From positions 310,001 to 374,000 of the forward strand of contig NZ_SOEO01000002.1 in the NCBI RefSeq assembly GCF_004365655.1: 64,000 nucleotides of DNA, read 5' to 3'. The notes beneath the pieces were generated by a model. That model saw nothing but the letters and a program-made list of their open reading frames with translations, was not told the origin of the DNA and searched no databases. This DNA comes from Epilithonimonas xixisoli (GTDB lineage: Bacteria; Bacteroidota; Bacteroidia; Flavobacteriales; Weeksellaceae). The translations under genes and the position numbers were made by a program. Shown here piece by piece: positions 1 through 64,000 of this stretch. Position 1 is the stretch's first letter, and the number at the start of each line of letters is the position of its first letter.

Positions 1-121
1 GATGACAGCAATCTGGGTAGTTTCGCCTATAGTTTTGGTTTTTCACCTTTTATTAACGCCCATTTTGTGGTTCAAAAGAAAGAAACAAAGAGAATATTTA
101 CAAGGAATTAATTTAAAATAA
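1..121 (+). CDS. darA: Partial C-terminus, probable DarA (dialkylresorcinol condensing enzyme)
   Basis: The window opens inside a reading frame (first full codon at base 2) that ends with TAA at 119-121, two bases before the next start. The visible 39 residues contain one hydrophobic stretch followed by a basic tail (WFKRKK), as in a membrane-anchored C-terminus. The identity is inferred from position: in flexirubin clusters darA normally lies directly upstream of the DarB-type ketosynthase, which is the next gene. DarA condenses two beta-keto acyl units into the dialkylresorcinol ring. The visible residues alone do not prove the family. Confidence 0.5.
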   Translation, partial: MTAIWVVSPIVLVFHLLLTPILWFKRKKQREYLQGINLK

Positions 122-123
122 AA

Positions 124-1263
124 ATGAGTAACGTTTATATCACCAAATCTTCTACATATCTGCCAAACGAGCCGGTTTCTAATGACGAAATGGAAACACA
201 TCTTGGTTTGGTCAACAATACACCTTCCAAAGCAAGAGCTTTGATTTTGAGAAACAATCAAATCAAAACAAGATATTACGCTTTGGACAAAAACGGACAG
301 CCAACGCACACCAATGCTCAAATTACAGCAGCGGCAATCAATGGCCTTTTTGATGAGAATTTCAAAAAAGAAGATATGGAACTTTTGTCTTGCGGAACCA
401 CTTCTGCTGACCAAATTCAGCCTTCGCACGCCTCAATGGTTCACGGCGAGTTGAACATTGGAAAATCTGTAGAAATCAATACGTCTATGGGACTTTGCAA
501 CTCTGGAATGAACGCTTTGAACTATGGATTTCTATCCGTAAAAGCTGGCGTTAAAGACAATGCCGTTTGCGTAGGTTCGGAAAGATTCTCTTCCTGGATG
601 ACGGCGGACAAATTTGACCACGAGGCAGAAAACCTCAAGCTTTTGGAAGAAAAACCCATCATCGCTTTCAAAAGAGATTTCCTAAGATGGATGTTGTCTG
701 ATGGCGCTGGTGCATTTTTATTGGAAAATAAACCAAGAGAAAATGAAACATCTCTAAGAATCGAATGGATTGATTTCTATTCTTATGCGCACCAAATCGA
801 AGCTTGTATGTATTCAGGTTGCGAAAAACAGGAAGACGGAAGCCTCAAATCTTGGGCAGATTATCCTTCTGACGAATGGTTGAAACAATCGATTTTTGCT
901 TTGAAACAAGACACGAAAATCCTTGACAAATATATTTTGGTAAAAGGTGCAGAAAGTTTGAGAACATCTTTTGACAAACATCAGTTGGACCCAGAAACTG
1001 TGGACCACGTTTTGGCGCACATTTCTTCTGGTTACTTCAAAGACGGATTGAAAGAGGAATTTGCCAATGTAGGATTGGATTTTCCTTGGGAAAAATGGTT
1101 CTACAATCTTTCCGAAGTGGGGAACATCGGCGCTGGTTCTATCTTCATCGCTGTTGAGCAATTGATGAATTCTGGGAAATTGAAGAAAGGTGAAAAAATC
1201 CTTCTTTGCGTTCCAGAAAGTGGAAGATTCGCGTATTCTTGTGCCTTATTGACGGTTTGCTAA
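124..1263 (+). CDS. darB: DarB-like beta-ketoacyl-ACP synthase III
   Basis: A 379-residue thiolase-fold ketosynthase of the FabH/DarB class. The triad is readable: Cys125 in GLCNSG, His299 in LAHISS and Asn334 in GNIGAGS. The Asn in place of a second His is typical of the KAS III branch. Known DarB enzymes make the beta-keto acyl precursor that DarA condenses into the dialkylresorcinol half of flexirubin. The gene follows the probable darA end by two bases and overlaps the next gene (TAATG), so the genes are probably co-transcribed and translationally coupled. Length is normal for the family. The class is secure from the triad; the DarB assignment rests on cluster context. Confidence 0.85.
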   Translation: MSNVYITKSSTYLPNEPVSNDEMETHLGLVNNTPSKARALILRNNQIKTRYYALDKNGQPTHTNAQITAAAINGLFDENFKKEDMELLSCGTTSADQIQPSHASMVHGELNIGKSVEINTSMGLCNSGMNALNYGFLSVKAGVKDNAVCVGSERFSSWMTADKFDHEAENLKLLEEKPIIAFKRDFLRWMLSDGAGAFLLENKPRENETSLRIEWIDFYSYAHQIEACMYSGCEKQEDGSLKSWADYPSDEWLKQSIFALKQDTKILDKYILVKGAESLRTSFDKHQLDPETVDHVLAHISSGYFKDGLKEEFANVGLDFPWEKWFYNLSEVGNIGAGSIFIAVEQLMNSGKLKKGEKILLCVPESGRFAYSCALLTVC

Positions 1264-1694
1264 TGGAAAGCAACTTACCAAACTCCGACAAAGATTTTGT
1301 AGAAAGTCTGATTCCACAGAGATTTCCATTCGTAATGGTTGATGAAGTTTCCGACTATTCCGAGAATCTGGTTGTTTCAAGATTTACAATTAAAGAAGAT
1401 AATATTTTTGTGAGCGAAGGCATTTTCCAAGCTTCCGGTTTGATTGAACATCAGGCTCAGACGGTAGCTTTGCATACAGGTTATAAATATTTTCTCTTGG
1501 GTAAGGAATCTCCGACAGGTTACATAGGCGCAATAAAATCTGTTGAAGTTGAAACCTTACCAAAAGTAGGCGACCAACTGATTTCTGAAGCGACAATCCT
1601 GAACGAAATGATGGGCGTAACTCTAGTTGAAATCGTTACGAAAATCAATGAAACCGTGATTGCAAAATCGCAGATGAAAACCGTTGTGAAATAA
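1263..1694 (+). CDS. FabZ/FabA-like hot-dog 3-hydroxyacyl-ACP dehydratase, catalytic His replaced by Gln
   Basis: A 143-residue hot-dog protein. The start at 1263 is preferred over a longer frame from 1206 because it overlaps the previous stop as TAATG. FabZ enzymes carry a catalytic His in a LPHRYPF-type motif; here the matching motif is IPQRFPFVM with Gln19, while the Glu of the second motif (LIEHQAQ, Glu62) is kept. In aryl polyene clusters the dehydratases ApeI and ApeP are known to act as a hetero-complex. This subunit may therefore supply half an active site beside the next gene product, which has the His. A codon change by sequencing error is possible but not indicated. Confidence 0.82.
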   Translation: MESNLPNSDKDFVESLIPQRFPFVMVDEVSDYSENLVVSRFTIKEDNIFVSEGIFQASGLIEHQAQTVALHTGYKYFLLGKESPTGYIGAIKSVEVETLPKVGDQLISEATILNEMMGVTLVEIVTKINETVIAKSQMKTVVK

Positions 1695-1708
1695 AAAAAT
1701 AGCAAAAG

Positions 1709-1731
1709 CTTTTGTGACTTTTGTGGTTAAA
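1709..1731. repeat. Half copy of the ACCACAAA interspersed repeat
   Basis: The gap between the two dehydratase genes contains one arm (cttttgtgacttttgtggtt) that matches the right arm of the inverted repeats at 16568-16660 and 21767-21913. No left arm is visible here. Confidence 0.6.
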
Positions 1732-1738
1732 CTAAAAT

Positions 1739-2179
1739 ATGGAACTGAAGGCCGAGAACTTAATCAACATCCACAATTTTCTTCCCCATCGCAAACCAAT
1801 GCTGATGGCGGATTACATTTTGGAGTTGACGCCTGAAACCGTCATCACTTCTTTTGAAATCAAGCCTGATAATATTTTTGTTTTGAATAATGAATTGGTT
1901 GAAGCTGGATTGATAGAAAATGTGGCGCAAACGTGTTCATCGATTCTTGGACAAAGTTTTTTCAAAGGTGCGGATGTGGAAACCAAAGTCATCGGTTTCA
2001 TTACCAATATCAAAAAAATAGAAATTTTTGCGTTGCCAAAAGTTGGTGATAATATCATTTCCAAAGCTTCTCTGATTTCTCAATATGAGAACATTTGCAA
2101 CATTTTCTGCGAGACTTTTATTAATGATAAATTACTCATCCGAGCAGAAATCAATTTGTTTATTCAAGAAATTAAATAA
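1739..2179 (+). CDS. FabZ/FabA-like hot-dog 3-hydroxyacyl-ACP dehydratase
   Basis: A 146-residue hot-dog dehydratase with the FabZ dyad in place: His17 in FLPHRKPML and Glu60 in LIENVAQ. It would remove water from the 3-hydroxyacyl-ACP in each round of polyene chain building, giving the conjugated double bonds. It lies 44 bases after a sister gene whose motif has Gln instead of His, which suggests an ApeI/ApeP-like pair. The stop overlaps the next start (TAATG). Confidence 0.85.
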   Translation: MELKAENLINIHNFLPHRKPMLMADYILELTPETVITSFEIKPDNIFVLNNELVEAGLIENVAQTCSSILGQSFFKGADVETKVIGFITNIKKIEIFALPKVGDNIISKASLISQYENICNIFCETFINDKLLIRAEINLFIQEIK

Positions 2180-2583
2180 TGAAAAAACAAGACATTCCAC
2201 AAGACGAAAGTAATCTTCAATCAGCAAATATGACCGAAATGTTATACGTGACTGATGAAAATAACAATTACACCACCGCTCAAAGTATCGGCTGGGAAGC
2301 TAAAAAAGCAGCCCTTGACGAATCGATGGAACTCATTTATGAGAGAATTGAAGAAGCTAAGCAAAACGTCGCCAACAACATCGTGAGCCCAATCATCTAT
2401 TTTATGGAGTTGAATAAAATGGATTTGCAGGTTCTTGCGGCTTATGTTGACAAATGGCAATGGACCGTAAAACGACATTCAAAACCACACGTTTTCAAAA
2501 AACTAAGCGATTCTACTTTGAAAAAATATGCCGACGCCTTCGGAATTTCAGTAGATGAATTGAAAAATTTTGACGGGAAATAA
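2179..2583 (+). CDS. Cluster-linked protein with XRE-like helix-turn-helix C-terminus, unknown function
   Basis: A 134-residue acidic protein that I do not recognise as a characterised family. The first 50 residues are polar and probably disordered. The C-terminal 60 residues resemble a Cro/XRE-type fold: a helix containing MDLQVLAAYV, then a polar turn (KRHSKPHVFKKL) and a closing segment, KYADAFGISVDELKNF, typical of the last helix of HTH_3 domains. It is coupled to the dehydratase by TAATG overlap and followed by a hairpin terminator, so it ends the first transcript of the cluster. It could be a local regulator or a structural partner. Confidence 0.6.
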   Translation: MKKQDIPQDESNLQSANMTEMLYVTDENNNYTTAQSIGWEAKKAALDESMELIYERIEEAKQNVANNIVSPIIYFMELNKMDLQVLAAYVDKWQWTVKRHSKPHVFKKLSDSTLKKYADAFGISVDELKNFDGK

Positions 2584-2593
2584 TGAAATAAAT

Positions 2594-2628
2594 AACCCCT
2601 TCAGCGTTTTGAACTCTGAAGGGGTTTT
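2594..2628 (+). terminator. Hairpin terminator
   Basis: An 11-bp perfect stem (aaccccttcag / ctgaaggggtt) with an 11-base loop runs into a short T run at 2625-2628. It separates the small HTH-like gene from the BtrH-type gene and argues that the latter starts at 2642, after the hairpin. Confidence 0.75.
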
Positions 2629-2641
2629 AAAGAAACAACGA

Positions 2642-3637
2642 ATGAAAATAAATTTTGAACACCATCAGACAGCGCATTGCGAAAACGGTGTTGCTTCCAA
2701 TCTACTTCTCAACAAAGGTTTGAAACTCAGCGAGCCAATGATTTTCGGAATCGGTTCCGGATTATTTTTCGTGTATTTGCCTTTCTTAAAAGTGAATTTT
2801 GCGCCAGGTTTTAGTTATCGTCCAATGCCAGGTTCGATATTCACCAAAGCGGCAAAACGATTGGGAATTAAAATCAAAAGACAAAAGTTCTCAAATCCAG
2901 ACGAAGCTCAAAAGGCATTGGAGAAAAATTTAGAACAAAATATCCCAACTGGTTTACAGGTTGGTGTTTTCAACTTGACTTATTTTCCTGAAGAATATAA
3001 ATTCCATTTCAACGCCCACAATCTTGTGGTTTACGGAAAAGAAGATGGTAAATTCCTCATCAGCGACCCTGTAATGGATTTTGCAACCACGTTGACCGAA
3101 GCTGAACTTGAGAAAGTTCGTTACGCAAAAGGTGCACTCGCTCCAAAAGGTCATATGTATTTCCCAACACACATTCCGGAAAATGTACATTTGGAAGAAG
3201 CCATCAAAAAAGGAATTAAAGACACCTGCAAAAATATGCTCGCGCCAGTTCCATTAATTGGTGTAAAAGCAATGCGTTGGGTGGCGAAAAGCATCCCGAA
3301 ATGGGCTGAGAAAAAAGGTACCAAAGTCACCAATCATTATCTTGGACAACTCATCAGAATGCAGGAAGAAATCGGTACTGGTGGTGGCGGATTCAGATTT
3401 ATTTACGGTGCTTTTTTACAGGAGGCGTCTGTTATTCTTAAAAATGACGAGTTAAAGGAATTATCCAAAGAAATTACCGCAATCGGTGACCTTTGGAGAG
3501 ATTTTGCCGTGGATATTGCAAGAGTTTACAAAAACAGAAACTCGAAAAGCGATATTTACAATCAGCTTTCAAAGTCGATGTTGCATATTGCTGATTTGGA
3601 AGAGGCTTTTTATAAGAAACTGAGGAAGGCGATTTAA
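2642..3637 (+). CDS. BtrH N-terminal domain (papain-fold acyltransferase-like) protein
   Basis: A 331-residue protein whose N-terminal half matches the BtrH_N family. Cys13 in AHCENG lies in the nucleophile position. The segment HNLVVYG (His126) followed by FLISDP (Asp142) resembles the His/Asp part of a C39-like papain fold. BtrH itself transfers an acyl chain from a carrier protein to an aminoglycoside in butirosin synthesis. In this cluster an equivalent step would be moving the aryl polyene from its ACP onto the dialkylresorcinol hydroxyl, forming the flexirubin ester. That role is inference. The start at 2642 avoids coding through the terminator. Confidence 0.8.
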   Translation: MKINFEHHQTAHCENGVASNLLLNKGLKLSEPMIFGIGSGLFFVYLPFLKVNFAPGFSYRPMPGSIFTKAAKRLGIKIKRQKFSNPDEAQKALEKNLEQNIPTGLQVGVFNLTYFPEEYKFHFNAHNLVVYGKEDGKFLISDPVMDFATTLTEAELEKVRYAKGALAPKGHMYFPTHIPENVHLEEAIKKGIKDTCKNMLAPVPLIGVKAMRWVAKSIPKWAEKKGTKVTNHYLGQLIRMQEEIGTGGGGFRFIYGAFLQEASVILKNDELKELSKEITAIGDLWRDFAVDIARVYKNRNSKSDIYNQLSKSMLHIADLEEAFYKKLRKAI

Positions 3638-3686
3638 CCGTCAGCAGAATAATTTATCTAAATTTATACTTTAAACACAATGACTT

Positions 3687-3896
3687 ATGACAACATTCAG
3701 TTTCAAAATAGATTCCAGCGAGAGTAAAAAAATCAAAGCTATTCTCAAAGCTCTGGGGGTAACCGAATTGAAAATCAAAGAAGAAGAAATTCCTTCTAAA
3801 AAGTTTGCTGAAAAGGTAGACAGAGCCAGAAAGGAATATTCTGAAGGAAAAACGGTTGATGTAAATACAAAAAATATATGGGAAGGTATCAAATAG
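3687..3896 (+). CDS. Antitoxin partner of YoeB-type toxin
   Basis: A 69-residue, lysine- and glutamate-rich protein directly upstream of, and overlapping by 19 bases, a Txe/YoeB-type toxin. The N-terminal beta-strand (TTFSFKIDSSE) and a following helix resemble small flavobacterial antitoxins. The C-terminal part is probably the disordered toxin-binding tail. Together the two genes form a self-contained module unrelated to pigment synthesis. Confidence 0.75.
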   Translation: MTTFSFKIDSSESKKIKAILKALGVTELKIKEEEIPSKKFAEKVDRARKEYSEGKTVDVNTKNIWEGIK

Positions 3897-4159
3897 TCCG
3901 CACCAGGGAAGCGGAAAAAGACCTTGCTAAAATTTTAAAATCAGGTAATAAATCTGACATCAAAAAAGTGGAAATTTTCTTCACCGAAATCGAAGAACAT
4001 CCCAGAACCGGCACAGGATTACCAGAGCAATTAAAATACTTTGAAGGAGAAATCTGGAGCAGAAGGATTAATAAAAAAGACAGATTTGTTTATGAAATTT
4101 ATGAAGAAGATAAAAATGTCATTGTAGTGAGTTCCTTGGGACATTACAGCGACAACTAA
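3878..4159 (+). CDS. Txe/YoeB family mRNA endonuclease toxin
   Basis: A 93-residue RelE-superfamily toxin. The YoeB signature is clear: HPRTGTGLPEQLK with Glu50, WSRRINKKDRFVYEI with the paired Arg62-Arg63, and a C-terminal GHY (His89-Tyr90) matching the catalytic Glu, Arg and His of YoeB. Such toxins cut ribosome-bound mRNA until neutralised by the antitoxin. The gene overlaps its antitoxin gene and lies between the BtrH-type gene and the ABC exporter of the flexirubin cluster. Confidence 0.88.
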   Translation: MGRYQIVRTREAEKDLAKILKSGNKSDIKKVEIFFTEIEEHPRTGTGLPEQLKYFEGEIWSRRINKKDRFVYEIYEEDKNVIVVSSLGHYSDN

Positions 4160-4204
4160 ATTTTTCTTTAGCTATTTTCATTTATAAATCCTCAAAAACA
4201 AACA

Positions 4205-4960
4205 ATGTCAAATCCCATCATCGAAATAAAAAGCCTCTACAAGAAATACAAAAACTCGGAAGACTTTTCGGTTAATGATATTTCTTTCAATATTGATAAA
4301 AACGAAATCTACGGAATTCTCGGTCCAAACGGAGCGGGAAAAACCACGCTAATTTCTATGCTTTCAGGTTTGATTAAACCAACTTCAGGAAGTTTTACCA
4401 TCAACGGTTTGTCGCCGAAAAAAGACAATTCAAAAATCAAACAAATTATCGGCGTTGTTCCTCAGGAATATGCGCTCTACCCAACTTTGACGGCGAAAGA
4501 AAATCTTTTGTTCTTCGGAAGTCTGTATGGTTTGAAAAACGATTATCTTCACAAAGCAATCGATGAAGCTTTAGAATTAATGGGTTTAACGAAATTTGCC
4601 AACAAAAAAGTGGACCAGTTTTCAGGCGGAATGAAACGCCGTTGCAACCTAATTGCCGGAACACTTCACAACCCGAAAGTTCTGTTTCTGGACGAGCCAA
4701 CGGTCGGCGTTGATGTTCAATCCAAAAAAGCCATAATCGATTATCTTTTAGATTTAAATAAAAAAGGAACGTGCATTATTTATACCTCGCATCACCTTTC
4801 TGAGGCTGAGGAATTCTGTACAAAAATCGCCATCATCGACCACGGAAAAATCCACGCGACGGGAACACCGCAGGAACTGGTTGAAAGAGTCGCCAATGCC
4901 GAAAACCTTGAGGATGTTTTCATTTCATTAACCGGAAAAGAATTGAGAGATGTTGTATAA
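4205..4960 (+). CDS. ABC transporter ATP-binding protein of the pigment cluster
   Basis: A 251-residue ATPase with Walker A GPNGAGKTT (residues 40-48), the ABC signature SGGMK (140-144) and a Walker B ending LFLDEPT. It overlaps the permease gene by 11 bases, so the two make one exporter of the ABC-2 type. Flexirubin clusters usually carry such a pair, presumably to move the pigment or its precursor to the outer membrane. The substrate is inferred from context. Confidence 0.88.
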   Translation: MSNPIIEIKSLYKKYKNSEDFSVNDISFNIDKNEIYGILGPNGAGKTTLISMLSGLIKPTSGSFTINGLSPKKDNSKIKQIIGVVPQEYALYPTLTAKENLLFFGSLYGLKNDYLHKAIDEALELMGLTKFANKKVDQFSGGMKRRCNLIAGTLHNPKVLFLDEPTVGVDVQSKKAIIDYLLDLNKKGTCIIYTSHHLSEAEEFCTKIAIIDHGKIHATGTPQELVERVANAENLEDVFISLTGKELRDVV

Positions 4961-6212
4961 ATTGTGGAGAAGTTTCATCAAGGAAATTCAGTTATTAAAG
5001 CGGGATTCAGGCGGAATTGTCATCATTTTCCTGATGCCGTTGCTGTTGATTATTACGATTACTTTAATTCAGGATTCGACATTCAAAAATCTGGAGGGTT
5101 CAAAAATTCCGATTATTTTTATTGATAACGACAAGTCTGAAGTTTCCAAAGTCATCAAAAAAGAACTGGAAACCAGCAAAACATTTGAACTCGTCACCGA
5201 TTACAACGAAAAATCAGCCGAGAAAGCCGTATTTACAGGAGATTATCAAATGGCCATCGTCATTCCGGAAAATCTGACGAAAGATTTAAATTCAAATATC
5301 GATTCCAAAGTTCAGACCGTTGTAAGTTCGTTTGGTTTGGAAATCGACTCTACGGCGACAAAAGCTGTAGCTTCAAAAACGAAAGACATTCACCTCTATT
5401 TCGACCCCGCCACCAACGCTGGTTTCAAAAATTCTGTGATGAATGCCATCAACAAAATGGTTTTCGAAATCGAGAATAAAAAAATCTACAAAGCCTTCCA
5501 GGACCAATTGGGAACGACGGAAGACCTTGAAAATAAAAGCCTGATTACCTTCAAAGAAATCACACCAAACAAAGGCAACGAAGAAGTAATGCCAAATTCC
5601 GTACAACATAATGTTCCTGCCTGGGCGCTGTTTGCGATTTTCTTTATTGTGGTGCCGTTGTCGATTAATTTAGTCAAAGAAAAAAGTCAGGGAACGAGCG
5701 TGAGAGTTCGCGTGAGCCCGACGCCATATTACATTCATATTTTAGGAAAAACATTCACCTATCTCATTATTTGCGTTATCCAGTTTTTGCTGATGGTTGC
5801 AGTAGGAATCTGGCTTTTCCCGCTGATGGATTTGCCACAATTTGACGTTACCGGAAAAATGCTTCACCTTCTGATTGTCACTTTATTTGCAGGTTTGGCA
5901 GCGATTGGATTTGGCGTTTTAATCGGCACCGTTTCCGACACTCAGGAACAGTCGGCGCCGTTTGGAGCGACTTCTGTTGTGGTTTTGGCAGCGATTGGCG
6001 GAATTTGGGTTCCGGTTTTCCTGATGCCAGAATTTATGCAGAAAATCGCACAGTTTTCCCCGATGAACTGGGGACTGAATGCGTATTACGATATTATTTT
6101 AAGAAACAGTGGCATTGGCGAAATTGCCAAGGAACTGATTTTCTTATTTTTATTTTATATTGCGATGGTAACCATCTCTTTACTATACGAAAGAAAACAA
6201 AATGCAGTCTAA
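4950..6212 (+). CDS. ABC-2 type transporter permease
   Basis: A 420-residue membrane protein with one N-terminal membrane segment (about residues 22-41), a large periplasmic loop rich in Lys, Asp and Ser, and a C-terminal block of about five membrane segments (from about residue 225). This is the ABC2_membrane_3 layout. It is translationally overlapped with the ATPase before it and with the thioesterase after it. It should form the pore of the pigment-cluster exporter. Confidence 0.85.
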   Translation: MLYKLWRSFIKEIQLLKRDSGGIVIIFLMPLLLIITITLIQDSTFKNLEGSKIPIIFIDNDKSEVSKVIKKELETSKTFELVTDYNEKSAEKAVFTGDYQMAIVIPENLTKDLNSNIDSKVQTVVSSFGLEIDSTATKAVASKTKDIHLYFDPATNAGFKNSVMNAINKMVFEIENKKIYKAFQDQLGTTEDLENKSLITFKEITPNKGNEEVMPNSVQHNVPAWALFAIFFIVVPLSINLVKEKSQGTSVRVRVSPTPYYIHILGKTFTYLIICVIQFLLMVAVGIWLFPLMDLPQFDVTGKMLHLLIVTLFAGLAAIGFGVLIGTVSDTQEQSAPFGATSVVVLAAIGGIWVPVFLMPEFMQKIAQFSPMNWGLNAYYDIILRNSGIGEIAKELIFLFLFYIAMVTISLLYERKQNAV

Positions 6213-6621
6213 AAAATTAACTTGTACCGAAAAAGTACGCGTCCGTTTCAACGAGACAGACCCACTGGGAATCGTCTGGCACGGGCATTACATCGTGTAT
6301 TTTGAGGACGGAAGAGAGTCTTTCGGAAGACAGCACGGTTTGACTTATCTCGACATTCAGAAAGCTGGATTTACCACGCCGATTGTAAAAAGCACGTGTG
6401 AACATTTTCTGCCTTTAAAATATGGTGAAACTTTCAATATTGTAACGACTTTTGTGAATTCTGTTTCAGCGAAATTGATTTATAAATATGAGATTTTCAA
6501 CCAAAATAATCAATTGGTTTGCAGAGGAGAAACCATTCAGGTTTTTCTGGATTCTGAAAATAATTTATGCCTCTACAATCCCGAGTTTTTTCAGGCTTGG
6601 AAAGATAAAATGGGATTTTAG
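6202..6621 (+). CDS. YbgC-type acyl-CoA/acyl-ACP thioesterase (4HBT hot-dog)
   Basis: A 139-residue hot-dog thioesterase with the YbgC/4HBT signature: NETDPLGIVWHGHYIVYFEDGRE, giving Asp20 and His27 as the catalytic pair. It overlaps the permease gene by 11 bases. In flexirubin and aryl polyene clusters, thioesterases of this type may release or proofread acyl intermediates. The exact substrate cannot be read from the sequence. Confidence 0.85.
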   Translation: MQSKKLTCTEKVRVRFNETDPLGIVWHGHYIVYFEDGRESFGRQHGLTYLDIQKAGFTTPIVKSTCEHFLPLKYGETFNIVTTFVNSVSAKLIYKYEIFNQNNQLVCRGETIQVFLDSENNLCLYNPEFFQAWKDKMGF

Positions 6622-6922
6622 AAGACTTCTAGCAATTGGCTAATGGCTATTAGCTTTTTAAAAAATTGTTGTCCGATGAAAACAGACAAACACAATGTTT
6701 TACAAGACAAATCTACATTTCGCTCCTCTGGAGCTCTGTTTTTGGTGGTTTCACTTTTTTCTATTAACAGTAAATCCCAATGGGATTAAATACAGCTCCG
6801 TTAGGAGCATACTGATAATAGAAAAAAAATATTCAAAAATTAAAGCTCCGTAGGAGCGACCTGTTAATTGTATTTAATCGGCAATAATGTTTTCAAAATA
6901 AGATTCAAAATTTTAGTAATTA
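6622..6922. repeat. Intergenic region with three GCTCC-GGAGC hairpins and a TCCCA-TGGGA palindrome
   Basis: This 301-base gap has no convincing gene. It holds three short hairpins with the same stem: gctcctctggagc (6722-6734), gctccgttaggagc (6795-6808) and gctccgtaggagc (6845-6857). A palindrome, aatcccaatgggatt, lies at 6773-6787. A separate stretch at 6631-6654 (ggctaatggctattagc) resembles the sequence at 62699-62727. The hairpins look like REP-type units rather than a terminator, since no T run follows them. Confidence 0.65.
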
Positions 6923-8071
6923 ATGAACAAAGAAATTTACATTACAGATTACAACTGCATCACACCATTGGGTTTTGATGTGGAATCAAACTGGAAAGCA
7001 CTTCTGGAAGGAAAATCTGGCGTTGCTTTACATAAAGTTATTGATAATCACGAAGCTTTTTTTGTTTCTAAAATTGATTCTGAGAAATTGGAAGAAGAAT
7101 TCAATAAACTCTTCGACTCCGCTCAGAGTGACAATCAAAATTTCACAAGACTTGAAAAAATGTTTTTATTAAGTCTAAAACCTTTAGTAGAAAGACATCA
7201 GATTTCAGATGAAACGGCTTTTATTCTTTCTACAACCAAAGGAAACATCAGCTTATTAAAAAACGAAAACACTTTACCGGACGGCGTTTATCTTTCAAAC
7301 TTAGCTCAAAAACTGGCTGATTTTTTTGGATTTAAAACCAAACCGATTGTCGTTTCAAACGCTTGTGTTTCGGGAGTGATGGCAATTTCTGTGGCTAAAA
7401 ATATGATTTTGGCAGGACAATATAAAGATGCTTTTGTGGTCGCCGGAGATGAGATTTCTGAATTTGTAATTTCAGGTTTCAATTCTTTCCAGGCGATTGG
7501 AAGCGAACCTTGCAAACCTTACGACAAAAATCGTAACGGCATTAATCTGGGTGAAGCAACGGCTGCGGCATACATCACTTCTACTCCATCAGCGAACGAA
7601 AAATTTAAGTTTAAAATTTTAGGTGACTCTGCAATCAACGATGCCAATCACATTTCCGGACCATCGAGAACCGGCGATGGATTGTTTATGAGCGTTCAAA
7701 ATGCAATGAAAGAAGCGAAAGTTTCTTCAGAACAAATCGATTTTATTTCCGCTCACGGAACAGCAACGCTTTACAACGACGAAATGGAAGCCATCGCTTT
7801 CAACCGAATGGATTTGCAAAATGTTCCGCTGAACAGTATGAAAGGTTATTACGGACATTGCCTTGGAGCTTCAGGGCTTTTGGAAAGCATTATTTCTATG
7901 GAATCTACTTTGAACAGTACTTTAATTCCGTCTAAAAACTTTGAAGAAATGGGTGTTTCGAAAGATTTGAATATTATTAAGAAAAATCAATCCGCAGAAG
8001 TCAAATATATTTTGAAAACAGCTTCTGGTTTTGGAGGGTGTAATGCGGCGATTGTTTTGGAGAAATGTTAA
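6923..8071 (+). CDS. Beta-ketoacyl-ACP synthase (KAS I/II type), pigment cluster
   Basis: A 382-residue condensing enzyme with a complete Cys-His-His triad: Cys148 in SNACVSG, His278 in SAHGTAT and His312 in GHCLGASG. It would extend the polyene chain by two carbons from malonyl-ACP. Residues 62-71 (KLFDSAQSDN) are encoded by a stretch identical to one arm of the REP-like repeat found as a hairpin at 29920-29994. This segment is therefore probably an in-frame insertion in a surface loop before the catalytic core. The gene is followed eight bases later by a short ketosynthase-like gene. Confidence 0.88.
   Translation: MNKEIYITDYNCITPLGFDVESNWKALLEGKSGVALHKVIDNHEAFFVSKIDSEKLEEEFNKLFDSAQSDNQNFTRLEKMFLLSLKPLVERHQISDETAFILSTTKGNISLLKNENTLPDGVYLSNLAQKLADFFGFKTKPIVVSNACVSGVMAISVAKNMILAGQYKDAFVVAGDEISEFVISGFNSFQAIGSEPCKPYDKNRNGINLGEATAAAYITSTPSANEKFKFKILGDSAINDANHISGPSRTGDGLFMSVQNAMKEAKVSSEQIDFISAHGTATLYNDEMEAIAFNRMDLQNVPLNSMKGYYGHCLGASGLLESIISMESTLNSTLIPSKNFEEMGVSKDLNIIKKNQSAEVKYILKTASGFGGCNAAIVLEKC
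7111..7135. repeat. REP-like repeat arm inside a coding sequence
   Basis: The bases cttcgactccgctcag (7111-7126) are identical to the left arm of the hairpin at 29920-29935. Here they are read in frame within the ketosynthase gene, giving FDSAQSD. Confidence 0.75.
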
Positions 8072-8078
8072 AATTTAA

Positions 8079-8621
8079 ATGATGAAGAAAACATACACTT
8101 GCACCATAGAAAATTCAAAAATAATTCTCAACGAACAAATTATTTTTGAAACTAAAACCGAAAATTTCTCGGACTTCGCAAAGGAAGCTTATAAAATTTT
8201 AGAACTGAATTATCCAAAATTTCATAAGATGGATAATCTCAGCAAACTCGCATTTCTCGCTTCCGAAATGATTTTGAAAAACGATGACCACAGCAAAACT
8301 GCATTGGTTTTTGCCAACAAATCCTCAAGCCTCGACACCGATTTTAAATATCAGGAGAGTATCAATTCTCAGGAAAATTATTTCCCGAGCCCCGCTGTTT
8401 TTGTCTACACTTTACCCAACATTTGCGTCGGCGAAATCAGTATAAAACATAAAATGCAAACCGAGAATGCGTTTTTCGTTTTGAATGAATTTGATGAGGA
8501 ATTTTTAAACGCATACGCGGCACAGATTCTGCAGTCAGGAAAAGCTGAAAAAGTCTTGTGTGGCTGGGTCGAACTATATCAGGAAAGTTATAAAGCTTTT
8601 GTATATTTGCTGACATTATAA
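8079..8621 (+). CDS. Short ketosynthase-like protein without active Cys
   Basis: A 180-residue protein, about half the length of a ketosynthase. The middle part ([10 protein letters not shown], then [22 protein letters not shown]) resembles the region leading to a ketosynthase active site. No Cys lies in the nucleophile context and no HGT or GHxxGA motif follows. Such short proteins recur in flexirubin/aryl polyene clusters, often labelled 3-oxoacyl-ACP synthase. It may be a non-catalytic partner of a neighbouring ketosynthase. The start could be the second Met at 8082. Confidence 0.65.
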
Positions 8622-8625
8622 ATTT

Positions 8626-8774
8626 GATAATTTGAAAATGTGCTAATTTTAAAATGCATAATATTCATCATAAGTACAGCAATTAATCAACAGACTAATT
8701 TTTATTGAAAATCTAATATATGTTGTATTGCAAAACATTTTCAAATTATCTAATTAACATATTTTCAAATTAAT
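8626..8774. repeat. AT-rich inverted repeat
   Basis: A perfect 15-base inverted repeat (gataatttgaaaatg at 8626-8640, its complement at 8736-8750) encloses about 95 AT-rich bases. A further related arm lies near 8759-8774. The element fills the gap before the acyl carrier protein gene and encodes nothing convincing. Confidence 0.6.
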
Positions 8775-8778
8775 TTTT

Positions 8779-9036
8779 ATGGAAGATTTAAAATTAGAAT
8801 TAAAAAACAAAATCATCGAAGTTCTTAATCTTGAGGACGTTGCAGTAGAAGAAATCAAAGATACAGACCCACTTTTCGGTGGCGGTCTTGGTTTGGATTC
8901 TATCGACGCGCTGGAGTTAATCGTACTTCTCGATAAAGACTACGGAATCAAATTATCAGACCCGAAAAAAGGAAAAGAAATCTTCCAGTCCATCGAAGTG
9001 ATGGCAAAATACATCGAAGAAAACAGAACAAAATAA
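8779..9036 (+). CDS. Acyl carrier protein of the pigment cluster
   Basis: An 85-residue acidic four-helix carrier protein. The phosphopantetheine attachment site is Ser41 in LGLDSIDAL, with the Asp-Ser pair expected for holo-ACP formation. It sits between ketosynthase genes and would carry the growing polyene. It is distinct from the housekeeping AcpP in its GGGLG run before the site and in its genomic context. Confidence 0.9.
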   Translation: MEDLKLELKNKIIEVLNLEDVAVEEIKDTDPLFGGGLGLDSIDALELIVLLDKDYGIKLSDPKKGKEIFQSIEVMAKYIEENRTK

Positions 9037-9041
9037 ATTAA

Positions 9042-9112
9042 TTTACCAATATAACAATGTAACAGTCTAGCAATAATTGGTAAACTGTTACATTGCTACA
9101 TTGTTACATTTA
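9042..9112. repeat. Inverted repeat element (TAACA/TGTTA palindrome)
   Basis: The gap before the next ketosynthase is almost entirely one imperfect palindrome. caatgtaacagt (9055-9066) pairs with actgttacattg (9084-9095), flanked by ttaccaat / attggtaa within the structure. It resembles other intergenic palindromes in this window and lies upstream of a start codon. Confidence 0.6.
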
Positions 9113-9119
9113 TAAAAAG

Positions 9120-10319
9120 ATGGGTCAAAAAATTGCCATTACAGGAATGGGCATCATTTCCTCCATTGGTAACAATGTCGAGGAAAATTTTATTTCGCTG
9201 ACGACCGGTAAACACGGCATTTCAGACATCGAACTGTTTGAAACACGCCACGCCGGAAGCATCAAAACAGGCGAGATAAAATTGTCTAATGAAGAACTTG
9301 TGCAGAAACTTCAGCTGAATGAAGACAACAACGTCACAAGAACCACTTTGTTGGGAATGGTTGCTGCAAAAGAAGCTGTAGAAAGTGCCGGAATTTCGGA
9401 TATTAACGACTACAAAACCGGACTCATTTCCTCCACAAGCGTGGGCGGAATGGATATTACCGAAAAATATTTCTACACCTACGAAGATTTTCCTGAAAAG
9501 CAAAAATATATTGACTCGCACGATGCCGGAAATTCATCCTTGGCGATTGCAGAATTGTTGGGCCTGAAAGGAATGGTTTCTACCATCAGCACAGCCTGTT
9601 CGTCTGCTGCCAACGCGATTATGATGGGAGCAAAACTCATCAAAAACGGCGTTCTTGACCGTGTGATTGTTGGCGGAACAGATTCGCTTTCAAAGTTTAC
9701 TTTGAATGGATTTAATACGTTGATGATTCTGACGGATTCTTACAACACGCCTTTCGACAACGACAGAAAAGGCCTAAACTTGGGCGAAGCTGCCGCTTAC
9801 CTCGTTTTGGAATCTGACGAAATTGTGAAAAAAGAAAATAAAAAAGTCCTCGCCTATCTTTCAGGTTATGGAAATGCGAATGATGCACATCACCAGACCG
9901 CTTCTTCGGAAAACGGACAAGGTGCATTTTTGGCAATGGAAAAAGCTTTGAAAGTTTCAGGTTTAAATAAAGAAAACATCGATTACATCAACGTTCACGG
10001 TACCGCAACTCCTAATAATGATTTATCTGAAGGCATTGCAATGATTCGGATTTTTGGTGAAAATCAGGTGCCGGAATTCAGTTCTACGAAAGCATTTACG
10101 GGTCACACTTTGGCGGCGGCAGCGGGAATTGAAGCGGTTTATTCGATTTTGGCGATGCAGAACAATGTGATTTTTCCAAATTTAAATTTCAAAAATAAAA
10201 TGGAAGAATTTGATTTGACGCCAGTTACCGAACTGAAAGAAAAAAATATCAACCACGTACTTTCCAATTCATTTGGATTTGGCGGAAACTGTTCAACTTT
10301 AATTTTTTCTAAACAATGA
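9120..10319 (+). CDS. Beta-ketoacyl-ACP synthase (FabF-like), pigment cluster
   Basis: A 399-residue ketosynthase with Cys160 in STACSSA, His293 in VHGTATPNND and His329 in FTGHTLAAAAG, so the full condensing triad is present. The start at 9120 (MGQKIAITGMG) is chosen over an upstream frame from 9093 because the family begins at this point and the upstream codons lie in a repeat. It overlaps the following gene by four bases (ATGA), the arrangement of a ketosynthase and its chain-length factor in type II systems. Confidence 0.9.
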   Translation: MGQKIAITGMGIISSIGNNVEENFISLTTGKHGISDIELFETRHAGSIKTGEIKLSNEELVQKLQLNEDNNVTRTTLLGMVAAKEAVESAGISDINDYKTGLISSTSVGGMDITEKYFYTYEDFPEKQKYIDSHDAGNSSLAIAELLGLKGMVSTISTACSSAANAIMMGAKLIKNGVLDRVIVGGTDSLSKFTLNGFNTLMILTDSYNTPFDNDRKGLNLGEAAAYLVLESDEIVKKENKKVLAYLSGYGNANDAHHQTASSENGQGAFLAMEKALKVSGLNKENIDYINVHGTATPNNDLSEGIAMIRIFGENQVPEFSSTKAFTGHTLAAAAGIEAVYSILAMQNNVIFPNLNFKNKMEEFDLTPVTELKEKNINHVLSNSFGFGGNCSTLIFSKQ

Positions 10320-11380
10320 GTGCAGTTTACATCAACAGTGCCGCCTGCATCTCGGTTCAGGACACTTTAAACGAAAATTTCTCCGATATTTTAAAACCTG
10401 AAAATTCAGTTCAAATTTTAAAAGCCATTGAGCCCAATTACAAAGAATTCATTCCGCCAGCGATGAGCCGAAGAATGTCTAAAACGGTAAAAATGAGCTC
10501 TGTAGCTTCCACAAAAGCTTTACAGGAAGCAGGAATTGAAAAGCCTGACGCCATCATCGTCGGAACCGGAATGGGTTGCTCTCAGGATTCCGAAAAGTTC
10601 CTGAAAAATGTATTGGAAAATAATGAGGAGTTTTTGACGCCAACTTTTTTTATTCAATCCACTCACAACACGGTTTCCGGACAAATTGCCTTGGGATTGC
10701 AATGTCACGGCTATAATTTTACGTACGTCAACAGTTCATCTTCACTCGAATTTTCAATGCTGGATGCAAAACTTCAGATTTTGGATGGTGAAGCAGAAAA
10801 TGTTTTGGTAGGTTCAACAGATGAACAAACTGAAAGAACAATGGAGCTCTATAAATTGAGCAATTCCATTAAAAAAGAAGAAAATCTGCCTGTTGATTAT
10901 TTGAATTCAACAACGGAAGGTGTGATTTGGGGTGAGGGTTCGAGCTTTTTTGTTTTGGGGAAAGATAAAACAGAAAACTCTTACGCTGAACTGAAAGATA
11001 TTCAAATTATAAATTCATTAGAATTAGACGAAACCACAAAATTTATTGAAAATTTTTTAGCTAAAAATAATTTAAAAAATGAAGATATCGATGCTGTTAT
11101 TTTAGGTTTCAGCGGAGATTCAAAGTCGGATGTTTATTATGAGAAGGCTTCAGCATTATTTCAAAATTCGTCATTATTATATTATAAACATTTGAGTGGA
11201 GAATTCAATACAGCAAGTGGTTTTTCAACATTTATGGCTTGTCAGATTTTAAAAAATCAGCAGATTCCCGCGGTGATGAAGATTAATGAAGTTGAAAAAG
11301 AAAGTATCAAAAATATTCTTCTTTACAATCATCTTGGTGGAGTTGACCACAGTACGGTTTTGTTGGAAAATCTAATTTAA
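10316..11380 (+). CDS. Ketosynthase-like chain-length factor (no active Cys)
   Basis: A 354-residue member of the ketosynthase fold. At the nucleophile position it reads YVNSSSSLEF (Ser around 140-141) instead of a Cys motif. The usual HGT motif is degenerate (ILGFSGDSKSD), and only the last His-like motif survives (KHLSGEFNTASG). Its start overlaps the stop of an intact ketosynthase. In type II polyketide and aryl polyene systems such a partner is the chain-length factor, forming a heterodimer that sets product length. The role is inferred from fold, missing Cys and gene coupling. Confidence 0.8.
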   Translation: MSAVYINSAACISVQDTLNENFSDILKPENSVQILKAIEPNYKEFIPPAMSRRMSKTVKMSSVASTKALQEAGIEKPDAIIVGTGMGCSQDSEKFLKNVLENNEEFLTPTFFIQSTHNTVSGQIALGLQCHGYNFTYVNSSSSLEFSMLDAKLQILDGEAENVLVGSTDEQTERTMELYKLSNSIKKEENLPVDYLNSTTEGVIWGEGSSFFVLGKDKTENSYAELKDIQIINSLELDETTKFIENFLAKNNLKNEDIDAVILGFSGDSKSDVYYEKASALFQNSSLLYYKHLSGEFNTASGFSTFMACQILKNQQIPAVMKINEVEKESIKNILLYNHLGGVDHSTVLLENLI

Positions 11381-11400
11381 ATTCTGAAAATTTCTTTTTT

Positions 11401-11490
11401 GCGAAGCGCGCCCCAACCTGAGTAGAGCTCTTTTTCTTTTTTGACAAAAAAAGAAAAAAGCGGGAACGGAGGGTGGATAAAGGCGCCCAA
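11401..11490 (-). repeat. Interspersed repeat, copy A
   Basis: Read on the - strand, this begins with gggcgcctttatccaccctc, has a central run of T then A residues that can pair, and ends with ggttggggcgcg. It shares these ends and the layout with copies at 18309, 28749 and 31738. It fills most of the gap after the pigment cluster. Confidence 0.7.
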
Positions 11491-11544
11491 ATAAAATTTA
11501 TTCTGAAATATCGCCAGAGTCACAAAATAAAAATTTAAATTTTG

Positions 11545-11552
11545 TAGTTTTG
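11545..11552 (+). promoter_or_regulatory. Bacteroidetes -7 box
   Basis: TAGTTTTG matches the TAnnTTTG -7 consensus, 17 bases before the lipoprotein start. No clear -33 TTG is visible. Confidence 0.5.
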
Positions 11553-11569
11553 AAGATTAAACAAGATAA

Positions 11570-12952
11570 ATGAAAATTAAAATATTCCTTGGCATCGCAT
11601 TTTGGTCACTTTTATTATTAGTGGGGTGTAATCGCGATGATATTTCGTTTGAATCGCCAACTCAACTGTTGCGATTCTCCACAGACACACTTTTTTGCGA
11701 CACAGTTTACAACCAAATGCGTAGTGAAACATATGCTGTGAAGGTTTACAATAAAGAGGACAAGGATGTTTTGATTCCGAGAATTGCGTTGGAAGGCGGA
11801 AGTGGTTCGCTTTACAGAATCAATGTGGATGGAAAAGTGGGAACGAGTTTTGAAAATGTGGCGCTGAGAAGAAAAGACAGTCTTTATGTTTTTGTAGAAA
11901 TTGCGCCAGTTGCCAATGCTCCAGAAGCGATTGCAGAGGACAAAGTGGTAATCAATACGCCAGCGGGTGAACAGAAAGTGACGCTTCTTTCTGTTGTTCA
12001 AGACGCGGAATATTTTATTAAGACTGATACAAATCCAAATATTATTTCTGAAAATACAACTTGGACAAAGGATAAAGTAAAAGTGATTTTCGGAGATTTG
12101 ACTGTTGCTGAAGGGAAAACTTTGACAATGGAAAAAGGGACGAAAGTTTATTTCCGAAAAAACAGCGGAATGAATTTCGCAAAAAATTCAATTCTTGATG
12201 TAAAAGGAGTTTTGGGTGATGAAGTGGTTTTCCGAGGTGACAGAAGTGATACAAAATACGATACTTTGCCAGCTAATTGGAACGGAATCAAAATGGAAGA
12301 AGATACACAACTGAAAATGAACTATGCCAGACTTTTTGGTGGAAACGTTGGTCTTCAACTTAAAAAGAATACGGCAGAAATAAACAATTCCATCATTCAC
12401 ACTTTTCAAAATGTTGGAATCTATGGCATCCATTCAAATCTGACAATGAACAACGTGGTGATGAACAACTGCGGTGAAACTGACATTGCGATTGCCGGAA
12501 GCGGAAACTATAACCTAAACTATTGTACGATTGCCAATTATTGGGATTTAAACTCAAGTATGTCTGCGATGGGAATCTTTGCAAGCAATACTTGGGAAAA
12601 TGAAGCTGGCGATTTGGAATCCGGACTTGTGAAGTTAACAGTAAATAATTCAATTGTTTATGGTGATATGCCAGATATGATTTCTTTGAGTAATAATCCG
12701 AATGGAACGCAGATTAGTTATAGTTTCAACAGCTCTTTACTGAAATTCACAACAAATTCTGGTTTAACAGTGGGAAGTTCAAACATTGCCAATGAAGACC
12801 CAAAATTCCAAAATTACTTTACTCAGAAAATGAATTTGAGAGTGAAAACGGATTCACCTGCCAAAGGAAAAGGTATTTTCAATGCTAATGTTCCTAAAGA
12901 TATTGTAGGAATCAACAGAATCAATCCAATAACAATTGGCGCTTACCAATAA
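11570..12952 (+). CDS. Right-handed beta-helix surface lipoprotein
   Basis: A 460-residue protein with a lipoprotein signal (hydrophobic stretch ending LLVGC, lipidated Cys near residue 20). The middle region shows repeated short strands with Asn ladders (for example NNSIIHTF, NNVVMNNCG, NYCTIANYW), as in parallel beta-helix proteins. The end (IVGINRINPITIGAYQ) is typical of right-handed beta-helix proteins in Bacteroidetes. It is probably anchored in the outer membrane; the ligand is unknown. Its stop overlaps the MazG start (TAATG). Confidence 0.75.
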   Translation: MKIKIFLGIAFWSLLLLVGCNRDDISFESPTQLLRFSTDTLFCDTVYNQMRSETYAVKVYNKEDKDVLIPRIALEGGSGSLYRINVDGKVGTSFENVALRRKDSLYVFVEIAPVANAPEAIAEDKVVINTPAGEQKVTLLSVVQDAEYFIKTDTNPNIISENTTWTKDKVKVIFGDLTVAEGKTLTMEKGTKVYFRKNSGMNFAKNSILDVKGVLGDEVVFRGDRSDTKYDTLPANWNGIKMEEDTQLKMNYARLFGGNVGLQLKKNTAEINNSIIHTFQNVGIYGIHSNLTMNNVVMNNCGETDIAIAGSGNYNLNYCTIANYWDLNSSMSAMGIFASNTWENEAGDLESGLVKLTVNNSIVYGDMPDMISLSNNPNGTQISYSFNSSLLKFTTNSGLTVGSSNIANEDPKFQNYFTQKMNLRVKTDSPAKGKGIFNANVPKDIVGINRINPITIGAYQ

Positions 12953-13278
12953 TGGAAATCACAACACTCCAAAATCAGGTTGATGAATGGATAAAAACCA
13001 TTGGCGTCCGCTATTTCAACGAATTGACGAATATGGCAATGCTGACAGAAGAAGTTGGCGAAGTTGCAAGAATTATCGCCAGAAGATACGGCGAACAATC
13101 TGAAAAGGAATCTGACAAATCCAAAGACCTTGGCGAAGAATTGGCAGATGTTCTATTCGTAACGCTTTGTCTCGCCAATCAAACCGGAACAGATTTGCAA
13201 TCGGCTTTCGATAAAAAAATGAAAGTGAAAACAGACAGAGACAAGGACAGACATCAAAACAACGAGAAATTAAAATAA
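12952..13278 (+). CDS. MazG-like nucleotide pyrophosphohydrolase
   Basis: A 108-residue all-alpha NTP pyrophosphatase. The metal-binding pattern of the MazG family is present: EEVGE (Glu33, Glu34, Glu37) and EELADVL (Glu62, Glu63, Asp66). Such short enzymes hydrolyse non-canonical or excess nucleoside triphosphates to monophosphates. The gene is translationally coupled to the lipoprotein gene before it. Confidence 0.88.
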   Translation: MEITTLQNQVDEWIKTIGVRYFNELTNMAMLTEEVGEVARIIARRYGEQSEKESDKSKDLGEELADVLFVTLCLANQTGTDLQSAFDKKMKVKTDRDKDRHQNNEKLK

Positions 13279-13359
13279 TTTGTACACAGTATTAAAGTAG
13301 AATGTATTCACGAATTAGAATCATTAAAACTTTAATACTTTTTACATTAATACATAAGA

Positions 13360-14577
13360 ATGATATTAAAAAAATCTGAATTAATCGATAATCAAAAAAT
13401 CCAAATTACCGGTTCGAAAAGTATTTCGAACCGTCTTTTGATTTTAGGGAAACTCTTTGGGAACATTGATATGCTCAATCTTTCCAACTCTCAGGACACA
13501 ACTTTGCTTAAAAAAGCTTTGGAATCCGATACTGAGCTGATCGACATCCACCACGCCGGAACGGCAATGCGTTTCTTGGCTTCGTATTATTCGATTTTTG
13601 AAGGTAGAAAAACAATTCTGACGGGTTCTGATCGAATGAAAAACCGCCCAATCAAACCTTTGGTGGATGCGCTTCAATCGCTTGGAGCCGACATTACTTA
13701 TCTTGAGAAAGAAGGTTTTCCGCCGTTACAAATCATTGGAAAGAAATTGGAGAAAAATTCGGTTAAAATTTCAGCGAATGTTTCAAGCCAATTTTTGACT
13801 TCATTAATATTAATTGGAGGAAAATTAGAAAACGGCTTGACATTGGAATTGGAAGGCGAAATAACTTCTCGTCCTTATCTGGAAATGACTTTGAAAATCC
13901 TTAACGAAATCGGAATCAAATCTCATTTTGCAGAAAATAAAATTGAAATCTTAGCCCATTCCGACAACTTCCGGATTGAACATTACGAAGTGGAAAGCGA
14001 CTGGTCTTCAGCTTCTTACTTCTACTCTTTGTCCGCAATTGGCAGAAAGAATATTACTTTAAAAAATTACCATACACTTTCACTTCAAGGAGACAGCGTG
14101 ATTAAAGAAATCTACTGGAAATATTTCGGAATCAACACGGTTTCGGATTATGCAGAAAACTCGATTTCGCTTTTGCCAGAACCAGCTTTTGGATATCCTG
14201 AATTGATTACTTTGGATATGAATGATTGTCCAGACATTGCGCAAACGCTTTGTGTGACGGCAACAGCTTTGAAAATTCCATTCGAAATTACAGGACTTCA
14301 CACTTTAAAAGTTAAGGAAACCGACCGATTGGTGGCACTTCAAAATGAATTGTTGAAAATTGGAGCAAAAACGCATATTACGGTTGAAAAAATAGAATCT
14401 TCGGAATTCATAGAACCTGAAGAAAACATTTCAATCGCGACTTACAACGACCACAGAATGGCAATGGCTTTTGCGCCTTTTGCCTTGGTTAAAGAACTTA
14501 ATATCGAAAACGAAGATGTGGTAGAAAAATCTTATCCTGAGTTTTGGGAGGATTTTGACAAGGTAACTACGAATTAA
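13360..14577 (+). CDS. aroA: 3-phosphoshikimate 1-carboxyvinyltransferase (EPSP synthase)
   Basis: A 405-residue EPSP synthase, sixth step of the shikimate pathway, adding enolpyruvate from PEP to shikimate-3-phosphate. Visible motifs are GSKSISNRLLIL (phosphate binding near the N-terminus), HAGTAMRFLASY, the KETDRL segment and YNDHRMAMAFA near the C-terminus. It is slightly shorter than many family members but has both lobes. It is cytoplasmic and supplies aromatic precursors. Confidence 0.95.
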   Translation: MILKKSELIDNQKIQITGSKSISNRLLILGKLFGNIDMLNLSNSQDTTLLKKALESDTELIDIHHAGTAMRFLASYYSIFEGRKTILTGSDRMKNRPIKPLVDALQSLGADITYLEKEGFPPLQIIGKKLEKNSVKISANVSSQFLTSLILIGGKLENGLTLELEGEITSRPYLEMTLKILNEIGIKSHFAENKIEILAHSDNFRIEHYEVESDWSSASYFYSLSAIGRKNITLKNYHTLSLQGDSVIKEIYWKYFGINTVSDYAENSISLLPEPAFGYPELITLDMNDCPDIAQTLCVTATALKIPFEITGLHTLKVKETDRLVALQNELLKIGAKTHITVEKIESSEFIEPEENISIATYNDHRMAMAFAPFALVKELNIENEDVVEKSYPEFWEDFDKVTTN

Positions 14578-14587
14578 TTTTACATTA

Positions 14588-15082
14588 ATGAAAAAGCATT
14601 TTCTACTTTTCTTATTTTTAATTCCTGCCACAATTTGGTCGCAATATCTTTTGCCAAATGAGGAAATTATCTACTCATTTGAAACTAAAAATGGAAAGAA
14701 AATGTCTTTGGTAAAGGATAAATCCAACAAGTACATTCAGTATCGATTTGGAACTAAAAACAAAATTGAAATGGAATTCCCAGCCAATAGAACAAAGGAA
14801 AGTTGGAAGCAATTTCATTATAATTCTTACTATCGTGGTGGCGGAATTCAAAATGCGGGAATGGAAATTGACAATCTTCAGTTTACGAATGATGGCTACA
14901 AATATTTGCTATTTCGAAGTTATCACGCAGAAGGGGAAACTTACTCTGCCGGAATTATCATTACTGACAAAAAAGGAAAAGAGACGCGCATTATTGGAAA
15001 TTATAAAACCGTCAAAGGTTGTATTTGTAATTTGGAAGATACGGCAATGATTGAAATAGAGGATATTGGATTAAGTTTCTAA
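14588..15082 (+). CDS. Exported protein of unknown function
   Basis: A 164-residue protein with a clear signal peptide (MKKHFLLFLFLIPATIWSQ, cleavage probably after the SQ). The mature part is beta-rich, with many aromatic residues and two Cys in a GCICN motif near residue 147. I recognise no named family. It follows aroA by ten bases and precedes another exported protein by eleven. Confidence 0.65.
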   Translation: MKKHFLLFLFLIPATIWSQYLLPNEEIIYSFETKNGKKMSLVKDKSNKYIQYRFGTKNKIEMEFPANRTKESWKQFHYNSYYRGGGIQNAGMEIDNLQFTNDGYKYLLFRSYHAEGETYSAGIIITDKKGKETRIIGNYKTVKGCICNLEDTAMIEIEDIGLSF

Positions 15083-15093
15083 AATGTAACTCA

Positions 15094-15765
15094 ATGAAAA
15101 AAATTCTTTCTTTTTTAGCCATATTTCTTTTCACATTTTCATATGCTCAGGAATTGAAAGATTTCACAATTCCAAAAGGTTACAAGAAAATCTTGGAAAC
15201 AAAAGGCGACCTCGACAAAGATGGAAAAGACGAAACCGTGATGGTATTCAATACTGATAAGATTGTTAATAACATATCCAAAGGTCTTGAAAGAAAACTC
15301 TACATTCTAAAAAACTTCAATGGAAAATTAAAAATTTGGAAGGAGAATTCTAATCTAATATTTGACAGCAAAGAGGGATTTTATCCTGAAAGCAATGAAC
15401 TGGAATTGACTATCAAGAATAATTGTCTTGTGATTTTTCAATCCTATTTTTCAAATTCTAGACATACGGTTACTTCAAAAAACACCTATAGATTTCAAAA
15501 CGGTGATTTCTATCTGATTGGCGCCTTGGTTAAATTTGATGATACTTGCGAATTTAATTTCTCCGATGAAATCAATTTTTCAACCGGAAAAGTTATAGTT
15601 GATGAACAATACTCCGAATGTGACAGCGGATACGAACGGAAAGTTCCGAAAAACTATTATAAAGAATTCACGCACAAACTTCCCAAATTGATAAAAATGA
15701 ACGAGTATAAAATGGGAAAGAATGAAATCAAAATCCCTAATTCAAAAAAATCTTTTAATTTCTAA
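15094..15765 (+). CDS. Exported protein of unknown function with Asp-rich loop
   Basis: A 223-residue protein with a signal peptide (MKKILSFLAIFLFTFSYAQ). Shortly after, DLDKDGKDETVMVF resembles the calcium-binding loop of VCBS/FG-GAP-like repeats. Two Cys (CEFNF and SECDSG) may form a disulfide. Family unknown. It ends directly before the SDR start with no spacer. Confidence 0.65.
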   Translation: MKKILSFLAIFLFTFSYAQELKDFTIPKGYKKILETKGDLDKDGKDETVMVFNTDKIVNNISKGLERKLYILKNFNGKLKIWKENSNLIFDSKEGFYPESNELELTIKNNCLVIFQSYFSNSRHTVTSKNTYRFQNGDFYLIGALVKFDDTCEFNFSDEINFSTGKVIVDEQYSECDSGYERKVPKNYYKEFTHKLPKLIKMNEYKMGKNEIKIPNSKKSFNF

Positions 15766-16560
15766 ATGTCAAAAACAATCATCATCACAGGCGCTTCATC
15801 CGGAATTGGATTTGCGCTCGCAGAATATTTCGGGAAGAAAGGAAACAAAGTTTATGGGCTTAGCAGAAAAGTCGTAAGCTCCGATTGTTTCGTTTCGATT
15901 CCGACAGACATTACTGAAAAAGACCAAATCGACAACGCCATTTCTGAAATCCTGAAAACAGAAACCAGAATCGATGTTCTCATCAACAACGCCGGAATGG
16001 GAATGGTTGGCTCGGTTGAAGATTCTACAAAAGAAGATATTACGAAATTATTCAATCTCAATCTGATTGGTTCTGTCCAGATGATGACCGCCGTTTTACC
16101 GAAAATGCGAGAGCAGAAATCAGGAAAAATCATCAATGTTTCCAGCATCGGTTCCGAAATGGGTTTGCCTTTCCGAGGTTTCTATTCCGCCTCAAAATCG
16201 GCTTTGGATAAAGTGACGGAAGCAATGCGCTACGAAGTTTATCCTTGGAATATCCACGTTTGTTCGCTTCATTTGGGCGACATTAAAACTAACATTGCGG
16301 AAAACCGTGTCAAAACAAAAGTTTCTGAACCCTATAAAAATGTCTTCGATAAAGTTTACGCTTTGATGAATTCCCACGTTGGCGACGGCACCGAACCTTT
16401 GGATGTGGCGGTTTACATTGATGGACTTTTAGGGAAATCGAAGTGGAAAGCGCACTATTATTTTGGAAAATTCGGACAAAAGATTGGCGTTCCGCTCAAA
16501 TGGATTCTCCCGCAAGGCACGTACGAGAATCTGATGAAGAAATACAATAAAATGGATTGA
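15766..16560 (+). CDS. SDR family oxidoreductase
   Basis: A 264-residue short-chain dehydrogenase. The cofactor motif TGASSGIG is at residues 8-15, NNAG at 74-77, and the catalytic Tyr140 and Lys144 are in YSASK with Ser126-127 upstream. Substrate is unknown. The start follows the previous stop immediately, so it is probably in one transcript with the exported proteins. Confidence 0.88.
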   Translation: MSKTIIITGASSGIGFALAEYFGKKGNKVYGLSRKVVSSDCFVSIPTDITEKDQIDNAISEILKTETRIDVLINNAGMGMVGSVEDSTKEDITKLFNLNLIGSVQMMTAVLPKMREQKSGKIINVSSIGSEMGLPFRGFYSASKSALDKVTEAMRYEVYPWNIHVCSLHLGDIKTNIAENRVKTKVSEPYKNVFDKVYALMNSHVGDGTEPLDVAVYIDGLLGKSKWKAHYYFGKFGQKIGVPLKWILPQGTYENLMKKYNKMD

Positions 16561-16567
16561 TTTTCTG

Positions 16568-16660
16568 TTTAACCACAAAGGCACTAAGTTTTTTCACAAA
16601 GTTCACAATGAACTAAAAATAGTGTCCTTTGTGAAATCCTTGTGAACCTTGTGGTTAAAA
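16568..16660. repeat. ACCACAAA interspersed inverted repeat overlapping a start codon
   Basis: The left arm tttaaccacaaaggcac (16568-16584) and right arm ccttgtggttaaa (16647-16659) are inverted. The intervening bases carry further degenerate copies of tttgtg and cacaaag. The GTG start of the next gene at 16642 lies in this element. Confidence 0.7.
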
Positions 16661-18267
16661 TTAAATATTTCTTTTTCTTCATTTTTACTCTCTTCTGTGT
16701 TTTATTGAACGCGCAGAAAAAAGAATACTGGCTCATCGACAAAGAAACCAACGCAAAAAAAATAGTTTCGGACTCAGCGAAAGCAGTCAAGTTTTTGGAT
16801 TCATTGACCGAGAATTCCTACTTTTTCACAGAACTGAAAGACGTCAAAAAAATAGAAAACCGCACCGAAATCTATTACGACAAAGGTCCGAATTTCAACA
16901 AAGTCAATGTCAAATTTTCAGACTCATTGGTTTCAGATTTGAAACTTCAAAAGAACGAGCTCTTCACCAAAAACCTCGATTCACTCAAGAAGAACATCAA
17001 TCAAAAATATCGGAACAAAGGTTTCGCCTTCAACCGTGTGAAAACCAAATTCCAGAAAATGGAAAATGGAATTCCAACGGTCAAAATCTCAGTTGTCACC
17101 GCATCTCAAAGGAAAATAGACGCCATCGTTTACAAAGGCTACACGCGTTTACCGAAACAATTCGTTAAAGCTTTGAACAAAGAATATGTCGGCAAAAATT
17201 ACGAAGACAAAAACTTGGTTTCGATGAACCAGGCTTTGCAGAATCATCAATTTGTGACTTTGGAAAAACCGCCTCAGACTTTATTTACAAAGGATTCTAC
17301 ACAAGTTTTTCTCTTTACGCAAAAGAAAAAAACCAACACGTTCGACGGAATGATTGGCTTCGGGAACGACAAAACCGAAAAATTCACCGTCAACGGAACC
17401 TTGAATGTCCAGCTCAAAAATATGTTCAACAGCTTCGAAAGCATCGGCGTTTACTGGCAAAGAAATCCGGACAAAGGTCAAACTTTCGATATGCAGACGG
17501 ATATTCCGTACACGTTTGGAAGCAATGTCGGTCTTAATGTTAACGTCAATATCTTCCGCCAAGATTCCACTTTCGCAAATGTGAAATTTTTGCCCGCGGT
17601 TTACTATCACCTTTCGCCACGTCAAAAACTTGGTCTTAAAGGAACTTTCGAGTCGTCTGCGATTTTGGATTCGCTCTACACGGGCGGTCGCGATTACAGC
17701 AAAAAAGGGATTGGACTTTGGTATCAATATCAGGAAGGAAGCGACATTCCGCTGTTCATCAACAAAAGCAATATCCGTGTGGAAGCCGATTTCCTCAAGA
17801 CCAATTACGACGACACGCAGGAAAAATTTGACCAAATCCGATATTTCCTTTTCGCCGAACACAATTTCAATCTCTCCGGAAACCACTACCTGAACGTCAA
17901 GGCCGAGTCCGCATTGCTCAGCGCCAAGAACGAACTTTCCACAAACGAACTTTTTAGGTTTGGAGGCTGGAACTCGATGCGCGGTTTCAACGAGCAGAGT
18001 CTCATCAGCGATTTCTACGCATTTGCCGGTGCAGAATATCGCTATCTCGTCAATGACCAAGCCTTTTTTGACCTCTTTGCGCAGTACGGCCAAATGTCCA
18101 ACAAAGCCTTGGGAATCTCACCGAAATTGTATAGTTTAGGTCTCGGTTTCAACTTTTTTCTTCCCATCGGTTTGATGAGTTTCCAGATTTCGAACGGAAA
18201 CCAATTTGGTAACCCATTCAAATTCAACGAGATAAAAATCCATTGGGGAATCCTGAGCCGTTTTTAA
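16642..18267 (+). CDS. Omp85/BamA-TamA-like outer membrane beta-barrel protein
   Basis: A 541-residue exported protein. The signal peptide ends VLLNAQ near residue 25. The first third contains a POTRA-like region (about residues 50-190), followed by alternating beta-strands of a C-terminal barrel. The line GGWNSMRGFNEQSL holds the RGF motif typical of the Omp85 loop L6. It may help insert or translocate outer membrane proteins or lipids. No ATG is available near the start: GTG at 16642 (or 16651) lies within an interspersed repeat. Confidence 0.8.
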   Translation: MNLVVKIKYFFFFIFTLFCVLLNAQKKEYWLIDKETNAKKIVSDSAKAVKFLDSLTENSYFFTELKDVKKIENRTEIYYDKGPNFNKVNVKFSDSLVSDLKLQKNELFTKNLDSLKKNINQKYRNKGFAFNRVKTKFQKMENGIPTVKISVVTASQRKIDAIVYKGYTRLPKQFVKALNKEYVGKNYEDKNLVSMNQALQNHQFVTLEKPPQTLFTKDSTQVFLFTQKKKTNTFDGMIGFGNDKTEKFTVNGTLNVQLKNMFNSFESIGVYWQRNPDKGQTFDMQTDIPYTFGSNVGLNVNVNIFRQDSTFANVKFLPAVYYHLSPRQKLGLKGTFESSAILDSLYTGGRDYSKKGIGLWYQYQEGSDIPLFINKSNIRVEADFLKTNYDDTQEKFDQIRYFLFAEHNFNLSGNHYLNVKAESALLSAKNELSTNELFRFGGWNSMRGFNEQSLISDFYAFAGAEYRYLVNDQAFFDLFAQYGQMSNKALGISPKLYSLGLGFNFFLPIGLMSFQISNGNQFGNPFKFNEIKIHWGILSRF

Positions 18268-18308
18268 TAAATAATTATAGATAAAAATCATTCATCATTT
18301 ATAAAATT

Positions 18309-18425
18309 TCGGAGCTATTTCCCGCTATCCGCTATATCTTTTTTGTTTACGACCATTTGTCATCAATAGAAAACTAAAAGATAAAACAAAAAAGGATGCC
18401 GCTTCTATCGGGGCTATGGGCTTTC
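18309..18425 (+). repeat. Interspersed repeat, copy B
   Basis: It begins cggagctatttcccgctatc, contains atcttttttg and acaaaaaagg that can pair about 45 bases apart, and ends ctatcggggctatggg. It shares ends and the T-run/A-run core with copies A, C and D. It lies between the barrel gene and guaB; no gene is present in the 258-base gap. Confidence 0.75.
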
Positions 18426-18503
18426 ACATCCCATCATCATTTTTCTGAATATTAACTATTTATCAAATAAATTATGATACTTTCAAATTCCAAATAAATA
18501 GCT

Positions 18504-18511
18504 TAATTTTG
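18504..18511 (+). promoter_or_regulatory. Bacteroidetes -7 box of guaB
   Basis: TAATTTTG matches TAnnTTTG and lies 14 bases before the guaB start. No distinct -33 TTG is visible at the usual distance. Confidence 0.55.
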
Positions 18512-18525
18512 CACAGAAAGTAAAG

Positions 18526-19986
18526 ATGTCTATTCATAACAAAATTGTAGAGGCAGCCATCACTTTCGATGACGTTCTATTAGTCCCTTCTTATTCAGAA
18601 GTTTTACCTAATCAGGTTTCCCTAAAATCCAGACTCACAGACAAAATTTCGCTCAATGTTCCCATCGTTTCCGCAGCAATGGATACCGTGACAGAAGCAG
18701 ATTTGGCCATTGCACTCGCAAGAGTTGGCGGTCTTGGATTCATTCATAAAAATATGACGATTGCGGAACAAGCCGCGCAGGTCAACAGCGTGAAACGTTC
18801 CGAAAACGGAATGATTGCCGACCCGGTCACACTTTCCAAAGACCACACACTTGCCGAAGCGAAAGCATTGATGGCCGAATACAAAATCTCCGGTCTTCCT
18901 GTGGTTGATAAAAACAATTATCTCATCGGAATTATCACCAACAGAGATGTGAAATATCAAGAAAACCTCGAAGTGAAAGTGGAGGAAATAATGACGAAAG
19001 ACAACCTCATCACATCCGACAAAACCACGAATCTGGAAACGGCGAAAGAAATTTTGCTGAAAAACAGAATCGAGAAACTTCCAATCGTTGACAAGAAAAA
19101 CAAATTAGTTGGCTTGATTACGATTAAAGATATCGACAATCAATTAGAATATCCGAATGCCAACAAAGATCAAAACGGAAGATTAATCGTTGGAGCCGGC
19201 GTTGGCGTTGGTGAAGACACGATTGAAAGAATTACAGCCTTGGTAAAAGCAGGTGTTGATATCGTCGCCATCGATTCTGCTCACGGACATTCCAAAGGTG
19301 TTTTGGATAAGATTTCAGAAATCAGAAAAACATTCCCAGATTTGGACATTGTTGGAGGAAACATTGTAACGGCTGAAGCGGCGAAAGACTTGATAAAAGC
19401 TGGCGCAAATGTTCTGAAAGTGGGTGTTGGCCCAGGTTCTATCTGTACAACCAGAGTTGTTGCCGGAGTCGGCGTTCCTCAACTTTCCGCCATCTACAAC
19501 GTTTACGAATTTGCAAAAAAGAAAAACGTTGCAGTAATCGCTGATGGTGGAATCAAACTTTCAGGCGATATTGTGAAAGCAATTGCAAGTGGAGCCGGCG
19601 CAGTAATGTTAGGTTCACTTCTTGCTGGAACTGACGAAGCTCCAGGAGAAGAAATCATTTTCCAAGGCAGAAAATTCAAATCTTACCAAGGAATGGGAAG
19701 TCTATCCGCAATGAAACGTGGCGGAAAAGAAAGATACTTCCAAAGTGAAGCTAAGAAATTTGTTCCCGAAGGCATTGAAGGTCGCGTTCCTCACAAAGGA
19801 AAATTGGAAGATGTTATTTTCCAATTGACTGGAGGACTTCGTGCCGGAATGGGCTATTGTGGTGCCAAAGACATTGAAGCTTTACAAAAAGATTCGAAAT
19901 TGGTAATGATTACTGGAAGTGGTTTGAAAGAATCTCACCCACACGATGTCATAATTACCCAAGAAGCTCCGAATTATTCTTTCTAA
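18526..19986 (+). CDS. guaB: IMP dehydrogenase
   Basis: A 486-residue enzyme that oxidises IMP to XMP with NAD+, the committed step of guanine nucleotide synthesis. The catalytic Cys307 is in GPGSICTTR. Two CBS domains lie between about residues 95 and 205. The phosphate-binding GG motifs and the flap ([16 protein letters not shown]) are intact. It has its own promoter and a strong downstream terminator, so it is monocistronic. Confidence 0.97.
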
Positions 19987-20002
19987 TAATTCTTAAATCA
20001 AA

Positions 20003-20047
20003 TAAAAAAAGACCCCAACTTGATTTCTCATTTTGGGGTCTTTTTTT
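20003..20047 (+). terminator. Terminator after guaB
   Basis: An 8-bp core stem gaccccaa / ttggggtc (20011-20018, 20033-20040) is extended by A/T pairs and followed by seven Ts. Confidence 0.88.
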
Positions 20048-20128
20048 ATTTGACCACTAATTTATGAGGGTAATTTAAAAAAAACTAAAAAAATTAAGAT
20101 AAATGCATTAAAAATCAAAACTTTGGTG

Positions 20129-20157
20129 TTGTGTTTGCTAAGAATTTAATAGTTTTG
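20129..20157 (+). promoter_or_regulatory. Promoter of the small exported protein gene
   Basis: A TTG at 20129-20131 and TAGTTTTG at 20150-20157 are separated by 18 bases, a good Bacteroidetes -33/-7 pair. The start codon follows 17 bases later. Confidence 0.6.
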
Positions 20158-20174
20158 CAAAAGCAAATATCGCA

Positions 20175-20522
20175 ATGAAAAAGTCCACATTCTTCTCCTT
20201 TTTATTTCTGTCATTTATCGTATTCGGTACGCTTTCTTTTACTGCAAACAAAAAAGTGATAGCCGTAGTTTTCAATAAGGAAATGACAAAAAGGGACTTG
20301 CTGAGCTTGCAGAAAAACCTCAAAGAAAAGAACATCATTTTGGTTTTCAATCAAATGAAATTTACAAAGAACAGATTGAGTTACATTGATTTCAGCATCG
20401 ATTTTGGGGATGGATTTTCCGGAACCTCGAAATCCGAAATCACAAAATCAAAAGAAATAGGATTTGTACGAGATTATAACGAAAACGCCGAACAGCCTTT
20501 TGTTGTCGGTGATTTAAAATAA
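20175..20522 (+). CDS. Small exported protein of unknown function
   Basis: A 115-residue protein with an N-terminal signal (KKSTFFSFLFLSFIVFGTLSF). The mature part has an alternating beta/alpha pattern (KKVIAVVFNKEMTKRDLLSLQKNLKEKNIILVF) that may form a small periplasmic domain. No catalytic motif is recognised. It has its own promoter and a shared convergent terminator, so it is a single-gene unit. Confidence 0.65.
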   Translation: MKKSTFFSFLFLSFIVFGTLSFTANKKVIAVVFNKEMTKRDLLSLQKNLKEKNIILVFNQMKFTKNRLSYIDFSIDFGDGFSGTSKSEITKSKEIGFVRDYNENAEQPFVVGDLK

Positions 20523-20527
20523 AAAAA

Positions 20528-20561
20528 TTGAGCTTCCAAATCCGGAAGCTCAAATTTTTTT
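20528..20561. terminator. Bidirectional terminator
   Basis: The stem ttgagcttcc / ggaagctcaa (20528-20537, 20544-20553) has A runs on the left and T runs on the right, so it can stop the + gene before it and the converging - gene ending at 20560. Confidence 0.85.
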
Positions 20562-21648
20562 ATCCATTGTTCAAATCTTGTTTTCTCTTTTTTCTTTTTT
20601 CCAAATCGTCATCAAAATCATCGATTCTGTAATTGGTCAAAGAATTTCCTTTCGTGATTTTTTCCTTAGAATATAATCGGAAATCATTCTCAGTTTTTTC
20701 CAAGAGATAATCATACGGACCAACGTGTGAAATCAATTTGATTAAAACCGGTGAGATTTCCAAACAGATGAACAATCCCATAATGAAACTCGCCGCCAAG
20801 GCAATGATGGCTGAATTTTTCCCCAACTCATCCAAGGCTTGCAAACGCGCTGCAAATCCATTGAATTTGTCTTCCACAGTTTCCGTAGATTTTCTTTCGG
20901 TTTCCAAATTGGTATAGACTTTCGAAACTTCCTTGTCCAAATATTCCAATCGCGACTGTTGTTGTTTTTGGTAATTTTCGAGGTCAAGGCGTTTTTGTTC
21001 TTTCAATTCCGCTTTTCGTTTGGCGTTGGTTCCGAAGCCGACTTTTCCGCTCGTCAAGCCAGATTCTTTTCCGAGAATTTCTTTTTCTAATTCCACAGAA
21101 GCCGAATCATAGGCCATTTGGTAAGTTTTGATTTGATTCTGAATTTGTTTTTTTTCCGTATCAAAAGGCCCGGATTGTTGCAAAATCCTTCCGGTCATTT
21201 CCGCCTGAAGTTGTTTTTTATTTCTTTGAATAATCGTGTTCAATTGTTTGTTGACCTCCTTTTCAAAGATTTTCAACTCCAATGGTTTTGAAATAATGAT
21301 TCCCAAAAATGTCGCCAAAATCAACCTTGGAATCGTCATCAAAACCTGATTCCACCACGTTCCCGTTTTCTTGATGGAAGAAACGATGTATCTGTCCAAA
21401 TTGAAAATCATCAATCCCCAAAGTAGCCCGAATCCAACGGCTGTCCAAACATTATCAAAAACCGTGAACATCGCATAACCTGCGGAAAGTGTCGCGAAAA
21501 CTGCCGTGAATAGTACGATTCCGCCAATTCCAGCAAACTTGTTCCATTCGCTTGGCGATTTCTTCAAAAGGTGAATGTTGGCGCCGGAGCAAATCATCAG
21601 GAAGTGCTGAAACCAATTCATTTTATTAGTGTTAGATGTATTTTTCAT
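20560..21648 (-). CDS. DUF4407 domain membrane protein
   Basis: A 362-residue protein from the ATG at 21648 (a GTG five codons upstream is possible). The N-terminal part has three to four membrane segments (AGIGGIVLFTAVFATLSAGYA and following), with a fixed NLDRYIVSS motif. A long coiled coil rich in Lys, Gln and Glu occupies about residues 125-265, and another membrane segment near residue 280 follows. This layout matches the DUF4407 family, which is common in Bacteroidetes and of unknown function. Confidence 0.85.
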   Translation of the reverse strand: MKNTSNTNKMNWFQHFLMICSGANIHLLKKSPSEWNKFAGIGGIVLFTAVFATLSAGYAMFTVFDNVWTAVGFGLLWGLMIFNLDRYIVSSIKKTGTWWNQVLMTIPRLILATFLGIIISKPLELKIFEKEVNKQLNTIIQRNKKQLQAEMTGRILQQSGPFDTEKKQIQNQIKTYQMAYDSASVELEKEILGKESGLTSGKVGFGTNAKRKAELKEQKRLDLENYQKQQQSRLEYLDKEVSKVYTNLETERKSTETVEDKFNGFAARLQALDELGKNSAIIALAASFIMGLFICLEISPVLIKLISHVGPYDYLLEKTENDFRLYSKEKITKGNSLTNYRIDDFDDDLEKRKKRKQDLNNG

Positions 21649-21766
21649 ATTAATGATTATCACAATATGTAAGTCAAAACGTTAAATTGTTACAAATAGT
21701 ATTAGGTAAAACCAAATAGCTAATTATGTACCAAATTTATTTTTACTATTTCTCATTAAAAAACTC

Positions 21767-21913
21767 AAAACCACAAAAGTCACAAAAGAGAAATCGAGTA
21801 AAAACTAATTCTCAAAGAGCAAAAAAGCTAATCTTATCAAGAATGTTTTTTTCCTTTTTTGGACTTTAGATAAGCATAAAAAATATAGTGGCTTTTGTGC
21901 CTTTTGTGGTTTT
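21767..21913. repeat. ACCACAAA interspersed inverted repeat
   Basis: The arms at 21767-21788 and 21892-21913 are 22 bases long and complementary at all but one position, separated by about 100 bases. It is the most complete copy of the family also seen at 16568 and as a half copy at 1709. The rest of the 343-base gap between the DUF4407 gene and the aminopeptidase gene is AT-rich with no gene. Confidence 0.75.
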
Positions 21914-21937
21914 CGAAACAAATTTGTTTAAATAACA

Positions 21938-21965
21938 AAGTCTGCCTTTAACAAAAGCAGACTCT
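21938..21965 (-). terminator. Possible terminator of the ABC/M1 gene
   Basis: A 7-bp stem agtctgc / gcagact (21939-21945, 21957-21963) with an 11-base loop lies just beyond the stop of the - strand aminopeptidase gene. The T run on the - strand is short. Confidence 0.5.
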
Positions 21966-21991
21966 ATCAATTATAATTATTTGAATCGAAA

Positions 21992-24900
21992 TTAATCTCC
22001 TGTATTCACAGTCACTTTCACGCCTGCGCCACCAGTTTTTTCATCCGCATCCAGATTAACTTTGTCTGGTTTTGATTTGAAATCGTGAACATTATTTTTC
22101 ATATTTCGGTCAATTAGTTTTGCGTACGGGTCGATTCCTGCTTGCAATGGTTCTTCATTGACCAATAAAATAAAGGTTTTCTCAGGCTTATCCATCTTCA
22201 CTTTTTTGAAAATCAATTCTTTGCCTTCAGGAAATTTCTTAGATTTTTGTCCGAAAACGCCTACGTCAACATAATCATTAACCGGAATTTTCTTCGATTT
22301 TCCTTTGCCATCCACACGGTATTTTGCGCTTCCAACTGTCAGTTTTACCTCATATTGCTTTCCGACTTTTTTGTATGATAAATCCTTCACATAGTTTTCA
22401 TTAAGCGTAATTGTCTCAAACATATCTTTGATAAGGTATTGCAAACTGTCAGGCGTTTCTTTTTTCAGAAGATTTACAAACTCAATAGAATTGGTGTAAG
22501 GTGGTTCCTGAAACTTGGTTTGTTCCAGATATTTCTTCAAAATCGAATTCAGTTTTGCTTCTCCCAAATAATCTTTCAGCGCGTACATCACAACGCTTCC
22601 TTTGTTGTAATGGATGTAATTTTGATTTTCGATTAACATCAAAGGCATTTCGTTTTTCGTTTCTCTGGTTCTGCCTTGAAGATATTTATCAAGCTCGTAA
22701 CTCAAGAATTTTTTCATTGCCGGAGCGCCGTACTCGTGTTCCATCACCATCAAAGCATAATATTGGGAGAATGTTTCCGACATCATCGCACTTCCTTGGA
22801 CATTGCCGCCAGCAACTTGATGCCCCCACCATTGATGCGCGACTTCGTGAGCTGTCACATAGAATGGAAGGTCGATTTTTTCGGGCTTATCAGGTTCAAC
22901 TTTTGTCAGGAAACCAATTTCTTCAGAATATGGAATCGTGTTCGGGAACGATTGTGCGAATGAAGCATAACGTGGAAACTCAATGATTCGGACTTGCTTG
23001 TGCTGATAAGGTCCAAAGTTTTTGGTGTAATAATTCAAACTATTTTGGATGGACGAAATCATCCTGTCCAGATTATATTCGTGACCTTTTTGATAATAAA
23101 TTTCGATGTTGATGTTATTCCATTTTGCTTTTTTAACTTGATAATCGCCCGAAAGAAACGCATAGAAATTGAGAATTGGCGAATCCATTTTGTAAGTAAA
23201 ATATCTTCTGCCATTTGCTTTCCATTCTTTTTGCAAATAGCCAGGTGCGATTGCAATCTGATTATTATCCGTCGAAATCTGAGTTTGAAAACGAATCCAG
23301 TCGGAATCATTTGAAATGAAATTGTTCATTCTTGCTTTCGTGTCATTCACTTTTGCCAATCTTGGTTTTGGTTTCAGACCATATTTTTTTCGGGCAGAAT
23401 TTTCCGAAAGTTCCGCATTTCCGTCGTAACCTAAGCCTGGCAAGTTATTTGAGTTAAAGAATGAGCCATTTCCAACCACGTCCGTTTCCGTCTCAGAATT
23501 TGCGAAACCTTTTGGCTCAAATGTATATTGAAAATTGAGCGCAATAGAATCGCCTGGTTGAAGCGGTTGAGTTAGCTTTACAAGTTTCAAACCTACTTTT
23601 TCATCATTGAAAATATCTTTTCCGGAACGTCCCAATTGCATTTTTTTGTAAGTATAATGTCCATCCAGATTATTCGGATATTTAAGGATGATGCTGTCAA
23701 TCGGCTTTTGATGTTTGTTTTTGATGTAATAAATGCCGTCTACGCTCCAGCTTGATTTCTCAGGAAAAATGTCAATTTTCAAATCCGAAGAAACAATTCT
23801 TGGCTGGTCGATTTTTTCCAGATATTTATATTTTTTCTCGTAATCGACACGCATTTTTTCCATTTCAACTTGTGTATACGATTTGTTAAGAATATGCGTG
23901 TTGTAATAAATGTAGCCACCAAGTCCAACAGTCGAGAACAAGAATAGAAACAGTAAAAATCTATGTTTTAATTTGAATGACGTTTTCGATAAAAGATATT
24001 TTTTGGACAATCCCTTTTCCTTGCCTCTCGGGAAAACCAAAAGCGCAATGAACAACAAGAATAACATCATCAAAATCCAATATGATTTCACTATGAAATA
24101 GCTGTAAAGCACTTGCCCAAAACCATTCAAAGCTGAATAAGGAAGTTGCGGACCATTGGAATTGAAGCTGTACAAAATCCCATTCATTTCCAAATAATTG
24201 TACAACATCGGAAGGAATACGACAGGGAAAATCGCCAAGAAAAATCCAAAATATTTGTTGTTGACAATCAATTGAATAAACAAACTGAAACCTATCAAAA
24301 CCAAATAATAAGGCAGATTGTAAAGGTTAAATTTCAAATACGTCAATGGTTCGATGTCATAAAATCCTTTGTAAAACTGAATCCCGATGCAAATTAAATT
24401 AGAAAAAATCTGCATTAGGATGACCATCCAGACCATTCCCAAAAATTTGGAAAACATCAGGTTGAAATTGGAAACCGTGCTCACGCCAATCAACTCGTCG
24501 ATTTTATTTTCACGCTCTCGCCAAACGATGTTTCCTGAGAAAAAGACAATCAGCAAAAGCAAGAAAAATGACAAGCCTTCTTCCGCCAATTCTGCCATCA
24601 GAAAGGTGACAGGAATGGATTCTGCGTCGTACATCGATTTCATATAATTGGAAATTACAATCAGCAAAACGCCAAAAATGAAAGCAATTATTCCAAAAAA
24701 TGGCGTGTAAACAATTCTTTTGACCTCAAAAAAAGAAAGATAGAATAGCTCTTTAAGTTTCGCTATCCAACCAAAATCCTTTTGAACATTCAGGATTTCC
24801 TGTAATGATTTTTCGGAATTGGTGTAAGTTTCTACCAAAGCCGTCTTCTTCTTTTTGAAGAGTGAAAAAGGCTGTAGAAATTGGTTGAAATCAAATTTGA

Positions 24901-25201
24901 AATATGTAATCCCAACACACAACAGCGAAATTCCCAACCAAACCAAACGGTTCCACAGCAAAATGCCCGAAAGCGGAACTATGTTTTCATTTTGTTCGTA
25001 AGGCGTCCAATATTCTGTGATTTGTTTCAAAGCAAAATTCCCGAACGGGTCTAGAAGTGAGGCCAAATCTTTGTTCTCGATGTCGGAAAGAATGCTGTCG
25101 CTCAAAATCGATAACAAAAGCAAAATCACACAGAAAAGGTATGAAGCCAAAGTGCTTCTGGTCAACGTCGTCAACGCGAAAAATATCGAACCTATAATCA
25201 A
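21992..25201 (-). CDS. M1 aminopeptidase with ABC-2 membrane region (3' part of frameshifted gene)
   Basis: The 1,069-residue downstream part. Membrane segments lie in the first ~430 residues, including a loop with FSGNIVWRERENKIDELIGVS typical of ABC permeases. The C-terminal half is a gluzincin: HEVAHQWWGH with His785, Glu786 and His789, and the third zinc ligand Glu in SETFSQYY. It would cleave N-terminal residues in the periplasm while the membrane half acts with the adjacent ATPase. Its apparent start is artificial: the frame continues upstream to the shift site near 25253. Confidence 0.85.
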   Translation of the reverse strand: MIIGSIFFALTTLTRSTLASYLFCVILLLLSILSDSILSDIENKDLASLLDPFGNFALKQITEYWTPYEQNENIVPLSGILLWNRLVWLGISLLCVGITYFKFDFNQFLQPFSLFKKKKTALVETYTNSEKSLQEILNVQKDFGWIAKLKELFYLSFFEVKRIVYTPFFGIIAFIFGVLLIVISNYMKSMYDAESIPVTFLMAELAEEGLSFFLLLLIVFFSGNIVWRERENKIDELIGVSTVSNFNLMFSKFLGMVWMVILMQIFSNLICIGIQFYKGFYDIEPLTYLKFNLYNLPYYLVLIGFSLFIQLIVNNKYFGFFLAIFPVVFLPMLYNYLEMNGILYSFNSNGPQLPYSALNGFGQVLYSYFIVKSYWILMMLFLLFIALLVFPRGKEKGLSKKYLLSKTSFKLKHRFLLFLFLFSTVGLGGYIYYNTHILNKSYTQVEMEKMRVDYEKKYKYLEKIDQPRIVSSDLKIDIFPEKSSWSVDGIYYIKNKHQKPIDSIILKYPNNLDGHYTYKKMQLGRSGKDIFNDEKVGLKLVKLTQPLQPGDSIALNFQYTFEPKGFANSETETDVVGNGSFFNSNNLPGLGYDGNAELSENSARKKYGLKPKPRLAKVNDTKARMNNFISNDSDWIRFQTQISTDNNQIAIAPGYLQKEWKANGRRYFTYKMDSPILNFYAFLSGDYQVKKAKWNNINIEIYYQKGHEYNLDRMISSIQNSLNYYTKNFGPYQHKQVRIIEFPRYASFAQSFPNTIPYSEEIGFLTKVEPDKPEKIDLPFYVTAHEVAHQWWGHQVAGGNVQGSAMMSETFSQYYALMVMEHEYGAPAMKKFLSYELDKYLQGRTRETKNEMPLMLIENQNYIHYNKGSVVMYALKDYLGEAKLNSILKKYLEQTKFQEPPYTNSIEFVNLLKKETPDSLQYLIKDMFETITLNENYVKDLSYKKVGKQYEVKLTVGSAKYRVDGKGKSKKIPVNDYVDVGVFGQKSKKFPEGKELIFKKVKMDKPEKTFILLVNEEPLQAGIDPYAKLIDRNMKNNVHDFKSKPDKVNLDADEKTGGAGVKVTVNTGD

Positions 25202-25221
25202 TGTATTAGCGACAGTGAAAA

Positions 25222-25692
25222 TCAGAAATGGCCAAAGAAAATTGATGATATTGATGGGCCAAGTTGTGGAGTTCCAAGTCCGTAAAGCGTTCCGAAAAAA
25301 TAGCCAATTAAAATTCCGGAAAAAACATAGATTGCTATGAGGAAATTAGCCAAAAATCTTCCGAAAAAATAGCCAGATTTGGTAATTGGCGTCGTGTACA
25401 ACAAGCCGTGAAAATTATAGGCATAATCTTTCTGAATCGCGGTTGCCATAATGCTAATCATCATAATCCCATTGATAAGCACCATAATATTACCACTCAT
25501 CCCGACAATCAATCTGGCGATTGCCAAAGAGGAATTTTTGGTCAAATTCGAATCTGAGGTTGAAGTGTCAAATGCGCCCGTCGTTCCCAATCCAACGAGT
25601 ACGCCAAGCGTGAGGAAAACCAAAAAGTAAATCTGCGTACTCCATTTTTTGAAACCGTTCCTGAGTTCAAAAGAGAATAATTCTTTAAACAT
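25222..25692 (-). CDS. ABC permease N-terminal fragment (5' part of frameshifted gene)
   Basis: A 156-residue frame holding the true start of the fusion gene (MFKELFSFELRNGFKKW), one early membrane segment, a periplasmic loop and two to three further segments. It overlaps the ATPase gene upstream by eight bases. Its last ten residues after GTPQLGP are out of frame with the family. Confidence 0.8.
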   Translation of the reverse strand: MFKELFSFELRNGFKKWSTQIYFLVFLTLGVLVGLGTTGAFDTSTSDSNLTKNSSLAIARLIVGMSGNIMVLINGIMMISIMATAIQKDYAYNFHGLLYTTPITKSGYFFGRFLANFLIAIYVFSGILIGYFFGTLYGLGTPQLGPSISSIFFGHF

Positions 25693-26569
25693 TGGTTGCC
25701 ATTTTTTTGGTGATACTTGAGAAATACACGTCTTCCAAGTTGGATTCTACAGGAATAAAATTAGCGTCTGGCTGAGTTTCCGCAAAAACGCGAATCTCCA
25801 CTTTACCTTCAGAAATATGCGTGGAAATCACTTGGTACTGTTGTTTCGCTACCTCAACTTCGGATTTCTCGATTAGTTTTTTCCAGATTTTTCCTTGGAA
25901 ATCTTCTATCACACCTTTTGGCGTTCCGTCTAGAATAATATGTCCAGAAGTCAAAACCACTACACGGTTGCACAGATTTTTGACATCATCTACAATATGC
26001 GTGGAAAGAATAACGATTGTATTTTCCCCGATTTCACTCAATAGATTATGGAAACGATTTCTTTCCATCGGGTCTAGGCCAGCGGTTGGTTCATCAACAA
26101 TAATTAATTTTGGATTTCCCAAAAGTGCCTGAGCAATCCCGAAACGTTGTCTCATTCCGCCAGAATATTCGCTGACGTTTCTTTTTCTCGCCTCGAAGAG
26201 ATTGGTTTGATGAAGCAAGCCTTCAACGATTTCTTTGCGCTCAGATTTATTTGAAATTCCCTTTAGAATGGCAATATGATTGAGAAGTTCCACCGCATTT
26301 ACCTTCGGATAAAAACCAAAATCTTGTGGAAGATAGCCCAAAACTTTTCGAAGTTCTTCTTTTTGTGTCAAAGCATTGAGGTCTCCCAGAAAAATCTCGC
26401 CACTGTCCGGCGCTTGCAAACCTGCGATGGTTCTCATCAATGAAGATTTCCCTGCGCCATTGGGTCCAAGCAAACCGAACATTCCTTTCCCAATCGTGAG
26501 ATTGATGTTATCCAAAGCCTTCAAACCATTGGCGTAGGTTTTACTAATGTTATTTATTTTCAGTTCCAT
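25685..26569 (-). CDS. ABC transporter ATP-binding protein
   Basis: A 294-residue ATPase with Walker A GPNGAGKSS, signature EYSGGMRQRFG and Walker B LIIVDEPTAGLD. A C-terminal domain of about 85 residues follows the ATPase core. It overlaps the permease/aminopeptidase gene by eight bases, so the pair forms one transporter. Substrate unknown. If the downstream frameshift is real, this ATPase may have lost its partner. Confidence 0.88.
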   Translation of the reverse strand: MELKINNISKTYANGLKALDNINLTIGKGMFGLLGPNGAGKSSLMRTIAGLQAPDSGEIFLGDLNALTQKEELRKVLGYLPQDFGFYPKVNAVELLNHIAILKGISNKSERKEIVEGLLHQTNLFEARKRNVSEYSGGMRQRFGIAQALLGNPKLIIVDEPTAGLDPMERNRFHNLLSEIGENTIVILSTHIVDDVKNLCNRVVVLTSGHIILDGTPKGVIEDFQGKIWKKLIEKSEVEVAKQQYQVISTHISEGKVEIRVFAETQPDANFIPVESNLEDVYFSSITKKMATNV

Positions 26570-26730
26570 AGTTTTTTTTTAAGTATTATAATTTTATTAG
26601 ACGATTATTAACATTATTTGTTACAATTTTCAAAAAAAATTATCGAATACTTATAATTATTAGTCAATTTTAAATTTAATTGTCATATAAAATGCTTAAA
26701 TCAATTTATTAATAAGAGCGGAAAATTAAA

Positions 26731-26761
26731 TTGTCAAAAAGGATTACAGGTATTATATTTG
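26731..26761 (+). promoter_or_regulatory. Promoter of small lipoprotein gene
   Basis: TTG at 26731-26733 and TATATTTG at 26754-26761 are 20 bases apart, fitting the Bacteroidetes -33/-7 pattern. This shows the TTG is a promoter element and not the gene start. Confidence 0.65.
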
Positions 26762-26784
26762 ATGGCTCAATTCAAAATTTAGTT

Positions 26785-27219
26785 ATGAAAAATTTAATTT
26801 TACTAAGTCTTGTTTCTGCGTTTGCATTATCGTGTAAACCTACTTATACTGCGGACAATCTTCCAAAACCATTACCGGAAAGACCAAAAGATGATGCTCC
26901 CAAGAATGGATTAACGGCAGAAGAATCTAAAGAATTGGAATCCTTAAAAACAAAAATCAAAGCATTAGCAAGCAGTGAAAAATGCAGTAATTCTGACGAT
27001 TGGAAAACAGTTGGCTTGGGCGTGAAAGCTTGTGGCGGACCAGTTGAATATATCGCTTATTCCATCAAAATAGATGAAAAAAGTTTCTTAGAAAAGATAG
27101 ATATGTACAATCAAAAATCAATTGAGTACAACAAAAAATACAACCTGATGTCAGATTGTATGTTGGTAATGCAACCGGAAAGTATCGTTTGTGAAAATGA
27201 TAAACCCGTTTTTAAATAA
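26785..27219 (+). CDS. Small lipoprotein of unknown function
   Basis: A 144-residue lipoprotein: the signal MKNLILLSLVSAFALSC places the lipid-carrying Cys at residue 17. A proline-rich linker (KPLPERPKDDAPK) is followed by an alpha-rich domain with Cys pairs (KCSNSDD and KACGG; SDCMLVM and IVCEND). The start at 26785 fits the signal peptide and lies 23 bases after the -7 box. Family not recognised. It converges with the BrkB-family gene one base away. Confidence 0.75.
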   Translation: MKNLILLSLVSAFALSCKPTYTADNLPKPLPERPKDDAPKNGLTAEESKELESLKTKIKALASSEKCSNSDDWKTVGLGVKACGGPVEYIAYSIKIDEKSFLEKIDMYNQKSIEYNKKYNLMSDCMLVMQPESIVCENDKPVFK

Positions 27220-27220
27220 T

Positions 27221-28159
27221 TTAAATTTCCTGAGGAGCAACTTGCTTTTTTTGTTCCTCAGCATCTCTGTATAGTTTTGCCTTGCTCCAAGTTGCGTGCT
27301 TCGATGGAACAATGTTGTGCCCTTTTCGCATAGCATAGACCTTGGTAAATTCTGCCCCGAAGAATATGAGTTGGCAAGAATAATTAATCCACATCATCAA
27401 AAGAATCACAGTTCCAGCGGCACCGAAAACTGAAGTTGGTTTTGACATATCAAAGTAAAAACTCATTCCCATTTTCCCAAGGTTGAAGAGCAAAGCCGTT
27501 ACTATTGCGCCAATCCAAACAGATTTCCATTTGATCTCAACGTCCGGCAATACTTTGAACATCATTGCAAACAAAACCGTCACGACCGCCAATCCTAAAA
27601 CGAAATTGGTAACTTGAATAATGAAGTAAGTGTCAACTCCAAAATATTTGGTTATCAAACCATTGGCAAGACCAATTACAGATGATAAAACCATACTGAT
27701 TAACAGCAAAAACGCAATCATCAAAATCATTCCTAAAGAGTTGGCTCTATCAAGAATGAACTTCTGCCAAGCCTTTTTCGGTGTAGCTTCCACGTCCCAA
27801 AGATTGTTCAGCGTACTTTGCATTTGGAAAAATAAACTGGTTGCACCAAAAATCAAAGTCGCCACACCCAAAGCTTTCATCCAGAAGTTCTCCTTATCCA
27901 CCATCGCGCTGGCAATAATATCCTGAATACTTTTCGCACCGTCATAACCCATTATTCCTTGGAGTTGCCGACGGATTTCTCCATTCACAGCTTCTTCGCC
28001 AAAAAAATGACTCGTCGTCCAAATGATGATGATCAGCAAACCCGGAAGCGCAAATATTGCATTGTAAGCCATACTTGCACTGTCTTTGGATGCGGACGAG
28101 GACGTCCACTCATTGAAAGTGGCCTTTAGAACTTCCCAAAAAGATTTAAGCTTTGTCAT
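27221..28159 (-). CDS. YihY/BrkB family inner membrane protein
   Basis: A 312-residue protein with about six membrane segments. The family opening is visible: SASKDSASMAYNAIFALPGLLIIII. Later come the segments ANSLGMILMIAFLLLISMVLS and VILLMMWINYSCQLIFFGAEFTKVYA, the latter typical of BrkB/YihY. The cytoplasmic tail is short and basic. Function in this family is uncertain; it was once named ribonuclease BN. Confidence 0.88.
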   Translation of the reverse strand: MTKLKSFWEVLKATFNEWTSSSASKDSASMAYNAIFALPGLLIIIIWTTSHFFGEEAVNGEIRRQLQGIMGYDGAKSIQDIIASAMVDKENFWMKALGVATLIFGATSLFFQMQSTLNNLWDVEATPKKAWQKFILDRANSLGMILMIAFLLLISMVLSSVIGLANGLITKYFGVDTYFIIQVTNFVLGLAVVTVLFAMMFKVLPDVEIKWKSVWIGAIVTALLFNLGKMGMSFYFDMSKPTSVFGAAGTVILLMMWINYSCQLIFFGAEFTKVYAMRKGHNIVPSKHATWSKAKLYRDAEEQKKQVAPQEI

Positions 28160-28198
28160 AGTTTACATTTCCCTGGAAAATTCAATCTTTGTACCAAT

Positions 28199-28717
28199 CT
28201 ACTCCTGTTTGTACCAGCTGGAGTATTTAACATAATTATTTGCAATCCTGTCAATCTCGCCTTCAATCAGACTTTGTGAAATATCTTTCACTTTTCTTGC
28301 AGGAACGCCAGCCCAAATTTCGCCTTCTTTGATAATCGTATTCGCTGTTACAACCGCACCAGCTGCAACAATAGAATTGCTTTCCACCACGCAATCATCC
28401 ATCACGATTGCGCCCATTCCTATCAGAACATTGTCTTTAATCGTGCAACCGTGAACAATCGCATTGTGACCAATCGAAACATTATTACCAATCGTGGTCG
28501 GACTTTTTTTGTAAGTGCAATGAATCATCGCATTATCTTGGACATTCACTTTATTCCCCATTTTGATGTAATGTACATCGCCTCTCAAAACCGCGTTGTA
28601 CCAAATGCTACAGTCATCTCCCATCGTCACATCGCCAATGATCACAGCCGTTTCTGCCACAAATGCATTGTCTCCAAACTGTGGTTTTTTCCCTAAAAGT
28701 TCTCTTATAATTGCCAT
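28199..28717 (-). CDS. Gamma carbonic anhydrase family protein
   Basis: A 172-residue left-handed beta-helix protein built from hexapeptide repeats (for example VSIGHNAIVHGCTIKDNVLIGMGAIV). The conserved zinc-site His are present in IHCTYK, IGHNAIVHG. Trimers of this family bind a metal between subunits; some are true carbonic anhydrases, others act on acyl groups. The gene lies 39 bases upstream of the BrkB-family gene on the same strand. Confidence 0.9.
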   Translation of the reverse strand: MAIIRELLGKKPQFGDNAFVAETAVIIGDVTMGDDCSIWYNAVLRGDVHYIKMGNKVNVQDNAMIHCTYKKSPTTIGNNVSIGHNAIVHGCTIKDNVLIGMGAIVMDDCVVESNSIVAAGAVVTANTIIKEGEIWAGVPARKVKDISQSLIEGEIDRIANNYVKYSSWYKQE

Positions 28718-28748
28718 CTTATTTTTAAATTTTTTAATTAATATAATT

Positions 28749-28856
28749 TGGGCGCCTCTATCCGTCCTCCACTCCCAATCTTTTTTGCAGTCAAGTTGCC
28801 ATTAAATAGACATTAAGTCAAAGCAAAAAAGGATTTCCGTTCAGGCCGGGGCGCAG
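28749..28856 (+). repeat. Interspersed repeat, copy C
   Basis: It begins gggcgcctctatccgtcctc, has aatcttttttgc and agcaaaaaagga as a pairable core, and ends ggccggggcgcag. It is the closest match to copy A and shares the core with copy B. It fills the middle of the 307-base divergent gap between the carbonic anhydrase and nfu genes; the rest holds the nfu promoter. Confidence 0.75.
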
Positions 28857-28979
28857 ATTCGTCTTCAATCCACGTTTCGTCATCCGAAACAGCCAAAATC
28901 AAACCAATAGAAAAAATCGAATATCCGCAAACCTACTCATAATCAAAACTTAACACAACATTGGGATTCATCGGCTTTT

Positions 28980-29006
28980 TTGTTCCACCAAATTACGATA
29001 TTTTTG
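28980..29006 (+). promoter_or_regulatory. Promoter of the nfu-like gene
   Basis: TTG at 28980-28982 and TATTTTTG at 28999-29006 are separated by 16 bases, followed by the start at 29025. Confidence 0.6.
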
Positions 29007-29024
29007 TAGTTCAATATACTTAAA

Positions 29025-29903
29025 ATGAGAGAAATCATTATAGAACCAACAGAGAATCCAAAAGTGATGAAGTTTGTTACAGACTACAATCTGATTCCCG
29101 GATCTTTGGAGCTTGACAGAGAATCTGACATTTCAGAGATTCCGTTGGCACAAGAACTTTTCAATTATCCTTTCGTCAACAGAATTTTTATCACAGCCAA
29201 TTTTATTGCAGTCGCAAAAGAAGATACAGTCGAATGGGACCACGTTTCCGAAAGCCTGAAAAATATCATCGAGGACGAATTGTTGGCCAACCCAAGGATC
29301 TATCTTCAGAAGAAAAAAGAAATGTACCAGATCTATTCTGAGATGACCCCAAATCCAGCGGTGATGAAGTTCATCTCCAGCAAAATGTTGATGGATGGTT
29401 TCATTGAGGTAAAGTCCAGGGAAGAAGCAGACGAAGTGCCTTTAGCCAAAGAATTGTACGAAGCTTTTGACTTTGTGAAAGAAGTTTACGTGAGCGACAA
29501 TTTCGTTGCCGTGACCAGAGACGGTCAGTTTGAGTGGCACGAAATTATGAATCAAGTTCGTTCGTTCATCGCAGAATTTTTGCAAGCTGGAAAAACCATT
29601 TCCAACACAGAACCTCACAACCACGAGAATCCAATGTTGAAGATCATCAACAGAGAATATACGAATGATGAGCAAAAGATCAGCGACATTTTGAATGAAT
29701 ATGTTGCGCCAGCCGTAGAAAACGACGGTGGGAAAATCTCGTTGATCGAATATGACCAGGAAAACAAAACGGCAAGAATGTTGCTTCAAGGCGCTTGCAG
29801 TGGCTGTCCATCTTCAACAGCAACTCTGAAAAACGGCATTCAAAATATTCTAAAACAATTCGTTCCGGAATTGGTGGAGAATGTGGAAGCTGTGAATGGA
29901 TAA
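29025..29903 (+). CDS. NifU-like Fe-S scaffold with duplicated Nfu N-terminal domain
   Basis: A 292-residue protein. Residues 1-90 and 100-185 are two copies of the Nfu N-terminal domain, each with NPxVMKF and a later IPLAQEL / VPLAKEL. The C-terminal NifU domain carries the cluster-binding CxxC as Cys258 and Cys261 in GACSGCPSS. It would hold a Fe-S cluster for transfer to target enzymes in the cytoplasm. The doubled N-terminal domain differs from the single-domain E. coli NfuA. Confidence 0.9.
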   Translation: MREIIIEPTENPKVMKFVTDYNLIPGSLELDRESDISEIPLAQELFNYPFVNRIFITANFIAVAKEDTVEWDHVSESLKNIIEDELLANPRIYLQKKKEMYQIYSEMTPNPAVMKFISSKMLMDGFIEVKSREEADEVPLAKELYEAFDFVKEVYVSDNFVAVTRDGQFEWHEIMNQVRSFIAEFLQAGKTISNTEPHNHENPMLKIINREYTNDEQKISDILNEYVAPAVENDGGKISLIEYDQENKTARMLLQGACSGCPSSTATLKNGIQNILKQFVPELVENVEAVNG

Positions 29904-29919
29904 AATTTATAAATAAGCA

Positions 29920-29994
29920 CTTCGACTCCGCTCAGTGTGATATTGCTAATACTACACTTTCATTAGAAACGTGTCAGTCTGAGCGGAGTCGAAG
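29920..29994. repeat. REP-like hairpin (CTTCGACTCCGCTCAG)
   Basis: A perfect 16-base inverted repeat (29920-29935 and 29979-29994) with a 43-base loop lies between nfu and hemH. One arm recurs in a coding region at 7111 and a degenerate arm at 36847. Confidence 0.8.
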
Positions 29995-30021
29995 ACTTTT
30001 CAAATCATAATAATTTCAATA

Positions 30022-31059
30022 TTGGAAACCAACAATAAAAAAGGAATTCTTCTCGTAAACCTTGGATCGCCGAGATCGACGGACGTAAATGATGTAAAGG
30101 AATATCTGGACGAGTTCCTGATGGACGAAAAGGTCATCGATTATCGTTGGTTTTTCCGTGCTCTTTTGGTTCAAGGAATCATCTTGAAAACCCGACCAGC
30201 GAAATCTGCCGAAGCTTACAAAACCGTTTGGACCGATGAAGGTTCGCCTTTAATCGTGATCTCCAAACATCTTCAGAAAAGACTTCAGGAAATCGTGGAT
30301 GTTCCGGTTGGTTTGGGAATGCGTTACGCTGAACCATCCATCAAAACAGGCATTCAGGAATTGGTGGACAAAGGCATTACCGAGATCACTTTATTTCCGC
30401 TTTATCCGCAATATGCGATGAGCACCACAGAAACGGTGATCGACAAAGCTGAGGAAGTGAGACTGAAATTCTTTCCTGATATCAAGATCAATTACGTGGA
30501 GCCATTTTATGACCGAGAGATCTACATCAATGCATTAGCTGAAAGTATCAGGCAAAAACTTCCTGTGGATTTTGATCTGTTGCAGTTTTCATATCACGGT
30601 GTGCCGGAGCGTCATATTTACAAAACCGATCCTACGAACACCTGCAATATGAATACTTGTTGCCAAAAGGAAGACAACCCTTCGCACAAATTCTGCTACA
30701 GACACCAATGTTATAAAGTAACCGAATTGGTATGCAAAAAACTAGGATTGCCAAAAGAAAAAGTAATGGTCACCTTCCAGTCCAGATTGGGCAAAGACAA
30801 ATGGATGGAACCTTATACAGACGCTACTTTGGAAGGTCTTGGCAAAAAAGGCATCAAGAAACTGGCCATCGTTTGTCCTGCTTTCGTTTCTGACTGTTTA
30901 GAAACTTTGGAAGAGATCTCTGTGGAAGGTAAGGAAATCTTCCTGCACGGCGGTGGCGAAAGATTTGATTATATTCCCTGTCTGAATGAGGAACAAAGCT
31001 GGGTGAATGTTGTGAAAACGCTTTCTGAAGAAAAGCTGAATGATTTTTACTTTCATTAA
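30022..31059 (+). CDS. hemH: Ferrochelatase
   Basis: A 345-residue enzyme that inserts Fe2+ into protoporphyrin IX, the last step of protoheme synthesis. Family motifs are GILLVNLGSP near the start, the metal-site His in SYHGVPERH and DCLETLEE near the end. A segment with six Cys (CNMNTCCQKED, FCYRHQCY) follows the His motif. The start is TTG at 30022: no in-frame ATG precedes the conserved N-terminus. Confidence 0.93.
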   Translation: METNNKKGILLVNLGSPRSTDVNDVKEYLDEFLMDEKVIDYRWFFRALLVQGIILKTRPAKSAEAYKTVWTDEGSPLIVISKHLQKRLQEIVDVPVGLGMRYAEPSIKTGIQELVDKGITEITLFPLYPQYAMSTTETVIDKAEEVRLKFFPDIKINYVEPFYDREIYINALAESIRQKLPVDFDLLQFSYHGVPERHIYKTDPTNTCNMNTCCQKEDNPSHKFCYRHQCYKVTELVCKKLGLPKEKVMVTFQSRLGKDKWMEPYTDATLEGLGKKGIKKLAIVCPAFVSDCLETLEEISVEGKEIFLHGGGERFDYIPCLNEEQSWVNVVKTLSEEKLNDFYFH

Positions 31060-31071
31060 TATTCAAATCAA

Positions 31072-31452
31072 ATGGTTTTCCGATATGCACGACATACACA
31101 GAATCTTGAGAAACTGATTTACTTCTACACTTACGTTTTGGAATTTGAAGTGATTGGAAAGTTTGAAGACCACAATGGTTATGATGGTGTCTTCCTTGGG
31201 AAAGCTGGTGAGAATTGGCATCTGGAATTCACGCAAGATGGGAACTTGCCGGAGTCTAAGTTTGATGATGATGACATCTTGGTTTTCTATCCGGAAACCT
31301 TGGAAGAGTTTCAGAAGATCTTGGCCAATCTTGAACATTTTAAAGTTCCGGCTTTGACGCCCAAGAATCCGTATTGGAAAGAGAACGGAATCTGCTTCGA
31401 GGATTGTGATCATTATAAGATCATTGTTTCTGACCTTAGAATTACTAAATAA
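31072..31452 (+). CDS. VOC (glyoxalase/bleomycin resistance fold) family protein
   Basis: A 126-residue protein with the vicinal oxygen chelate layout: an N-terminal RHTQNLEKLIYFYTYVLEFEVIG, a central HLEF strand and a C-terminal DHYKIIVSD. Possible metal ligands are His8, the His of WHLEF and Glu/Asp near the end. Substrate unknown. It starts 12 bases after hemH and is followed by a terminator. Confidence 0.82.
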   Translation: MVFRYARHTQNLEKLIYFYTYVLEFEVIGKFEDHNGYDGVFLGKAGENWHLEFTQDGNLPESKFDDDDILVFYPETLEEFQKILANLEHFKVPALTPKNPYWKENGICFEDCDHYKIIVSDLRITK

Positions 31453-31460
31453 ATCAAACG

Positions 31461-31490
31461 CGACCTTAATAAATATTGAGGTCGTTTTTT
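31461..31490 (+). terminator. Terminator after the VOC gene
   Basis: The stem cgacct / aggtcg (31461-31466, 31479-31484) is followed by six Ts. Confidence 0.78.
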
Positions 31491-31737
31491 GTCATTTTGA
31501 CATTAAGCTTTTTTATACTACGTCTATACACTCGCTGTACACTTTCTGTACCTTTCCGTATCCTAAGTGTCTTTTTATTTTTTTGTGAAATAAGGGTGTT
31601 TTTTTGTCATTTTGATAATTTATTTAGATGTGCTATTTGTATGCTTCCTATCGGTAAAACTAGTCTTTGGATTTTTTTTCAGAATGACAAATATTGTGGA
31701 TAATTTCTTTTGGATGTGAAATATTGTTTTACTTAAA

Positions 31738-31832
31738 AACCCATAGCCCTGATTGTAGTGGAAATCCCACAGCAAGCGATGGGAAAAGCTGGGCGCGAGG
31801 AATTGCAACGGAAAGCAGGTTCCCGGCTCCTG
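31738..31832 (-). repeat. Interspersed repeat, copy D
   Basis: On the - strand it begins aggagccgggaacctgcttt and ends aatcagggctatggg. The ends match copy B (ggagc ... gggctatggg), while the centre differs and contains its own hairpin parts (cccatcgc / gatggg). Confidence 0.7.
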
Positions 31833-31855
31833 AAAATTAATTGTGATATTTGAAA

Positions 31856-31895
31856 AATAAAAAACCGTCTCAGATTACTGCGACGGTTTTATTTT
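31856..31895. terminator. Terminator of the T9SS-sorted protein gene
   Basis: The stem aaaccgtc / gacggttt (31862-31869, 31882-31889) has A-runs before and T-runs after it. It is nearly the same sequence, inverted, as the terminator at 33386. Confidence 0.8.
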
Positions 31896-31910
31896 ATATC
31901 TAAAATTCTA

Positions 31911-33314
31911 TTAATCTTTGATTATCTTCTTCGTTGTTATGTTTTTATTTTCATCGATAAATCTAACAACATAAACACCTTTGGATAAAGATTTTAAAGA
32001 TACTTTGTTATCCTTGATATCACTATTTGTGAAAAGTAATCTTTGGTCTACAGAATAAATCTCAACGCTTGCAATCTTTTTATCAGATTTGATGCTCAAG
32101 AAATCTACAACCGGATTTGGATAAACCGAGAATGTATTCTTGGAAACATCGTTTACAGATTGCACTGGCGATGCGGAAATTTTGTAAACCCAGAAGTCAA
32201 AGTCGCCTTTGTTAGCAGGCAAATCTCTATCCGAGGACATAGATGAACTTGCGACAACGTAACTACCTTCTGAGACCTTAATAATAGAAGCTTTGGAAAA
32301 AATATTGTTTGAACCTTCTGCTTTAGAACCGCCAGCCATTTTTCTCCAAACGTAATTTCCAGATTTATCAATTTTAACCAATGTATTATTCATATCCAAA
32401 GTTCCCGAAATATTGTCTTGCGAAATGCCCAGCAAAACATAACCATCCGAAACTTCAACAATATCATTTCCGAAACTATTTGGAAGTTGCGACTCGAAAG
32501 ATTTATTCCATTCAACAACTCCTTGTGCATTAATTTGACTTACAGAATATCCGAAAGTGTCCTTGCCGTTGGTTCCCATCACCATATATTTATTATCACT
32601 TGTCAAAATTACCTTTGAAAGCATTTCGTTGGCAATTTCTGTTTGCCAAACAACATTACCTGTATTGCTACTTACTTTATAAATACTTCCACTTACAGTT
32701 GCTCCAACATATTCATTACCTGTCTCAATAATGGTTGCAAAGTTGGAACCACTTGTAAATTGTTTTTCCCAAACTACATTTCCTGAGTTATCCAATTTTA
32801 TAAGTGCTGGTTTAAAATCGATACTTCCTGAAAGCAAATAACTGTTACCTCCAACTTGCTGAATATTGAGAATTAGCGAATTATCTATTTTCTTATCCCA
32901 AACGACTTCGCCTATATTATTTAGTTTTAAAATCCATCCAGTATAGATGCCGTTTTTAATGATATAGCCACCAACAATATAGCCACCATCAGAGGTTTGC
33001 TGAACACTTTTCCCCAAATCACTATCCACAGTTCCAAAAGTTTTTTGCCATTGCAAATTTCCATTTGAATCCAATTTTACAAGCCAAAAATCCGACTGTC
33101 CCATATTAGTGGAAACATCACCATTTGAAGAGCTAGATCTTCCTATGACTACAAATCCACCATCAGAAGTTGGACTGATCTGCTCAGCAAAATCCATACT
33201 TGATCCTCCATAGTTTTTGGACCAATCCAAAGTGAAAGTTTGAGCATTAGCATTCCCATAAAACAGAAACACAATAAAACAGAAATACCTAAATAAAATG
33301 TTGTTTTTTTTCAT
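31911..33314 (-). CDS. T9SS type A sorting domain protein with beta-propeller-like repeats
   Basis: A 467-residue secreted protein with a signal peptide ending NANAQ. The body shows repeated blocks of about 45 residues with DGGYIV-, KLDNSGNVVWEK- and SDG/TSDG-type motifs, as in propeller repeats. The C-terminus (FSVYPNPVVDFLSIKS through GVYVVRFIDENKNITTKKIIK) is a type A sorting domain, so the protein is expected to leave through the type IX system and attach to the surface or be released. The ligand is unknown. Confidence 0.9.
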   Translation of the reverse strand: MKKNNILFRYFCFIVFLFYGNANAQTFTLDWSKNYGGSSMDFAEQISPTSDGGFVVIGRSSSSNGDVSTNMGQSDFWLVKLDSNGNLQWQKTFGTVDSDLGKSVQQTSDGGYIVGGYIIKNGIYTGWILKLNNIGEVVWDKKIDNSLILNIQQVGGNSYLLSGSIDFKPALIKLDNSGNVVWEKQFTSGSNFATIIETGNEYVGATVSGSIYKVSSNTGNVVWQTEIANEMLSKVILTSDNKYMVMGTNGKDTFGYSVSQINAQGVVEWNKSFESQLPNSFGNDIVEVSDGYVLLGISQDNISGTLDMNNTLVKIDKSGNYVWRKMAGGSKAEGSNNIFSKASIIKVSEGSYVVASSSMSSDRDLPANKGDFDFWVYKISASPVQSVNDVSKNTFSVYPNPVVDFLSIKSDKKIASVEIYSVDQRLLFTNSDIKDNKVSLKSLSKGVYVVRFIDENKNITTKKIIKD

Positions 33315-33385
33315 AGTTGTAGTTTATAAAAGGGTTATTATATATTATTGATACGATAAAGATAATAAAAATATAAATATGACAA

Positions 33386-33421
33386 TAAAAAAACCGCCCC
33401 AGCAATCTGAGACGGTTTTCA
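33386..33421 (-). terminator. Terminator of the M16 protease gene
   Basis: A hairpin (aaaccg / cggttt arms, one internal mismatch) lies just beyond the stop of the - strand protease gene with a T run on that strand. It is 27/30 identical to the inverted sequence at 31861-31890. Confidence 0.75.
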
Positions 33422-33438
33422 TTTTTATAGAAAAAATA

Positions 33439-36171
33439 TTATTTCTTGTTGAAATCTCCTGCAAACACAGAAGTCAATTTGTCTTCGCTGATGTATTTTC
33501 TAAGAACATCATTCACTTGAGAAACTTTAAGCGCTGATACTTTTGCTTCCAAAGCGTCGTACTCTTCCAAAGGAACGCCGTACTGAAGTTGGCCATTCAC
33601 CAAGTTCATCAAAGTATTGTCGTTTCCTAAACCTGTTTTTCTTGAGTTCAACCAAGATGTCAAGTTAGATTTGTACTCTTCTTCTGTGAAACCATCTTTC
33701 ACCGCTTTGTTCACCTCTTCTTTAAGCGCTTTGTTTACAGCGTCTTTCTTAGTTGGATTGTAGAATGCGTACCAGCCCCAAGATGCAACATTGCTTTCGA
33801 TTGGAATATTCACATAAGATCCTGCACCATAGCTGATTCCTTCTTTCTCACGAAGTCTTGTCGGAATTCTAGCAGTCAAGAAACCACCGCTTCCCAACAT
33901 TTCGTTTGCAATCACAAGCGCTGGATAATCTGGAGATTTTCTGTCCATAGAGAAAGAGATTTTTCCAACCGCAGCACCATTTTCTTTATCTGGTGTTAGA
34001 TACTCTTTGTCTTGTTTTTTGGTTGCGAACAATTCTGGTTTGATGTATTCGTATTTAGATTTAGAATCCCATTTCCCGAAAGTGCTTTCCAATAATGCAG
34101 TAGCTTCTTTTCCATCTACATCACCTACGATGCTACCAACGCCATTGTTACTTCCCAAAATTTTGTTGTAGAAATCTACAAGCTGGTCTCTCTTAACTTT
34201 TTTATTGTTTTCGATTTGCTCTTTAGTAGAATTTGTGTAATAAATACTTTCTTTAGGATAGTTCTGAGTGATTTTTTCGATCTCATTGAATGCGATAGAT
34301 TGTGGATCATTCAAAGAGCCTTCCAAATATGTGTTGTACTCGTTAACCGTTTTTGCTAATTCAGCTTCTGGGAAAGTAGATTCTGTCAAGATTTCTTTGA
34401 TCAATCCCATTACTTTTGGCAAGTTTTCTTTGTAAGTACTGAAGTTCACATACAAAGTTTGTCCACCAAATCCGAAGTTTACATTAGACTTCAAACCATC
34501 TAGCATATCTTGGATTTGCTCTTTTGTTTTGGATTTAGTTCCAGTTTTTAGAACCTGCGCCATTAGAGAACCAACGTCAGATTTACCGTTCAGATCTTTG
34601 TTGTTACTCACTGGGAAACGGAAACTTCCAAGGACTTTTCCTCCTTTGATTTCTTTTTTGATCAAGCCATATTTCATCCCGTTGCTCAACTTGCCTTCAA
34701 CAAGATTTGCTTTTAGGTTTTTGATGCTCGCTTCGAAAGGCGCTGTTTCTTTTTCAAGAGCTTTACCTTTGTAATTATCTGTAAGCGAAGCAATTTGCTC
34801 ATTAGAATATTCAACATTCTTCACTCTCACTTCATCTTTTGTAGGGATGAAAACACCAACTGTTCTGTTGTTAACTTTGAAATATTTATCAGCAACTTTT
34901 TGAACATCTGCAACAGTCAATTTCTCGATGTTATCTCTATAAAGCATTCCCAATTTGTAACTACCAGCTCCTACGATTTCCGTTAGGTTAATGGCAGATC
35001 CAATCGTATTATTCTTAATATTTTCGATTTGCTTAAGGATTTTCGCTTTTGCTCTTGCAACATCTTGCTCTGTATATTTGATAGTTGCCACTTTGTCCAA
35101 TTCTTTACGGAACTCTGTTTCAGTTGCCTTGATGTCTTTATCAGCTGGAACTTCCAATCCGAAATACATAAAACTCGCATCTCTCACCAATGGCTGATAA
35201 GCATAAACAGAAGCCGCTTTTTGAGAATCGATCATTGCTTTGTAAAGATATCCAGAAGGATCAGCAGTCAAGATTTCTTGTAAAGCATCCAAGGCTGCAT
35301 AATCTTTGTCTGCATAAGGCGCCGTGTGATAAAGAGCTCCAACAACTTTGCTGTCTCCAGCACGCTTCAACTCTACGAAACGCTCACCATCTTGAGGTGG
35401 CTCTACTGTGTAAGGTGCTTCCAAGACTCTGCTCGGTTTTGGAATCGTTGAGAAGAACTGAGAGATGTACTCCAACGTTTTCTTCTCATCAAATTTCCCT
35501 GCAACGATCAATGTAGCATTGTCTGGCTGATAATATTTTTCATAGAATTTTCTAAGCGTTACTGCTTTTACTCTTTCTACATCTTCTTTACTTCCAATCG
35601 TACTGTTTCCGTAGTTGTGCCAAAGATAAGCAGTGGAAACAATTCTCTCCATCAATACACCACTTGGGCTGTTTTCTCCAATTTCGAACTCATTTCTTAC
35701 AACAGAGAATTCTTTATCAAGATCAGACTGAAGAATCGTTGCATTGATCATTCTGTCAGCTTCCATTTCTAGGAACCATTTCATATTTTCGTCGTTAGAC
35801 GGGAAAACTTCGTAATAGTTTGTTCTGTCGTACCAAGTTGTTCCGTTGGCATTTCCACCTTTATCAGACAACATTTTTTTGATATCACCTAATTTTTTGG
35901 TGCTTTTGAACAACATATGCTCTAGCAAATGTGCCATTCCTTTTTCTCCGTAGCCCTCGTGTTTAGAACCAACATTGTAAACGATATTTACAACTGCGTT
36001 GCTTTGGGATGGGTCAGAAAGCAAAAGAACTTTCATTCCGTTGCTTAAGGAATATTCTTTGATGCCTTCTGTGTTACTAATGAATTTTGGAGTTTCAGCT
36101 TTTTGAGAATACACGGGCGTATAAATACCCGCATAAAATACGACTGCTGCAGTCAGTAGAAGATTCTTCAT
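33439..36171 (-). CDS. M16 family (insulinase/pitrilysin-like) zinc peptidase
   Basis: A 910-residue exported protease. The signal peptide ends VYSQ near residue 23. The first M16 domain carries the inverted zinc motif HLLEH (His81, Glu84, His85). The second half keeps the fold but lacks the HxxEH motif (NGMKYGLIKKEIKGG region), as usual in two-domain M16 enzymes in which only the first half is catalytic. It probably degrades peptides in the periplasm. Confidence 0.92.
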   Translation of the reverse strand: MKNLLLTAAVVFYAGIYTPVYSQKAETPKFISNTEGIKEYSLSNGMKVLLLSDPSQSNAVVNIVYNVGSKHEGYGEKGMAHLLEHMLFKSTKKLGDIKKMLSDKGGNANGTTWYDRTNYYEVFPSNDENMKWFLEMEADRMINATILQSDLDKEFSVVRNEFEIGENSPSGVLMERIVSTAYLWHNYGNSTIGSKEDVERVKAVTLRKFYEKYYQPDNATLIVAGKFDEKKTLEYISQFFSTIPKPSRVLEAPYTVEPPQDGERFVELKRAGDSKVVGALYHTAPYADKDYAALDALQEILTADPSGYLYKAMIDSQKAASVYAYQPLVRDASFMYFGLEVPADKDIKATETEFRKELDKVATIKYTEQDVARAKAKILKQIENIKNNTIGSAINLTEIVGAGSYKLGMLYRDNIEKLTVADVQKVADKYFKVNNRTVGVFIPTKDEVRVKNVEYSNEQIASLTDNYKGKALEKETAPFEASIKNLKANLVEGKLSNGMKYGLIKKEIKGGKVLGSFRFPVSNNKDLNGKSDVGSLMAQVLKTGTKSKTKEQIQDMLDGLKSNVNFGFGGQTLYVNFSTYKENLPKVMGLIKEILTESTFPEAELAKTVNEYNTYLEGSLNDPQSIAFNEIEKITQNYPKESIYYTNSTKEQIENNKKVKRDQLVDFYNKILGSNNGVGSIVGDVDGKEATALLESTFGKWDSKSKYEYIKPELFATKKQDKEYLTPDKENGAAVGKISFSMDRKSPDYPALVIANEMLGSGGFLTARIPTRLREKEGISYGAGSYVNIPIESNVASWGWYAFYNPTKKDAVNKALKEEVNKAVKDGFTEEEYKSNLTSWLNSRKTGLGNDNTLMNLVNGQLQYGVPLEEYDALEAKVSALKVSQVNDVLRKYISEDKLTSVFAGDFNKK

Positions 36172-36270
36172 GTGATAATAGTTAATTTTAAGTTTCTAAA
36201 AATAATAACTTTTTAATTAAAAATATATTGTGCATTCATATTTATGAAAATCTTAACGTAATATTGCCAA

Positions 36271-36825
36271 ATGTTAGTTGAAAAAGTCATTTTAGGTATC
36301 GATCCGGGAACAAGCATTATGGGATTTGGAATTATTTCAGTCAAAGGAAATAAGATGGAATTGCTTGCTATGCACGAGTTAATTCTAAAAAAATACGAAA
36401 ATCACGAGACCAAATTGAAAGTTATTTTTGACAAAACATTGGCCTTGATCGATGAATATCATCCCGACGAAACAGCTTTGGAAGCACCATTTTTCGGTAA
36501 GAATGTCCAAAGTATGTTGAAGCTTGGTAGAGCGCAAGGTGTTGCCATTGCCGCCAGTCTTCACAGAAACATTCCCATCACAGAATACTCTCCGAAAAAA
36601 GTAAAAATGGCAATCACGGGAAACGGAAATGCCAGCAAAGAACAAGTTGCAGGAATGCTTCAAAATCTATTGAAATTAAAAGAATTTCCCACGAAATACC
36701 TGGATGCGTCTGATGGTTTGGCAGTTGCCGTTTGTCATCATTTTAATTCTGGAACTATATCAACCGACAAATCTTACTCAGGCTGGGACAGTTTTCTAAA
36801 ACAGAATCCGGATAGGATTAAATAG
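36271..36825 (+). CDS. ruvC: Crossover junction endodeoxyribonuclease RuvC
   Basis: A 184-residue Holliday junction resolvase. The four acidic catalytic residues can be placed: Asp11 in LGIDPGT, Glu71 in LEAPFFGKN, and Asp145 and Asp148 in LDASDGLAVA. It cuts four-way junctions during recombination repair with RuvAB. It is divergent from the M16 protease gene and alone. Confidence 0.95.
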   Translation: MLVEKVILGIDPGTSIMGFGIISVKGNKMELLAMHELILKKYENHETKLKVIFDKTLALIDEYHPDETALEAPFFGKNVQSMLKLGRAQGVAIAASLHRNIPITEYSPKKVKMAITGNGNASKEQVAGMLQNLLKLKEFPTKYLDASDGLAVAVCHHFNSGTISTDKSYSGWDSFLKQNPDRIK

Positions 36826-36846
36826 TGGATTGAATTTTATTTTTTT

Positions 36847-36869
36847 GTCAGGCTGAGGTTCTCGAAGCC
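36847..36869. repeat. Degenerate single arm of the REP-like repeat
   Basis: gtcaggctgaggttctcgaa resembles the right arm of the hairpin at 29979-29994 with a few changes. No partner arm is visible. Confidence 0.45.
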
Positions 36870-36910
36870 TTTTTATTAAATATCTCATCTATTTTCTTGT
36901 TTCTTATCCC

Positions 36911-36941
36911 TTGATTCTTGTCTTCTGATTTTCTATCTTTG
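36911..36941 (+). promoter_or_regulatory. Promoter giving a nearly leaderless mRNA
   Basis: TTG at 36911-36913 and TATCTTTG at 36934-36941 are 20 bases apart. The -7 box ends five bases before the ATG, so the transcript should begin at or very near the start codon. Confidence 0.65.
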
Positions 36942-36946
36942 AATCG

Positions 36947-39073
36947 ATGAATAATTCTCTTTTCGAAATCGTAGAACACACCAACCGCAGCATTTTTCTC
37001 ACCGGAAAAGCAGGAACAGGGAAGACTACATTTCTAAACGACTTTGTAAAAAAAACCAAGAAAAAACACATTGTAGTTGCGCCGACAGGGATTGCGGCCA
37101 TCAATGCTGGTGGCGTTACGATCCATTCGATGTTTGGATTGCCACTCAGAACTTTTCTCCCGACTACAGAAAGAATTGATCAAAATCTCGGAAACAATAT
37201 TCCGGATCTGATGGTTCATTTCAAATACCGAAAAGACAAACTGAAACTTCTCCGCGAAATCGAAATTATCATTATAGATGAAGCGTCGATGTTGCGTTCT
37301 GACGTTTTGGATATGATGGATTTTTCACTGAGACACGTTCGCAGAAATCAGCAGAAGTTCGGTGGAGTTCAGATGTTATTTATCGGTGACCTTTACCAGT
37401 TGCCTCCGGTTGTGAGAGACGAATATATCTTGGCAATGTACTATTCTTCGCCGTTTTTCTTTCACGCCAAAGCTTTGGAAGGCAGTAATTTCATCACTTT
37501 GGAATTGACGAAAGTTTACCGACAAACCGACGAACATTTCCTCGAAATCCTCAACGCTATCCGAGACGGAATTACCGAAGACATCGACTTCGAAACTTTG
37601 AACGAAAGGTATCAGCCAGACTTTGACCCAAAGGATGAAGCTTACGTCTATCTCTGTTCGCACAACAAAATGGCGGACGATATTAATCAAAAAAAAATAA
37701 AAGAACTTGGAGGAAGAGCGCATTCTTATACGGCCGATGTGAAAGGTGATTTCAAGGAAACGCAATATCCTAATGATGAGGTTTTGGAATTGAAGATTGG
37801 AGCGCAAATTATGTTCATCCGAAATGACACTTCACCAGACAAAAAATATTACAACGGAAAATTAGCACAAATTTCTTATCTCGATGAAGATGAAATCTCC
37901 GTAATCCTCGATGGAAGCGAAGAAGAAATCACTTTAAAAGCAGAAACTTGGGAACAGAAAAAATATTCTTTGGATGATGAAAAGAACATCAAAGAAGAAG
38001 TTTTAGGAAGTTTCAAACAGTTTCCGATTCGGCTCGCTTGGGCTGTTACGATTCATAAAAGTCAAGGTTTGACGTTTGACCGATTGATTATTGATGCCGG
38101 GAAAAGTTTTGCTTCCGGACAGGTTTACGTGGCGCTTTCCCGTTGTCGAACTTTAGAAGGAATTGTTTTGAAATCGAAGATTACGCCTGAAGTTATTTTC
38201 TCTGACAAACGGGTTTCGAAGTTTCAAGATGAGACGCACGCTAATTCGAAAATTGAGGAAATTCTTAATTCTGAAAAGTACGATTACAGCATACAGAAAG
38301 TCATTAGAAGAATCGATTGTGTGTGGTTTGTTTCCGCTTTGGAAAGCTGGATGGTGATGACCCGAAGCAGCAAATCCATTGACAAAGACCAATCGCAAAA
38401 GCTTTACATCACTTTAAAATCCGAAATAGAAAATCTGACATCTATCTTCCAGAAATTTGAAAGAATCTTACTTCAGAAAACCCAAAAATTCCTGAAAGGT
38501 GAAGAGGAATGGCAAGAAGTTGAGGTCAAAGCAAAAGGCGCTGTCAATTTCTTTTTTTCTAATGTCAACGAGAAAGTTTTTTCGCCGCTTAAAGATTTTT
38601 ATTCTGAGACGAAAGGTGTCAAAGGACTAAAAGCATTCAATGAAGATTTTCGTGTTTGGTTGGATGATCTGGAGGAATATTTGAAAGATCTGAAAGACGT
38701 TCATCTTTTGGAAACCCCATTGTTTGACAAGGAAAAAGATGCAGTCATCTCAATGTCCATCAACAAAGTTCCGACGCACGTTTTGACCTACCAATTGTTC
38801 CAAGACGGAAAAACCATTTCGGAAATTGCGAGAGAACGAGGCTTGGTCAATTCTACAATTTTTGGACATTTATCCAAATATGCTGAGCAGAATTTGCTTG
38901 ATAAAAGCGACTTATTGAGAATCTATCCAAAGGAAAAAGTAAATGCTTTTGAAAAAGTTTTCAAGCAAAGTCCGAAAGAGAACATCAATGATTGGAAAGC
39001 TGCCTTGCCTGCGGATTTTGATTATGGAGAGATTCGCTTGATTTGGAATTATTATTTGAATTTGAAGAAGTAG
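36947..39073 (+). CDS. Pif1/RecD-like helicase with C-terminal helix-turn-helix
   Basis: A 708-residue SF1B-type helicase. Walker A GKAGTGKTT starts at residue 20; IIIDEASML is the Walker B; QMLFIGDLYQLPPV is motif III; and AWAVTIHKSQGLTFDRL with VYVALSRCRTLEGI gives motifs V-VI. After the helicase core an extra ~250 residues end in a small HTH (SEIARERGLVNSTIFGHLSKY) of the type found in RecQ-like proteins. It probably unwinds or remodels DNA in repair or replication. Confidence 0.88.
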   Translation: MNNSLFEIVEHTNRSIFLTGKAGTGKTTFLNDFVKKTKKKHIVVAPTGIAAINAGGVTIHSMFGLPLRTFLPTTERIDQNLGNNIPDLMVHFKYRKDKLKLLREIEIIIIDEASMLRSDVLDMMDFSLRHVRRNQQKFGGVQMLFIGDLYQLPPVVRDEYILAMYYSSPFFFHAKALEGSNFITLELTKVYRQTDEHFLEILNAIRDGITEDIDFETLNERYQPDFDPKDEAYVYLCSHNKMADDINQKKIKELGGRAHSYTADVKGDFKETQYPNDEVLELKIGAQIMFIRNDTSPDKKYYNGKLAQISYLDEDEISVILDGSEEEITLKAETWEQKKYSLDDEKNIKEEVLGSFKQFPIRLAWAVTIHKSQGLTFDRLIIDAGKSFASGQVYVALSRCRTLEGIVLKSKITPEVIFSDKRVSKFQDETHANSKIEEILNSEKYDYSIQKVIRRIDCVWFVSALESWMVMTRSSKSIDKDQSQKLYITLKSEIENLTSIFQKFERILLQKTQKFLKGEEEWQEVEVKAKGAVNFFFSNVNEKVFSPLKDFYSETKGVKGLKAFNEDFRVWLDDLEEYLKDLKDVHLLETPLFDKEKDAVISMSINKVPTHVLTYQLFQDGKTISEIARERGLVNSTIFGHLSKYAEQNLLDKSDLLRIYPKEKVNAFEKVFKQSPKENINDWKAALPADFDYGEIRLIWNYYLNLKK

Positions 39074-39121
39074 TTTTAAACATAAAGCTGACGAACTTAC
39101 GGTTAGAATTATCTAAATAAA

Positions 39122-39149
39122 AAAGTCGCAAATTTTACTTTGCGACTTT
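39122..39149. terminator. Bidirectional terminator
   Basis: The stem aaagtcgcaa / ttgcgacttt (39122-39131, 39140-39149) lies between the converging helicase and serS genes with A/T runs on both sides. Confidence 0.85.
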
Positions 39150-39170
39150 CATTTTATTATAGAATTTGAA

Positions 39171-40439
39171 TTAATTAATCAATTCAAATCTTGCATATTC
39201 TGCGATTTTCTTTGGTAATTTGATTCCTTCTTCTGTTTGGTTGTTTTCTAACAAAGCGGCCATAATTCTTGGCAAAGCCATTGCAGAACCATTCAGTGTG
39301 TGAACCAATTGCGATTTTCCGTCCGCTTTGTAACGGCATTTCAAACGGTTGGCCTGGAACGTTTCGAAGTTGGAAACAGAACTTACTTCCAACCATTTTT
39401 CCTGCGCTGCACTCCAAACTTCGAAGTCATAAGTCATTGCCGCGGCAAAACCTGTGTCGCCACCGCAAAGTCTCAAGATTCTGTAAGGCAATTCCAAATC
39501 TTCCAAAATGGATTTGATATGTTCTACCATTTCTTCCAAAACGGCGTAAGAATTTTCAGGTTTTTCAAGCCTTACAATCTCCACTTTTTCGAATTGGTGA
39601 AGTCTGTTCAAACCTCTCACGTGCGCGCCATAACTTCCAGCTTCTCTTCTGTAGCATTGAGAAAACGCCGTATTTTTTATTGGCAAATCCTTTTCATCCA
39701 ACAAAACATCGCGGTAAAGATTCGTAACCGGAACTTCCGCCGTTGGAATCAAATATAAATCATCTGCATTGATGTAGTACATTTGTCCTTCTTTATCGGG
39801 CAATTGTCCAGTTCCGTAGCCAGAAGCTTCGTTCACAACGTGTGGCGGATTTACTTCCAGATAACCTGCGTCAACATTCTTATCCAAGAAATATTGAACC
39901 AAAGCTCTTTGCAATCTTGCACCTTTCCCGAAATAAACAGGAAAACCAGCGCCAGCAATTTTAACGCCCAATTCGAAGTCAATCAAATTGTATTTTTTCG
40001 CCAATTCCCAATGTGGAATTGCGCCTTCGCCAAGACCTTCTACCGTTGTAGATTCGTAAATAATCTCGTTATCATCGGCAGAAACTCCGGCAACAACTTT
40101 CTCGTACGGAATGTTCGGGATTTGATAAAGAATATTGAGAAGAGTTTTCTCAGATTCATTCAATTGGTTTTGCAATTCTTTGCTGGATTCTTTGAACTGC
40201 GAAGTTTTGGATTTTGCAACTTCAGCTTCCTCTTTTTTTCCGTCTTTCATCAAGATTCCGATTTCTTTCGAAATTTTGTTAATTTCGGAAAGTTGTGAGT
40301 CTAGCTCAAACTGTAATCTTTTTCTTTCGTCGTCAGCGTTGATTGCTTGATCGACCAAATCTAATTCCTTGAAGCTTCTTTTCTTCAAGCCTTCCAAAAC
40401 GCGCTCTTTGTTCTCGCGCAAAAAATTAACCTGTAACAT
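39171..40439 (-). CDS. serS: Serine-tRNA ligase
   Basis: A 422-residue class II synthetase. The N-terminal ~100 residues form the tRNA-binding coiled coil (Lys/Glu-rich, KSKTSQFKESSKELQNQLNE). Motif 2 is visible in FSQCYRREAGSYG and motif 3 in ALPRIMAALLE. It charges tRNA-Ser. Full length and intact. Confidence 0.96.
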   Translation of the reverse strand: MLQVNFLRENKERVLEGLKKRSFKELDLVDQAINADDERKRLQFELDSQLSEINKISKEIGILMKDGKKEEAEVAKSKTSQFKESSKELQNQLNESEKTLLNILYQIPNIPYEKVVAGVSADDNEIIYESTTVEGLGEGAIPHWELAKKYNLIDFELGVKIAGAGFPVYFGKGARLQRALVQYFLDKNVDAGYLEVNPPHVVNEASGYGTGQLPDKEGQMYYINADDLYLIPTAEVPVTNLYRDVLLDEKDLPIKNTAFSQCYRREAGSYGAHVRGLNRLHQFEKVEIVRLEKPENSYAVLEEMVEHIKSILEDLELPYRILRLCGGDTGFAAAMTYDFEVWSAAQEKWLEVSSVSNFETFQANRLKCRYKADGKSQLVHTLNGSAMALPRIMAALLENNQTEEGIKLPKKIAEYARFELIN

Positions 40440-40442
40440 TAT

Positions 40443-40512
40443 TGTTGGGTGTTAGGTGTTTGATGTTGGGTGTTGTAGCGGAACTTCCATCATCCAGCTT
40501 CCATCACCCAAC
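40443..40512. repeat. TGTTGGGTG / CACCCAAC inverted repeat element
   Basis: The gap upstream of serS contains direct copies of gttgggtgtt (40444 and 40465) and, inverted, catcacccaac at about 40502-40512 with a degenerate cttccatcatcc before it. Confidence 0.6.
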
Positions 40513-40536
40513 AGAACTTTTGCAAATTTAAGGATT

Positions 40537-41043
40537 TTATTTCACGATTGTGACAATGTTTGGTTGTCCTTGAGTTTTTGTAAATTTCAAATCGCCATTG
40601 TACCAAAGTTTCGAGATTTGAAACAATGATGGTGTGGATTTGTACTCAATTTTAATGGTATCATCAACATTTGTCACTACTGAGTTTTGAGTTCTTGATA
40701 ATCTTAAAACAAATTGAGAATAATAAGTTTGTTCATTATCATTGCTCAAAGAATCGATTTTCAAACGAATTGCACCAGCGGGATAATCCAGATATGTGAT
40801 TGTGTCAGAATCTTTCAACAAGCTAAATCCAGAAACAGGAGTCAAATCCCGTTCGCCCAAAATATCAAGTAGAGCAACATTCGTAAAAGACCCATCAATT
40901 CTAGGATTCAACAAATCCGGATTGGAGGAACTCTTCATATAAAGTTTCAAAACCTGGTCTATGGTTTGCGTCTCCGTCTCGTCTCCTTGGCAAGAGAAAA
41001 GGAGCAAAATAGCGGATAAAATTGTGAATATCTTGAGTCTCAT
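40537..41043 (-). CDS. Lipoprotein of unknown function
   Basis: A 168-residue protein with a lipoprotein signal (MRLKIFTILSAILLLFSC, lipid Cys at 18). The mature part is beta-rich, without named motifs. It follows the flippase gene by 22 bases on the same strand and may belong to the same transcript. Confidence 0.65.
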   Translation of the reverse strand: MRLKIFTILSAILLLFSCQGDETETQTIDQVLKLYMKSSSNPDLLNPRIDGSFTNVALLDILGERDLTPVSGFSLLKDSDTITYLDYPAGAIRLKIDSLSNDNEQTYYSQFVLRLSRTQNSVVTNVDDTIKIEYKSTPSLFQISKLWYNGDLKFTKTQGQPNIVTIVK

Positions 41044-41065
41044 CTTTGCAAAGATAAAAATTCTT

Positions 41066-42310
41066 TCACGACAATTTTCTGTAATGAGACAAGAATCCGC
41101 TCATTAACAATAAACCTGTGATGAATAAAGTGACTGATTGGGAAATCGCCATTCCTTCTATCCCAAATTTCGGAACTAGGAAAATGGACAAAGCAACTAA
41201 AACGACCAAAGCTATTGCAGAAATAATGGTATTGTACTCCATTTTCCCAACAGCCGACAATAGATTTCCGTAGAGATTTCTCATCAACATATTGAGAAGA
41301 AATGCACTGGTTAAAATTAAAAATGATGTTTCGATTCCCTGATATTTTTCACCAAAAAATAATTTCACAATAAAGTCATCAAGCAAAAACATTGCGAAGA
41401 AAATGCTTATGCAAAGCGGAATGAAAATCTTGTAATAATTTGAAATATAGTACTTTATAAAATTTTTATTTTGATGATTTCTAGCCAGTTCTGGGAAATC
41501 GCTTTGCATAAAAGTCATTGCGATGAAGGTCAAATTGGCTGGAATCAAAATAGCGGTTTTGTAATTGGCAACTGCAGATTCATTCATCAAAAATCCCATT
41601 AAAATAATATCAAGTGAGAATAATGCATCGCCCAAAACTGCAGTCCCCGCAGTAAAAAGCCCATATTTCCAGATTTCTTTTTTTGAAAGTTTGAGTTCAA
41701 TTTTTTCTGATAGATTGATGCTTTTAAACCAAAACAAAGCGAAGAACGGCATCAACGTCATCGCAATCAAATATCCTATAATTCCGAAGAAATATGTTAG
41801 AATCAAAATCAAAACTAAGCCCGAAATATTGACAACATTATTCAGTCTTGCAAACTCTTTATTTCTTCTTGTAATCCGCAATTGCGACTGAATGTGATTG
41901 TAAAAAAAAACACCAATCAGCCTTACAGCAAAAGCAATGAAAAGAAAGATTATCTTCTCAAATCGATCCAAATAAAAAAATGAGCACAGCAAAAAAATGA
42001 AACTAAGCAAGATCTGATAATAAAAACCCTGCTTCAAAAGATAGGCAGAAACTGCGTTTCTTTCCTTCGAATTTTTCGCAATCGAACCATATCTTAACAA
42101 AATCTGCTGACTTCCAAATCCGCTAAACGCCAGAAATACAGCCGACAAAGACGCGACAATGCTTATCAATCCAAAATCATTTTCGGACAACAATCTGATG
42201 ATAATAAGCGACCCGATGAATCCACAAATCTTCGCCACAAGCAAAGATCCAAAGACAAAATGACCTTTGTTTTTTAGAAAATTTCTTAGAAAATCCGAGA
42301 GGCTTCCCAC
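41066..42310 (-). CDS. Polysaccharide flippase (MOP superfamily, Wzx-like)
   Basis: A 414-residue protein with about twelve membrane segments and the typical Wzx opening: a basic N-terminus, then FGSLLVAKICGFIGSLIIIRLLSENDFGLISIVASL. Members move lipid-linked sugar units across the inner membrane. Its start overlaps the end of the asparagine-synthase-like gene, and a glycosyltransferase is further upstream, so it belongs to a small glycan unit. Confidence 0.85.
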   Translation of the reverse strand: MGSLSDFLRNFLKNKGHFVFGSLLVAKICGFIGSLIIIRLLSENDFGLISIVASLSAVFLAFSGFGSQQILLRYGSIAKNSKERNAVSAYLLKQGFYYQILLSFIFLLCSFFYLDRFEKIIFLFIAFAVRLIGVFFYNHIQSQLRITRRNKEFARLNNVVNISGLVLILILTYFFGIIGYLIAMTLMPFFALFWFKSINLSEKIELKLSKKEIWKYGLFTAGTAVLGDALFSLDIILMGFLMNESAVANYKTAILIPANLTFIAMTFMQSDFPELARNHQNKNFIKYYISNYYKIFIPLCISIFFAMFLLDDFIVKLFFGEKYQGIETSFLILTSAFLLNMLMRNLYGNLLSAVGKMEYNTIISAIALVVLVALSIFLVPKFGIEGMAISQSVTLFITGLLLMSGFLSHYRKLS

Positions 42311-43956
42311 TATTTGAAAAATAATTTAAAAATAGCTAAAATATTGATGCCCTGACTTTTCTGATAGAAATCTTTTTGTGCGAAGAGAAATTCCACATCT
42401 TGTTTCAACTCCGGATGATTTTCCAAACGCCAAATATTTTCTTTGAAATAAGTTTGATAATAATCCTGAATATCCTGCGAATTGTAATAATAAAACTCAT
42501 ACGGATACATACTTGTTTTCTCGGTCTGCTTCGTTATCTTGGCGTTCCACAGCTTCGAGAATCGCTTTTTCACCTTTGGGCCAAACGTGCTTTTCCATTG
42601 TGCATTCGGTTTCATTCCTGTTTTTTCCCAGATGTAATCGCTGGCATTTGGTGTGTATTTATTCAACCATTCCAAGTAGAGTTTTTGATTGATCTTCCAT
42701 TTTTCCGGAAGACTTATGGCAAATTCCAACATTGTTTTCGACATAAATGGCGACGTTTGATACGCATATTGCTCAATCACTTGCGCGCCCAAAACCGTCC
42801 TGTTGTAAGCCACATTTCTGAGGTAAAATAATTCTTCGGACTCGTACTGATTCAGCACTTTTTCAAAATCTGATTTTACTTTTGGAAGAAATTTTGGATT
42901 GACGACAATTTTGAATTCGCCTGGTTTTCTACGATAAGGAACTGTATTAAAACCGCCTAAAATCCCATCGCCAATGGAACCGCTATGAACAATTTTAAAG
43001 TCCGTGTTTTTCAGATTTTCAAATGCATATTGGATATGAATTCCGCCTGTGAAAAGTCCACAACCTTCGGATAATTCTGTGAGTTTGTCGATATATTTCA
43101 AGTAACTTCCGCCATCCAAAGATTGGAAAGTGTAGGGAATTTTATAATCATTTGCTATTTGCCTAGAAATAGTTTCGTCCAAATATCCGGATTGGGAAAA
43201 ACAAAACGCTTCATCTGGTTTTTCACCCAATTTATCGGCGTAAAGCATCGCGATTCTACTGTCTAGACCGCCACTTAGCAAAGAGAAACACCTGGAATTC
43301 AGTTCATTATCTTTCTGATATTCCAAAGCTATATTTTCAGAAAAAATAGCATCCAGATCCTGAATTGCTTTTTCTTTAGAATCTTTGTAATAAGCGATAT
43401 TTTCTAAATCAAAATACTTTTTCTCAATAATATTTTGGGTTTTCAAATCGATTTCGATGTAATGTCCATCGAGGATTTTAAAAATATTTTCAATCGGCGT
43501 TTCGTTTTCCAGCATATTTCCAAACGTCAATAATTTGTAGAGATTATCGATATTTGGAGTTACAAAAATATTGTTTTTTTTCAACGATTCAGCTAATCGC
43601 ACCAAATGAGAATCAATGAAAATCTGTCCGTTTTGCTTCGTGTAAAAAACACGTTGTGTGGAAGTTGTATTGGTGAAAACTAAAACTTTCTTGTTTAATT
43701 TATCCCAAACAAAACCTCGAAATTCGCCATCCAATTCTTTGATGGAATTAATATTTTTATTCTGGTAAAGACTTAAGAAAAAATCAGTAAAATCTGAATA
43801 GGAAGAATTTTGCAGAAGTTGTTTTTTATTAAGAATAATGCCTTCGATAGCGACTTCAACATCATCATTTTTGAAAACAAAAGAATCGTAATCGTTTTCA
43901 AAAAAAAGATTATTGTCAATTTTATTTTCAGAAATATGAATATTGAAACCCTTCAT
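42310..43956 (-). CDS. Asparagine synthase-like protein lacking the glutaminase Cys
   Basis: A 548-residue AsnB-fold protein. The synthetase half is intact in its ATP-binding motif SGGLDS (residues 228-233). The N-terminal glutaminase-like domain starts MKGFNIHI, so the Cys that must be residue 2 in glutamine-using enzymes is missing. It may use ammonia or another amine. In surface-glycan loci such proteins are linked to amidation of sugar acids. It lies between a GT4 gene and a flippase gene with almost no spacing. Confidence 0.8.
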   Translation of the reverse strand: MKGFNIHISENKIDNNLFFENDYDSFVFKNDDVEVAIEGIILNKKQLLQNSSYSDFTDFFLSLYQNKNINSIKELDGEFRGFVWDKLNKKVLVFTNTTSTQRVFYTKQNGQIFIDSHLVRLAESLKKNNIFVTPNIDNLYKLLTFGNMLENETPIENIFKILDGHYIEIDLKTQNIIEKKYFDLENIAYYKDSKEKAIQDLDAIFSENIALEYQKDNELNSRCFSLLSGGLDSRIAMLYADKLGEKPDEAFCFSQSGYLDETISRQIANDYKIPYTFQSLDGGSYLKYIDKLTELSEGCGLFTGGIHIQYAFENLKNTDFKIVHSGSIGDGILGGFNTVPYRRKPGEFKIVVNPKFLPKVKSDFEKVLNQYESEELFYLRNVAYNRTVLGAQVIEQYAYQTSPFMSKTMLEFAISLPEKWKINQKLYLEWLNKYTPNASDYIWEKTGMKPNAQWKSTFGPKVKKRFSKLWNAKITKQTEKTSMYPYEFYYYNSQDIQDYYQTYFKENIWRLENHPELKQDVEFLFAQKDFYQKSQGINILAIFKLFFK

Positions 43957-43957
43957 T

Positions 43958-45073
43958 TTAGTTCAATATTTTTTCATAAACTGCTGTAAACTGCTCTGCG
44001 ATTGCCTTCTTGGAAAACGTTTTTTCTGCGTAATCTGCGATTTCAGTTTTGTTCGTGATTTCTTTTTCGTTCAGCAATTTTCTCATTGCATTTTCGAGAA
44101 GAATTTCATTAGGTTCATCAACCAAAATCCCAAAATCACTTGGGAAAAATTCGGAGATTCCGCCAACATTTGTAGAAATCACTTTGATTCCCGATGCGAA
44201 AGATTCTGCTATCACACACGGTTGATTTTCGTCATTACTAAACAAAATGAAGCAATCGGAAGTCTTCAATTTTTCAGAAACTTCGGGTGAAGTCAAAGTG
44301 TCAAAAACTTCGATTTGGTTTTCGAAACCTTCTTTTTTTACGATTTCTCGCAATGTTTTGGTTTCACCGTCACCACCGATTTTTAGTTTTAATTGATAAC
44401 CTTCTTTCAGTAATTTGATAGCGACATTCAGTATTTTATCCGCGTTTTTCCTTGGAATCAAATTCGAAATATGAACGAAGGTAAAAACTTCTGATTGAGA
44501 ATGATTTGGCTCAAAAAGTTGCGTATCTACAACATTTGGAATCACTTTCATTGGTTTTTTGATTCCCAGATTTTCCAAACTAACTTTCAAATCGTTGCTC
44601 ACAGGCAAAAGCGCAGACGCACGATTTCCTATATAATTCGCAATAAATTTAATTGCAGATGAAGTCTGATGTTGGTTGATTTTTCTAAGCGCAGTCCAAT
44701 GTTCCGTTACCACAAACGGAATCCCATATTTACTTTTCAGATAAACGGCGAAAAGCATATTGTTGTGAAGAACGTTGGCGTGCACCAAATCTGGTTTTTG
44801 CAGTTTGGCAAATCCCATTTTGTAGGCTTTCATTCTTCTGACGAAATTCTGAATTGGGTTCTTAGAATTTTTATAATAAATAATCAAAGTTCTGATGCCA
44901 TTGATTACTTTATCATCAAAAATATAAGTTTCTTTTTGGTCAAAATCTCCGATGGTGTGAAGGATTTCCACATCTTGCAAAGTCGCAACCGCTTCTGCGT
45001 GGCGTTGCACGAAGTTGCCATTTGTAGGCTCTAATTTGTTTGGAAACCAAGAAGAAAGGAAAAGTATTTTCAA
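43958..45073 (-). CDS. Glycosyltransferase family 4
   Basis: A 371-residue GT-B enzyme. The N-terminal opening is MKILFLSSWFPNKLEPTNGNFVQRHAEAV, and the C-terminal donor domain has FVHISNLIPRKN, KIGGDGE and the family ENQPCVIAESFASGIKVI (Glu pair near residue 290). It would add a sugar to a surface-glycan intermediate. Its stop lies one base before the asparagine-synthase-like start. Confidence 0.88.
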   Translation of the reverse strand: MKILFLSSWFPNKLEPTNGNFVQRHAEAVATLQDVEILHTIGDFDQKETYIFDDKVINGIRTLIIYYKNSKNPIQNFVRRMKAYKMGFAKLQKPDLVHANVLHNNMLFAVYLKSKYGIPFVVTEHWTALRKINQHQTSSAIKFIANYIGNRASALLPVSNDLKVSLENLGIKKPMKVIPNVVDTQLFEPNHSQSEVFTFVHISNLIPRKNADKILNVAIKLLKEGYQLKLKIGGDGETKTLREIVKKEGFENQIEVFDTLTSPEVSEKLKTSDCFILFSNDENQPCVIAESFASGIKVISTNVGGISEFFPSDFGILVDEPNEILLENAMRKLLNEKEITNKTEIADYAEKTFSKKAIAEQFTAVYEKILN

Positions 45074-45122
45074 AGTGTGATTTTGAAATGATTTGAAATT
45101 GAATCTTGAATTAATGAAAAAA

Positions 45123-45611
45123 TTAAGAAATCGATGAAGCCCAACTCCTGTTGAAAGGCTGTAAAAAATGACTCAAGAAATCAAGATATGTATTCTTGGA
45201 AAAATCAAAAACCTCGATGTCTTTTGACAACTCGCCACTTCTGATCTTGTTTTTAAAATCAATGAGTTTTAAAGTTTTGACCTCACCATTTTCGATGAAA
45301 CTGGCTTTCATTCTGTCAAATAAGCCTAGCTCAAATTCAGAATCCAATTCTCTCATCACTTTGCCCAATGCATCTATGCTACAGCCGGAAGCCACTTCTT
45401 TTTCCTCATCTACACAAATAATGATGAATTGATTTTTTTCGATCTTGAAAGAAGAAGACAACTCTTTTCCGTGAGCGGCCCAATCGCCTAAAAAATCGTA
45501 TAATTTCTCAGCAATAGTTTTGCTTTCCTTAGCCGTGAATGGGCGTGAAGCGGGATATATAATCACTCGGTAATCGTTCGTTTCGACAATATTGGATTCC
45601 TCGATTTGCAT
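45123..45611 (-). CDS. Conserved Bacteroidetes protein of unknown function
   Basis: A 162-residue cytoplasmic protein. RVIIYPASRPFTAKE, FLGDWAAHGKELSSSF and FIIICVDEE resemble a conserved Bacteroidetes family sometimes labelled ABC transporter ATPase, but there is no Walker motif, so that label is not supported. It begins the strand run after the vapD terminator and is about 50 bases upstream of the GT4 gene. Confidence 0.65.
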   Translation of the reverse strand: MQIEESNIVETNDYRVIIYPASRPFTAKESKTIAEKLYDFLGDWAAHGKELSSSFKIEKNQFIIICVDEEKEVASGCSIDALGKVMRELDSEFELGLFDRMKASFIENGEVKTLKLIDFKNKIRSGELSKDIEVFDFSKNTYLDFLSHFLQPFNRSWASSIS

Positions 45612-45664
45612 ATTCTGATTTTAAAAATATAAAATTACGGATTTTTATCCAATTCTGTAAAAAG

Positions 45665-45692
45665 GAAAAACCCAGAGTTGATCTGGGTTTTG
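45665..45692 (-). terminator. Terminator of the vapD pair
   Basis: The stem aacccaga / tctgggtt (45669-45676, 45682-45689) is followed on the - strand by a T run. Confidence 0.75.
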
Positions 45693-45705
45693 TATAATTT
45701 AAATT

Positions 45706-45984
45706 TTATTCTTTCATAAACTCTGTAAAATCTGACCAATCTTCAACCTTGAAAGTTCTGATATCTCTTACCGACTTCTGAAACCAATCAATACTTTTCA
45801 AAGCATTCATCGCACGGAATAGATTGGTTAAATCATTTTTGTTAGAAAGGTAAACGCTTCCTTGTGTGTTGTAAAACTCAAACTTTCTTAAGACTTTACT
45901 TATTTCATAATAGGCATTGTTATATGGATCTCCAAAATTTTCTTTCAAATCACCAATTACCATATCAAAACTAATTGCGTACAT
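45706..45984 (-). CDS. vapD: VapD family endoribonuclease
   Basis: A 92-residue protein with the VapD layout: [10 protein letters not shown] at the start, then [26 protein letters not shown] and [15 protein letters not shown]. VapD dimers are Cas2-like and act as ribonuclease toxins in several bacteria. A 57-residue gene lies six bases upstream on the same strand and a terminator follows, so the two form a compact unit. Confidence 0.87.
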
Positions 45985-45990
45985 AATTGA

Positions 45991-46164
45991 CTAGATTGGT
46001 TTGAAGAATTTCTCTTCTCCAAAAAAAATTCTTCCCAAAGCGTCTTTTATAGCAATCACAATTCCTTTGAAAGGATTTTTTTCAATATCAATCACCGTTC
46101 CTTCAATCCAAGAATCTAGTCCTGTAAATTTAGGATCTACTTTGGCTTTATCTCCTATTTTCAT
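45991..46164 (-). CDS. Small SH3-like protein upstream of vapD, candidate VapX-like partner
   Basis: A 57-residue frame (MKIGDKAKVDPKFTGLDSW ... GEEKFFKPI) with a basic, beta-rich sequence: VIDIEKNPFKG, IVIAIKDALGRIFF. It looks like a small SH3-like barrel. Six bases separate its stop from vapD. In Haemophilus the antitoxin VapX is also encoded directly upstream of vapD, so by position this is a candidate antitoxin. Similarity to VapX itself has not been shown. Confidence 0.6.
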   Translation of the reverse strand: MKIGDKAKVDPKFTGLDSWIEGTVIDIEKNPFKGIVIAIKDALGRIFFGEEKFFKPI

Positions 46165-46204
46165 TTTCTAAATTTTTAATAAAGTTAAATAATTTTGGTA
46201 TTGA

Positions 46205-46984
46205 TTACAAATCTTCTGCTTCCGCCAAAAGCTCCACAATATCTTTGACTTCTACTTCTGTATTTTTATTGAAATGCTTAACGCCGTCCGTCATCATCGT
46301 GTTGCAAAATGGGCAACCCGTCGCAATGATTTTAGGCTCGAATGAAAGCGCTTCTTCCGTTCTTTCAACATTGATGTCTTTGTTTCCTTTTTCAGGTTCT
46401 TTGAACATCTGTGCTCCACCAGCACCGCAACATAATCCGTTGATTTTACAACGTTTCATTTCTACCAATTCGGCATCCAATTTTTCGAGAAGCATTCTTG
46501 GCGCTTCATATTCGTCATTGGCTCTTCCGAGATAACAAGGATCGTGGAAGGTAATTTTTTTCCCTTTGAAAGTTCCGCCTTCGATTTTTAATCTGCCTTC
46601 ATTCATCAAATCTTTCAGAAATTGCGTGTGGTGCAAAACCTGATAATTTCCGCCTAAACTTGGATATTCGTTTTTCAAAGTATTGAAGCAATGCGGACAA
46701 GCTGTCACGATTTTTTTGACTTCGTAAGCGTTCAGAACTTCGATGTTGGTCAAAGCCATCATTTGGAAAACAAACTCGTTTCCGGCGCGTTTTGCTGGAT
46801 CGCCTGTGCAAGATTCTTCTTGACCGAGAACGGCAAACTCCACTCCGATTTTATTTAAAATTTTGCAGAATGCCTTGGTTATTTTTTTCGCACGGTCATC
46901 GAAACTTCCAGCACAACCCACCCAGAAGAGAACTTCCGGAGATTTGCCTTCCATTGCGTATTCCGCCATAGTTTTAATTTGCAT
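46205..46984 (-). CDS. CCG-domain (heterodisulfide reductase-like) Fe-S protein
   Basis: A 259-residue protein with two CCG domains: GCAGSFDDRAKK and CPHCFNTLKNEYP in the first half, CCGAGGAQMF and CPFCNTMM in the second. This is the fold of HdrB/GlpC/LutA-like subunits that bind Fe-S clusters. It overlaps the exported protein gene upstream by 11 bases and is in one operon with the membrane ferredoxin-like protein at 47604, its likely electron partner. Confidence 0.87.
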   Translation of the reverse strand: MQIKTMAEYAMEGKSPEVLFWVGCAGSFDDRAKKITKAFCKILNKIGVEFAVLGQEESCTGDPAKRAGNEFVFQMMALTNIEVLNAYEVKKIVTACPHCFNTLKNEYPSLGGNYQVLHHTQFLKDLMNEGRLKIEGGTFKGKKITFHDPCYLGRANDEYEAPRMLLEKLDAELVEMKRCKINGLCCGAGGAQMFKEPEKGNKDINVERTEEALSFEPKIIATGCPFCNTMMTDGVKHFNKNTEVEVKDIVELLAEAEDL

Positions 46985-47594
46985 TTTCCTTATTTTTAAT
47001 TAAAAAATCAGCATAGTAGCTTTTCGCCTTTTTCATTATTTCTACAGGAACTACCGAGACGTACAAAGGATTTGTCTCATCGTAGTTTAAATATTTCCAT
47101 TGGTTTTTGGTAGAAGCATCATTCATCGCAATCATCATACTTTGCTTGCTCATTTCCAAAGAGTTTTCATTCAGAAATTTCGTTTTCATTCCTTGGACTT
47201 CCATCATATTCACCATCATTTCCTTTTGAGAATCATCAAATTTCTGATTCTTAAAAGTCATTTTCATTTTCATAGGATGCGTCACAAATGCGTACTTTGT
47301 ATCTTTAGTTTTCATTACTTCTGATACTTCAAATGTCAATTTATCTGTATCAATGATTTCCATTTGAAATTCCTCATTGTCTTCCAGCATTTTTTGAAAA
47401 AGGCCTTTCAAAGTTTCTTTATCAAATTTCTCAAAAATAGCAGGATGTGTCATGTCCAAAATCCCATCATAATCCTTATTTTGAAACTTGGTCATAAACT
47501 GACTCGTGTCTTCTTTTATGATGGATTGATCCGACTTTTGTGACCACAACGTAGCAAAGGAAAATATTAGAAAAACAAATAGTATCTTTTTCAT
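46974..47594 (-). CDS. Exported protein of unknown function
   Basis: A 206-residue protein with signal peptide MKKILFVFLIFSFATLWSQ. The mature part (TKFQNKDYDGILDMTHPAIFEKFDKETLKGLFQKML) resembles the helix pattern of NTF2-like domains. It lies between two Fe-S protein genes in the same operon. No enzymatic motif is recognised. Confidence 0.65.
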   Translation of the reverse strand: MKKILFVFLIFSFATLWSQKSDQSIIKEDTSQFMTKFQNKDYDGILDMTHPAIFEKFDKETLKGLFQKMLEDNEEFQMEIIDTDKLTFEVSEVMKTKDTKYAFVTHPMKMKMTFKNQKFDDSQKEMMVNMMEVQGMKTKFLNENSLEMSKQSMMIAMNDASTKNQWKYLNYDETNPLYVSVVPVEIMKKAKSYYADFLIKNKENAN

Positions 47595-47603
47595 GATTCA
47601 AAT

Positions 47604-48920
47604 TTAATCATTAGCCCAATTCAAACGATCTGCCTGATTGTACTGCCAAGGTGCGGCATTGTTCTCTACATTCGTCATCATCAAATTTAATTCTTGTGGC
47701 GCCGCAGATTGTTCCATTACCAAAAATCTTCTCATTTCAAATATAATTGATAAAGGGTCAATCAGAACAGGACAAGCTTCTACGCAAGCGTTGCAAGTCG
47801 TACAAGCCCAAAGTTCTTCTTTGGTAATATAATCGTTTAGAAGTTTTTTGCCATCGTCCACAAATTTTCCTCCGTTTTTGTTGATATTTTTTCCAACTTC
47901 TTCCAATCGATCTCTAGTTTTCATCATAATCAACCTTGGGGAAAGTTTCTTACCTGTGATATTAGCTGGACAAACGGAAGTACAACGTCCACATTCTGTG
48001 CAAGAATAGGCACTCATCAACTGATGCTGATCCAAATCAAAAATATCTTCTGCTCCAAATTTCGATGGAACTTCTGTCGCTCCTTCAGCCGGTGCAGCGT
48101 AAGGATCAGCGTTTGGATCCATCATTAATTTGATTTCTGTAGTGACAGAATCCAGATTGTTGAATTTTCCTTTTTTCTCAAGATTGGCAAACCAAGTGTT
48201 TGGGAATGCTAAAATGATATGAAGATGTTTTGAGTAATACAAGTAATTCATAAAGAACAAAATCCCCACAAAGTGAAACCACCAAGCGGATTTTTCGATG
48301 ATATGAAGTGTGTCTAAACTGAAATTCTGGAAGAATGGAAATAAGTGCTGCGAGATTGGAAAATTGCTTCCGAATCGATTTGCATCGGCATAATAATCTG
48401 CTCCGTTCATTGTGAAGAAAGCAACCATTAAAGCAAATTCAATAATCAGAATCCAGTTTGCATCGTTCTTTGGCCATCCGAAAAGTTCTTTCATCGTCAA
48501 TCTTTTCACACCGTAGAAATTTCTTCTGATGAAAAATACGACAACTGCAAATACTACCAATAATGCTAATATTTCTAAAAATGCTGTGAAAAACGCATAA
48601 AATGAAACACCCAAAATACTTTGAAGAAACCGATGCGTTCCAAAGATTCCATCAATAATAATTTCTAATAATTCTATATTGATAATGACAAATCCAACAT
48701 AAACGAAAATATGCAAAATCCCTGCAATCGGGCGTTTCACCATTTTGCTCTGTCCAAGGGCAACTCTGGTCATAATTGCCCATCGTTCGGCCTTTCTGTC
48801 GGTTCTGTTGATTTCGCGGCCTAATTGGATATTGCGATATAATTCTTTCAGACTTTTAGCGAATAAACCAAAGCCTGCTACTAGAAGAATTAAAAAAATT
48901 ACATTGTCAATATATTGCAT
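47604..48920 (-). CDS. Membrane Fe-S oxidoreductase (GlpC/HdrC-like with membrane domain)
   Basis: A 438-residue protein. The N-terminal half has about five membrane segments with several His (e.g. IAGILHIFVYVGF), resembling a nitrate reductase gamma-like cytochrome b region. The C-terminal half has two ferredoxin motifs: CTECGRCTSVCP and CTTCNACVEACP, for two 4Fe-4S clusters. The start at 48920 is preferred because it follows the MlaD stop by one base. It probably passes electrons between quinones and the CCG-domain protein encoded downstream. Confidence 0.85.
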   Translation of the reverse strand: MQYIDNVIFLILLVAGFGLFAKSLKELYRNIQLGREINRTDRKAERWAIMTRVALGQSKMVKRPIAGILHIFVYVGFVIINIELLEIIIDGIFGTHRFLQSILGVSFYAFFTAFLEILALLVVFAVVVFFIRRNFYGVKRLTMKELFGWPKNDANWILIIEFALMVAFFTMNGADYYADANRFGSNFPISQHLFPFFQNFSLDTLHIIEKSAWWFHFVGILFFMNYLYYSKHLHIILAFPNTWFANLEKKGKFNNLDSVTTEIKLMMDPNADPYAAPAEGATEVPSKFGAEDIFDLDQHQLMSAYSCTECGRCTSVCPANITGKKLSPRLIMMKTRDRLEEVGKNINKNGGKFVDDGKKLLNDYITKEELWACTTCNACVEACPVLIDPLSIIFEMRRFLVMEQSAAPQELNLMMTNVENNAAPWQYNQADRLNWAND

Positions 48921-48921
48921 A

Positions 48922-49875
48922 TTATTTTTTATCTGCGTTTTTACCAAAAACTGAGAAATTCACATATCTCTTCGGGTTGGTTTTAAAATCTTCTACCAAC
49001 TGGTTGAGGCTGTTTGAAGTCTTCGTTAGATTATTGTAAAGCTCTTCATCTTTCGCCAATTTACCAAGCGAACCTTCGCCGTTTTGTATGCCAGAAATAA
49101 CGTTGTTGAGTTTGTTGGCTGTTTGGTTGAATTGTTCGATGGTTCCATTTAGTTTATCAATATCCACTCTTTCTGCTACAGAGCCGTATTTGTCCAGAGT
49201 TTTATTGGCAGTCAGCATTGCAACATTGGCGTTGGCAACTACTTCGTGCAGACCTTTTTCGTTACTGCTTAAGATAGCATTAGTTCTGTCTGATGTTCCT
49301 TTGAAAGACTCAATCGTTTTGTTAAGATTTGAAAGAAGCAATTTGATTTCTCTTCGGTTTTGCTCATCTACAATTTTGTTGGTGCTTGCCAATGTAGAAT
49401 CTAATTTTAATAAAACGCCTGATAACTGATCCTTCACTGGTTTTACCTGAGATGACAAAGAATTGAGCATTGAAAGTTGATAATTACCTTTGAGTGTATC
49501 TCCATCTTTCGCAGTTCCTCCACCATAAGCAAGATTGATTCTCAGTTCTTTTCCAGACATCAATCCTGGCTCGAAAATCTCGACAGTTGATTGTTTGGCA
49601 AATTCAAAATTATCATCAATGGTCAATTTTACGACAAAGTGCAATTTGCCATCTTTGGTTGTTATTGGTTTGATCTCATCCACTTGTCCTACTTTCAAAC
49701 CGTTTATAGATACAGGATTGGAAGCAGAAAGACCTTCTACGTTATCATATTTTGCATAGAAAACATTATCGGTTGTAAAGAGATTTTTCCCCTTCATAAA
49801 CTGATACAATATGACAAAACTAATAATGGCAAGAATAGCTATCAATCCTGTTTTTAATTCTTTACTTAAATTCAC
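48922..49875 (-). CDS. MlaD/MCE family lipid-transport protein
   Basis: A 317-residue protein with one N-terminal membrane anchor (KTGLIAILAIISFVILYQF) followed by the MCE domain (FYAKYDNVEGLSASNPVSINGLKVGQV). A long coiled-coil-like C-terminal tail follows. MlaD rings handle phospholipids between inner and outer membranes. It is the first gene of the operon with the Fe-S proteins and has a -7 box upstream. Confidence 0.9.
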   Translation of the reverse strand: MNLSKELKTGLIAILAIISFVILYQFMKGKNLFTTDNVFYAKYDNVEGLSASNPVSINGLKVGQVDEIKPITTKDGKLHFVVKLTIDDNFEFAKQSTVEIFEPGLMSGKELRINLAYGGGTAKDGDTLKGNYQLSMLNSLSSQVKPVKDQLSGVLLKLDSTLASTNKIVDEQNRREIKLLLSNLNKTIESFKGTSDRTNAILSSNEKGLHEVVANANVAMLTANKTLDKYGSVAERVDIDKLNGTIEQFNQTANKLNNVISGIQNGEGSLGKLAKDEELYNNLTKTSNSLNQLVEDFKTNPKRYVNFSVFGKNADKK

Positions 49876-49899
49876 GTTTTTTTGGTTTTAACTAATTAG

Positions 49900-49907
49900 C
49901 AAATATA
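49900..49907 (-). promoter_or_regulatory. Bacteroidetes -7 box of the MlaD operon
   Basis: On the - strand the bases read TATATTTG, 24 bases before the MlaD start. No -33 TTG at normal spacing is visible. Confidence 0.5.
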
Positions 49908-49944
49908 TGAATATTGGATTTATAATGGATATAAATAAAAAACA

Positions 49945-49972
49945 ACAAAAGCGACAATTATGCCGCTTTTGT
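49945..49972 (-). terminator. Terminator of the PpiD-like gene
   Basis: The 9-bp stem acaaaagcg / cgcttttgt (49945-49953, 49964-49972) lies just after the foldase stop with a T run on the - strand. Confidence 0.8.
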
Positions 49973-49993
49973 TTATTCTGATATAATTTGAAA

Positions 49994-52141
49994 TTATTGT
50001 TGAGCTGTTTTGTCCCAAACATCAATTCTGAAATCTTTGATGTCTGCATTATCCTGCAAACTCTTCATAAAGGCTCCTGTAAACTGCTGAGAGTTTTGCT
50101 GCGTGATAGATTCTGAAATCTGTTTCACATCGCCTGGCAACTTGTTGGTTTTCACAGATTTTTTCACCACAAGGTAAACACCTGTCATTCCCTCGATTGG
50201 CTGAGACAATTTGTTAGCTGCTGCTCCAAATGCCGCACCTGCAACTCTTGGCTCCATTGCACCGTTTACAGACGGATTGAAAAGATTAACATCTGCATTT
50301 CCTTTTGTAGTTCCAAATGCTTTCGCAGCTTGATCTAAGGAAGCATATTTACCTGCATTGATTTTTTCTAAGATTTTCTTAGCCAAAACTTTATTTTTCA
50401 CGATTGGCTCAATCTGATCTCTCACAGTTTCTGGATCTGCAAGACCTTCATCTTGTTTTCCTACAACATAAGCTACAATTCTATCGCCTGTTCCCTCCAC
50501 GGTGAAAATATCTGTATCACCAATTTCTCTCTTTTTATCAAATGCCCAAGCAATCACTTCTGCATCTTTGTCTGTTCCAATTCCTGGAAGATTTCCTTGG
50601 AATCTGCCTACAGTTTTAGGATTGTCAAATCTGTATTTATTCTTCTCAGCTAAGTTTTTGAACTGATTGAAACTTTTCCCTTGAGTCTGCTGAATGAATC
50701 TTGTTGCTTGAGTTAGAACTTGATTTTCAGTTTTGTCAGAAGCTTTGATGTTTTTTGCTAAGTGAGCAATTTTATACTTTATACTTTCTGGTCTTTCATC
50801 AACTTTGATGATGTGATAACCAAAATTGGTCTCAGCCAATCCAATATCGCCTTTTTTGTGAGCTGCTAGGAAACTTAAATATCCTGGAGCAAAAGAAGAT
50901 TGAGGCGTAGTCCAACCCACACTTCCGTTTCTTTCTACAGCATTTGGCTCATCAGATTGTTTAAGATTTTCATTGAATTTTGCTGGATTAGATTTTACTT
51001 CAGCTAAAATTTTATCTGCTAAAGCTTTTGCTTCCTCTTTAGATCTTGTAGCCTGTGATCTTTCAGCGCCTTTATAAGCAATCAAAATATGGCTTGAACT
51101 CACAGAATCTGAAGGCTTCATTTGTCTGTCCAATAATTTTGAAACTACGTAAAGCGTTTGCTCTTTATATGGTCCAAAAGTCTGTCCGATAGTTGCTGTT
51201 GCAATTTTATCTTTCAATCCAGCTGGGATTTGATTTGGACTTACATACTGAGGAATGAAAGGAACATCAGAATTAAGCTCTACAAACATAGAGTCATTCG
51301 TCGTGTTTTGGAAATTTTCTGCGCCATTGGAAGCATCAGTTCCTTTAAGGTATAATTTGTTGATTTCTGCTAATGTTGCTGCATCATCCTGAGCACTTGG
51401 TGCAGCCGGGAAATATGCATAAGCAATGTTTCTGCTCGCTGTAGCTTTGAATCTTGTTGGATGTTTTTTGATGTAATCTGCAAGATCTTGAGTCGTAACT
51501 TTGACGTCATTCTTTTTTGAGAATTCCAAGTAATCAACTTTTACGAAATCGATGTTTGCCATCTCATCACGGAATTTAATCATCAATTCAGCTTCTTTTT
51601 TGCTGGTTGTGATTCCTGATGTTATGTTTCCAAAAAGCATTCTCGCCATCATTCTGTACTCGATCGCTTTTTTATTTTTCAACCAGAACGCATAATCTTC
51701 CGGTCTTTCAGCTTGTGATTTTTCTATTTGAGATTTAAGTTCATTCAGTTTGAAATTTCCTTTCTCATCATAGAATTGCTGATTCTGAGCAAACATAGGA
51801 TCATACTGCAATTGGCTCCAGAAGATGTCATCTGTAATTGTAAGACCAGATTTTTCAAATTGTTGTTTGATTAACTTTGACTGTACCAAAATCTGCCAAG
51901 CCTGCTCCTCCAAACCTTTTATAGGCTGTCCTTGCTGCTGAGCCTGCTGTTGCATAATCATCAACTGATCATTGTACTCGTCTCTCGTGATATCCTCGCC
52001 ATTCACTTTTCCAAAAACATTTGGGTTTTTCTCAAATATTTTATCAAAAGTATCTGCGTTAAAAAGAAATGCAAACAATCCCAAAGCTATTACACCTAAG
52101 AGAAGCCATGATCTTTTTCTAATTTCGCCTAAAATTGCCAT
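49994..52141 (-). CDS. PpiD/SurA-like periplasmic peptidyl-prolyl isomerase
   Basis: A 715-residue protein with one N-terminal membrane anchor (SWLLLGVIALGLFAFLF), a SurA N-like helical region (NGEDITRDEYNDQLMIM), and a parvulin domain around SSHILIAYKGAE to FGYHIIKVDERP. It is expected to help fold outer membrane proteins near the inner membrane. The length and order match PpiD-like proteins of Bacteroidetes. Confidence 0.88.
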   Translation of the reverse strand: MAILGEIRKRSWLLLGVIALGLFAFLFNADTFDKIFEKNPNVFGKVNGEDITRDEYNDQLMIMQQQAQQQGQPIKGLEEQAWQILVQSKLIKQQFEKSGLTITDDIFWSQLQYDPMFAQNQQFYDEKGNFKLNELKSQIEKSQAERPEDYAFWLKNKKAIEYRMMARMLFGNITSGITTSKKEAELMIKFRDEMANIDFVKVDYLEFSKKNDVKVTTQDLADYIKKHPTRFKATASRNIAYAYFPAAPSAQDDAATLAEINKLYLKGTDASNGAENFQNTTNDSMFVELNSDVPFIPQYVSPNQIPAGLKDKIATATIGQTFGPYKEQTLYVVSKLLDRQMKPSDSVSSSHILIAYKGAERSQATRSKEEAKALADKILAEVKSNPAKFNENLKQSDEPNAVERNGSVGWTTPQSSFAPGYLSFLAAHKKGDIGLAETNFGYHIIKVDERPESIKYKIAHLAKNIKASDKTENQVLTQATRFIQQTQGKSFNQFKNLAEKNKYRFDNPKTVGRFQGNLPGIGTDKDAEVIAWAFDKKREIGDTDIFTVEGTGDRIVAYVVGKQDEGLADPETVRDQIEPIVKNKVLAKKILEKINAGKYASLDQAAKAFGTTKGNADVNLFNPSVNGAMEPRVAGAAFGAAANKLSQPIEGMTGVYLVVKKSVKTNKLPGDVKQISESITQQNSQQFTGAFMKSLQDNADIKDFRIDVWDKTAQQ

Positions 52142-52235
52142 TTTATAGTATGTATTTATAATAGTGTGCGAAAATACATAATTTTGAGAGAATAGGAAAA
52201 TAATTTACAGACAATTGCAAATGTGACAGATAAAA

Positions 52236-52263
52236 TAAAAAAAACCTCTAAAAAATAGAGGTT
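52236..52263 (-). terminator. Terminator of the sigma operon
   Basis: The stem aacctcta / tagaggtt (52243-52250, 52256-52263) follows the last gene of the sigma operon, with a T run on the - strand. Confidence 0.82.
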
Positions 52264-52269
52264 CTTGAG

Positions 52270-52869
52270 TTATTTGTCATTTTTTTTATCGAGCATTTTT
52301 TCGCGCATTTTCCCTTCTGTTTGGAATAGCGTGAGCACTTGTTGTGGCGATAGGATTTTCAGAAACTTTTCTGCGTAAGCTCTTCTGTTATTAAGAAGTT
52401 GCTGTCCCACATCAAAACTTTGATTCAGGCGTTTTGTAGCTTCTTCGTCAGAAAGGTTTTCCAGATTTTTGTCTATGTAAAATTTTTCTTTAATCTGTTT
52501 TTGATTGTTCTGATATTCCGCGTACAACGTTTTGAACTCATCTTGTCTGTCTTTTGGAATATCGAGATCATCTATCGCAATTTCCTGCTTCATCTTTTGC
52601 AAGAAAACAGTTCTGTCACTGACCGACATATTGTTTACAGCTTGCTTTTTCTCCTTCATATTCATAGATTTCCATTCAGAGGTTCTGGGAATATGAGTTT
52701 GTCTTTGCATCGTTCCAGCCGGTGCCAAGCCACTTGCCGAGCCTGATCTGAAAGAAGGATTTGAATTCGCATTTCTTCCCGCTGTATTACCCGAGCCTCT
52801 TTGCTGAGCCTCGACTGTGACAGCTGAAGATAGACCCGTAATCAAAACTATGAATAGTAATTTTTTCAT
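52270..52869 (-). CDS. Periplasmic Spy/CpxP-like (LTxxQ) protein
   Basis: A 199-residue exported protein with signal MKKLLFIVLITGLSSAVTVEAQ. After a Gly/Ser-rich linker comes a Lys/Glu-rich helical domain ending ILSPQQVLTLFQTEGKMREKM, which recalls the LTxxQ motif of Spy/CpxP chaperones. It is last in an operon with an ECF sigma factor and its membrane partner, so an envelope-stress role is plausible. Confidence 0.68.
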   Translation of the reverse strand: MKKLLFIVLITGLSSAVTVEAQQRGSGNTAGRNANSNPSFRSGSASGLAPAGTMQRQTHIPRTSEWKSMNMKEKKQAVNNMSVSDRTVFLQKMKQEIAIDDLDIPKDRQDEFKTLYAEYQNNQKQIKEKFYIDKNLENLSDEEATKRLNQSFDVGQQLLNNRRAYAEKFLKILSPQQVLTLFQTEGKMREKMLDKKNDK

Positions 52870-52883
52870 CTCTCTGATTTTAA

Positions 52884-53450
52884 TTAATTATAAAGATCAA
52901 GATATACGTCTTGCTCACTATTTTTGTCCAAATCTTTTAATTGATCTGGTGTGAACGCTGCTAAAACTTTTTCCACATCTAAGCTGGATTTGCTTTTAGA
53001 TTCCACAGCGTAAGTTTGAGTATCTGCCATATTTCTATCAGCAGAAACTTTATTTTTAGAAGAAGCAACTGCTAAAGTTGACACTTTTGGTTTCAAAACT
53101 TCATTTTGTGTTTCCTCAACCGTATTATTTTCAGCCATTAGATTTGGTACATTTTCTTGGATTGGCTGATCTACTTTGTACACGCTGTCCACAATGACAG
53201 ATTGTTTTGCCATAGAAACTTCCGGATCATTATTAAATCCTAAAAACGCCGTAATTCCTGCAATCAAAACAACTGCTGCGGCAGCCATCCATTTGAAATT
53301 CAAAGAGAAAACTTTAGCTTCTTTTTTCACAACCACTGGATTTTTTTCAATCGTTTGTGAAATGACATTCGCCTGCATCTGTTTGAAAAAATCCTCGGAA
53401 GGTTCCGGATACGGCGTTTTTCTGTTTAGTTTTTCTATATCGATTTGCAT
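52884..53450 (-). CDS. Membrane anti-sigma-like protein
   Basis: A 188-residue protein with a cytoplasmic N-terminal segment (about 50 residues), one membrane segment (about 54-71) and a periplasmic Thr/Ser/Asn-rich tail. It lies directly downstream of an ECF sigma factor gene, which is the usual position of the anti-sigma factor. No anti-sigma domain is sharply recognisable. Confidence 0.65.
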   Translation of the reverse strand: MQIDIEKLNRKTPYPEPSEDFFKQMQANVISQTIEKNPVVVKKEAKVFSLNFKWMAAAAVVLIAGITAFLGFNNDPEVSMAKQSVIVDSVYKVDQPIQENVPNLMAENNTVEETQNEVLKPKVSTLAVASSKNKVSADRNMADTQTYAVESKSKSSLDVEKVLAAFTPDQLKDLDKNSEQDVYLDLYN

Positions 53451-53463
53451 AACTTTTATTTTT

Positions 53464-54021
53464 TTAAAACTCTTGCGAGTAATTGTCCTTAATATAATTT
53501 TCTACTTTGTCTTTGGCGTAGTGATAATTTGTTTTCAAAGTTCCTACAGACATATCCAAAATCTTCGAAATTTCCTCGTAAGGCAAATCATCATAATACC
53601 TCATATTGAACACCAATTTCTGCTTCTCTGGCAATGTCTGAATTGCCTTTTGCAAAAAAACCTGAATCTCTTCCGCATCTTGTCCCGCATTGTCCGCCAC
53701 CAGATTTTGCATATGATATTCTGCATCTTCATCGGTCTTTTTCATCCGGTTCATTTTATTTAGCGCTTGCAACGCTTCATTGGTCGCAATTCTATACAAC
53801 CAAGTGTACAATTTGCTATCGCTTTTGAACTGATGAATATTCTGATACGCCTTGATAAATGTATCCTGCAAAACATCCTGAGCGCCATCGTGGTCGACAA
53901 TCAACCTACGGATATGCCAATAGAGACGACTCTGATAAGCATCCATCATCGCACGCAAACCTTTCTCTACCGTTTGTGGTGCAGTCAGCAGGTTTACAAT
54001 TTCCTCATCTTTGAGCTTCAT
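53464..54021 (-). CDS. ECF-type RNA polymerase sigma factor
   Basis: A 185-residue sigma-70 family protein with only regions 2 and 4. Region 2 shows DHDGAQDVLQDTFIKAYQNIHQF and TWLYRIATNEALQALN; region 4 shows LPEKQKLVFNMRYYDDLPYEEISKILDMSVGTLKTNYHYAK. It directs RNA polymerase to a set of stress or envelope genes when released from its partner. It has a -7 box upstream. Confidence 0.92.
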   Translation of the reverse strand: MKLKDEEIVNLLTAPQTVEKGLRAMMDAYQSRLYWHIRRLIVDHDGAQDVLQDTFIKAYQNIHQFKSDSKLYTWLYRIATNEALQALNKMNRMKKTDEDAEYHMQNLVADNAGQDAEEIQVFLQKAIQTLPEKQKLVFNMRYYDDLPYEEISKILDMSVGTLKTNYHYAKDKVENYIKDNYSQEF

Positions 54022-54056
54022 TCAGATGTTTCGTAGTTTTGATTAAAAAATAAGAC

Positions 54057-54064
54057 CAAAGTTA
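54057..54064 (-). promoter_or_regulatory. Bacteroidetes -7 box of the ECF sigma operon
   Basis: On the - strand the bases read TAACTTTG, 35 bases before the sigma factor start. No clear -33 element is seen. Confidence 0.45.
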
Positions 54065-54149
54065 AATTATTTTTTCAATTTCTTTGGATAAAGCTAAATC
54101 TAAAATCGAGCCTCAAATATTATTAATCAAATCCAAATCATCAAATTCT

Positions 54150-54157
54150 TATCTTTG
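54150..54157 (+). promoter_or_regulatory. -7 box five bases before the DUF2520 gene
   Basis: TATCTTTG ends at 54157 and the ATG is at 54163, which suggests a leaderless transcript. No -33 TTG is visible. Confidence 0.55.
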
Positions 54158-54162
54158 TTCCT

Positions 54163-54912
54163 ATGAAGACAGTAATCATCGGCTCGGGAAATGTGGCCTA
54201 TCATTTGGCAAAAGCTTTCACTCAGAATAATATTAAAGTTCATCAAATCTATGGACGAAACGAAATTGAACTTTCGAAGATTTCAAGCGAGTTTAATATT
54301 CCTTATTCTAATGAAAACTTAGATGAAGCGGAACTTTACATCATCGCTGTTTCGGATTCTGCGGTTGAAAATATTTCTGAATTAATTAAAAATGGAAATG
54401 CGCTCGTTGCTCACACTTCTGGTTCTCTTCCAAAAGAAATCCTGAAAGGCAATTACAGAAAAGCGAGTTTTTATCCTTTGCAGACTTTTTCAAAAACCAA
54501 AAATCTAGATTATTCCAAAATCCCTTTTTTTATTGAAGCTGACAATCAAATTGATGAAAAATCTTTGTTTGAATTGGCGTCAATTATTTCTGATAACGTG
54601 GAAGTTTCAGATTATAAAAAAAGAAAATACATCCATCTGACCGCCGTTTTCGCCTGCAACTTTGTGAATCATCTCTTCGCAAGAGCTAAGGAAATTTCGG
54701 ATTCTCAGGATTTGGATTTCAATTATTTCCTTCCTTTGATTAATGAAACCGTTGAAAAAATCTATCACTTAGACCCAAAATCTGCGCAAACCGGACCAGC
54801 CGTGAGAGGCGACGAAAGAGTTTTGAAACTTCACGAAGAATTGATTAAAAATGAAGAACAACTCCATATTTATAAAACGCTGAATGAGTCGATTAAAAAA
54901 ATGTATCAATAA
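54163..54912 (+). CDS. DUF2520 Rossmann-like protein
   Basis: A 249-residue protein with an N-terminal nucleotide-binding fold (VIIGSGNVAYHLAKAF, a GxGxxA type) and a C-terminal all-alpha domain (RKYIHLTAVFACNFVNHLFARAKEIS) as in pyrroline-5-carboxylate reductase-like and DUF2520 proteins. TSGSLPKEIL marks the middle. Substrate unknown. Confidence 0.85.
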   Translation: MKTVIIGSGNVAYHLAKAFTQNNIKVHQIYGRNEIELSKISSEFNIPYSNENLDEAELYIIAVSDSAVENISELIKNGNALVAHTSGSLPKEILKGNYRKASFYPLQTFSKTKNLDYSKIPFFIEADNQIDEKSLFELASIISDNVEVSDYKKRKYIHLTAVFACNFVNHLFARAKEISDSQDLDFNYFLPLINETVEKIYHLDPKSAQTGPAVRGDERVLKLHEELIKNEEQLHIYKTLNESIKKMYQ

Positions 54913-54977
54913 TATTGTAACATTTTGCAAAATCCCGCACTAATTATTCAGAAACAAAAAATTTAAAAAAATCAAAT

Positions 54978-55880
54978 ATGAAATCTCTCAAAAAATTACT
55001 CATTCTTCCAGTTTTGATGTTTGGAACAATGGTTTTTGCTCAAACCGCCTCCAATCGATTCTTCTACGAATTGACATTCAAACCGAAAAAAGATTCTGCG
55101 AAAATTGAAAAAGTGATGACGACGCTTGACATCACAAAAGACAAATCACTTTACAGAGATTTCACTTGGGTTGCTCAGGATTCTATTATGAAAGTTCAGG
55201 TGGAAGCAATGCAAAAATCTGGTATTTTCAAAGATATGTCCAAATCTATGACAATGCCAAAATTTGCTTACAAAGTTGAAAAAGTCTATCCCGATATGAA
55301 AGTAATTTTGGAAGAAGGACTTCAAAACGGGATGACGCCGATGAAATTGGGTTATGTTGACAACACAAAATTCAATTGGAATATCACATCCGAAAAAGTA
55401 AAAATCGGAACTTATAATACTCAAAAAGCGACAACGGAATTTGGAGGAAGAAAATGGAATGCTTGGTTTACATCAGACTTACCTTTCCAAGATGGACCTT
55501 ATAAATTCAATGGTTTACCAGGCTTGATCGTTAAAATTGAAGATGACGGCGGGAATTATTCTTGGGAACTGAAAGGAAATAAGAAAGTTGACAATTTTGA
55601 AGAATTGTCTTACATCGAGAAAATCTCGCCTGGAGGAACTTCAAAGCGTGTGGAAGTTTCCAGAGACAAATTTGAAAGTACAATTGCAGACTTCAAAAAA
55701 GATCCTTTTGCTACAATCCGACCAATGTTGAAACCAGAAATGATGTCGCAAAAATTACCCGGAAGTGATGTAAGCATCGGAGAAATGGTGAAAAAACAGG
55801 AAAAAATGTTGAAGGATTTCTACGATGCGAATGACAATCCAATAGAATTGCCCGTTGTAAAAGAGAAGAAGAAAAAATAA
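54978..55880 (+). CDS. GLPGLI family exported protein
   Basis: A 300-residue protein with signal peptide ending MVFAQ. The family motif FNGLPGLIVKIEDDGGNY is present near residue 185. These proteins are frequent in Bacteroidetes and probably periplasmic or outer-membrane-facing; their function is unknown. A strong terminator follows. Confidence 0.9.
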   Translation: MKSLKKLLILPVLMFGTMVFAQTASNRFFYELTFKPKKDSAKIEKVMTTLDITKDKSLYRDFTWVAQDSIMKVQVEAMQKSGIFKDMSKSMTMPKFAYKVEKVYPDMKVILEEGLQNGMTPMKLGYVDNTKFNWNITSEKVKIGTYNTQKATTEFGGRKWNAWFTSDLPFQDGPYKFNGLPGLIVKIEDDGGNYSWELKGNKKVDNFEELSYIEKISPGGTSKRVEVSRDKFESTIADFKKDPFATIRPMLKPEMMSQKLPGSDVSIGEMVKKQEKMLKDFYDANDNPIELPVVKEKKKK

Positions 55881-55887
55881 AATCACA

Positions 55888-55915
55888 AACCGAGAAATTG
55901 CTTCTCGGTTTTTTT
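55888..55915 (+). terminator. Terminator after the GLPGLI gene
   Basis: The 9-bp stem aaccgagaa / ttctcggtt (55888-55896, 55902-55910) is followed by a T run. Confidence 0.88.
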
Positions 55916-55953
55916 ATGATTAATATCCTTATTTAGATTTATTTAAAACAAGC

Positions 55954-55961
55954 TATATTTG
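55954..55961 (+). promoter_or_regulatory. Bacteroidetes -7 box of the feo operon
   Basis: TATATTTG lies 20 bases before the feoA start. No Fur-box-like palindrome could be identified with confidence. Confidence 0.5.
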
Positions 55962-55981
55962 CAATTCTAAAAAGATGAATT

Positions 55982-56236
55982 TTGCAAAATAAACATCCCG
56001 ATAAATTGTGTTGCTTTCCTAAAAATCAATTGGGCAAAATCACAGGTTATGACAATGATGACCTGCAGATGCCTACCAAAATACTGGAAATGGGACTTCT
56101 TCCGGAAACCTCATTTCAGGTTCTTTATCAGGCGCCATTTGGTGGCCCGCTTTACATAGAATATGGCTCGGAGAAAACAAGAGTCGCATTGCGGGAACAG
56201 GAAGCTAAATTCATCAAAGTAGAAGTTTTGGGATAA
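55982..56236 (+). CDS. feoA: FeoA-type iron transport protein
   Basis: An 84-residue SH3-like FeoA protein. The central LQMPTKILEMGLLPETSFQVL and ending GSEKTRVALREQEAKFIKVEVLG match the family. FeoA assists the FeoB ferrous iron transporter. The start is TTG at 55982: the nearby ATG at 55975 is out of frame. Its stop overlaps the feoB start. Confidence 0.87.
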   Translation: MQNKHPDKLCCFPKNQLGKITGYDNDDLQMPTKILEMGLLPETSFQVLYQAPFGGPLYIEYGSEKTRVALREQEAKFIKVEVLG

Positions 56237-58272
56237 TGCAGGATCAGAAAAATCAAAAACAGATATTATTAGTTGGAAACCCGAATGTCGGAAAATCCAC
56301 GCTTTTCAATAGCCTTTGCAACAGAAAACAGAAAACAGGAAACTACGCTGGCGTTACCGTCGCAAGTCTTTCCGGAAATTATACTTATAAAAATGAAGAG
56401 GTAGAAATTACAGATTTACCTGGTTCATACAGCGTTTATCCAACGTCCGAAGATGAAGCTATTTTTTCCAGATATTTGATTCAGGAACAGGAAAATTACG
56501 TTGGCGTTTTGTACATCGCTGACGCGATTAATATGAAGCGAAGTTTGCTTTTGTTTCAGCAAATTCAGGATTTGGGAATTCCGATTTTGATGGTCGTGAA
56601 CCAGATTGATGAAGCTGAAAAACGTGGCATTAAAATCAATACAGATGAGCTTTCGAAAAAACTCAATGTTGATATTCTAAGAACGAACGCGAAGGAACAT
56701 TTGGGAATCGATGAAGTTCGTATAGCTATTTTTAATAATCAATTCAAAAAATCTTCGCAAAGCACTTTTGAAATTCCGATTGAACAAAAAGCTTTGGTTC
56801 AAAAGATTGCAGAAAATACGAAAGACCACAATCTTTATAAAATCTGGACACTTCTCGCGGCCGACACTTATCTCGGAAAGATTGAAAGAATCAACGAAAT
56901 CATCAGCCAAGAAGATGCGAAATGCAACGTTCCGAAAAGACTTCAAATCCAAGAAACAGTTCGACGTTATCAAAATATCGACAAAATAATTTCTGAAACG
57001 ACAGAAAAAGCTCCCGAGAAAAAACAATTGTTGACAGAGAAACTCGACCGGATTTTGGTTCATCCAATTTGGGGTTATTTGGTTTTCCTTTTTATTTTAT
57101 TAATTATATTCCAAAGTGTTTTCTTTTTGGCAGAATATCCGATGAATTGGATAGAAGGCGCTTTCAGTTGGCTTTCTGATTTCTCTGGAGAAAATCTTCC
57201 TGAAGGTCCAATCAATTCATTAATCTCAAACGGAATTGTCCCAGGAATTGGAGGCATCGTCATATTTGCACCACAGATTGGGATTTTGCTATATTTTCTT
57301 TATCTATTGGAAGATTCTGGCTATATGGCAAGAGTTATCTTTCTAATGGACAGATTCTTAAGACCTTTTGGACTCAATGGAAAAAGTATTGTCCCATTAG
57401 TCTCCGGAACGGCTTGTGCGATTCCGGCAATTATGTCCACGAGGAATATTGAAAACATCAAGGAAAGATTGATTACCATTCTCGTAACGCCTTTTATGAC
57501 GTGTTCTGCGAGATTACCAGTTTACAGTATTATCATTGGGTTGATTATTTCTGACGAGAATTTTTATGGCATCAAATACAGAGCTTTGGCACTTTTGGCA
57601 ATGTATCTTTTAGGTTTCGGAATGTCATTATTTTCTTCATTAATATTAAAATACGTTATCAAAACCAAAGTCAAAAGTTTCCTGGTAATGGATTTGCCGA
57701 CTTACAAAATGCCTTTGTTCGGCTATGATTTCAAATTGGTTTTAGGTAAAGTTTGGGAATTCATCACTGGTGCGGGAAAAGTGATTTTTGCGGTCAGCAT
57801 TATCTTATGGACTTTGAGTTATTTTGGACCTTCGGAACATAAAAATCAAACGATTGCTTCAGACGTCAAATTGGAACAATCTTATCTTGGGAAAATTGGT
57901 CGTTCTATGGAACCAGCGATTGCACCTTTGGGCTACGATTGGAAAATGGGAATCGGGATTTTAACAAGTTTTGCGGCACGAGAAGTTTTCGTAGGAACAT
58001 TATCCACGCTATATAGTTTGGACGAGGAAGCGCCAGAAGGTCGATTGATAGAGAAAATGAGATTGGACGTTCATCCAAATGGTGAAAAGGTCTTCAGCTT
58101 TGCAACAGGCGTTTCGATTTTACTTTTTTATGCGTTTGCGATGCAATGTATTTCCACAATTGCGGTAGTTTACAAAGAAACCAGAAGTTTGAAATGGACT
58201 TTGATGCAAACTGTGTCGATGACAGTTTTGGCTTATCTTTCAGCGTTAATTGTTTATCAAATTTTGAAATAG
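56236..58272 (+). CDS. feoB: Ferrous iron transporter FeoB
   Basis: A 678-residue protein. The N-terminal G domain has GNPNVGKST (residues 14-22), DLPG (60-63) and NQID. The membrane part has two Gate regions (PFGLNGKSIVPLVSGTACAIPA and later YDWKMGIGILTSFAAREVFVGTL) and eight or more segments. It imports Fe2+ across the inner membrane, coupled to feoA and followed by a small Cys-rich protein. Confidence 0.95.
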   Translation: MQDQKNQKQILLVGNPNVGKSTLFNSLCNRKQKTGNYAGVTVASLSGNYTYKNEEVEITDLPGSYSVYPTSEDEAIFSRYLIQEQENYVGVLYIADAINMKRSLLLFQQIQDLGIPILMVVNQIDEAEKRGIKINTDELSKKLNVDILRTNAKEHLGIDEVRIAIFNNQFKKSSQSTFEIPIEQKALVQKIAENTKDHNLYKIWTLLAADTYLGKIERINEIISQEDAKCNVPKRLQIQETVRRYQNIDKIISETTEKAPEKKQLLTEKLDRILVHPIWGYLVFLFILLIIFQSVFFLAEYPMNWIEGAFSWLSDFSGENLPEGPINSLISNGIVPGIGGIVIFAPQIGILLYFLYLLEDSGYMARVIFLMDRFLRPFGLNGKSIVPLVSGTACAIPAIMSTRNIENIKERLITILVTPFMTCSARLPVYSIIIGLIISDENFYGIKYRALALLAMYLLGFGMSLFSSLILKYVIKTKVKSFLVMDLPTYKMPLFGYDFKLVLGKVWEFITGAGKVIFAVSIILWTLSYFGPSEHKNQTIASDVKLEQSYLGKIGRSMEPAIAPLGYDWKMGIGILTSFAAREVFVGTLSTLYSLDEEAPEGRLIEKMRLDVHPNGEKVFSFATGVSILLFYAFAMQCISTIAVVYKETRSLKWTLMQTVSMTVLAYLSALIVYQILK

Positions 58273-58289
58273 ATTAATTTTCTGAACAA

Positions 58290-58320
58290 GCTTTATCAAG
58301 GTTTCGAAACTTGACAAGGC
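58290..58320. repeat. Near-perfect 31-base palindrome (TTTCGAAA core)
   Basis: The sequence reads gctttatcaaggtttcgaaa and its complement with few mismatches, centred on gtttcgaaac. It lies between feoB and the small Cys-rich protein gene. It could be a repeat unit, a hairpin that tunes expression, or an operator. Confidence 0.65.
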
Positions 58321-58340
58321 TGAAAAAACATCATTTAAAA

Positions 58341-58484
58341 ATGGAAACATCACTCATCTTTCAGTACGCAATCATCGGGATATTGGTTTTGACAGTGATT
58401 TACTTCAGCGTTAAAAAGTTCATCAAAACTTTCACCAAGAAGAAAAACGGGAAAGGTTGTGATTCGGATTGTGGGTGTTCTTAA
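58341..58484 (+). CDS. FeoB-associated Cys-rich membrane protein
   Basis: A 47-residue protein with one membrane segment (FQYAIIGILVLTVIYFSV), a basic stretch (KKFIKTFTKKK) and a C-terminal CDSDCGCS. This is the layout of the FeoB-associated Cys-rich proteins found beside feoB. The Cys may handle iron at the membrane. Confidence 0.8.
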   Translation: METSLIFQYAIIGILVLTVIYFSVKKFIKTFTKKKNGKGCDSDCGCS

Positions 58485-58487
58485 GAT

Positions 58488-58778
58488 TTAAATTGGCAAA
58501 TCTTTTTTGTTTGCCCAAAAAGAGACGATTTCGATTGTTGTTTTCTGAATTCTGTAATGAATAGAAAAATTTTCCAAGACCAAAACTCGTCTTACATCTT
58601 CTTTTGCCCCGATAATTTTAGCTCCAATAAAAGGATTCTCTGCTAACAGTTTTTCTTTTCGCTCTACTTCATCAATGATTTTCAGAGAGTAAGAATTGGA
58701 TTTGTTATGATTAATCCAATATTCCAAAGTTTCAAAATATAATTTTTCCGCTTCCGGAGTCCATTTTATTTCGAACAT
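58488..58778 (-). CDS. RelE/ParE family toxin
   Basis: A 96-residue ParE-type toxin. YWINHNKSNSYSLKIIDEVER and RRVLVLENFSIHYRI mark the fold. It overlaps its antitoxin gene by 13 bases. The toxin is closely related to the one at 61780 on the other strand (identical YWINHNKS, RRVLVL, NFS), though their antitoxins are not similar. Confidence 0.85.
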   Translation of the reverse strand: MFEIKWTPEAEKLYFETLEYWINHNKSNSYSLKIIDEVERKEKLLAENPFIGAKIIGAKEDVRRVLVLENFSIHYRIQKTTIEIVSFWANKKDLPI

Positions 58779-58990
58779 AATGCTCTGGCTTTTGCGTGAA
58801 CATCAGAACTGCTAATTAATTTCTTTTCATTTGCTTCATCAATTCCTTTATTAATAGAATTCAATTCTGCCACAGAAACATTTACAATTTCTTCAGACAC
58901 TTTCTCAAAAGAAAATTTCATTCTCTTCAAAAGTTTTTCTAAAAATTTTGATTCTTCTGGAGTTGTAGGATGAACGACGATTGTATCCAT
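58766..58990 (-). CDS. Antitoxin of ParE-type module
   Basis: A 74-residue protein (MDTIVVHPTTPEESKFLEKLL ... ALCSK) upstream of, and overlapping, the ParE-type toxin gene. The C-terminal half is probably helical and toxin-binding. A -7 box (59003) lies 12 bases upstream. Confidence 0.75.
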   Translation of the reverse strand: MDTIVVHPTTPEESKFLEKLLKRMKFSFEKVSEEIVNVSVAELNSINKGIDEANEKKLISSSDVHAKARALCSK

Positions 58991-59002
58991 AAATGCTTTT
59001 TA

Positions 59003-59010
59003 CAAAGTTA
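59003..59010 (-). promoter_or_regulatory. Bacteroidetes -7 box of the - strand toxin-antitoxin module
   Basis: On the - strand the bases read TAACTTTG just before the antitoxin start. No -33 TTG is visible. Confidence 0.45.
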
Positions 59011-59068
59011 TAAATAATTATTAGATACGAAAAAGTTCTTAATTTTAGCCTTAGAAAATCAATCCTGA

Positions 59069-60070
59069 TTGAAACTTACTTTTACATTTTTACTTCTTAA
59101 CTTCTGCATTTTTACATTTGCACAAAATGACAGCATCAATACTAAAGTCATTTCGTACGATGAGAAATTAATCCTTCGCCTGAACATTGACACAAACACG
59201 AACGAACTTGTCATTACTTCCAAAGAACTAGCTGTCACACCGAGGTTGGCGCTCAACAATCAAATCAATACGACATTTGGGATAGATTACAAATTCATCA
59301 GTGCGAGTATTTCCTTTTCGCCTAAATTTTTCCCTGGAAACAACAACGATTTGAAGGGAAAAAGCAGTTTTGCGAGTTATAACATCCGATTCTTTCCAAA
59401 GAATATCATCCAAACACTTTCTTATAAAAACAGCAAAGGTTATTATTTGAGAAACACACAGGATTACGTTCCTAACTGGCAAAAAAACAGAGACCCATAT
59501 TTGACTTTTCCGAATTTGAGATTTCAGAGTTTCGGTGGTTCCACGTCTTACATCATTAATAAAGATTTTTCTCTTCAAGGAATTTATTACCAAAAAGAAT
59601 GGCAGACGACAAGTAGCGGGAGTTTTGTTCCTGCATTCAATTATGAATATGTTTTGTTTTCCGATATTCAAGATGGAATAAAATCTCGTGAAAAACGTTT
59701 GGATTTGAGTCTCGACCTTGGCTATCATTACAATTATCTCGTCACAAAAAAAGTCAACATCGCGCCTTATTTGTATGGTGGATTGGGAAAAAAATGGAGT
59801 AATTATAAAAATGATGTCAATAAAAATGAGAAGGAAAAAGCCAATTACTTCACTCAAAACTTCGGCGCAGGAATACATTTGGGATATAATTCTGAGAAAA
59901 TATTTTTCGGTTCTAAGTTCAATTATGCCGGTAATCATTACGAAGACAGTGGCTCGCACATTTATGAGAATGATTTCTACGTTCTCTTTTTCATTGGTTA
60001 CAGACTGAATCCGCCAGCGAAAGTGAAAAAAATGTGTGATAAAATTCAAGAGAAAATACCTGTGTTGTAA
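59069..60070 (+). CDS. Exported beta-barrel-like protein of unknown function
   Basis: A 333-residue protein with a signal peptide (KLTFTFLLLNFCIFTFAQ). The mature part shows regular amphipathic beta-strands (NIRFFPKNIIQTLSYKNS, LSLDLGYHYNYLVTKKV, NIAPYLYGGLG) and ends in a strand with aromatic residues, as in outer membrane barrels. A short Cys appears near the end (MCDKIQ). The start is TTG at 59069. Family unknown. Confidence 0.65.
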   Translation: MKLTFTFLLLNFCIFTFAQNDSINTKVISYDEKLILRLNIDTNTNELVITSKELAVTPRLALNNQINTTFGIDYKFISASISFSPKFFPGNNNDLKGKSSFASYNIRFFPKNIIQTLSYKNSKGYYLRNTQDYVPNWQKNRDPYLTFPNLRFQSFGGSTSYIINKDFSLQGIYYQKEWQTTSSGSFVPAFNYEYVLFSDIQDGIKSREKRLDLSLDLGYHYNYLVTKKVNIAPYLYGGLGKKWSNYKNDVNKNEKEKANYFTQNFGAGIHLGYNSEKIFFGSKFNYAGNHYEDSGSHIYENDFYVLFFIGYRLNPPAKVKKMCDKIQEKIPVL

Positions 60071-60103
60071 TCTTTGGTTAAATTTAAAATCACTTCTTTT
60101 TAA

Positions 60104-60111
60104 TACATTTG
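60104..60111 (+). promoter_or_regulatory. Bacteroidetes -7 box of glmM
   Basis: TACATTTG lies 29 bases before the glmM start. The nearest TTTG (60073-60076) is further upstream than usual for a -33 element. Confidence 0.5.
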
Positions 60112-60140
60112 CACTCAGAAAAAAACCTTAAAACTAAAAA

Positions 60141-61523
60141 ATGTCATTAATAAAATCAATCTCCGGAATCCGAGGAACTATTGGCGGAAAAGTAAATGAT
60201 AACTTGACTCCGCTGGACGTGGTGAAATTTGCTTCGGCATTCGGAACTTGGCTTCAGAACAATAAAAATAAAAAAGATTTAACGCTTGTCATCGGTCGTG
60301 ATGCGAGGATTTCTGGTCAAATGGTTTCCTCTCTTGTTACATCGACTTTGCAAGGTTTGGGAATTAATGTGGTTGACTTAGGACTTTCCACCACACCAAC
60401 TGTAGAAATTATGGTTCCTGAATTGAAAGCTGACGGCGGAATCATCCTAACCGCTTCTCACAATCCAAAACAATGGAACGCCTTGAAATTATTGAATGAC
60501 AAAGGCGAATTCATCAGCGGAGAAAATGGTGCAGAAGTTTTGGCTTTGGCAGAAAATGAAGATTTCAATTATGCGGAAGTGGATGATTTGGGGAAATATG
60601 AAACCAGAGACGACGCTTTTGACATTCATATCAAACAAATTTTAGATTTGCCAACAGTTGATGTTGAGGCGATAAAAGCTAAGAAATTCAAAGTTGTACT
60701 TGACGCGGTAAACTCTACCGGCGGGATTTCCATTCCACCACTTTTGGAGAAATTGGGCGTTGAAGTTGTAAAATTGTATTGCGAACCAAACGGACAATTC
60801 CCTCACAACCCAGAACCTTTGAAAGAGCATCTTGGCGACATCTGCGAATTGGTCATCAAAGAAAAAGCGGATATGGGAATCGTGGTTGACCCAGATGTTG
60901 ACAGACTGGCTTTGGTGGACGAAAAAGGCGAAATGTTTGGCGAAGAATATACTTTGGTTGCCGTTGCTGATTATCTTTTGAAAGATAAAAAAGGCGTGGC
61001 AATTTCGAATCTTTCTTCCAGCCGAGCATTAAGAGATGTTGCAAAAGGACTTGACTCAGAATATTTTGCAAGTGCTGTTGGCGAAGTGAATGTTGTGACA
61101 TTAATGAAAGAAAAAAATGCCGTCATCGGTGGCGAAGGAAATGGTGGAATCATCTATCCAGAGCTTCATTACGGACGTGATTCTTTGGTGGGTGTTGCTT
61201 TATTTTTAACTCATTTAGCAAAAGAAAACAAAACTGTTTCTGAACTCAGAGCCACTTACCCAAGTTATTTTATGGGTAAAAAGAAAATCGAATTGACACC
61301 GGATATCGATGTTGATGCTTTACTAATAAAAGTTCAGGAAGAATATAAAAACGAAGAAATCTCAACCGTTGACGGTGTAAAAATAGATTTCCCAGAAAAT
61401 TGGGTTCACCTCAGAAAATCTAACACAGAACCGATTATCAGGATTTATACTGAGGCATTTTCTCAGGAAGAAGCGGATAAATTGGGCGATGATATGATTG
61501 CGAAGATTAGAAGTTTGATATAA
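60141..61523 (+). CDS. glmM: Phosphoglucosamine mutase
   Basis: A 460-residue phosphohexomutase. The phosphoserine is Ser106 in LTASHNPKQWNALK, the metal loop is in VDPDVDRLALVD and the sugar loop in GEGNGGIIYP. It converts glucosamine-6-P to glucosamine-1-P for peptidoglycan and LPS precursors. Other phosphohexomutases share the fold; GlmM is the likely call from the KQWNALK line. Confidence 0.85.
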   Translation: MSLIKSISGIRGTIGGKVNDNLTPLDVVKFASAFGTWLQNNKNKKDLTLVIGRDARISGQMVSSLVTSTLQGLGINVVDLGLSTTPTVEIMVPELKADGGIILTASHNPKQWNALKLLNDKGEFISGENGAEVLALAENEDFNYAEVDDLGKYETRDDAFDIHIKQILDLPTVDVEAIKAKKFKVVLDAVNSTGGISIPPLLEKLGVEVVKLYCEPNGQFPHNPEPLKEHLGDICELVIKEKADMGIVVDPDVDRLALVDEKGEMFGEEYTLVAVADYLLKDKKGVAISNLSSSRALRDVAKGLDSEYFASAVGEVNVVTLMKEKNAVIGGEGNGGIIYPELHYGRDSLVGVALFLTHLAKENKTVSELRATYPSYFMGKKKIELTPDIDVDALLIKVQEEYKNEEISTVDGVKIDFPENWVHLRKSNTEPIIRIYTEAFSQEEADKLGDDMIAKIRSLI

Positions 61524-61558
61524 AATATTTTTATTAATTTTAATAAAAATTAGACAAG

Positions 61559-61783
61559 ATGCTTACTCTCAATACAATTCTCGAAGAAATAAAAGATGTT
61601 CCCGTAAATAGGTTGGAAGAATTACACTTGTTTATCAAGACTTTGGTTTCAAAAAAAGAAGATTCTGATTGGTGGGATGAAATATCTGACACTGAGAAAG
61701 AATTAATAGAAGAAGGATTAAAAGATATTGAAGAAGGACGAATGATTTCACACGAGGATTTCTTGAAATCTTATGGTAGATGA
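61559..61783 (+). CDS. Antitoxin of ParE-type module
   Basis: A 74-residue acidic protein (SDWWDEISDTEKELIEEGLKDIEEGRMISHEDFLKSYG) overlapping the ParE-type toxin gene by four bases (ATGA). The C-terminal part resembles small addiction-module antitoxins. It is not similar to the antitoxin at 58766. Confidence 0.75.
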   Translation: MLTLNTILEEIKDVPVNRLEELHLFIKTLVSKKEDSDWWDEISDTEKELIEEGLKDIEEGRMISHEDFLKSYGR

Positions 61784-62067
61784 GAAAAGTAGAATGGACA
61801 AACCGAGCAAATAAAGAATTTGACCACACATTCAATTATTGGATTAATCATAATAAATCTGATATTTATTCTCAAAAACTATTAGACGAAACTTTAAGAA
61901 AAGTAAATCTTATTGTAGAAAATCCAAAAATCGGCGCAGAAAATAAGAAGAATAAATTAAGACGTGTTTTGGTTTTAGATAATTTTTCTCTAACCTATAA
62001 ATTTTCAAAAAATAACATTCAAATTGTTTCTTTTTTTGACAACAGAAGAAATCCAAAAGCATTATAA
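61780..62067 (+). CDS. RelE/ParE family toxin
   Basis: A 95-residue ParE-type toxin sharing YWINHNKS, RRVLVLDNFSLTYKF and IVSF with the toxin at 58488 (about 40-50% identical by eye). It lies downstream of glmM on the + strand, so the two related modules flank the glmM region in inverted orientation. Confidence 0.85.
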   Translation: MRKVEWTNRANKEFDHTFNYWINHNKSDIYSQKLLDETLRKVNLIVENPKIGAENKKNKLRRVLVLDNFSLTYKFSKNNIQIVSFFDNRRNPKAL

Positions 62068-62072
62068 AAATC

Positions 62073-62097
62073 AAGGAAGCAAAATTTTGCTTCCTTT
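62073..62097. terminator. Bidirectional terminator
   Basis: A long stem (aaggaagcaaaa / ttttgcttcctt, 62073-62096) with no loop bases to spare is followed by Ts, between converging toxin and SanA-like genes. Confidence 0.82.
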
Positions 62098-62107
62098 TTC
62101 ATTTCAA

Positions 62108-62674
62108 TTAAATCGCTTCCTTATAATAAGCCACAAACTCCCGAAAGATTGAGTAAAAATCTCTCAACTCAAAGTAATCCGGACTTGCGCTTTCGATATT
62201 CTCAAAACCTTTCTTTCTGAATAATTTCTTAGTCCTGGTCTGATGAAAATATTGAGAAACCGAAATCGCACTTTTGAAATTCAAACTGTCCATCATTCTT
62301 ATCGAATTCTCAACCGTTTTCTCGGTATCATTTCCGAAGTTATCAACTAATATTTTTTCGGTCGGAATTTTATTATTAATTAAATACTCCTGCATTTCCT
62401 TCCCTTCCCAAAAGCCTTCTTTCCCCAAACCACCGCTAACAATGATTAATTTAACTCTCTTTTGATTAAATAATTCGATACTTTTATCAAGACGGGCTTT
62501 CAATCTTTCAGACAAAGTTCCGTCTTCATTCACTTTGTTTCCAAGAACGATTGCAACATCCGCATTGGCCTGTTTATCAGTTAATCCATCAATCGTAATG
62601 TAAATCGAATGGATTAAAAACCAAACAATTAGAATGACAAAAATCCATTTTATAAAAGTGAAAGCTCTTTTCAT
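62108..62674 (-). CDS. SanA/YdcF-like DUF218 family protein
   Basis: A 188-residue protein from the ATG at 62674 (a TTG eleven codons upstream is also open). One N-terminal membrane segment (FTFIKWIFVILIVWFLIHSIY) precedes the DUF218 domain: ADVAIVLGNKVNEDG, LIIVSGGLGKEG and NDTEKTVENS. Members affect envelope permeability; the enzyme activity is not certain. Confidence 0.85.
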   Translation of the reverse strand: MKRAFTFIKWIFVILIVWFLIHSIYITIDGLTDKQANADVAIVLGNKVNEDGTLSERLKARLDKSIELFNQKRVKLIIVSGGLGKEGFWEGKEMQEYLINNKIPTEKILVDNFGNDTEKTVENSIRMMDSLNFKSAISVSQYFHQTRTKKLFRKKGFENIESASPDYFELRDFYSIFREFVAYYKEAI

Positions 62675-62729
62675 AAAAGAAAAACATTTATTTAAAGCCA
62701 AAAGCAATTAGCCAATCGCCAACAGCCAA

Positions 62730-63965
62730 TTAATACTCCATCTTCCTCAACTTCTTAGAAGTCGCTCCGATAAACAACGCCGTCAAAACAGTCATCGTCC
62801 CACCAAAAACCACAGAACGGACAACGCCCATTAATTTCGCTGTCAATCCACTTTCAAATTGTCCCAATTCGTTACTTGACATTATAAAGATAGAATTAAC
62901 GCTCAAAACACGCCCACGGATTTCTTCCGGCGTCTTCAACTGAACAATCGTTCCTCGAATCACAACACTGATTCCGTCCAACATTCCGCTTAAAACGAGA
63001 AACGCAAACGACAACCAATACATTTTTGACAATCCAAATCCAATGATACAAAGTCCAAAACCAGTCGCCACAAAAAGCAATATCTTCCCTTGATTTTTAC
63101 GAAGCGGAACCAAAGAAAGCGTAATGATAATAATCATCGAGCCAATATCTGACGCCGCGTTCAGCAATCCAAAACCTTCAGAACCAACCTTCAGGATATC
63201 ACTTGCAAAAACCGGAATCATTGCCACCGCGCCACCAAAAAGTACCGCAAACATATCCAACATTTGAGCACCCAAAATTTCCTTCGTTTTATAAATGTAC
63301 GCCAAACCTTCCTTCACACTTTCGAAGATTTTCACATCTTTATTCTTATTTTCAGAAAACTGTTTGTTGATGGTCCAGAAAAACAAAGAAGACAAAACCA
63401 TACAACTCACAATCACCACCAACGTCCATTTTATCGTAATCAAAGCAATCAGAAAACCTCCCAAAGCGTGACCCGAAACCGACGCCACCAAAAACGTCGC
63501 CTGATTCAATGTCACAGCATAAGGCAGATTTTCCGCCTTCACAATCCTAGGAATCATACTAGGAACCAGCGGCCCCAAAAACGACCGACAAATCCCAGTA
63601 AAGAAAATGACAGCGTAAATAAAATAGGTAATTTCGTGACCGTCAAAATGCATTTGATGTCCAAAAAACGCTGGAATCAAAAGCAAACTTATCAAAACCA
63701 CATACGCATAATTGCAAATCAACAGCAATCGCTTTTTCTCGTTCATATCAATCACGTGACCAGCATAAAGTGCGCAAGAAACCGCAGGAACAACCTCCGA
63801 AAGCCCGATTAATCCGATAGAAAATGGGTCTTTTGTCAATTGATAAACCCACCAGCCGAGCAAAGTCGCCAGCATCCGGAATGCGATAATCAGAAAAAAT
63901 CGACCTGTTAAAAGATGACGAAATTCTATATTTTTTAAAACTCGGAGTGGCGTTATCGAAATCAT
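62730..63965 (-). CDS. MFS transporter
   Basis: A 411-residue transporter with about twelve membrane segments, started at MISITPLRVLKN. The MFS loop 2-3 motif region is GHVIDMNEKKRLLLI, and the C-terminal half repeats the pattern (SDIGSMIIIITLSLVPLRKNQGK). The type recalls EntS-like MFS exporters. Substrate unknown. Its upstream region is cut by the window end. Confidence 0.87.
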   Translation of the reverse strand: MISITPLRVLKNIEFRHLLTGRFFLIIAFRMLATLLGWWVYQLTKDPFSIGLIGLSEVVPAVSCALYAGHVIDMNEKKRLLLICNYAYVVLISLLLIPAFFGHQMHFDGHEITYFIYAVIFFTGICRSFLGPLVPSMIPRIVKAENLPYAVTLNQATFLVASVSGHALGGFLIALITIKWTLVVIVSCMVLSSLFFWTINKQFSENKNKDVKIFESVKEGLAYIYKTKEILGAQMLDMFAVLFGGAVAMIPVFASDILKVGSEGFGLLNAASDIGSMIIIITLSLVPLRKNQGKILLFVATGFGLCIIGFGLSKMYWLSFAFLVLSGMLDGISVVIRGTIVQLKTPEEIRGRVLSVNSIFIMSSNELGQFESGLTAKLMGVVRSVVFGGTMTVLTALFIGATSKKLRKMEY

Positions 63966-64000
63966 CCTGCAAATGTAAGAGATAGCCATTAATTGCCTTT

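Follow-up and report, generated by a model that had tools for sequence, protein, structure and literature searches.

The window analysed here is a 64,000-nucleotide stretch of the Epilithonimonas xixisoli genome, corresponding to positions 310001-374000 of contig 2 (C2) in a 3.39-Mb assembly. Its flexirubin genes comprise only a resorcinol operon, minus most of DarA, and one ketosynthase gene block, and are arranged as follows.

1..121, forward strand: 3′ end of the DarA gene, beside DarB and homologous to a DarB-adjacent protein elsewhere; named by position
124..1263, forward strand: DarB, dialkylresorcinol biosynthesis ketosynthase (NF053539, 635 bits against a cut-off of 550)
1206..1694, forward strand: DH1, a dehydratase by position only; conserved in clusters, no Pfam match, start codon uncertain
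1739..2179, forward strand: DH2, a FabZ-like dehydratase (FabZ matches under cut-off)
2179..2583, forward strand: DarG, 134 aa, directly upstream of darH (NF053545, "flexirubin biosynthesis protein DarG", and NF053536)
2642..3637, forward strand: DarH, with BtrH_N and DUF4872 domains (NF053550)
2678..2680, forward strand: codon of Cys13, the predicted nucleophile of DarH
3017..3019, forward strand: codon of His126, the predicted base
3065..3067, forward strand: codon of Asp142
4205..4960, forward strand: ABC transporter ATPase (Pfam)
4950..6212, forward strand: ABC-2 permease (Pfam)
6202..6621, forward strand: 4HBT thioesterase (Pfam), of a kind that polyene-only clusters also have
6923..8071, forward strand: ketosynthase KS-a (Pfam/NCBIfam)
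8779..9036, forward strand: acyl carrier protein (ACP; profile matches), a possible acyl donor for DarH
9093..10319, forward strand: ketosynthase KS-b (profile matches)
10316..11380, forward strand: chain-length-factor-like ketosynthase (CLF), the final gene of the window's flexirubin block

DarH is a protein of 331 amino acids, read from an ATG at 2642 to a stop codon ending at 3637. A longer reading from a TTG at 2570 is available, and the majority of relatives align from the 2642 start. Pfam BtrH_N (PF14399) matches residues 12-143 (2.6e-50, 170.6 bits against a gathering score of 29.7) and DUF4872 matches residues 155-327 (2.8e-59). The NCBIfam equivalog NF053550 ("BtrH-related acyltransferase DarH"; release 20) scores 509.2 bits against a curated cut-off of 300, across the whole profile (1-325 of 325), and a protein in the genome record of Chryseobacterium luquanense is 100% identical over 331 residues. 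Judged by these matches, DarH is a member of an already named family and not a new protein, and the idea that it is an acyltransferase is likewise not new in outline, as the family name already contains it. The literature searched on DarH/DarG, BtrH, DUF4872 and flexirubin, mostly titles and the beginnings of abstracts, contained no activity, mutant or reaction test of DarH, and the NCBIfam naming may rest on work beyond it. The protein is probably cytoplasmic.

Nearly all of the DarA gene lies upstream of the window (C2:309207-310121, equivalent to L002:17207-18121), and its product has no Pfam or NCBIfam match. A 1218-aa fusion of MMPL and PlsC-type acyltransferase domains (PF01553) ends approximately 0.8 kb upstream of the window. 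Directly 5′ of this fusion gene (L002:12936-13509) are DUF2683-like and RelE-like genes, both scoring under Pfam cut-offs; these two genes possibly form a second toxin-antitoxin pair, bordering this cluster. A second locus, some 640 kb distant (C2:953-970 kb), encodes a TAL-type enzyme, a KR, the polyene ketosynthase (KS), a second ACP and an AMP-ligase, together with a lipid-A-type acyltransferase (PF03279) and an AAT-type lipoprotein (PF03417). The flexirubin genes are split between C2:305-322 kb and this locus; in G210, a genome of the same family, both blocks lie together. The original prediction that the cluster makes both halves of a flexirubin consequently applies to the genome but not to the window. 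Its companion statement, that no obvious ester-forming enzyme is visible, is borne out for the subset of window ORFs that was scanned, the one exception being a hexapeptide-repeat transferase at 28199-28717, well away from the cluster, but does not extend beyond the window, where the three acyltransferase-type genes described above are found. The ACP and ketosynthases that it placed near darH are indeed encoded downstream.

Gene order around darH was compared across the best 80 of at least 576 loci carrying a named DarH. Upstream, the first recognised gene is DarG at all 80; downstream, the next one within 1.5 kb is the ABC ATPase at 77, and DarA and DarB each lie within the fetched stretch at 78, so that darG-darH-ABC ATPase is the tightest gene unit. 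The interval between darH and the ABC ATPase gene, for which these 80 relatives have a median of 8 bp, is occupied in the window by a toxin-antitoxin-like pair, namely a 69-aa ORF (3687-3896, forward strand) and a YoeB-like toxin gene (3878-4159, forward strand); locus L158 has a gap of comparable size (562 bp). The darG-darH spacer contains a strong hairpin followed by U residues (2594-2626, forward strand; MFE -19.8, z -4.6), a possible attenuator or processing site. At 24 of the 80 named loci this spacer is at least 35 bases long, and 10 of these 24 fold at -12 or lower, some through different sequences.

A dar locus of Azoarcus was described in 2014, and that report lists darA, darB, darD, darE ("BtrH-like peptidase"), an ABC ATPase, a PHD/PilT pair, a permease, an ACP and a KS (PMC3949708). 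The order darA-darB-darD-darE-ABC ATPase-permease-ACP-KS parallels DarA-DarB-DarG-DarH-ABC ATPase-permease-ACP-KS in the window, and darE is the apparent counterpart of DarH, judged by order and name rather than by sequence. The labels darG and darH in the Azoarcus table belong to the PHD/PilT pair and not to the NCBIfam families DarG and DarH (PMC3949708). Compared with Azoarcus and with the DarH family, the window differs in the toxin-antitoxin-like insert that separates darH from the ABC gene and in the division of the cluster over two loci. The Azoarcus dar locus also has a PHD/PilT pair inside (PMC3949708).

The original prediction assigned to the protein a BtrH-type papain fold with a Cys13/His126/Asp142 arrangement, and these assignments agree with the domain matches and with the alignments. 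All three residues are invariant in 17 of 17 DarH sequences, and likewise in all 12 rows when eight DarH sequences are aligned with four distant paralogues (24-28% identity). In a nine-row MAFFT alignment that includes Acinetobacter and Streptomyces relatives, Cys13 and His126 are invariant (9/9) and the Asp142 column is not. A second lineage of BtrH_N and DUF4872 proteins (L026, L027, L028, L029), 24-28% identical to DarH and with the triad kept, is present in some Bacteroidota. Further relatives are found on Acinetobacter plasmids, one of them beside a TetR gene and two genes annotated as PaaI thioesterases, and on Streptomyces plasmids. In an AlphaFold2 model of DarH built from the 12-row alignment (pLDDT 89.1, pTM 0.88), Cys13 is the first residue of a helix (13-24), His126 is the first residue of a strand (126-134) and Asp142 directly follows a strand (137-141). 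A Cys at the start of a helix, a His at the start of a strand and an Asp right after a strand are the usual placement in papain-type enzymes.

Searching solved structures with the DarH sequence by itself gave no match, a search with the DarH alignment gave weak matches to AziU3 and to C39 peptidases (E about 0.5) amid coiled-coil and other chance hits, and searches with two distant DarH relatives gave chance hits only. Relatives of solved structure were therefore identified by fold. Structural alignment of the model with VIA-align gave full-length matches to CtaG of closthioamide biosynthesis, the best of them (Z 24.4, rmsd 3.4, 293 residues aligned), AziU3 of azinomycin biosynthesis (Z 23.6, rmsd 4.3, 305 aligned) and CcbD (Z 21.9, rmsd 4.3, 301 aligned), which with LmbD belongs to the lincosamide condensing enzymes. 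Sequence identities to DarH are about 12% for CtaG, 16% for AziU3 and about 13% for CcbD. DarH is on this basis predicted to have a papain-type core and a helical C-terminal domain, matching these three structures over its full length.

CcbD accepts fatty acyl groups and works by a ping-pong reaction in which a catalytic Cys takes the substrate over from a carrier protein (PMC12945683). It has a Cys-His-Glu triad and an amide product (PMC12945683), whereas in DarH the acidic residue is Asp and the product would be a phenol ester. CtaG has been proposed to move a 4-hydroxybenzoyl group from its carrier protein CtaH (PMC6772006); this aryl acyl group somewhat resembles the hydroxyphenyl terminus of the flexirubin polyene. 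BtrH of butirosin biosynthesis, which shares the Pfam N-terminal domain with DarH and is likened to it by that domain, not by alignment, is described as an acyl carrier protein:aminoglycoside acyltransferase, the acceptor being the aminoglycoside (PMC10318531). The deposited CtaG variants C11A, H128A and D144N imply a His-to-Asp step of 16, the same as between residues 126 and 142 of DarH. An invariant Arg286, Lys297 and Arg299 lie on one DarH helix, and the carrier-binding arginines of CcbD might, at a guess from terminal ranges only, fall near it. Because CcbD and CtaG form amides and AziU3 is not known to be an acyltransferase, the fold alone is no proof of acyl transfer.

Papain-type folds also carry out hydrolysis, and the Acinetobacter plasmid relative mentioned above adjoins its two annotated PaaI thioesterase genes, so DarH could instead be conceived as a thioesterase, hydrolase or proofreader that frees carrier-bound acyl chains for or after resorcinol synthesis. 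This appears very unlikely: the nearest full-length folds include carrier-dependent condensing enzymes at Z 24-22, whereas the best peptidase-domain match, of C39 type, reaches Z 14.0 (rmsd 2.2, 133 residues aligned), far below CtaG, AziU3 and CcbD. Furthermore, heterologous expression of the C. pinensis genes darB and darA is reported to yield the resorcinol found in flexirubin (PMC3992019). The Azoarcus DAR enzymes are similarly reported to have yielded DAR on heterologous expression (PMC3949708, section 18).

AziU3 was solved together with its partner AziU2, and by analogy DarG was considered as an AziU2-like partner of DarH. This idea was set aside, as the DarG model (pLDDT 85.7, pTM 0.66) instead matched repressor-type helix-turn-helix (HTH) domains, mostly over residues 64-134, and AziU2 was absent among the matches listed, although it may lie beyond them. 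The best of these matches has Z 9.0 (rmsd 3.5, 86 residues aligned), a size that helical models can reach by chance; the best Foldseek E against structures was 0.005, and 12 of 23 DarG sequences touched Pfam HTH_26 at E up to 1 (best 0.0024, sub-threshold). The C-terminal half of DarG is thus predicted to have a lambda-repressor-like (XRE) HTH fold, and the protein could be either a regulator or a protein partner. A bolder reading is that DarH, as a BtrH-fold enzyme making phenol esters, forms a two-part enzyme with DarG, which would have become an HTH-fold partner or substrate-handing subunit rather than a DNA-binding regulator, the pair being kept even away from darA-darB; as a whole this is doubtful, and a role of DarG in the joining step, if it has one, is something we infer only.

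The distribution of DarH was examined in a phylum sample of 296 Bacteroidota genomes and in two families, f4 (157 genomes, picked since it holds DarH genomes) and f11 (81 genomes, picked since one genome, G238, was already known to be without DarH), with all counts taken without correction for relatedness. In the phylum sample, DarH exceeds its cut-off in 23 genomes and DarB in 22, and all 22 DarB genomes have DarH (Fisher p = 2.5e-32, which ignores relatedness). The 23rd DarH genome, G017, has a DarA-like gene next to a DarB that scores 518.7 bits against the cut-off of 550. Weaker DarB-like proteins without DarH are present in G238 (499 bits), G280 (405) and G254 (380). For the proteins of G238 and G254, as for an additional DarB-like copy in G182, BLAST recognised no DarA alongside, and they were not counted as DAR operons, in an inspection that left out the G280 protein and a fragment in G219. 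Plasmid-borne DarB-like proteins of Phocaeicola, Prevotella and Pseudoalteromonas were likewise rejected as DAR producers, with no DarA or BtrH gene listed nearby in the incomplete PLSDB tables. The polyene ketosynthase (E <= 1e-80) is found in 23 of the 296 genomes, 22 of which have DarH; the exception, G238, contains a polyene cluster, with no DarA, DarG or DarH recognised. Conversely, G099 has DarH and its polyene ketosynthase is missed at 1e-80, yet TAL, KR, KS and CLF genes are present. Two genomes (G458, 182 bits; G158, 152 bits) have only a distant DarH paralogue.

In f4, DarH exceeds the cut-off in 46 genomes and occurs as a fragment in one more (G401, a partial DarH at a contig end, counted as positive), and DarB (E <= 1e-90) in 48, 47 of which have DarH, one as this fragment. 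The remaining genome, G410, lacks a polyene-type TAL; its assembly consists of 650 contigs at 83% completeness. In about 17 of the 47, darH and darB are on different contigs or more than 100 kb apart as read from coordinates, a count that excludes G401 and G507, which have 590-790 contigs, as well as G484, where the two genes are about 31 kb apart, and that draft assemblies may inflate, although G017, G382, G459, G474 and G490 have only about 6-20 contigs. The polyene ketosynthase is present in 43 of the 157 genomes, 40 of them with DarH; the other three, which have neither DarH nor DarB, are G464 and G521 (TAL present) and G477 (69% complete, no TAL). In f11, 17 of the 81 genomes have the polyene ketosynthase, and none of these 17 has DarH or a DarB over the cut-off; the same DarH profile that matched in the phylum sample and f4 gave no match there. 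DarH therefore tracks with the resorcinol genes rather than with those for the polyene, and it occurs, with the exceptions given, together with DarA/DarB and aryl-polyene genes.

A polyene-type TAL was found in every DarH genome tested for one: 15 of 15 in a first set (seven by BLAST identity of at least 56%, eight through an additional lyase gene no more than 25 kb from darH) and 11 of 11 in a second set (55-62% identity; G099 and G253 are common to both). Among the genomes tested are six of the seven f4 genomes that have DarH without the polyene ketosynthase (G441 left out). G429 and G509 have DarH with no KS or CLF beside the operon. The TAL counts speak against the suggestion that DarH attaches a non-polyene group to the resorcinol, or acts on a different acceptor, ahead of export through the ABC transporter of the adjacent genes. 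The tight darG-darH-ABC ATPase unit can be cited in its favour; we know of no such intermediate, and consider this extremely unlikely. The sampled genomes include no sound genome with resorcinol genes and without polyene genes, the closest being the incomplete G410, and so a requirement for DarH only where both halves are made is inseparable from DarH simply going with the resorcinol.

Gene content was further compared between 10 DAR-positive and 14 polyene-only gene sets, which are stretches rather than whole genomes, some of the DAR sets being incomplete, so that a gene absent from a stretch may lie outside it. DarA, DarG and DarH are each present in 10 of 10 DAR sets and 0 of 14 polyene-only sets, the DAR sets having been chosen as DarH-positive, which fixes the count for DarH but not those for DarA, DarG and the permease. 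Two of the polyene-only sets (G464, G521) were chosen as DarH-negative, and the remaining 12 belong to the 17 f11 genomes identified solely through the polyene ketosynthase. DarB is present in 10/10 DAR versus 1/14 polyene-only sets, the ABC permease and a 158-aa protein each in 9/10 versus 0/14, DH2 in 3/10 versus 0/14 and the ABC ATPase in 9/10 versus 3/14. KS-a, KS-b and CLF are all present in only 6 of the 14 polyene-only stretches, and TAL in only 3, and some f11 hits may therefore be other kinds of cluster. As far as profile matches go, DarH is the sole recognisable acyltransferase besides the ketosynthase DarB among the genes confined, or nearly so, to DAR sets. The 158-aa protein has no Pfam match, and, as with DarA, this leaves the elimination of other candidates incomplete.

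The ester might otherwise be formed by another acyltransferase or ligase, with DarH serving the resorcinol branch in some other way. Enzymes suited to this are encoded in the genome, namely the PF01553 domain of the MMPL fusion and the PF03279 and PF03417 proteins of the distant polyene locus, and FlxW, "a ligase-like enzyme", has been proposed for the joining of polyene and resorcinol (PMC3992019). Homologues of the three acyltransferases, however, are present in 8 (MMPL-PlsC), 6 (lipid-A-type) and 2 (AAT) of the 14 polyene-only stretches, which have neither DarA nor DarH. Of the 10 DAR sets only 4, 4 and 3 contain them, and the three enzymes are hence not tied to the resorcinol. They are weaker candidates than DarH, being found in polyene-only clusters too, and no gene matching FlxW could be identified in this genome analysis; an explanation of this kind is unlikely.

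Since DarA and DarB are reported to give the resorcinol, this half seems not to need DarH, and since polyene clusters without DarH exist, the polyene seems not to need it either. Among known steps, the joining of the two halves or what follows it would then be left for DarH, an argument by elimination and not a proof. The proposal that DarH forms the ester bond, made in the original prediction, is thus supported by the fold, by the conservation of the triad and its place in the secondary structure, by the presence of DarH with resorcinol genes and its absence from polyene-only sets, and by the reported sufficiency of DarA and DarB, and DarH is the best available candidate for joining the flexirubin halves. 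It is probably a carrier-protein-dependent acyltransferase of the BtrH/CcbD/CtaG type that esterifies the polyene with the resorcinol. In this reaction, an acyl carrier protein would carry the finished aryl-polyenoyl chain in thioester linkage, and the aryl-polyenoyl group would be transferred from there to Cys13 of DarH. One phenolic hydroxyl of the dialkylresorcinol that DarA and DarB produce, presumably activated by His126 and Asp142, would then attack the acyl-enzyme, and the flexirubin ester would leave.

Flexirubins are orange marker pigments of the Bacteroidota, and in the literature found the enzyme that joins their two halves has so far been only a proposal (PMC3992019). The comparison of clusters with and without resorcinol genes provides a short, testable list of genes for this step. 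If the role suggested for DarH is correct, the joining step of flexirubin biosynthesis would be settled, a fold known for amide formation would be extended to phenol esters, and a tool for hybrid polyene-phenol lipids would become available.
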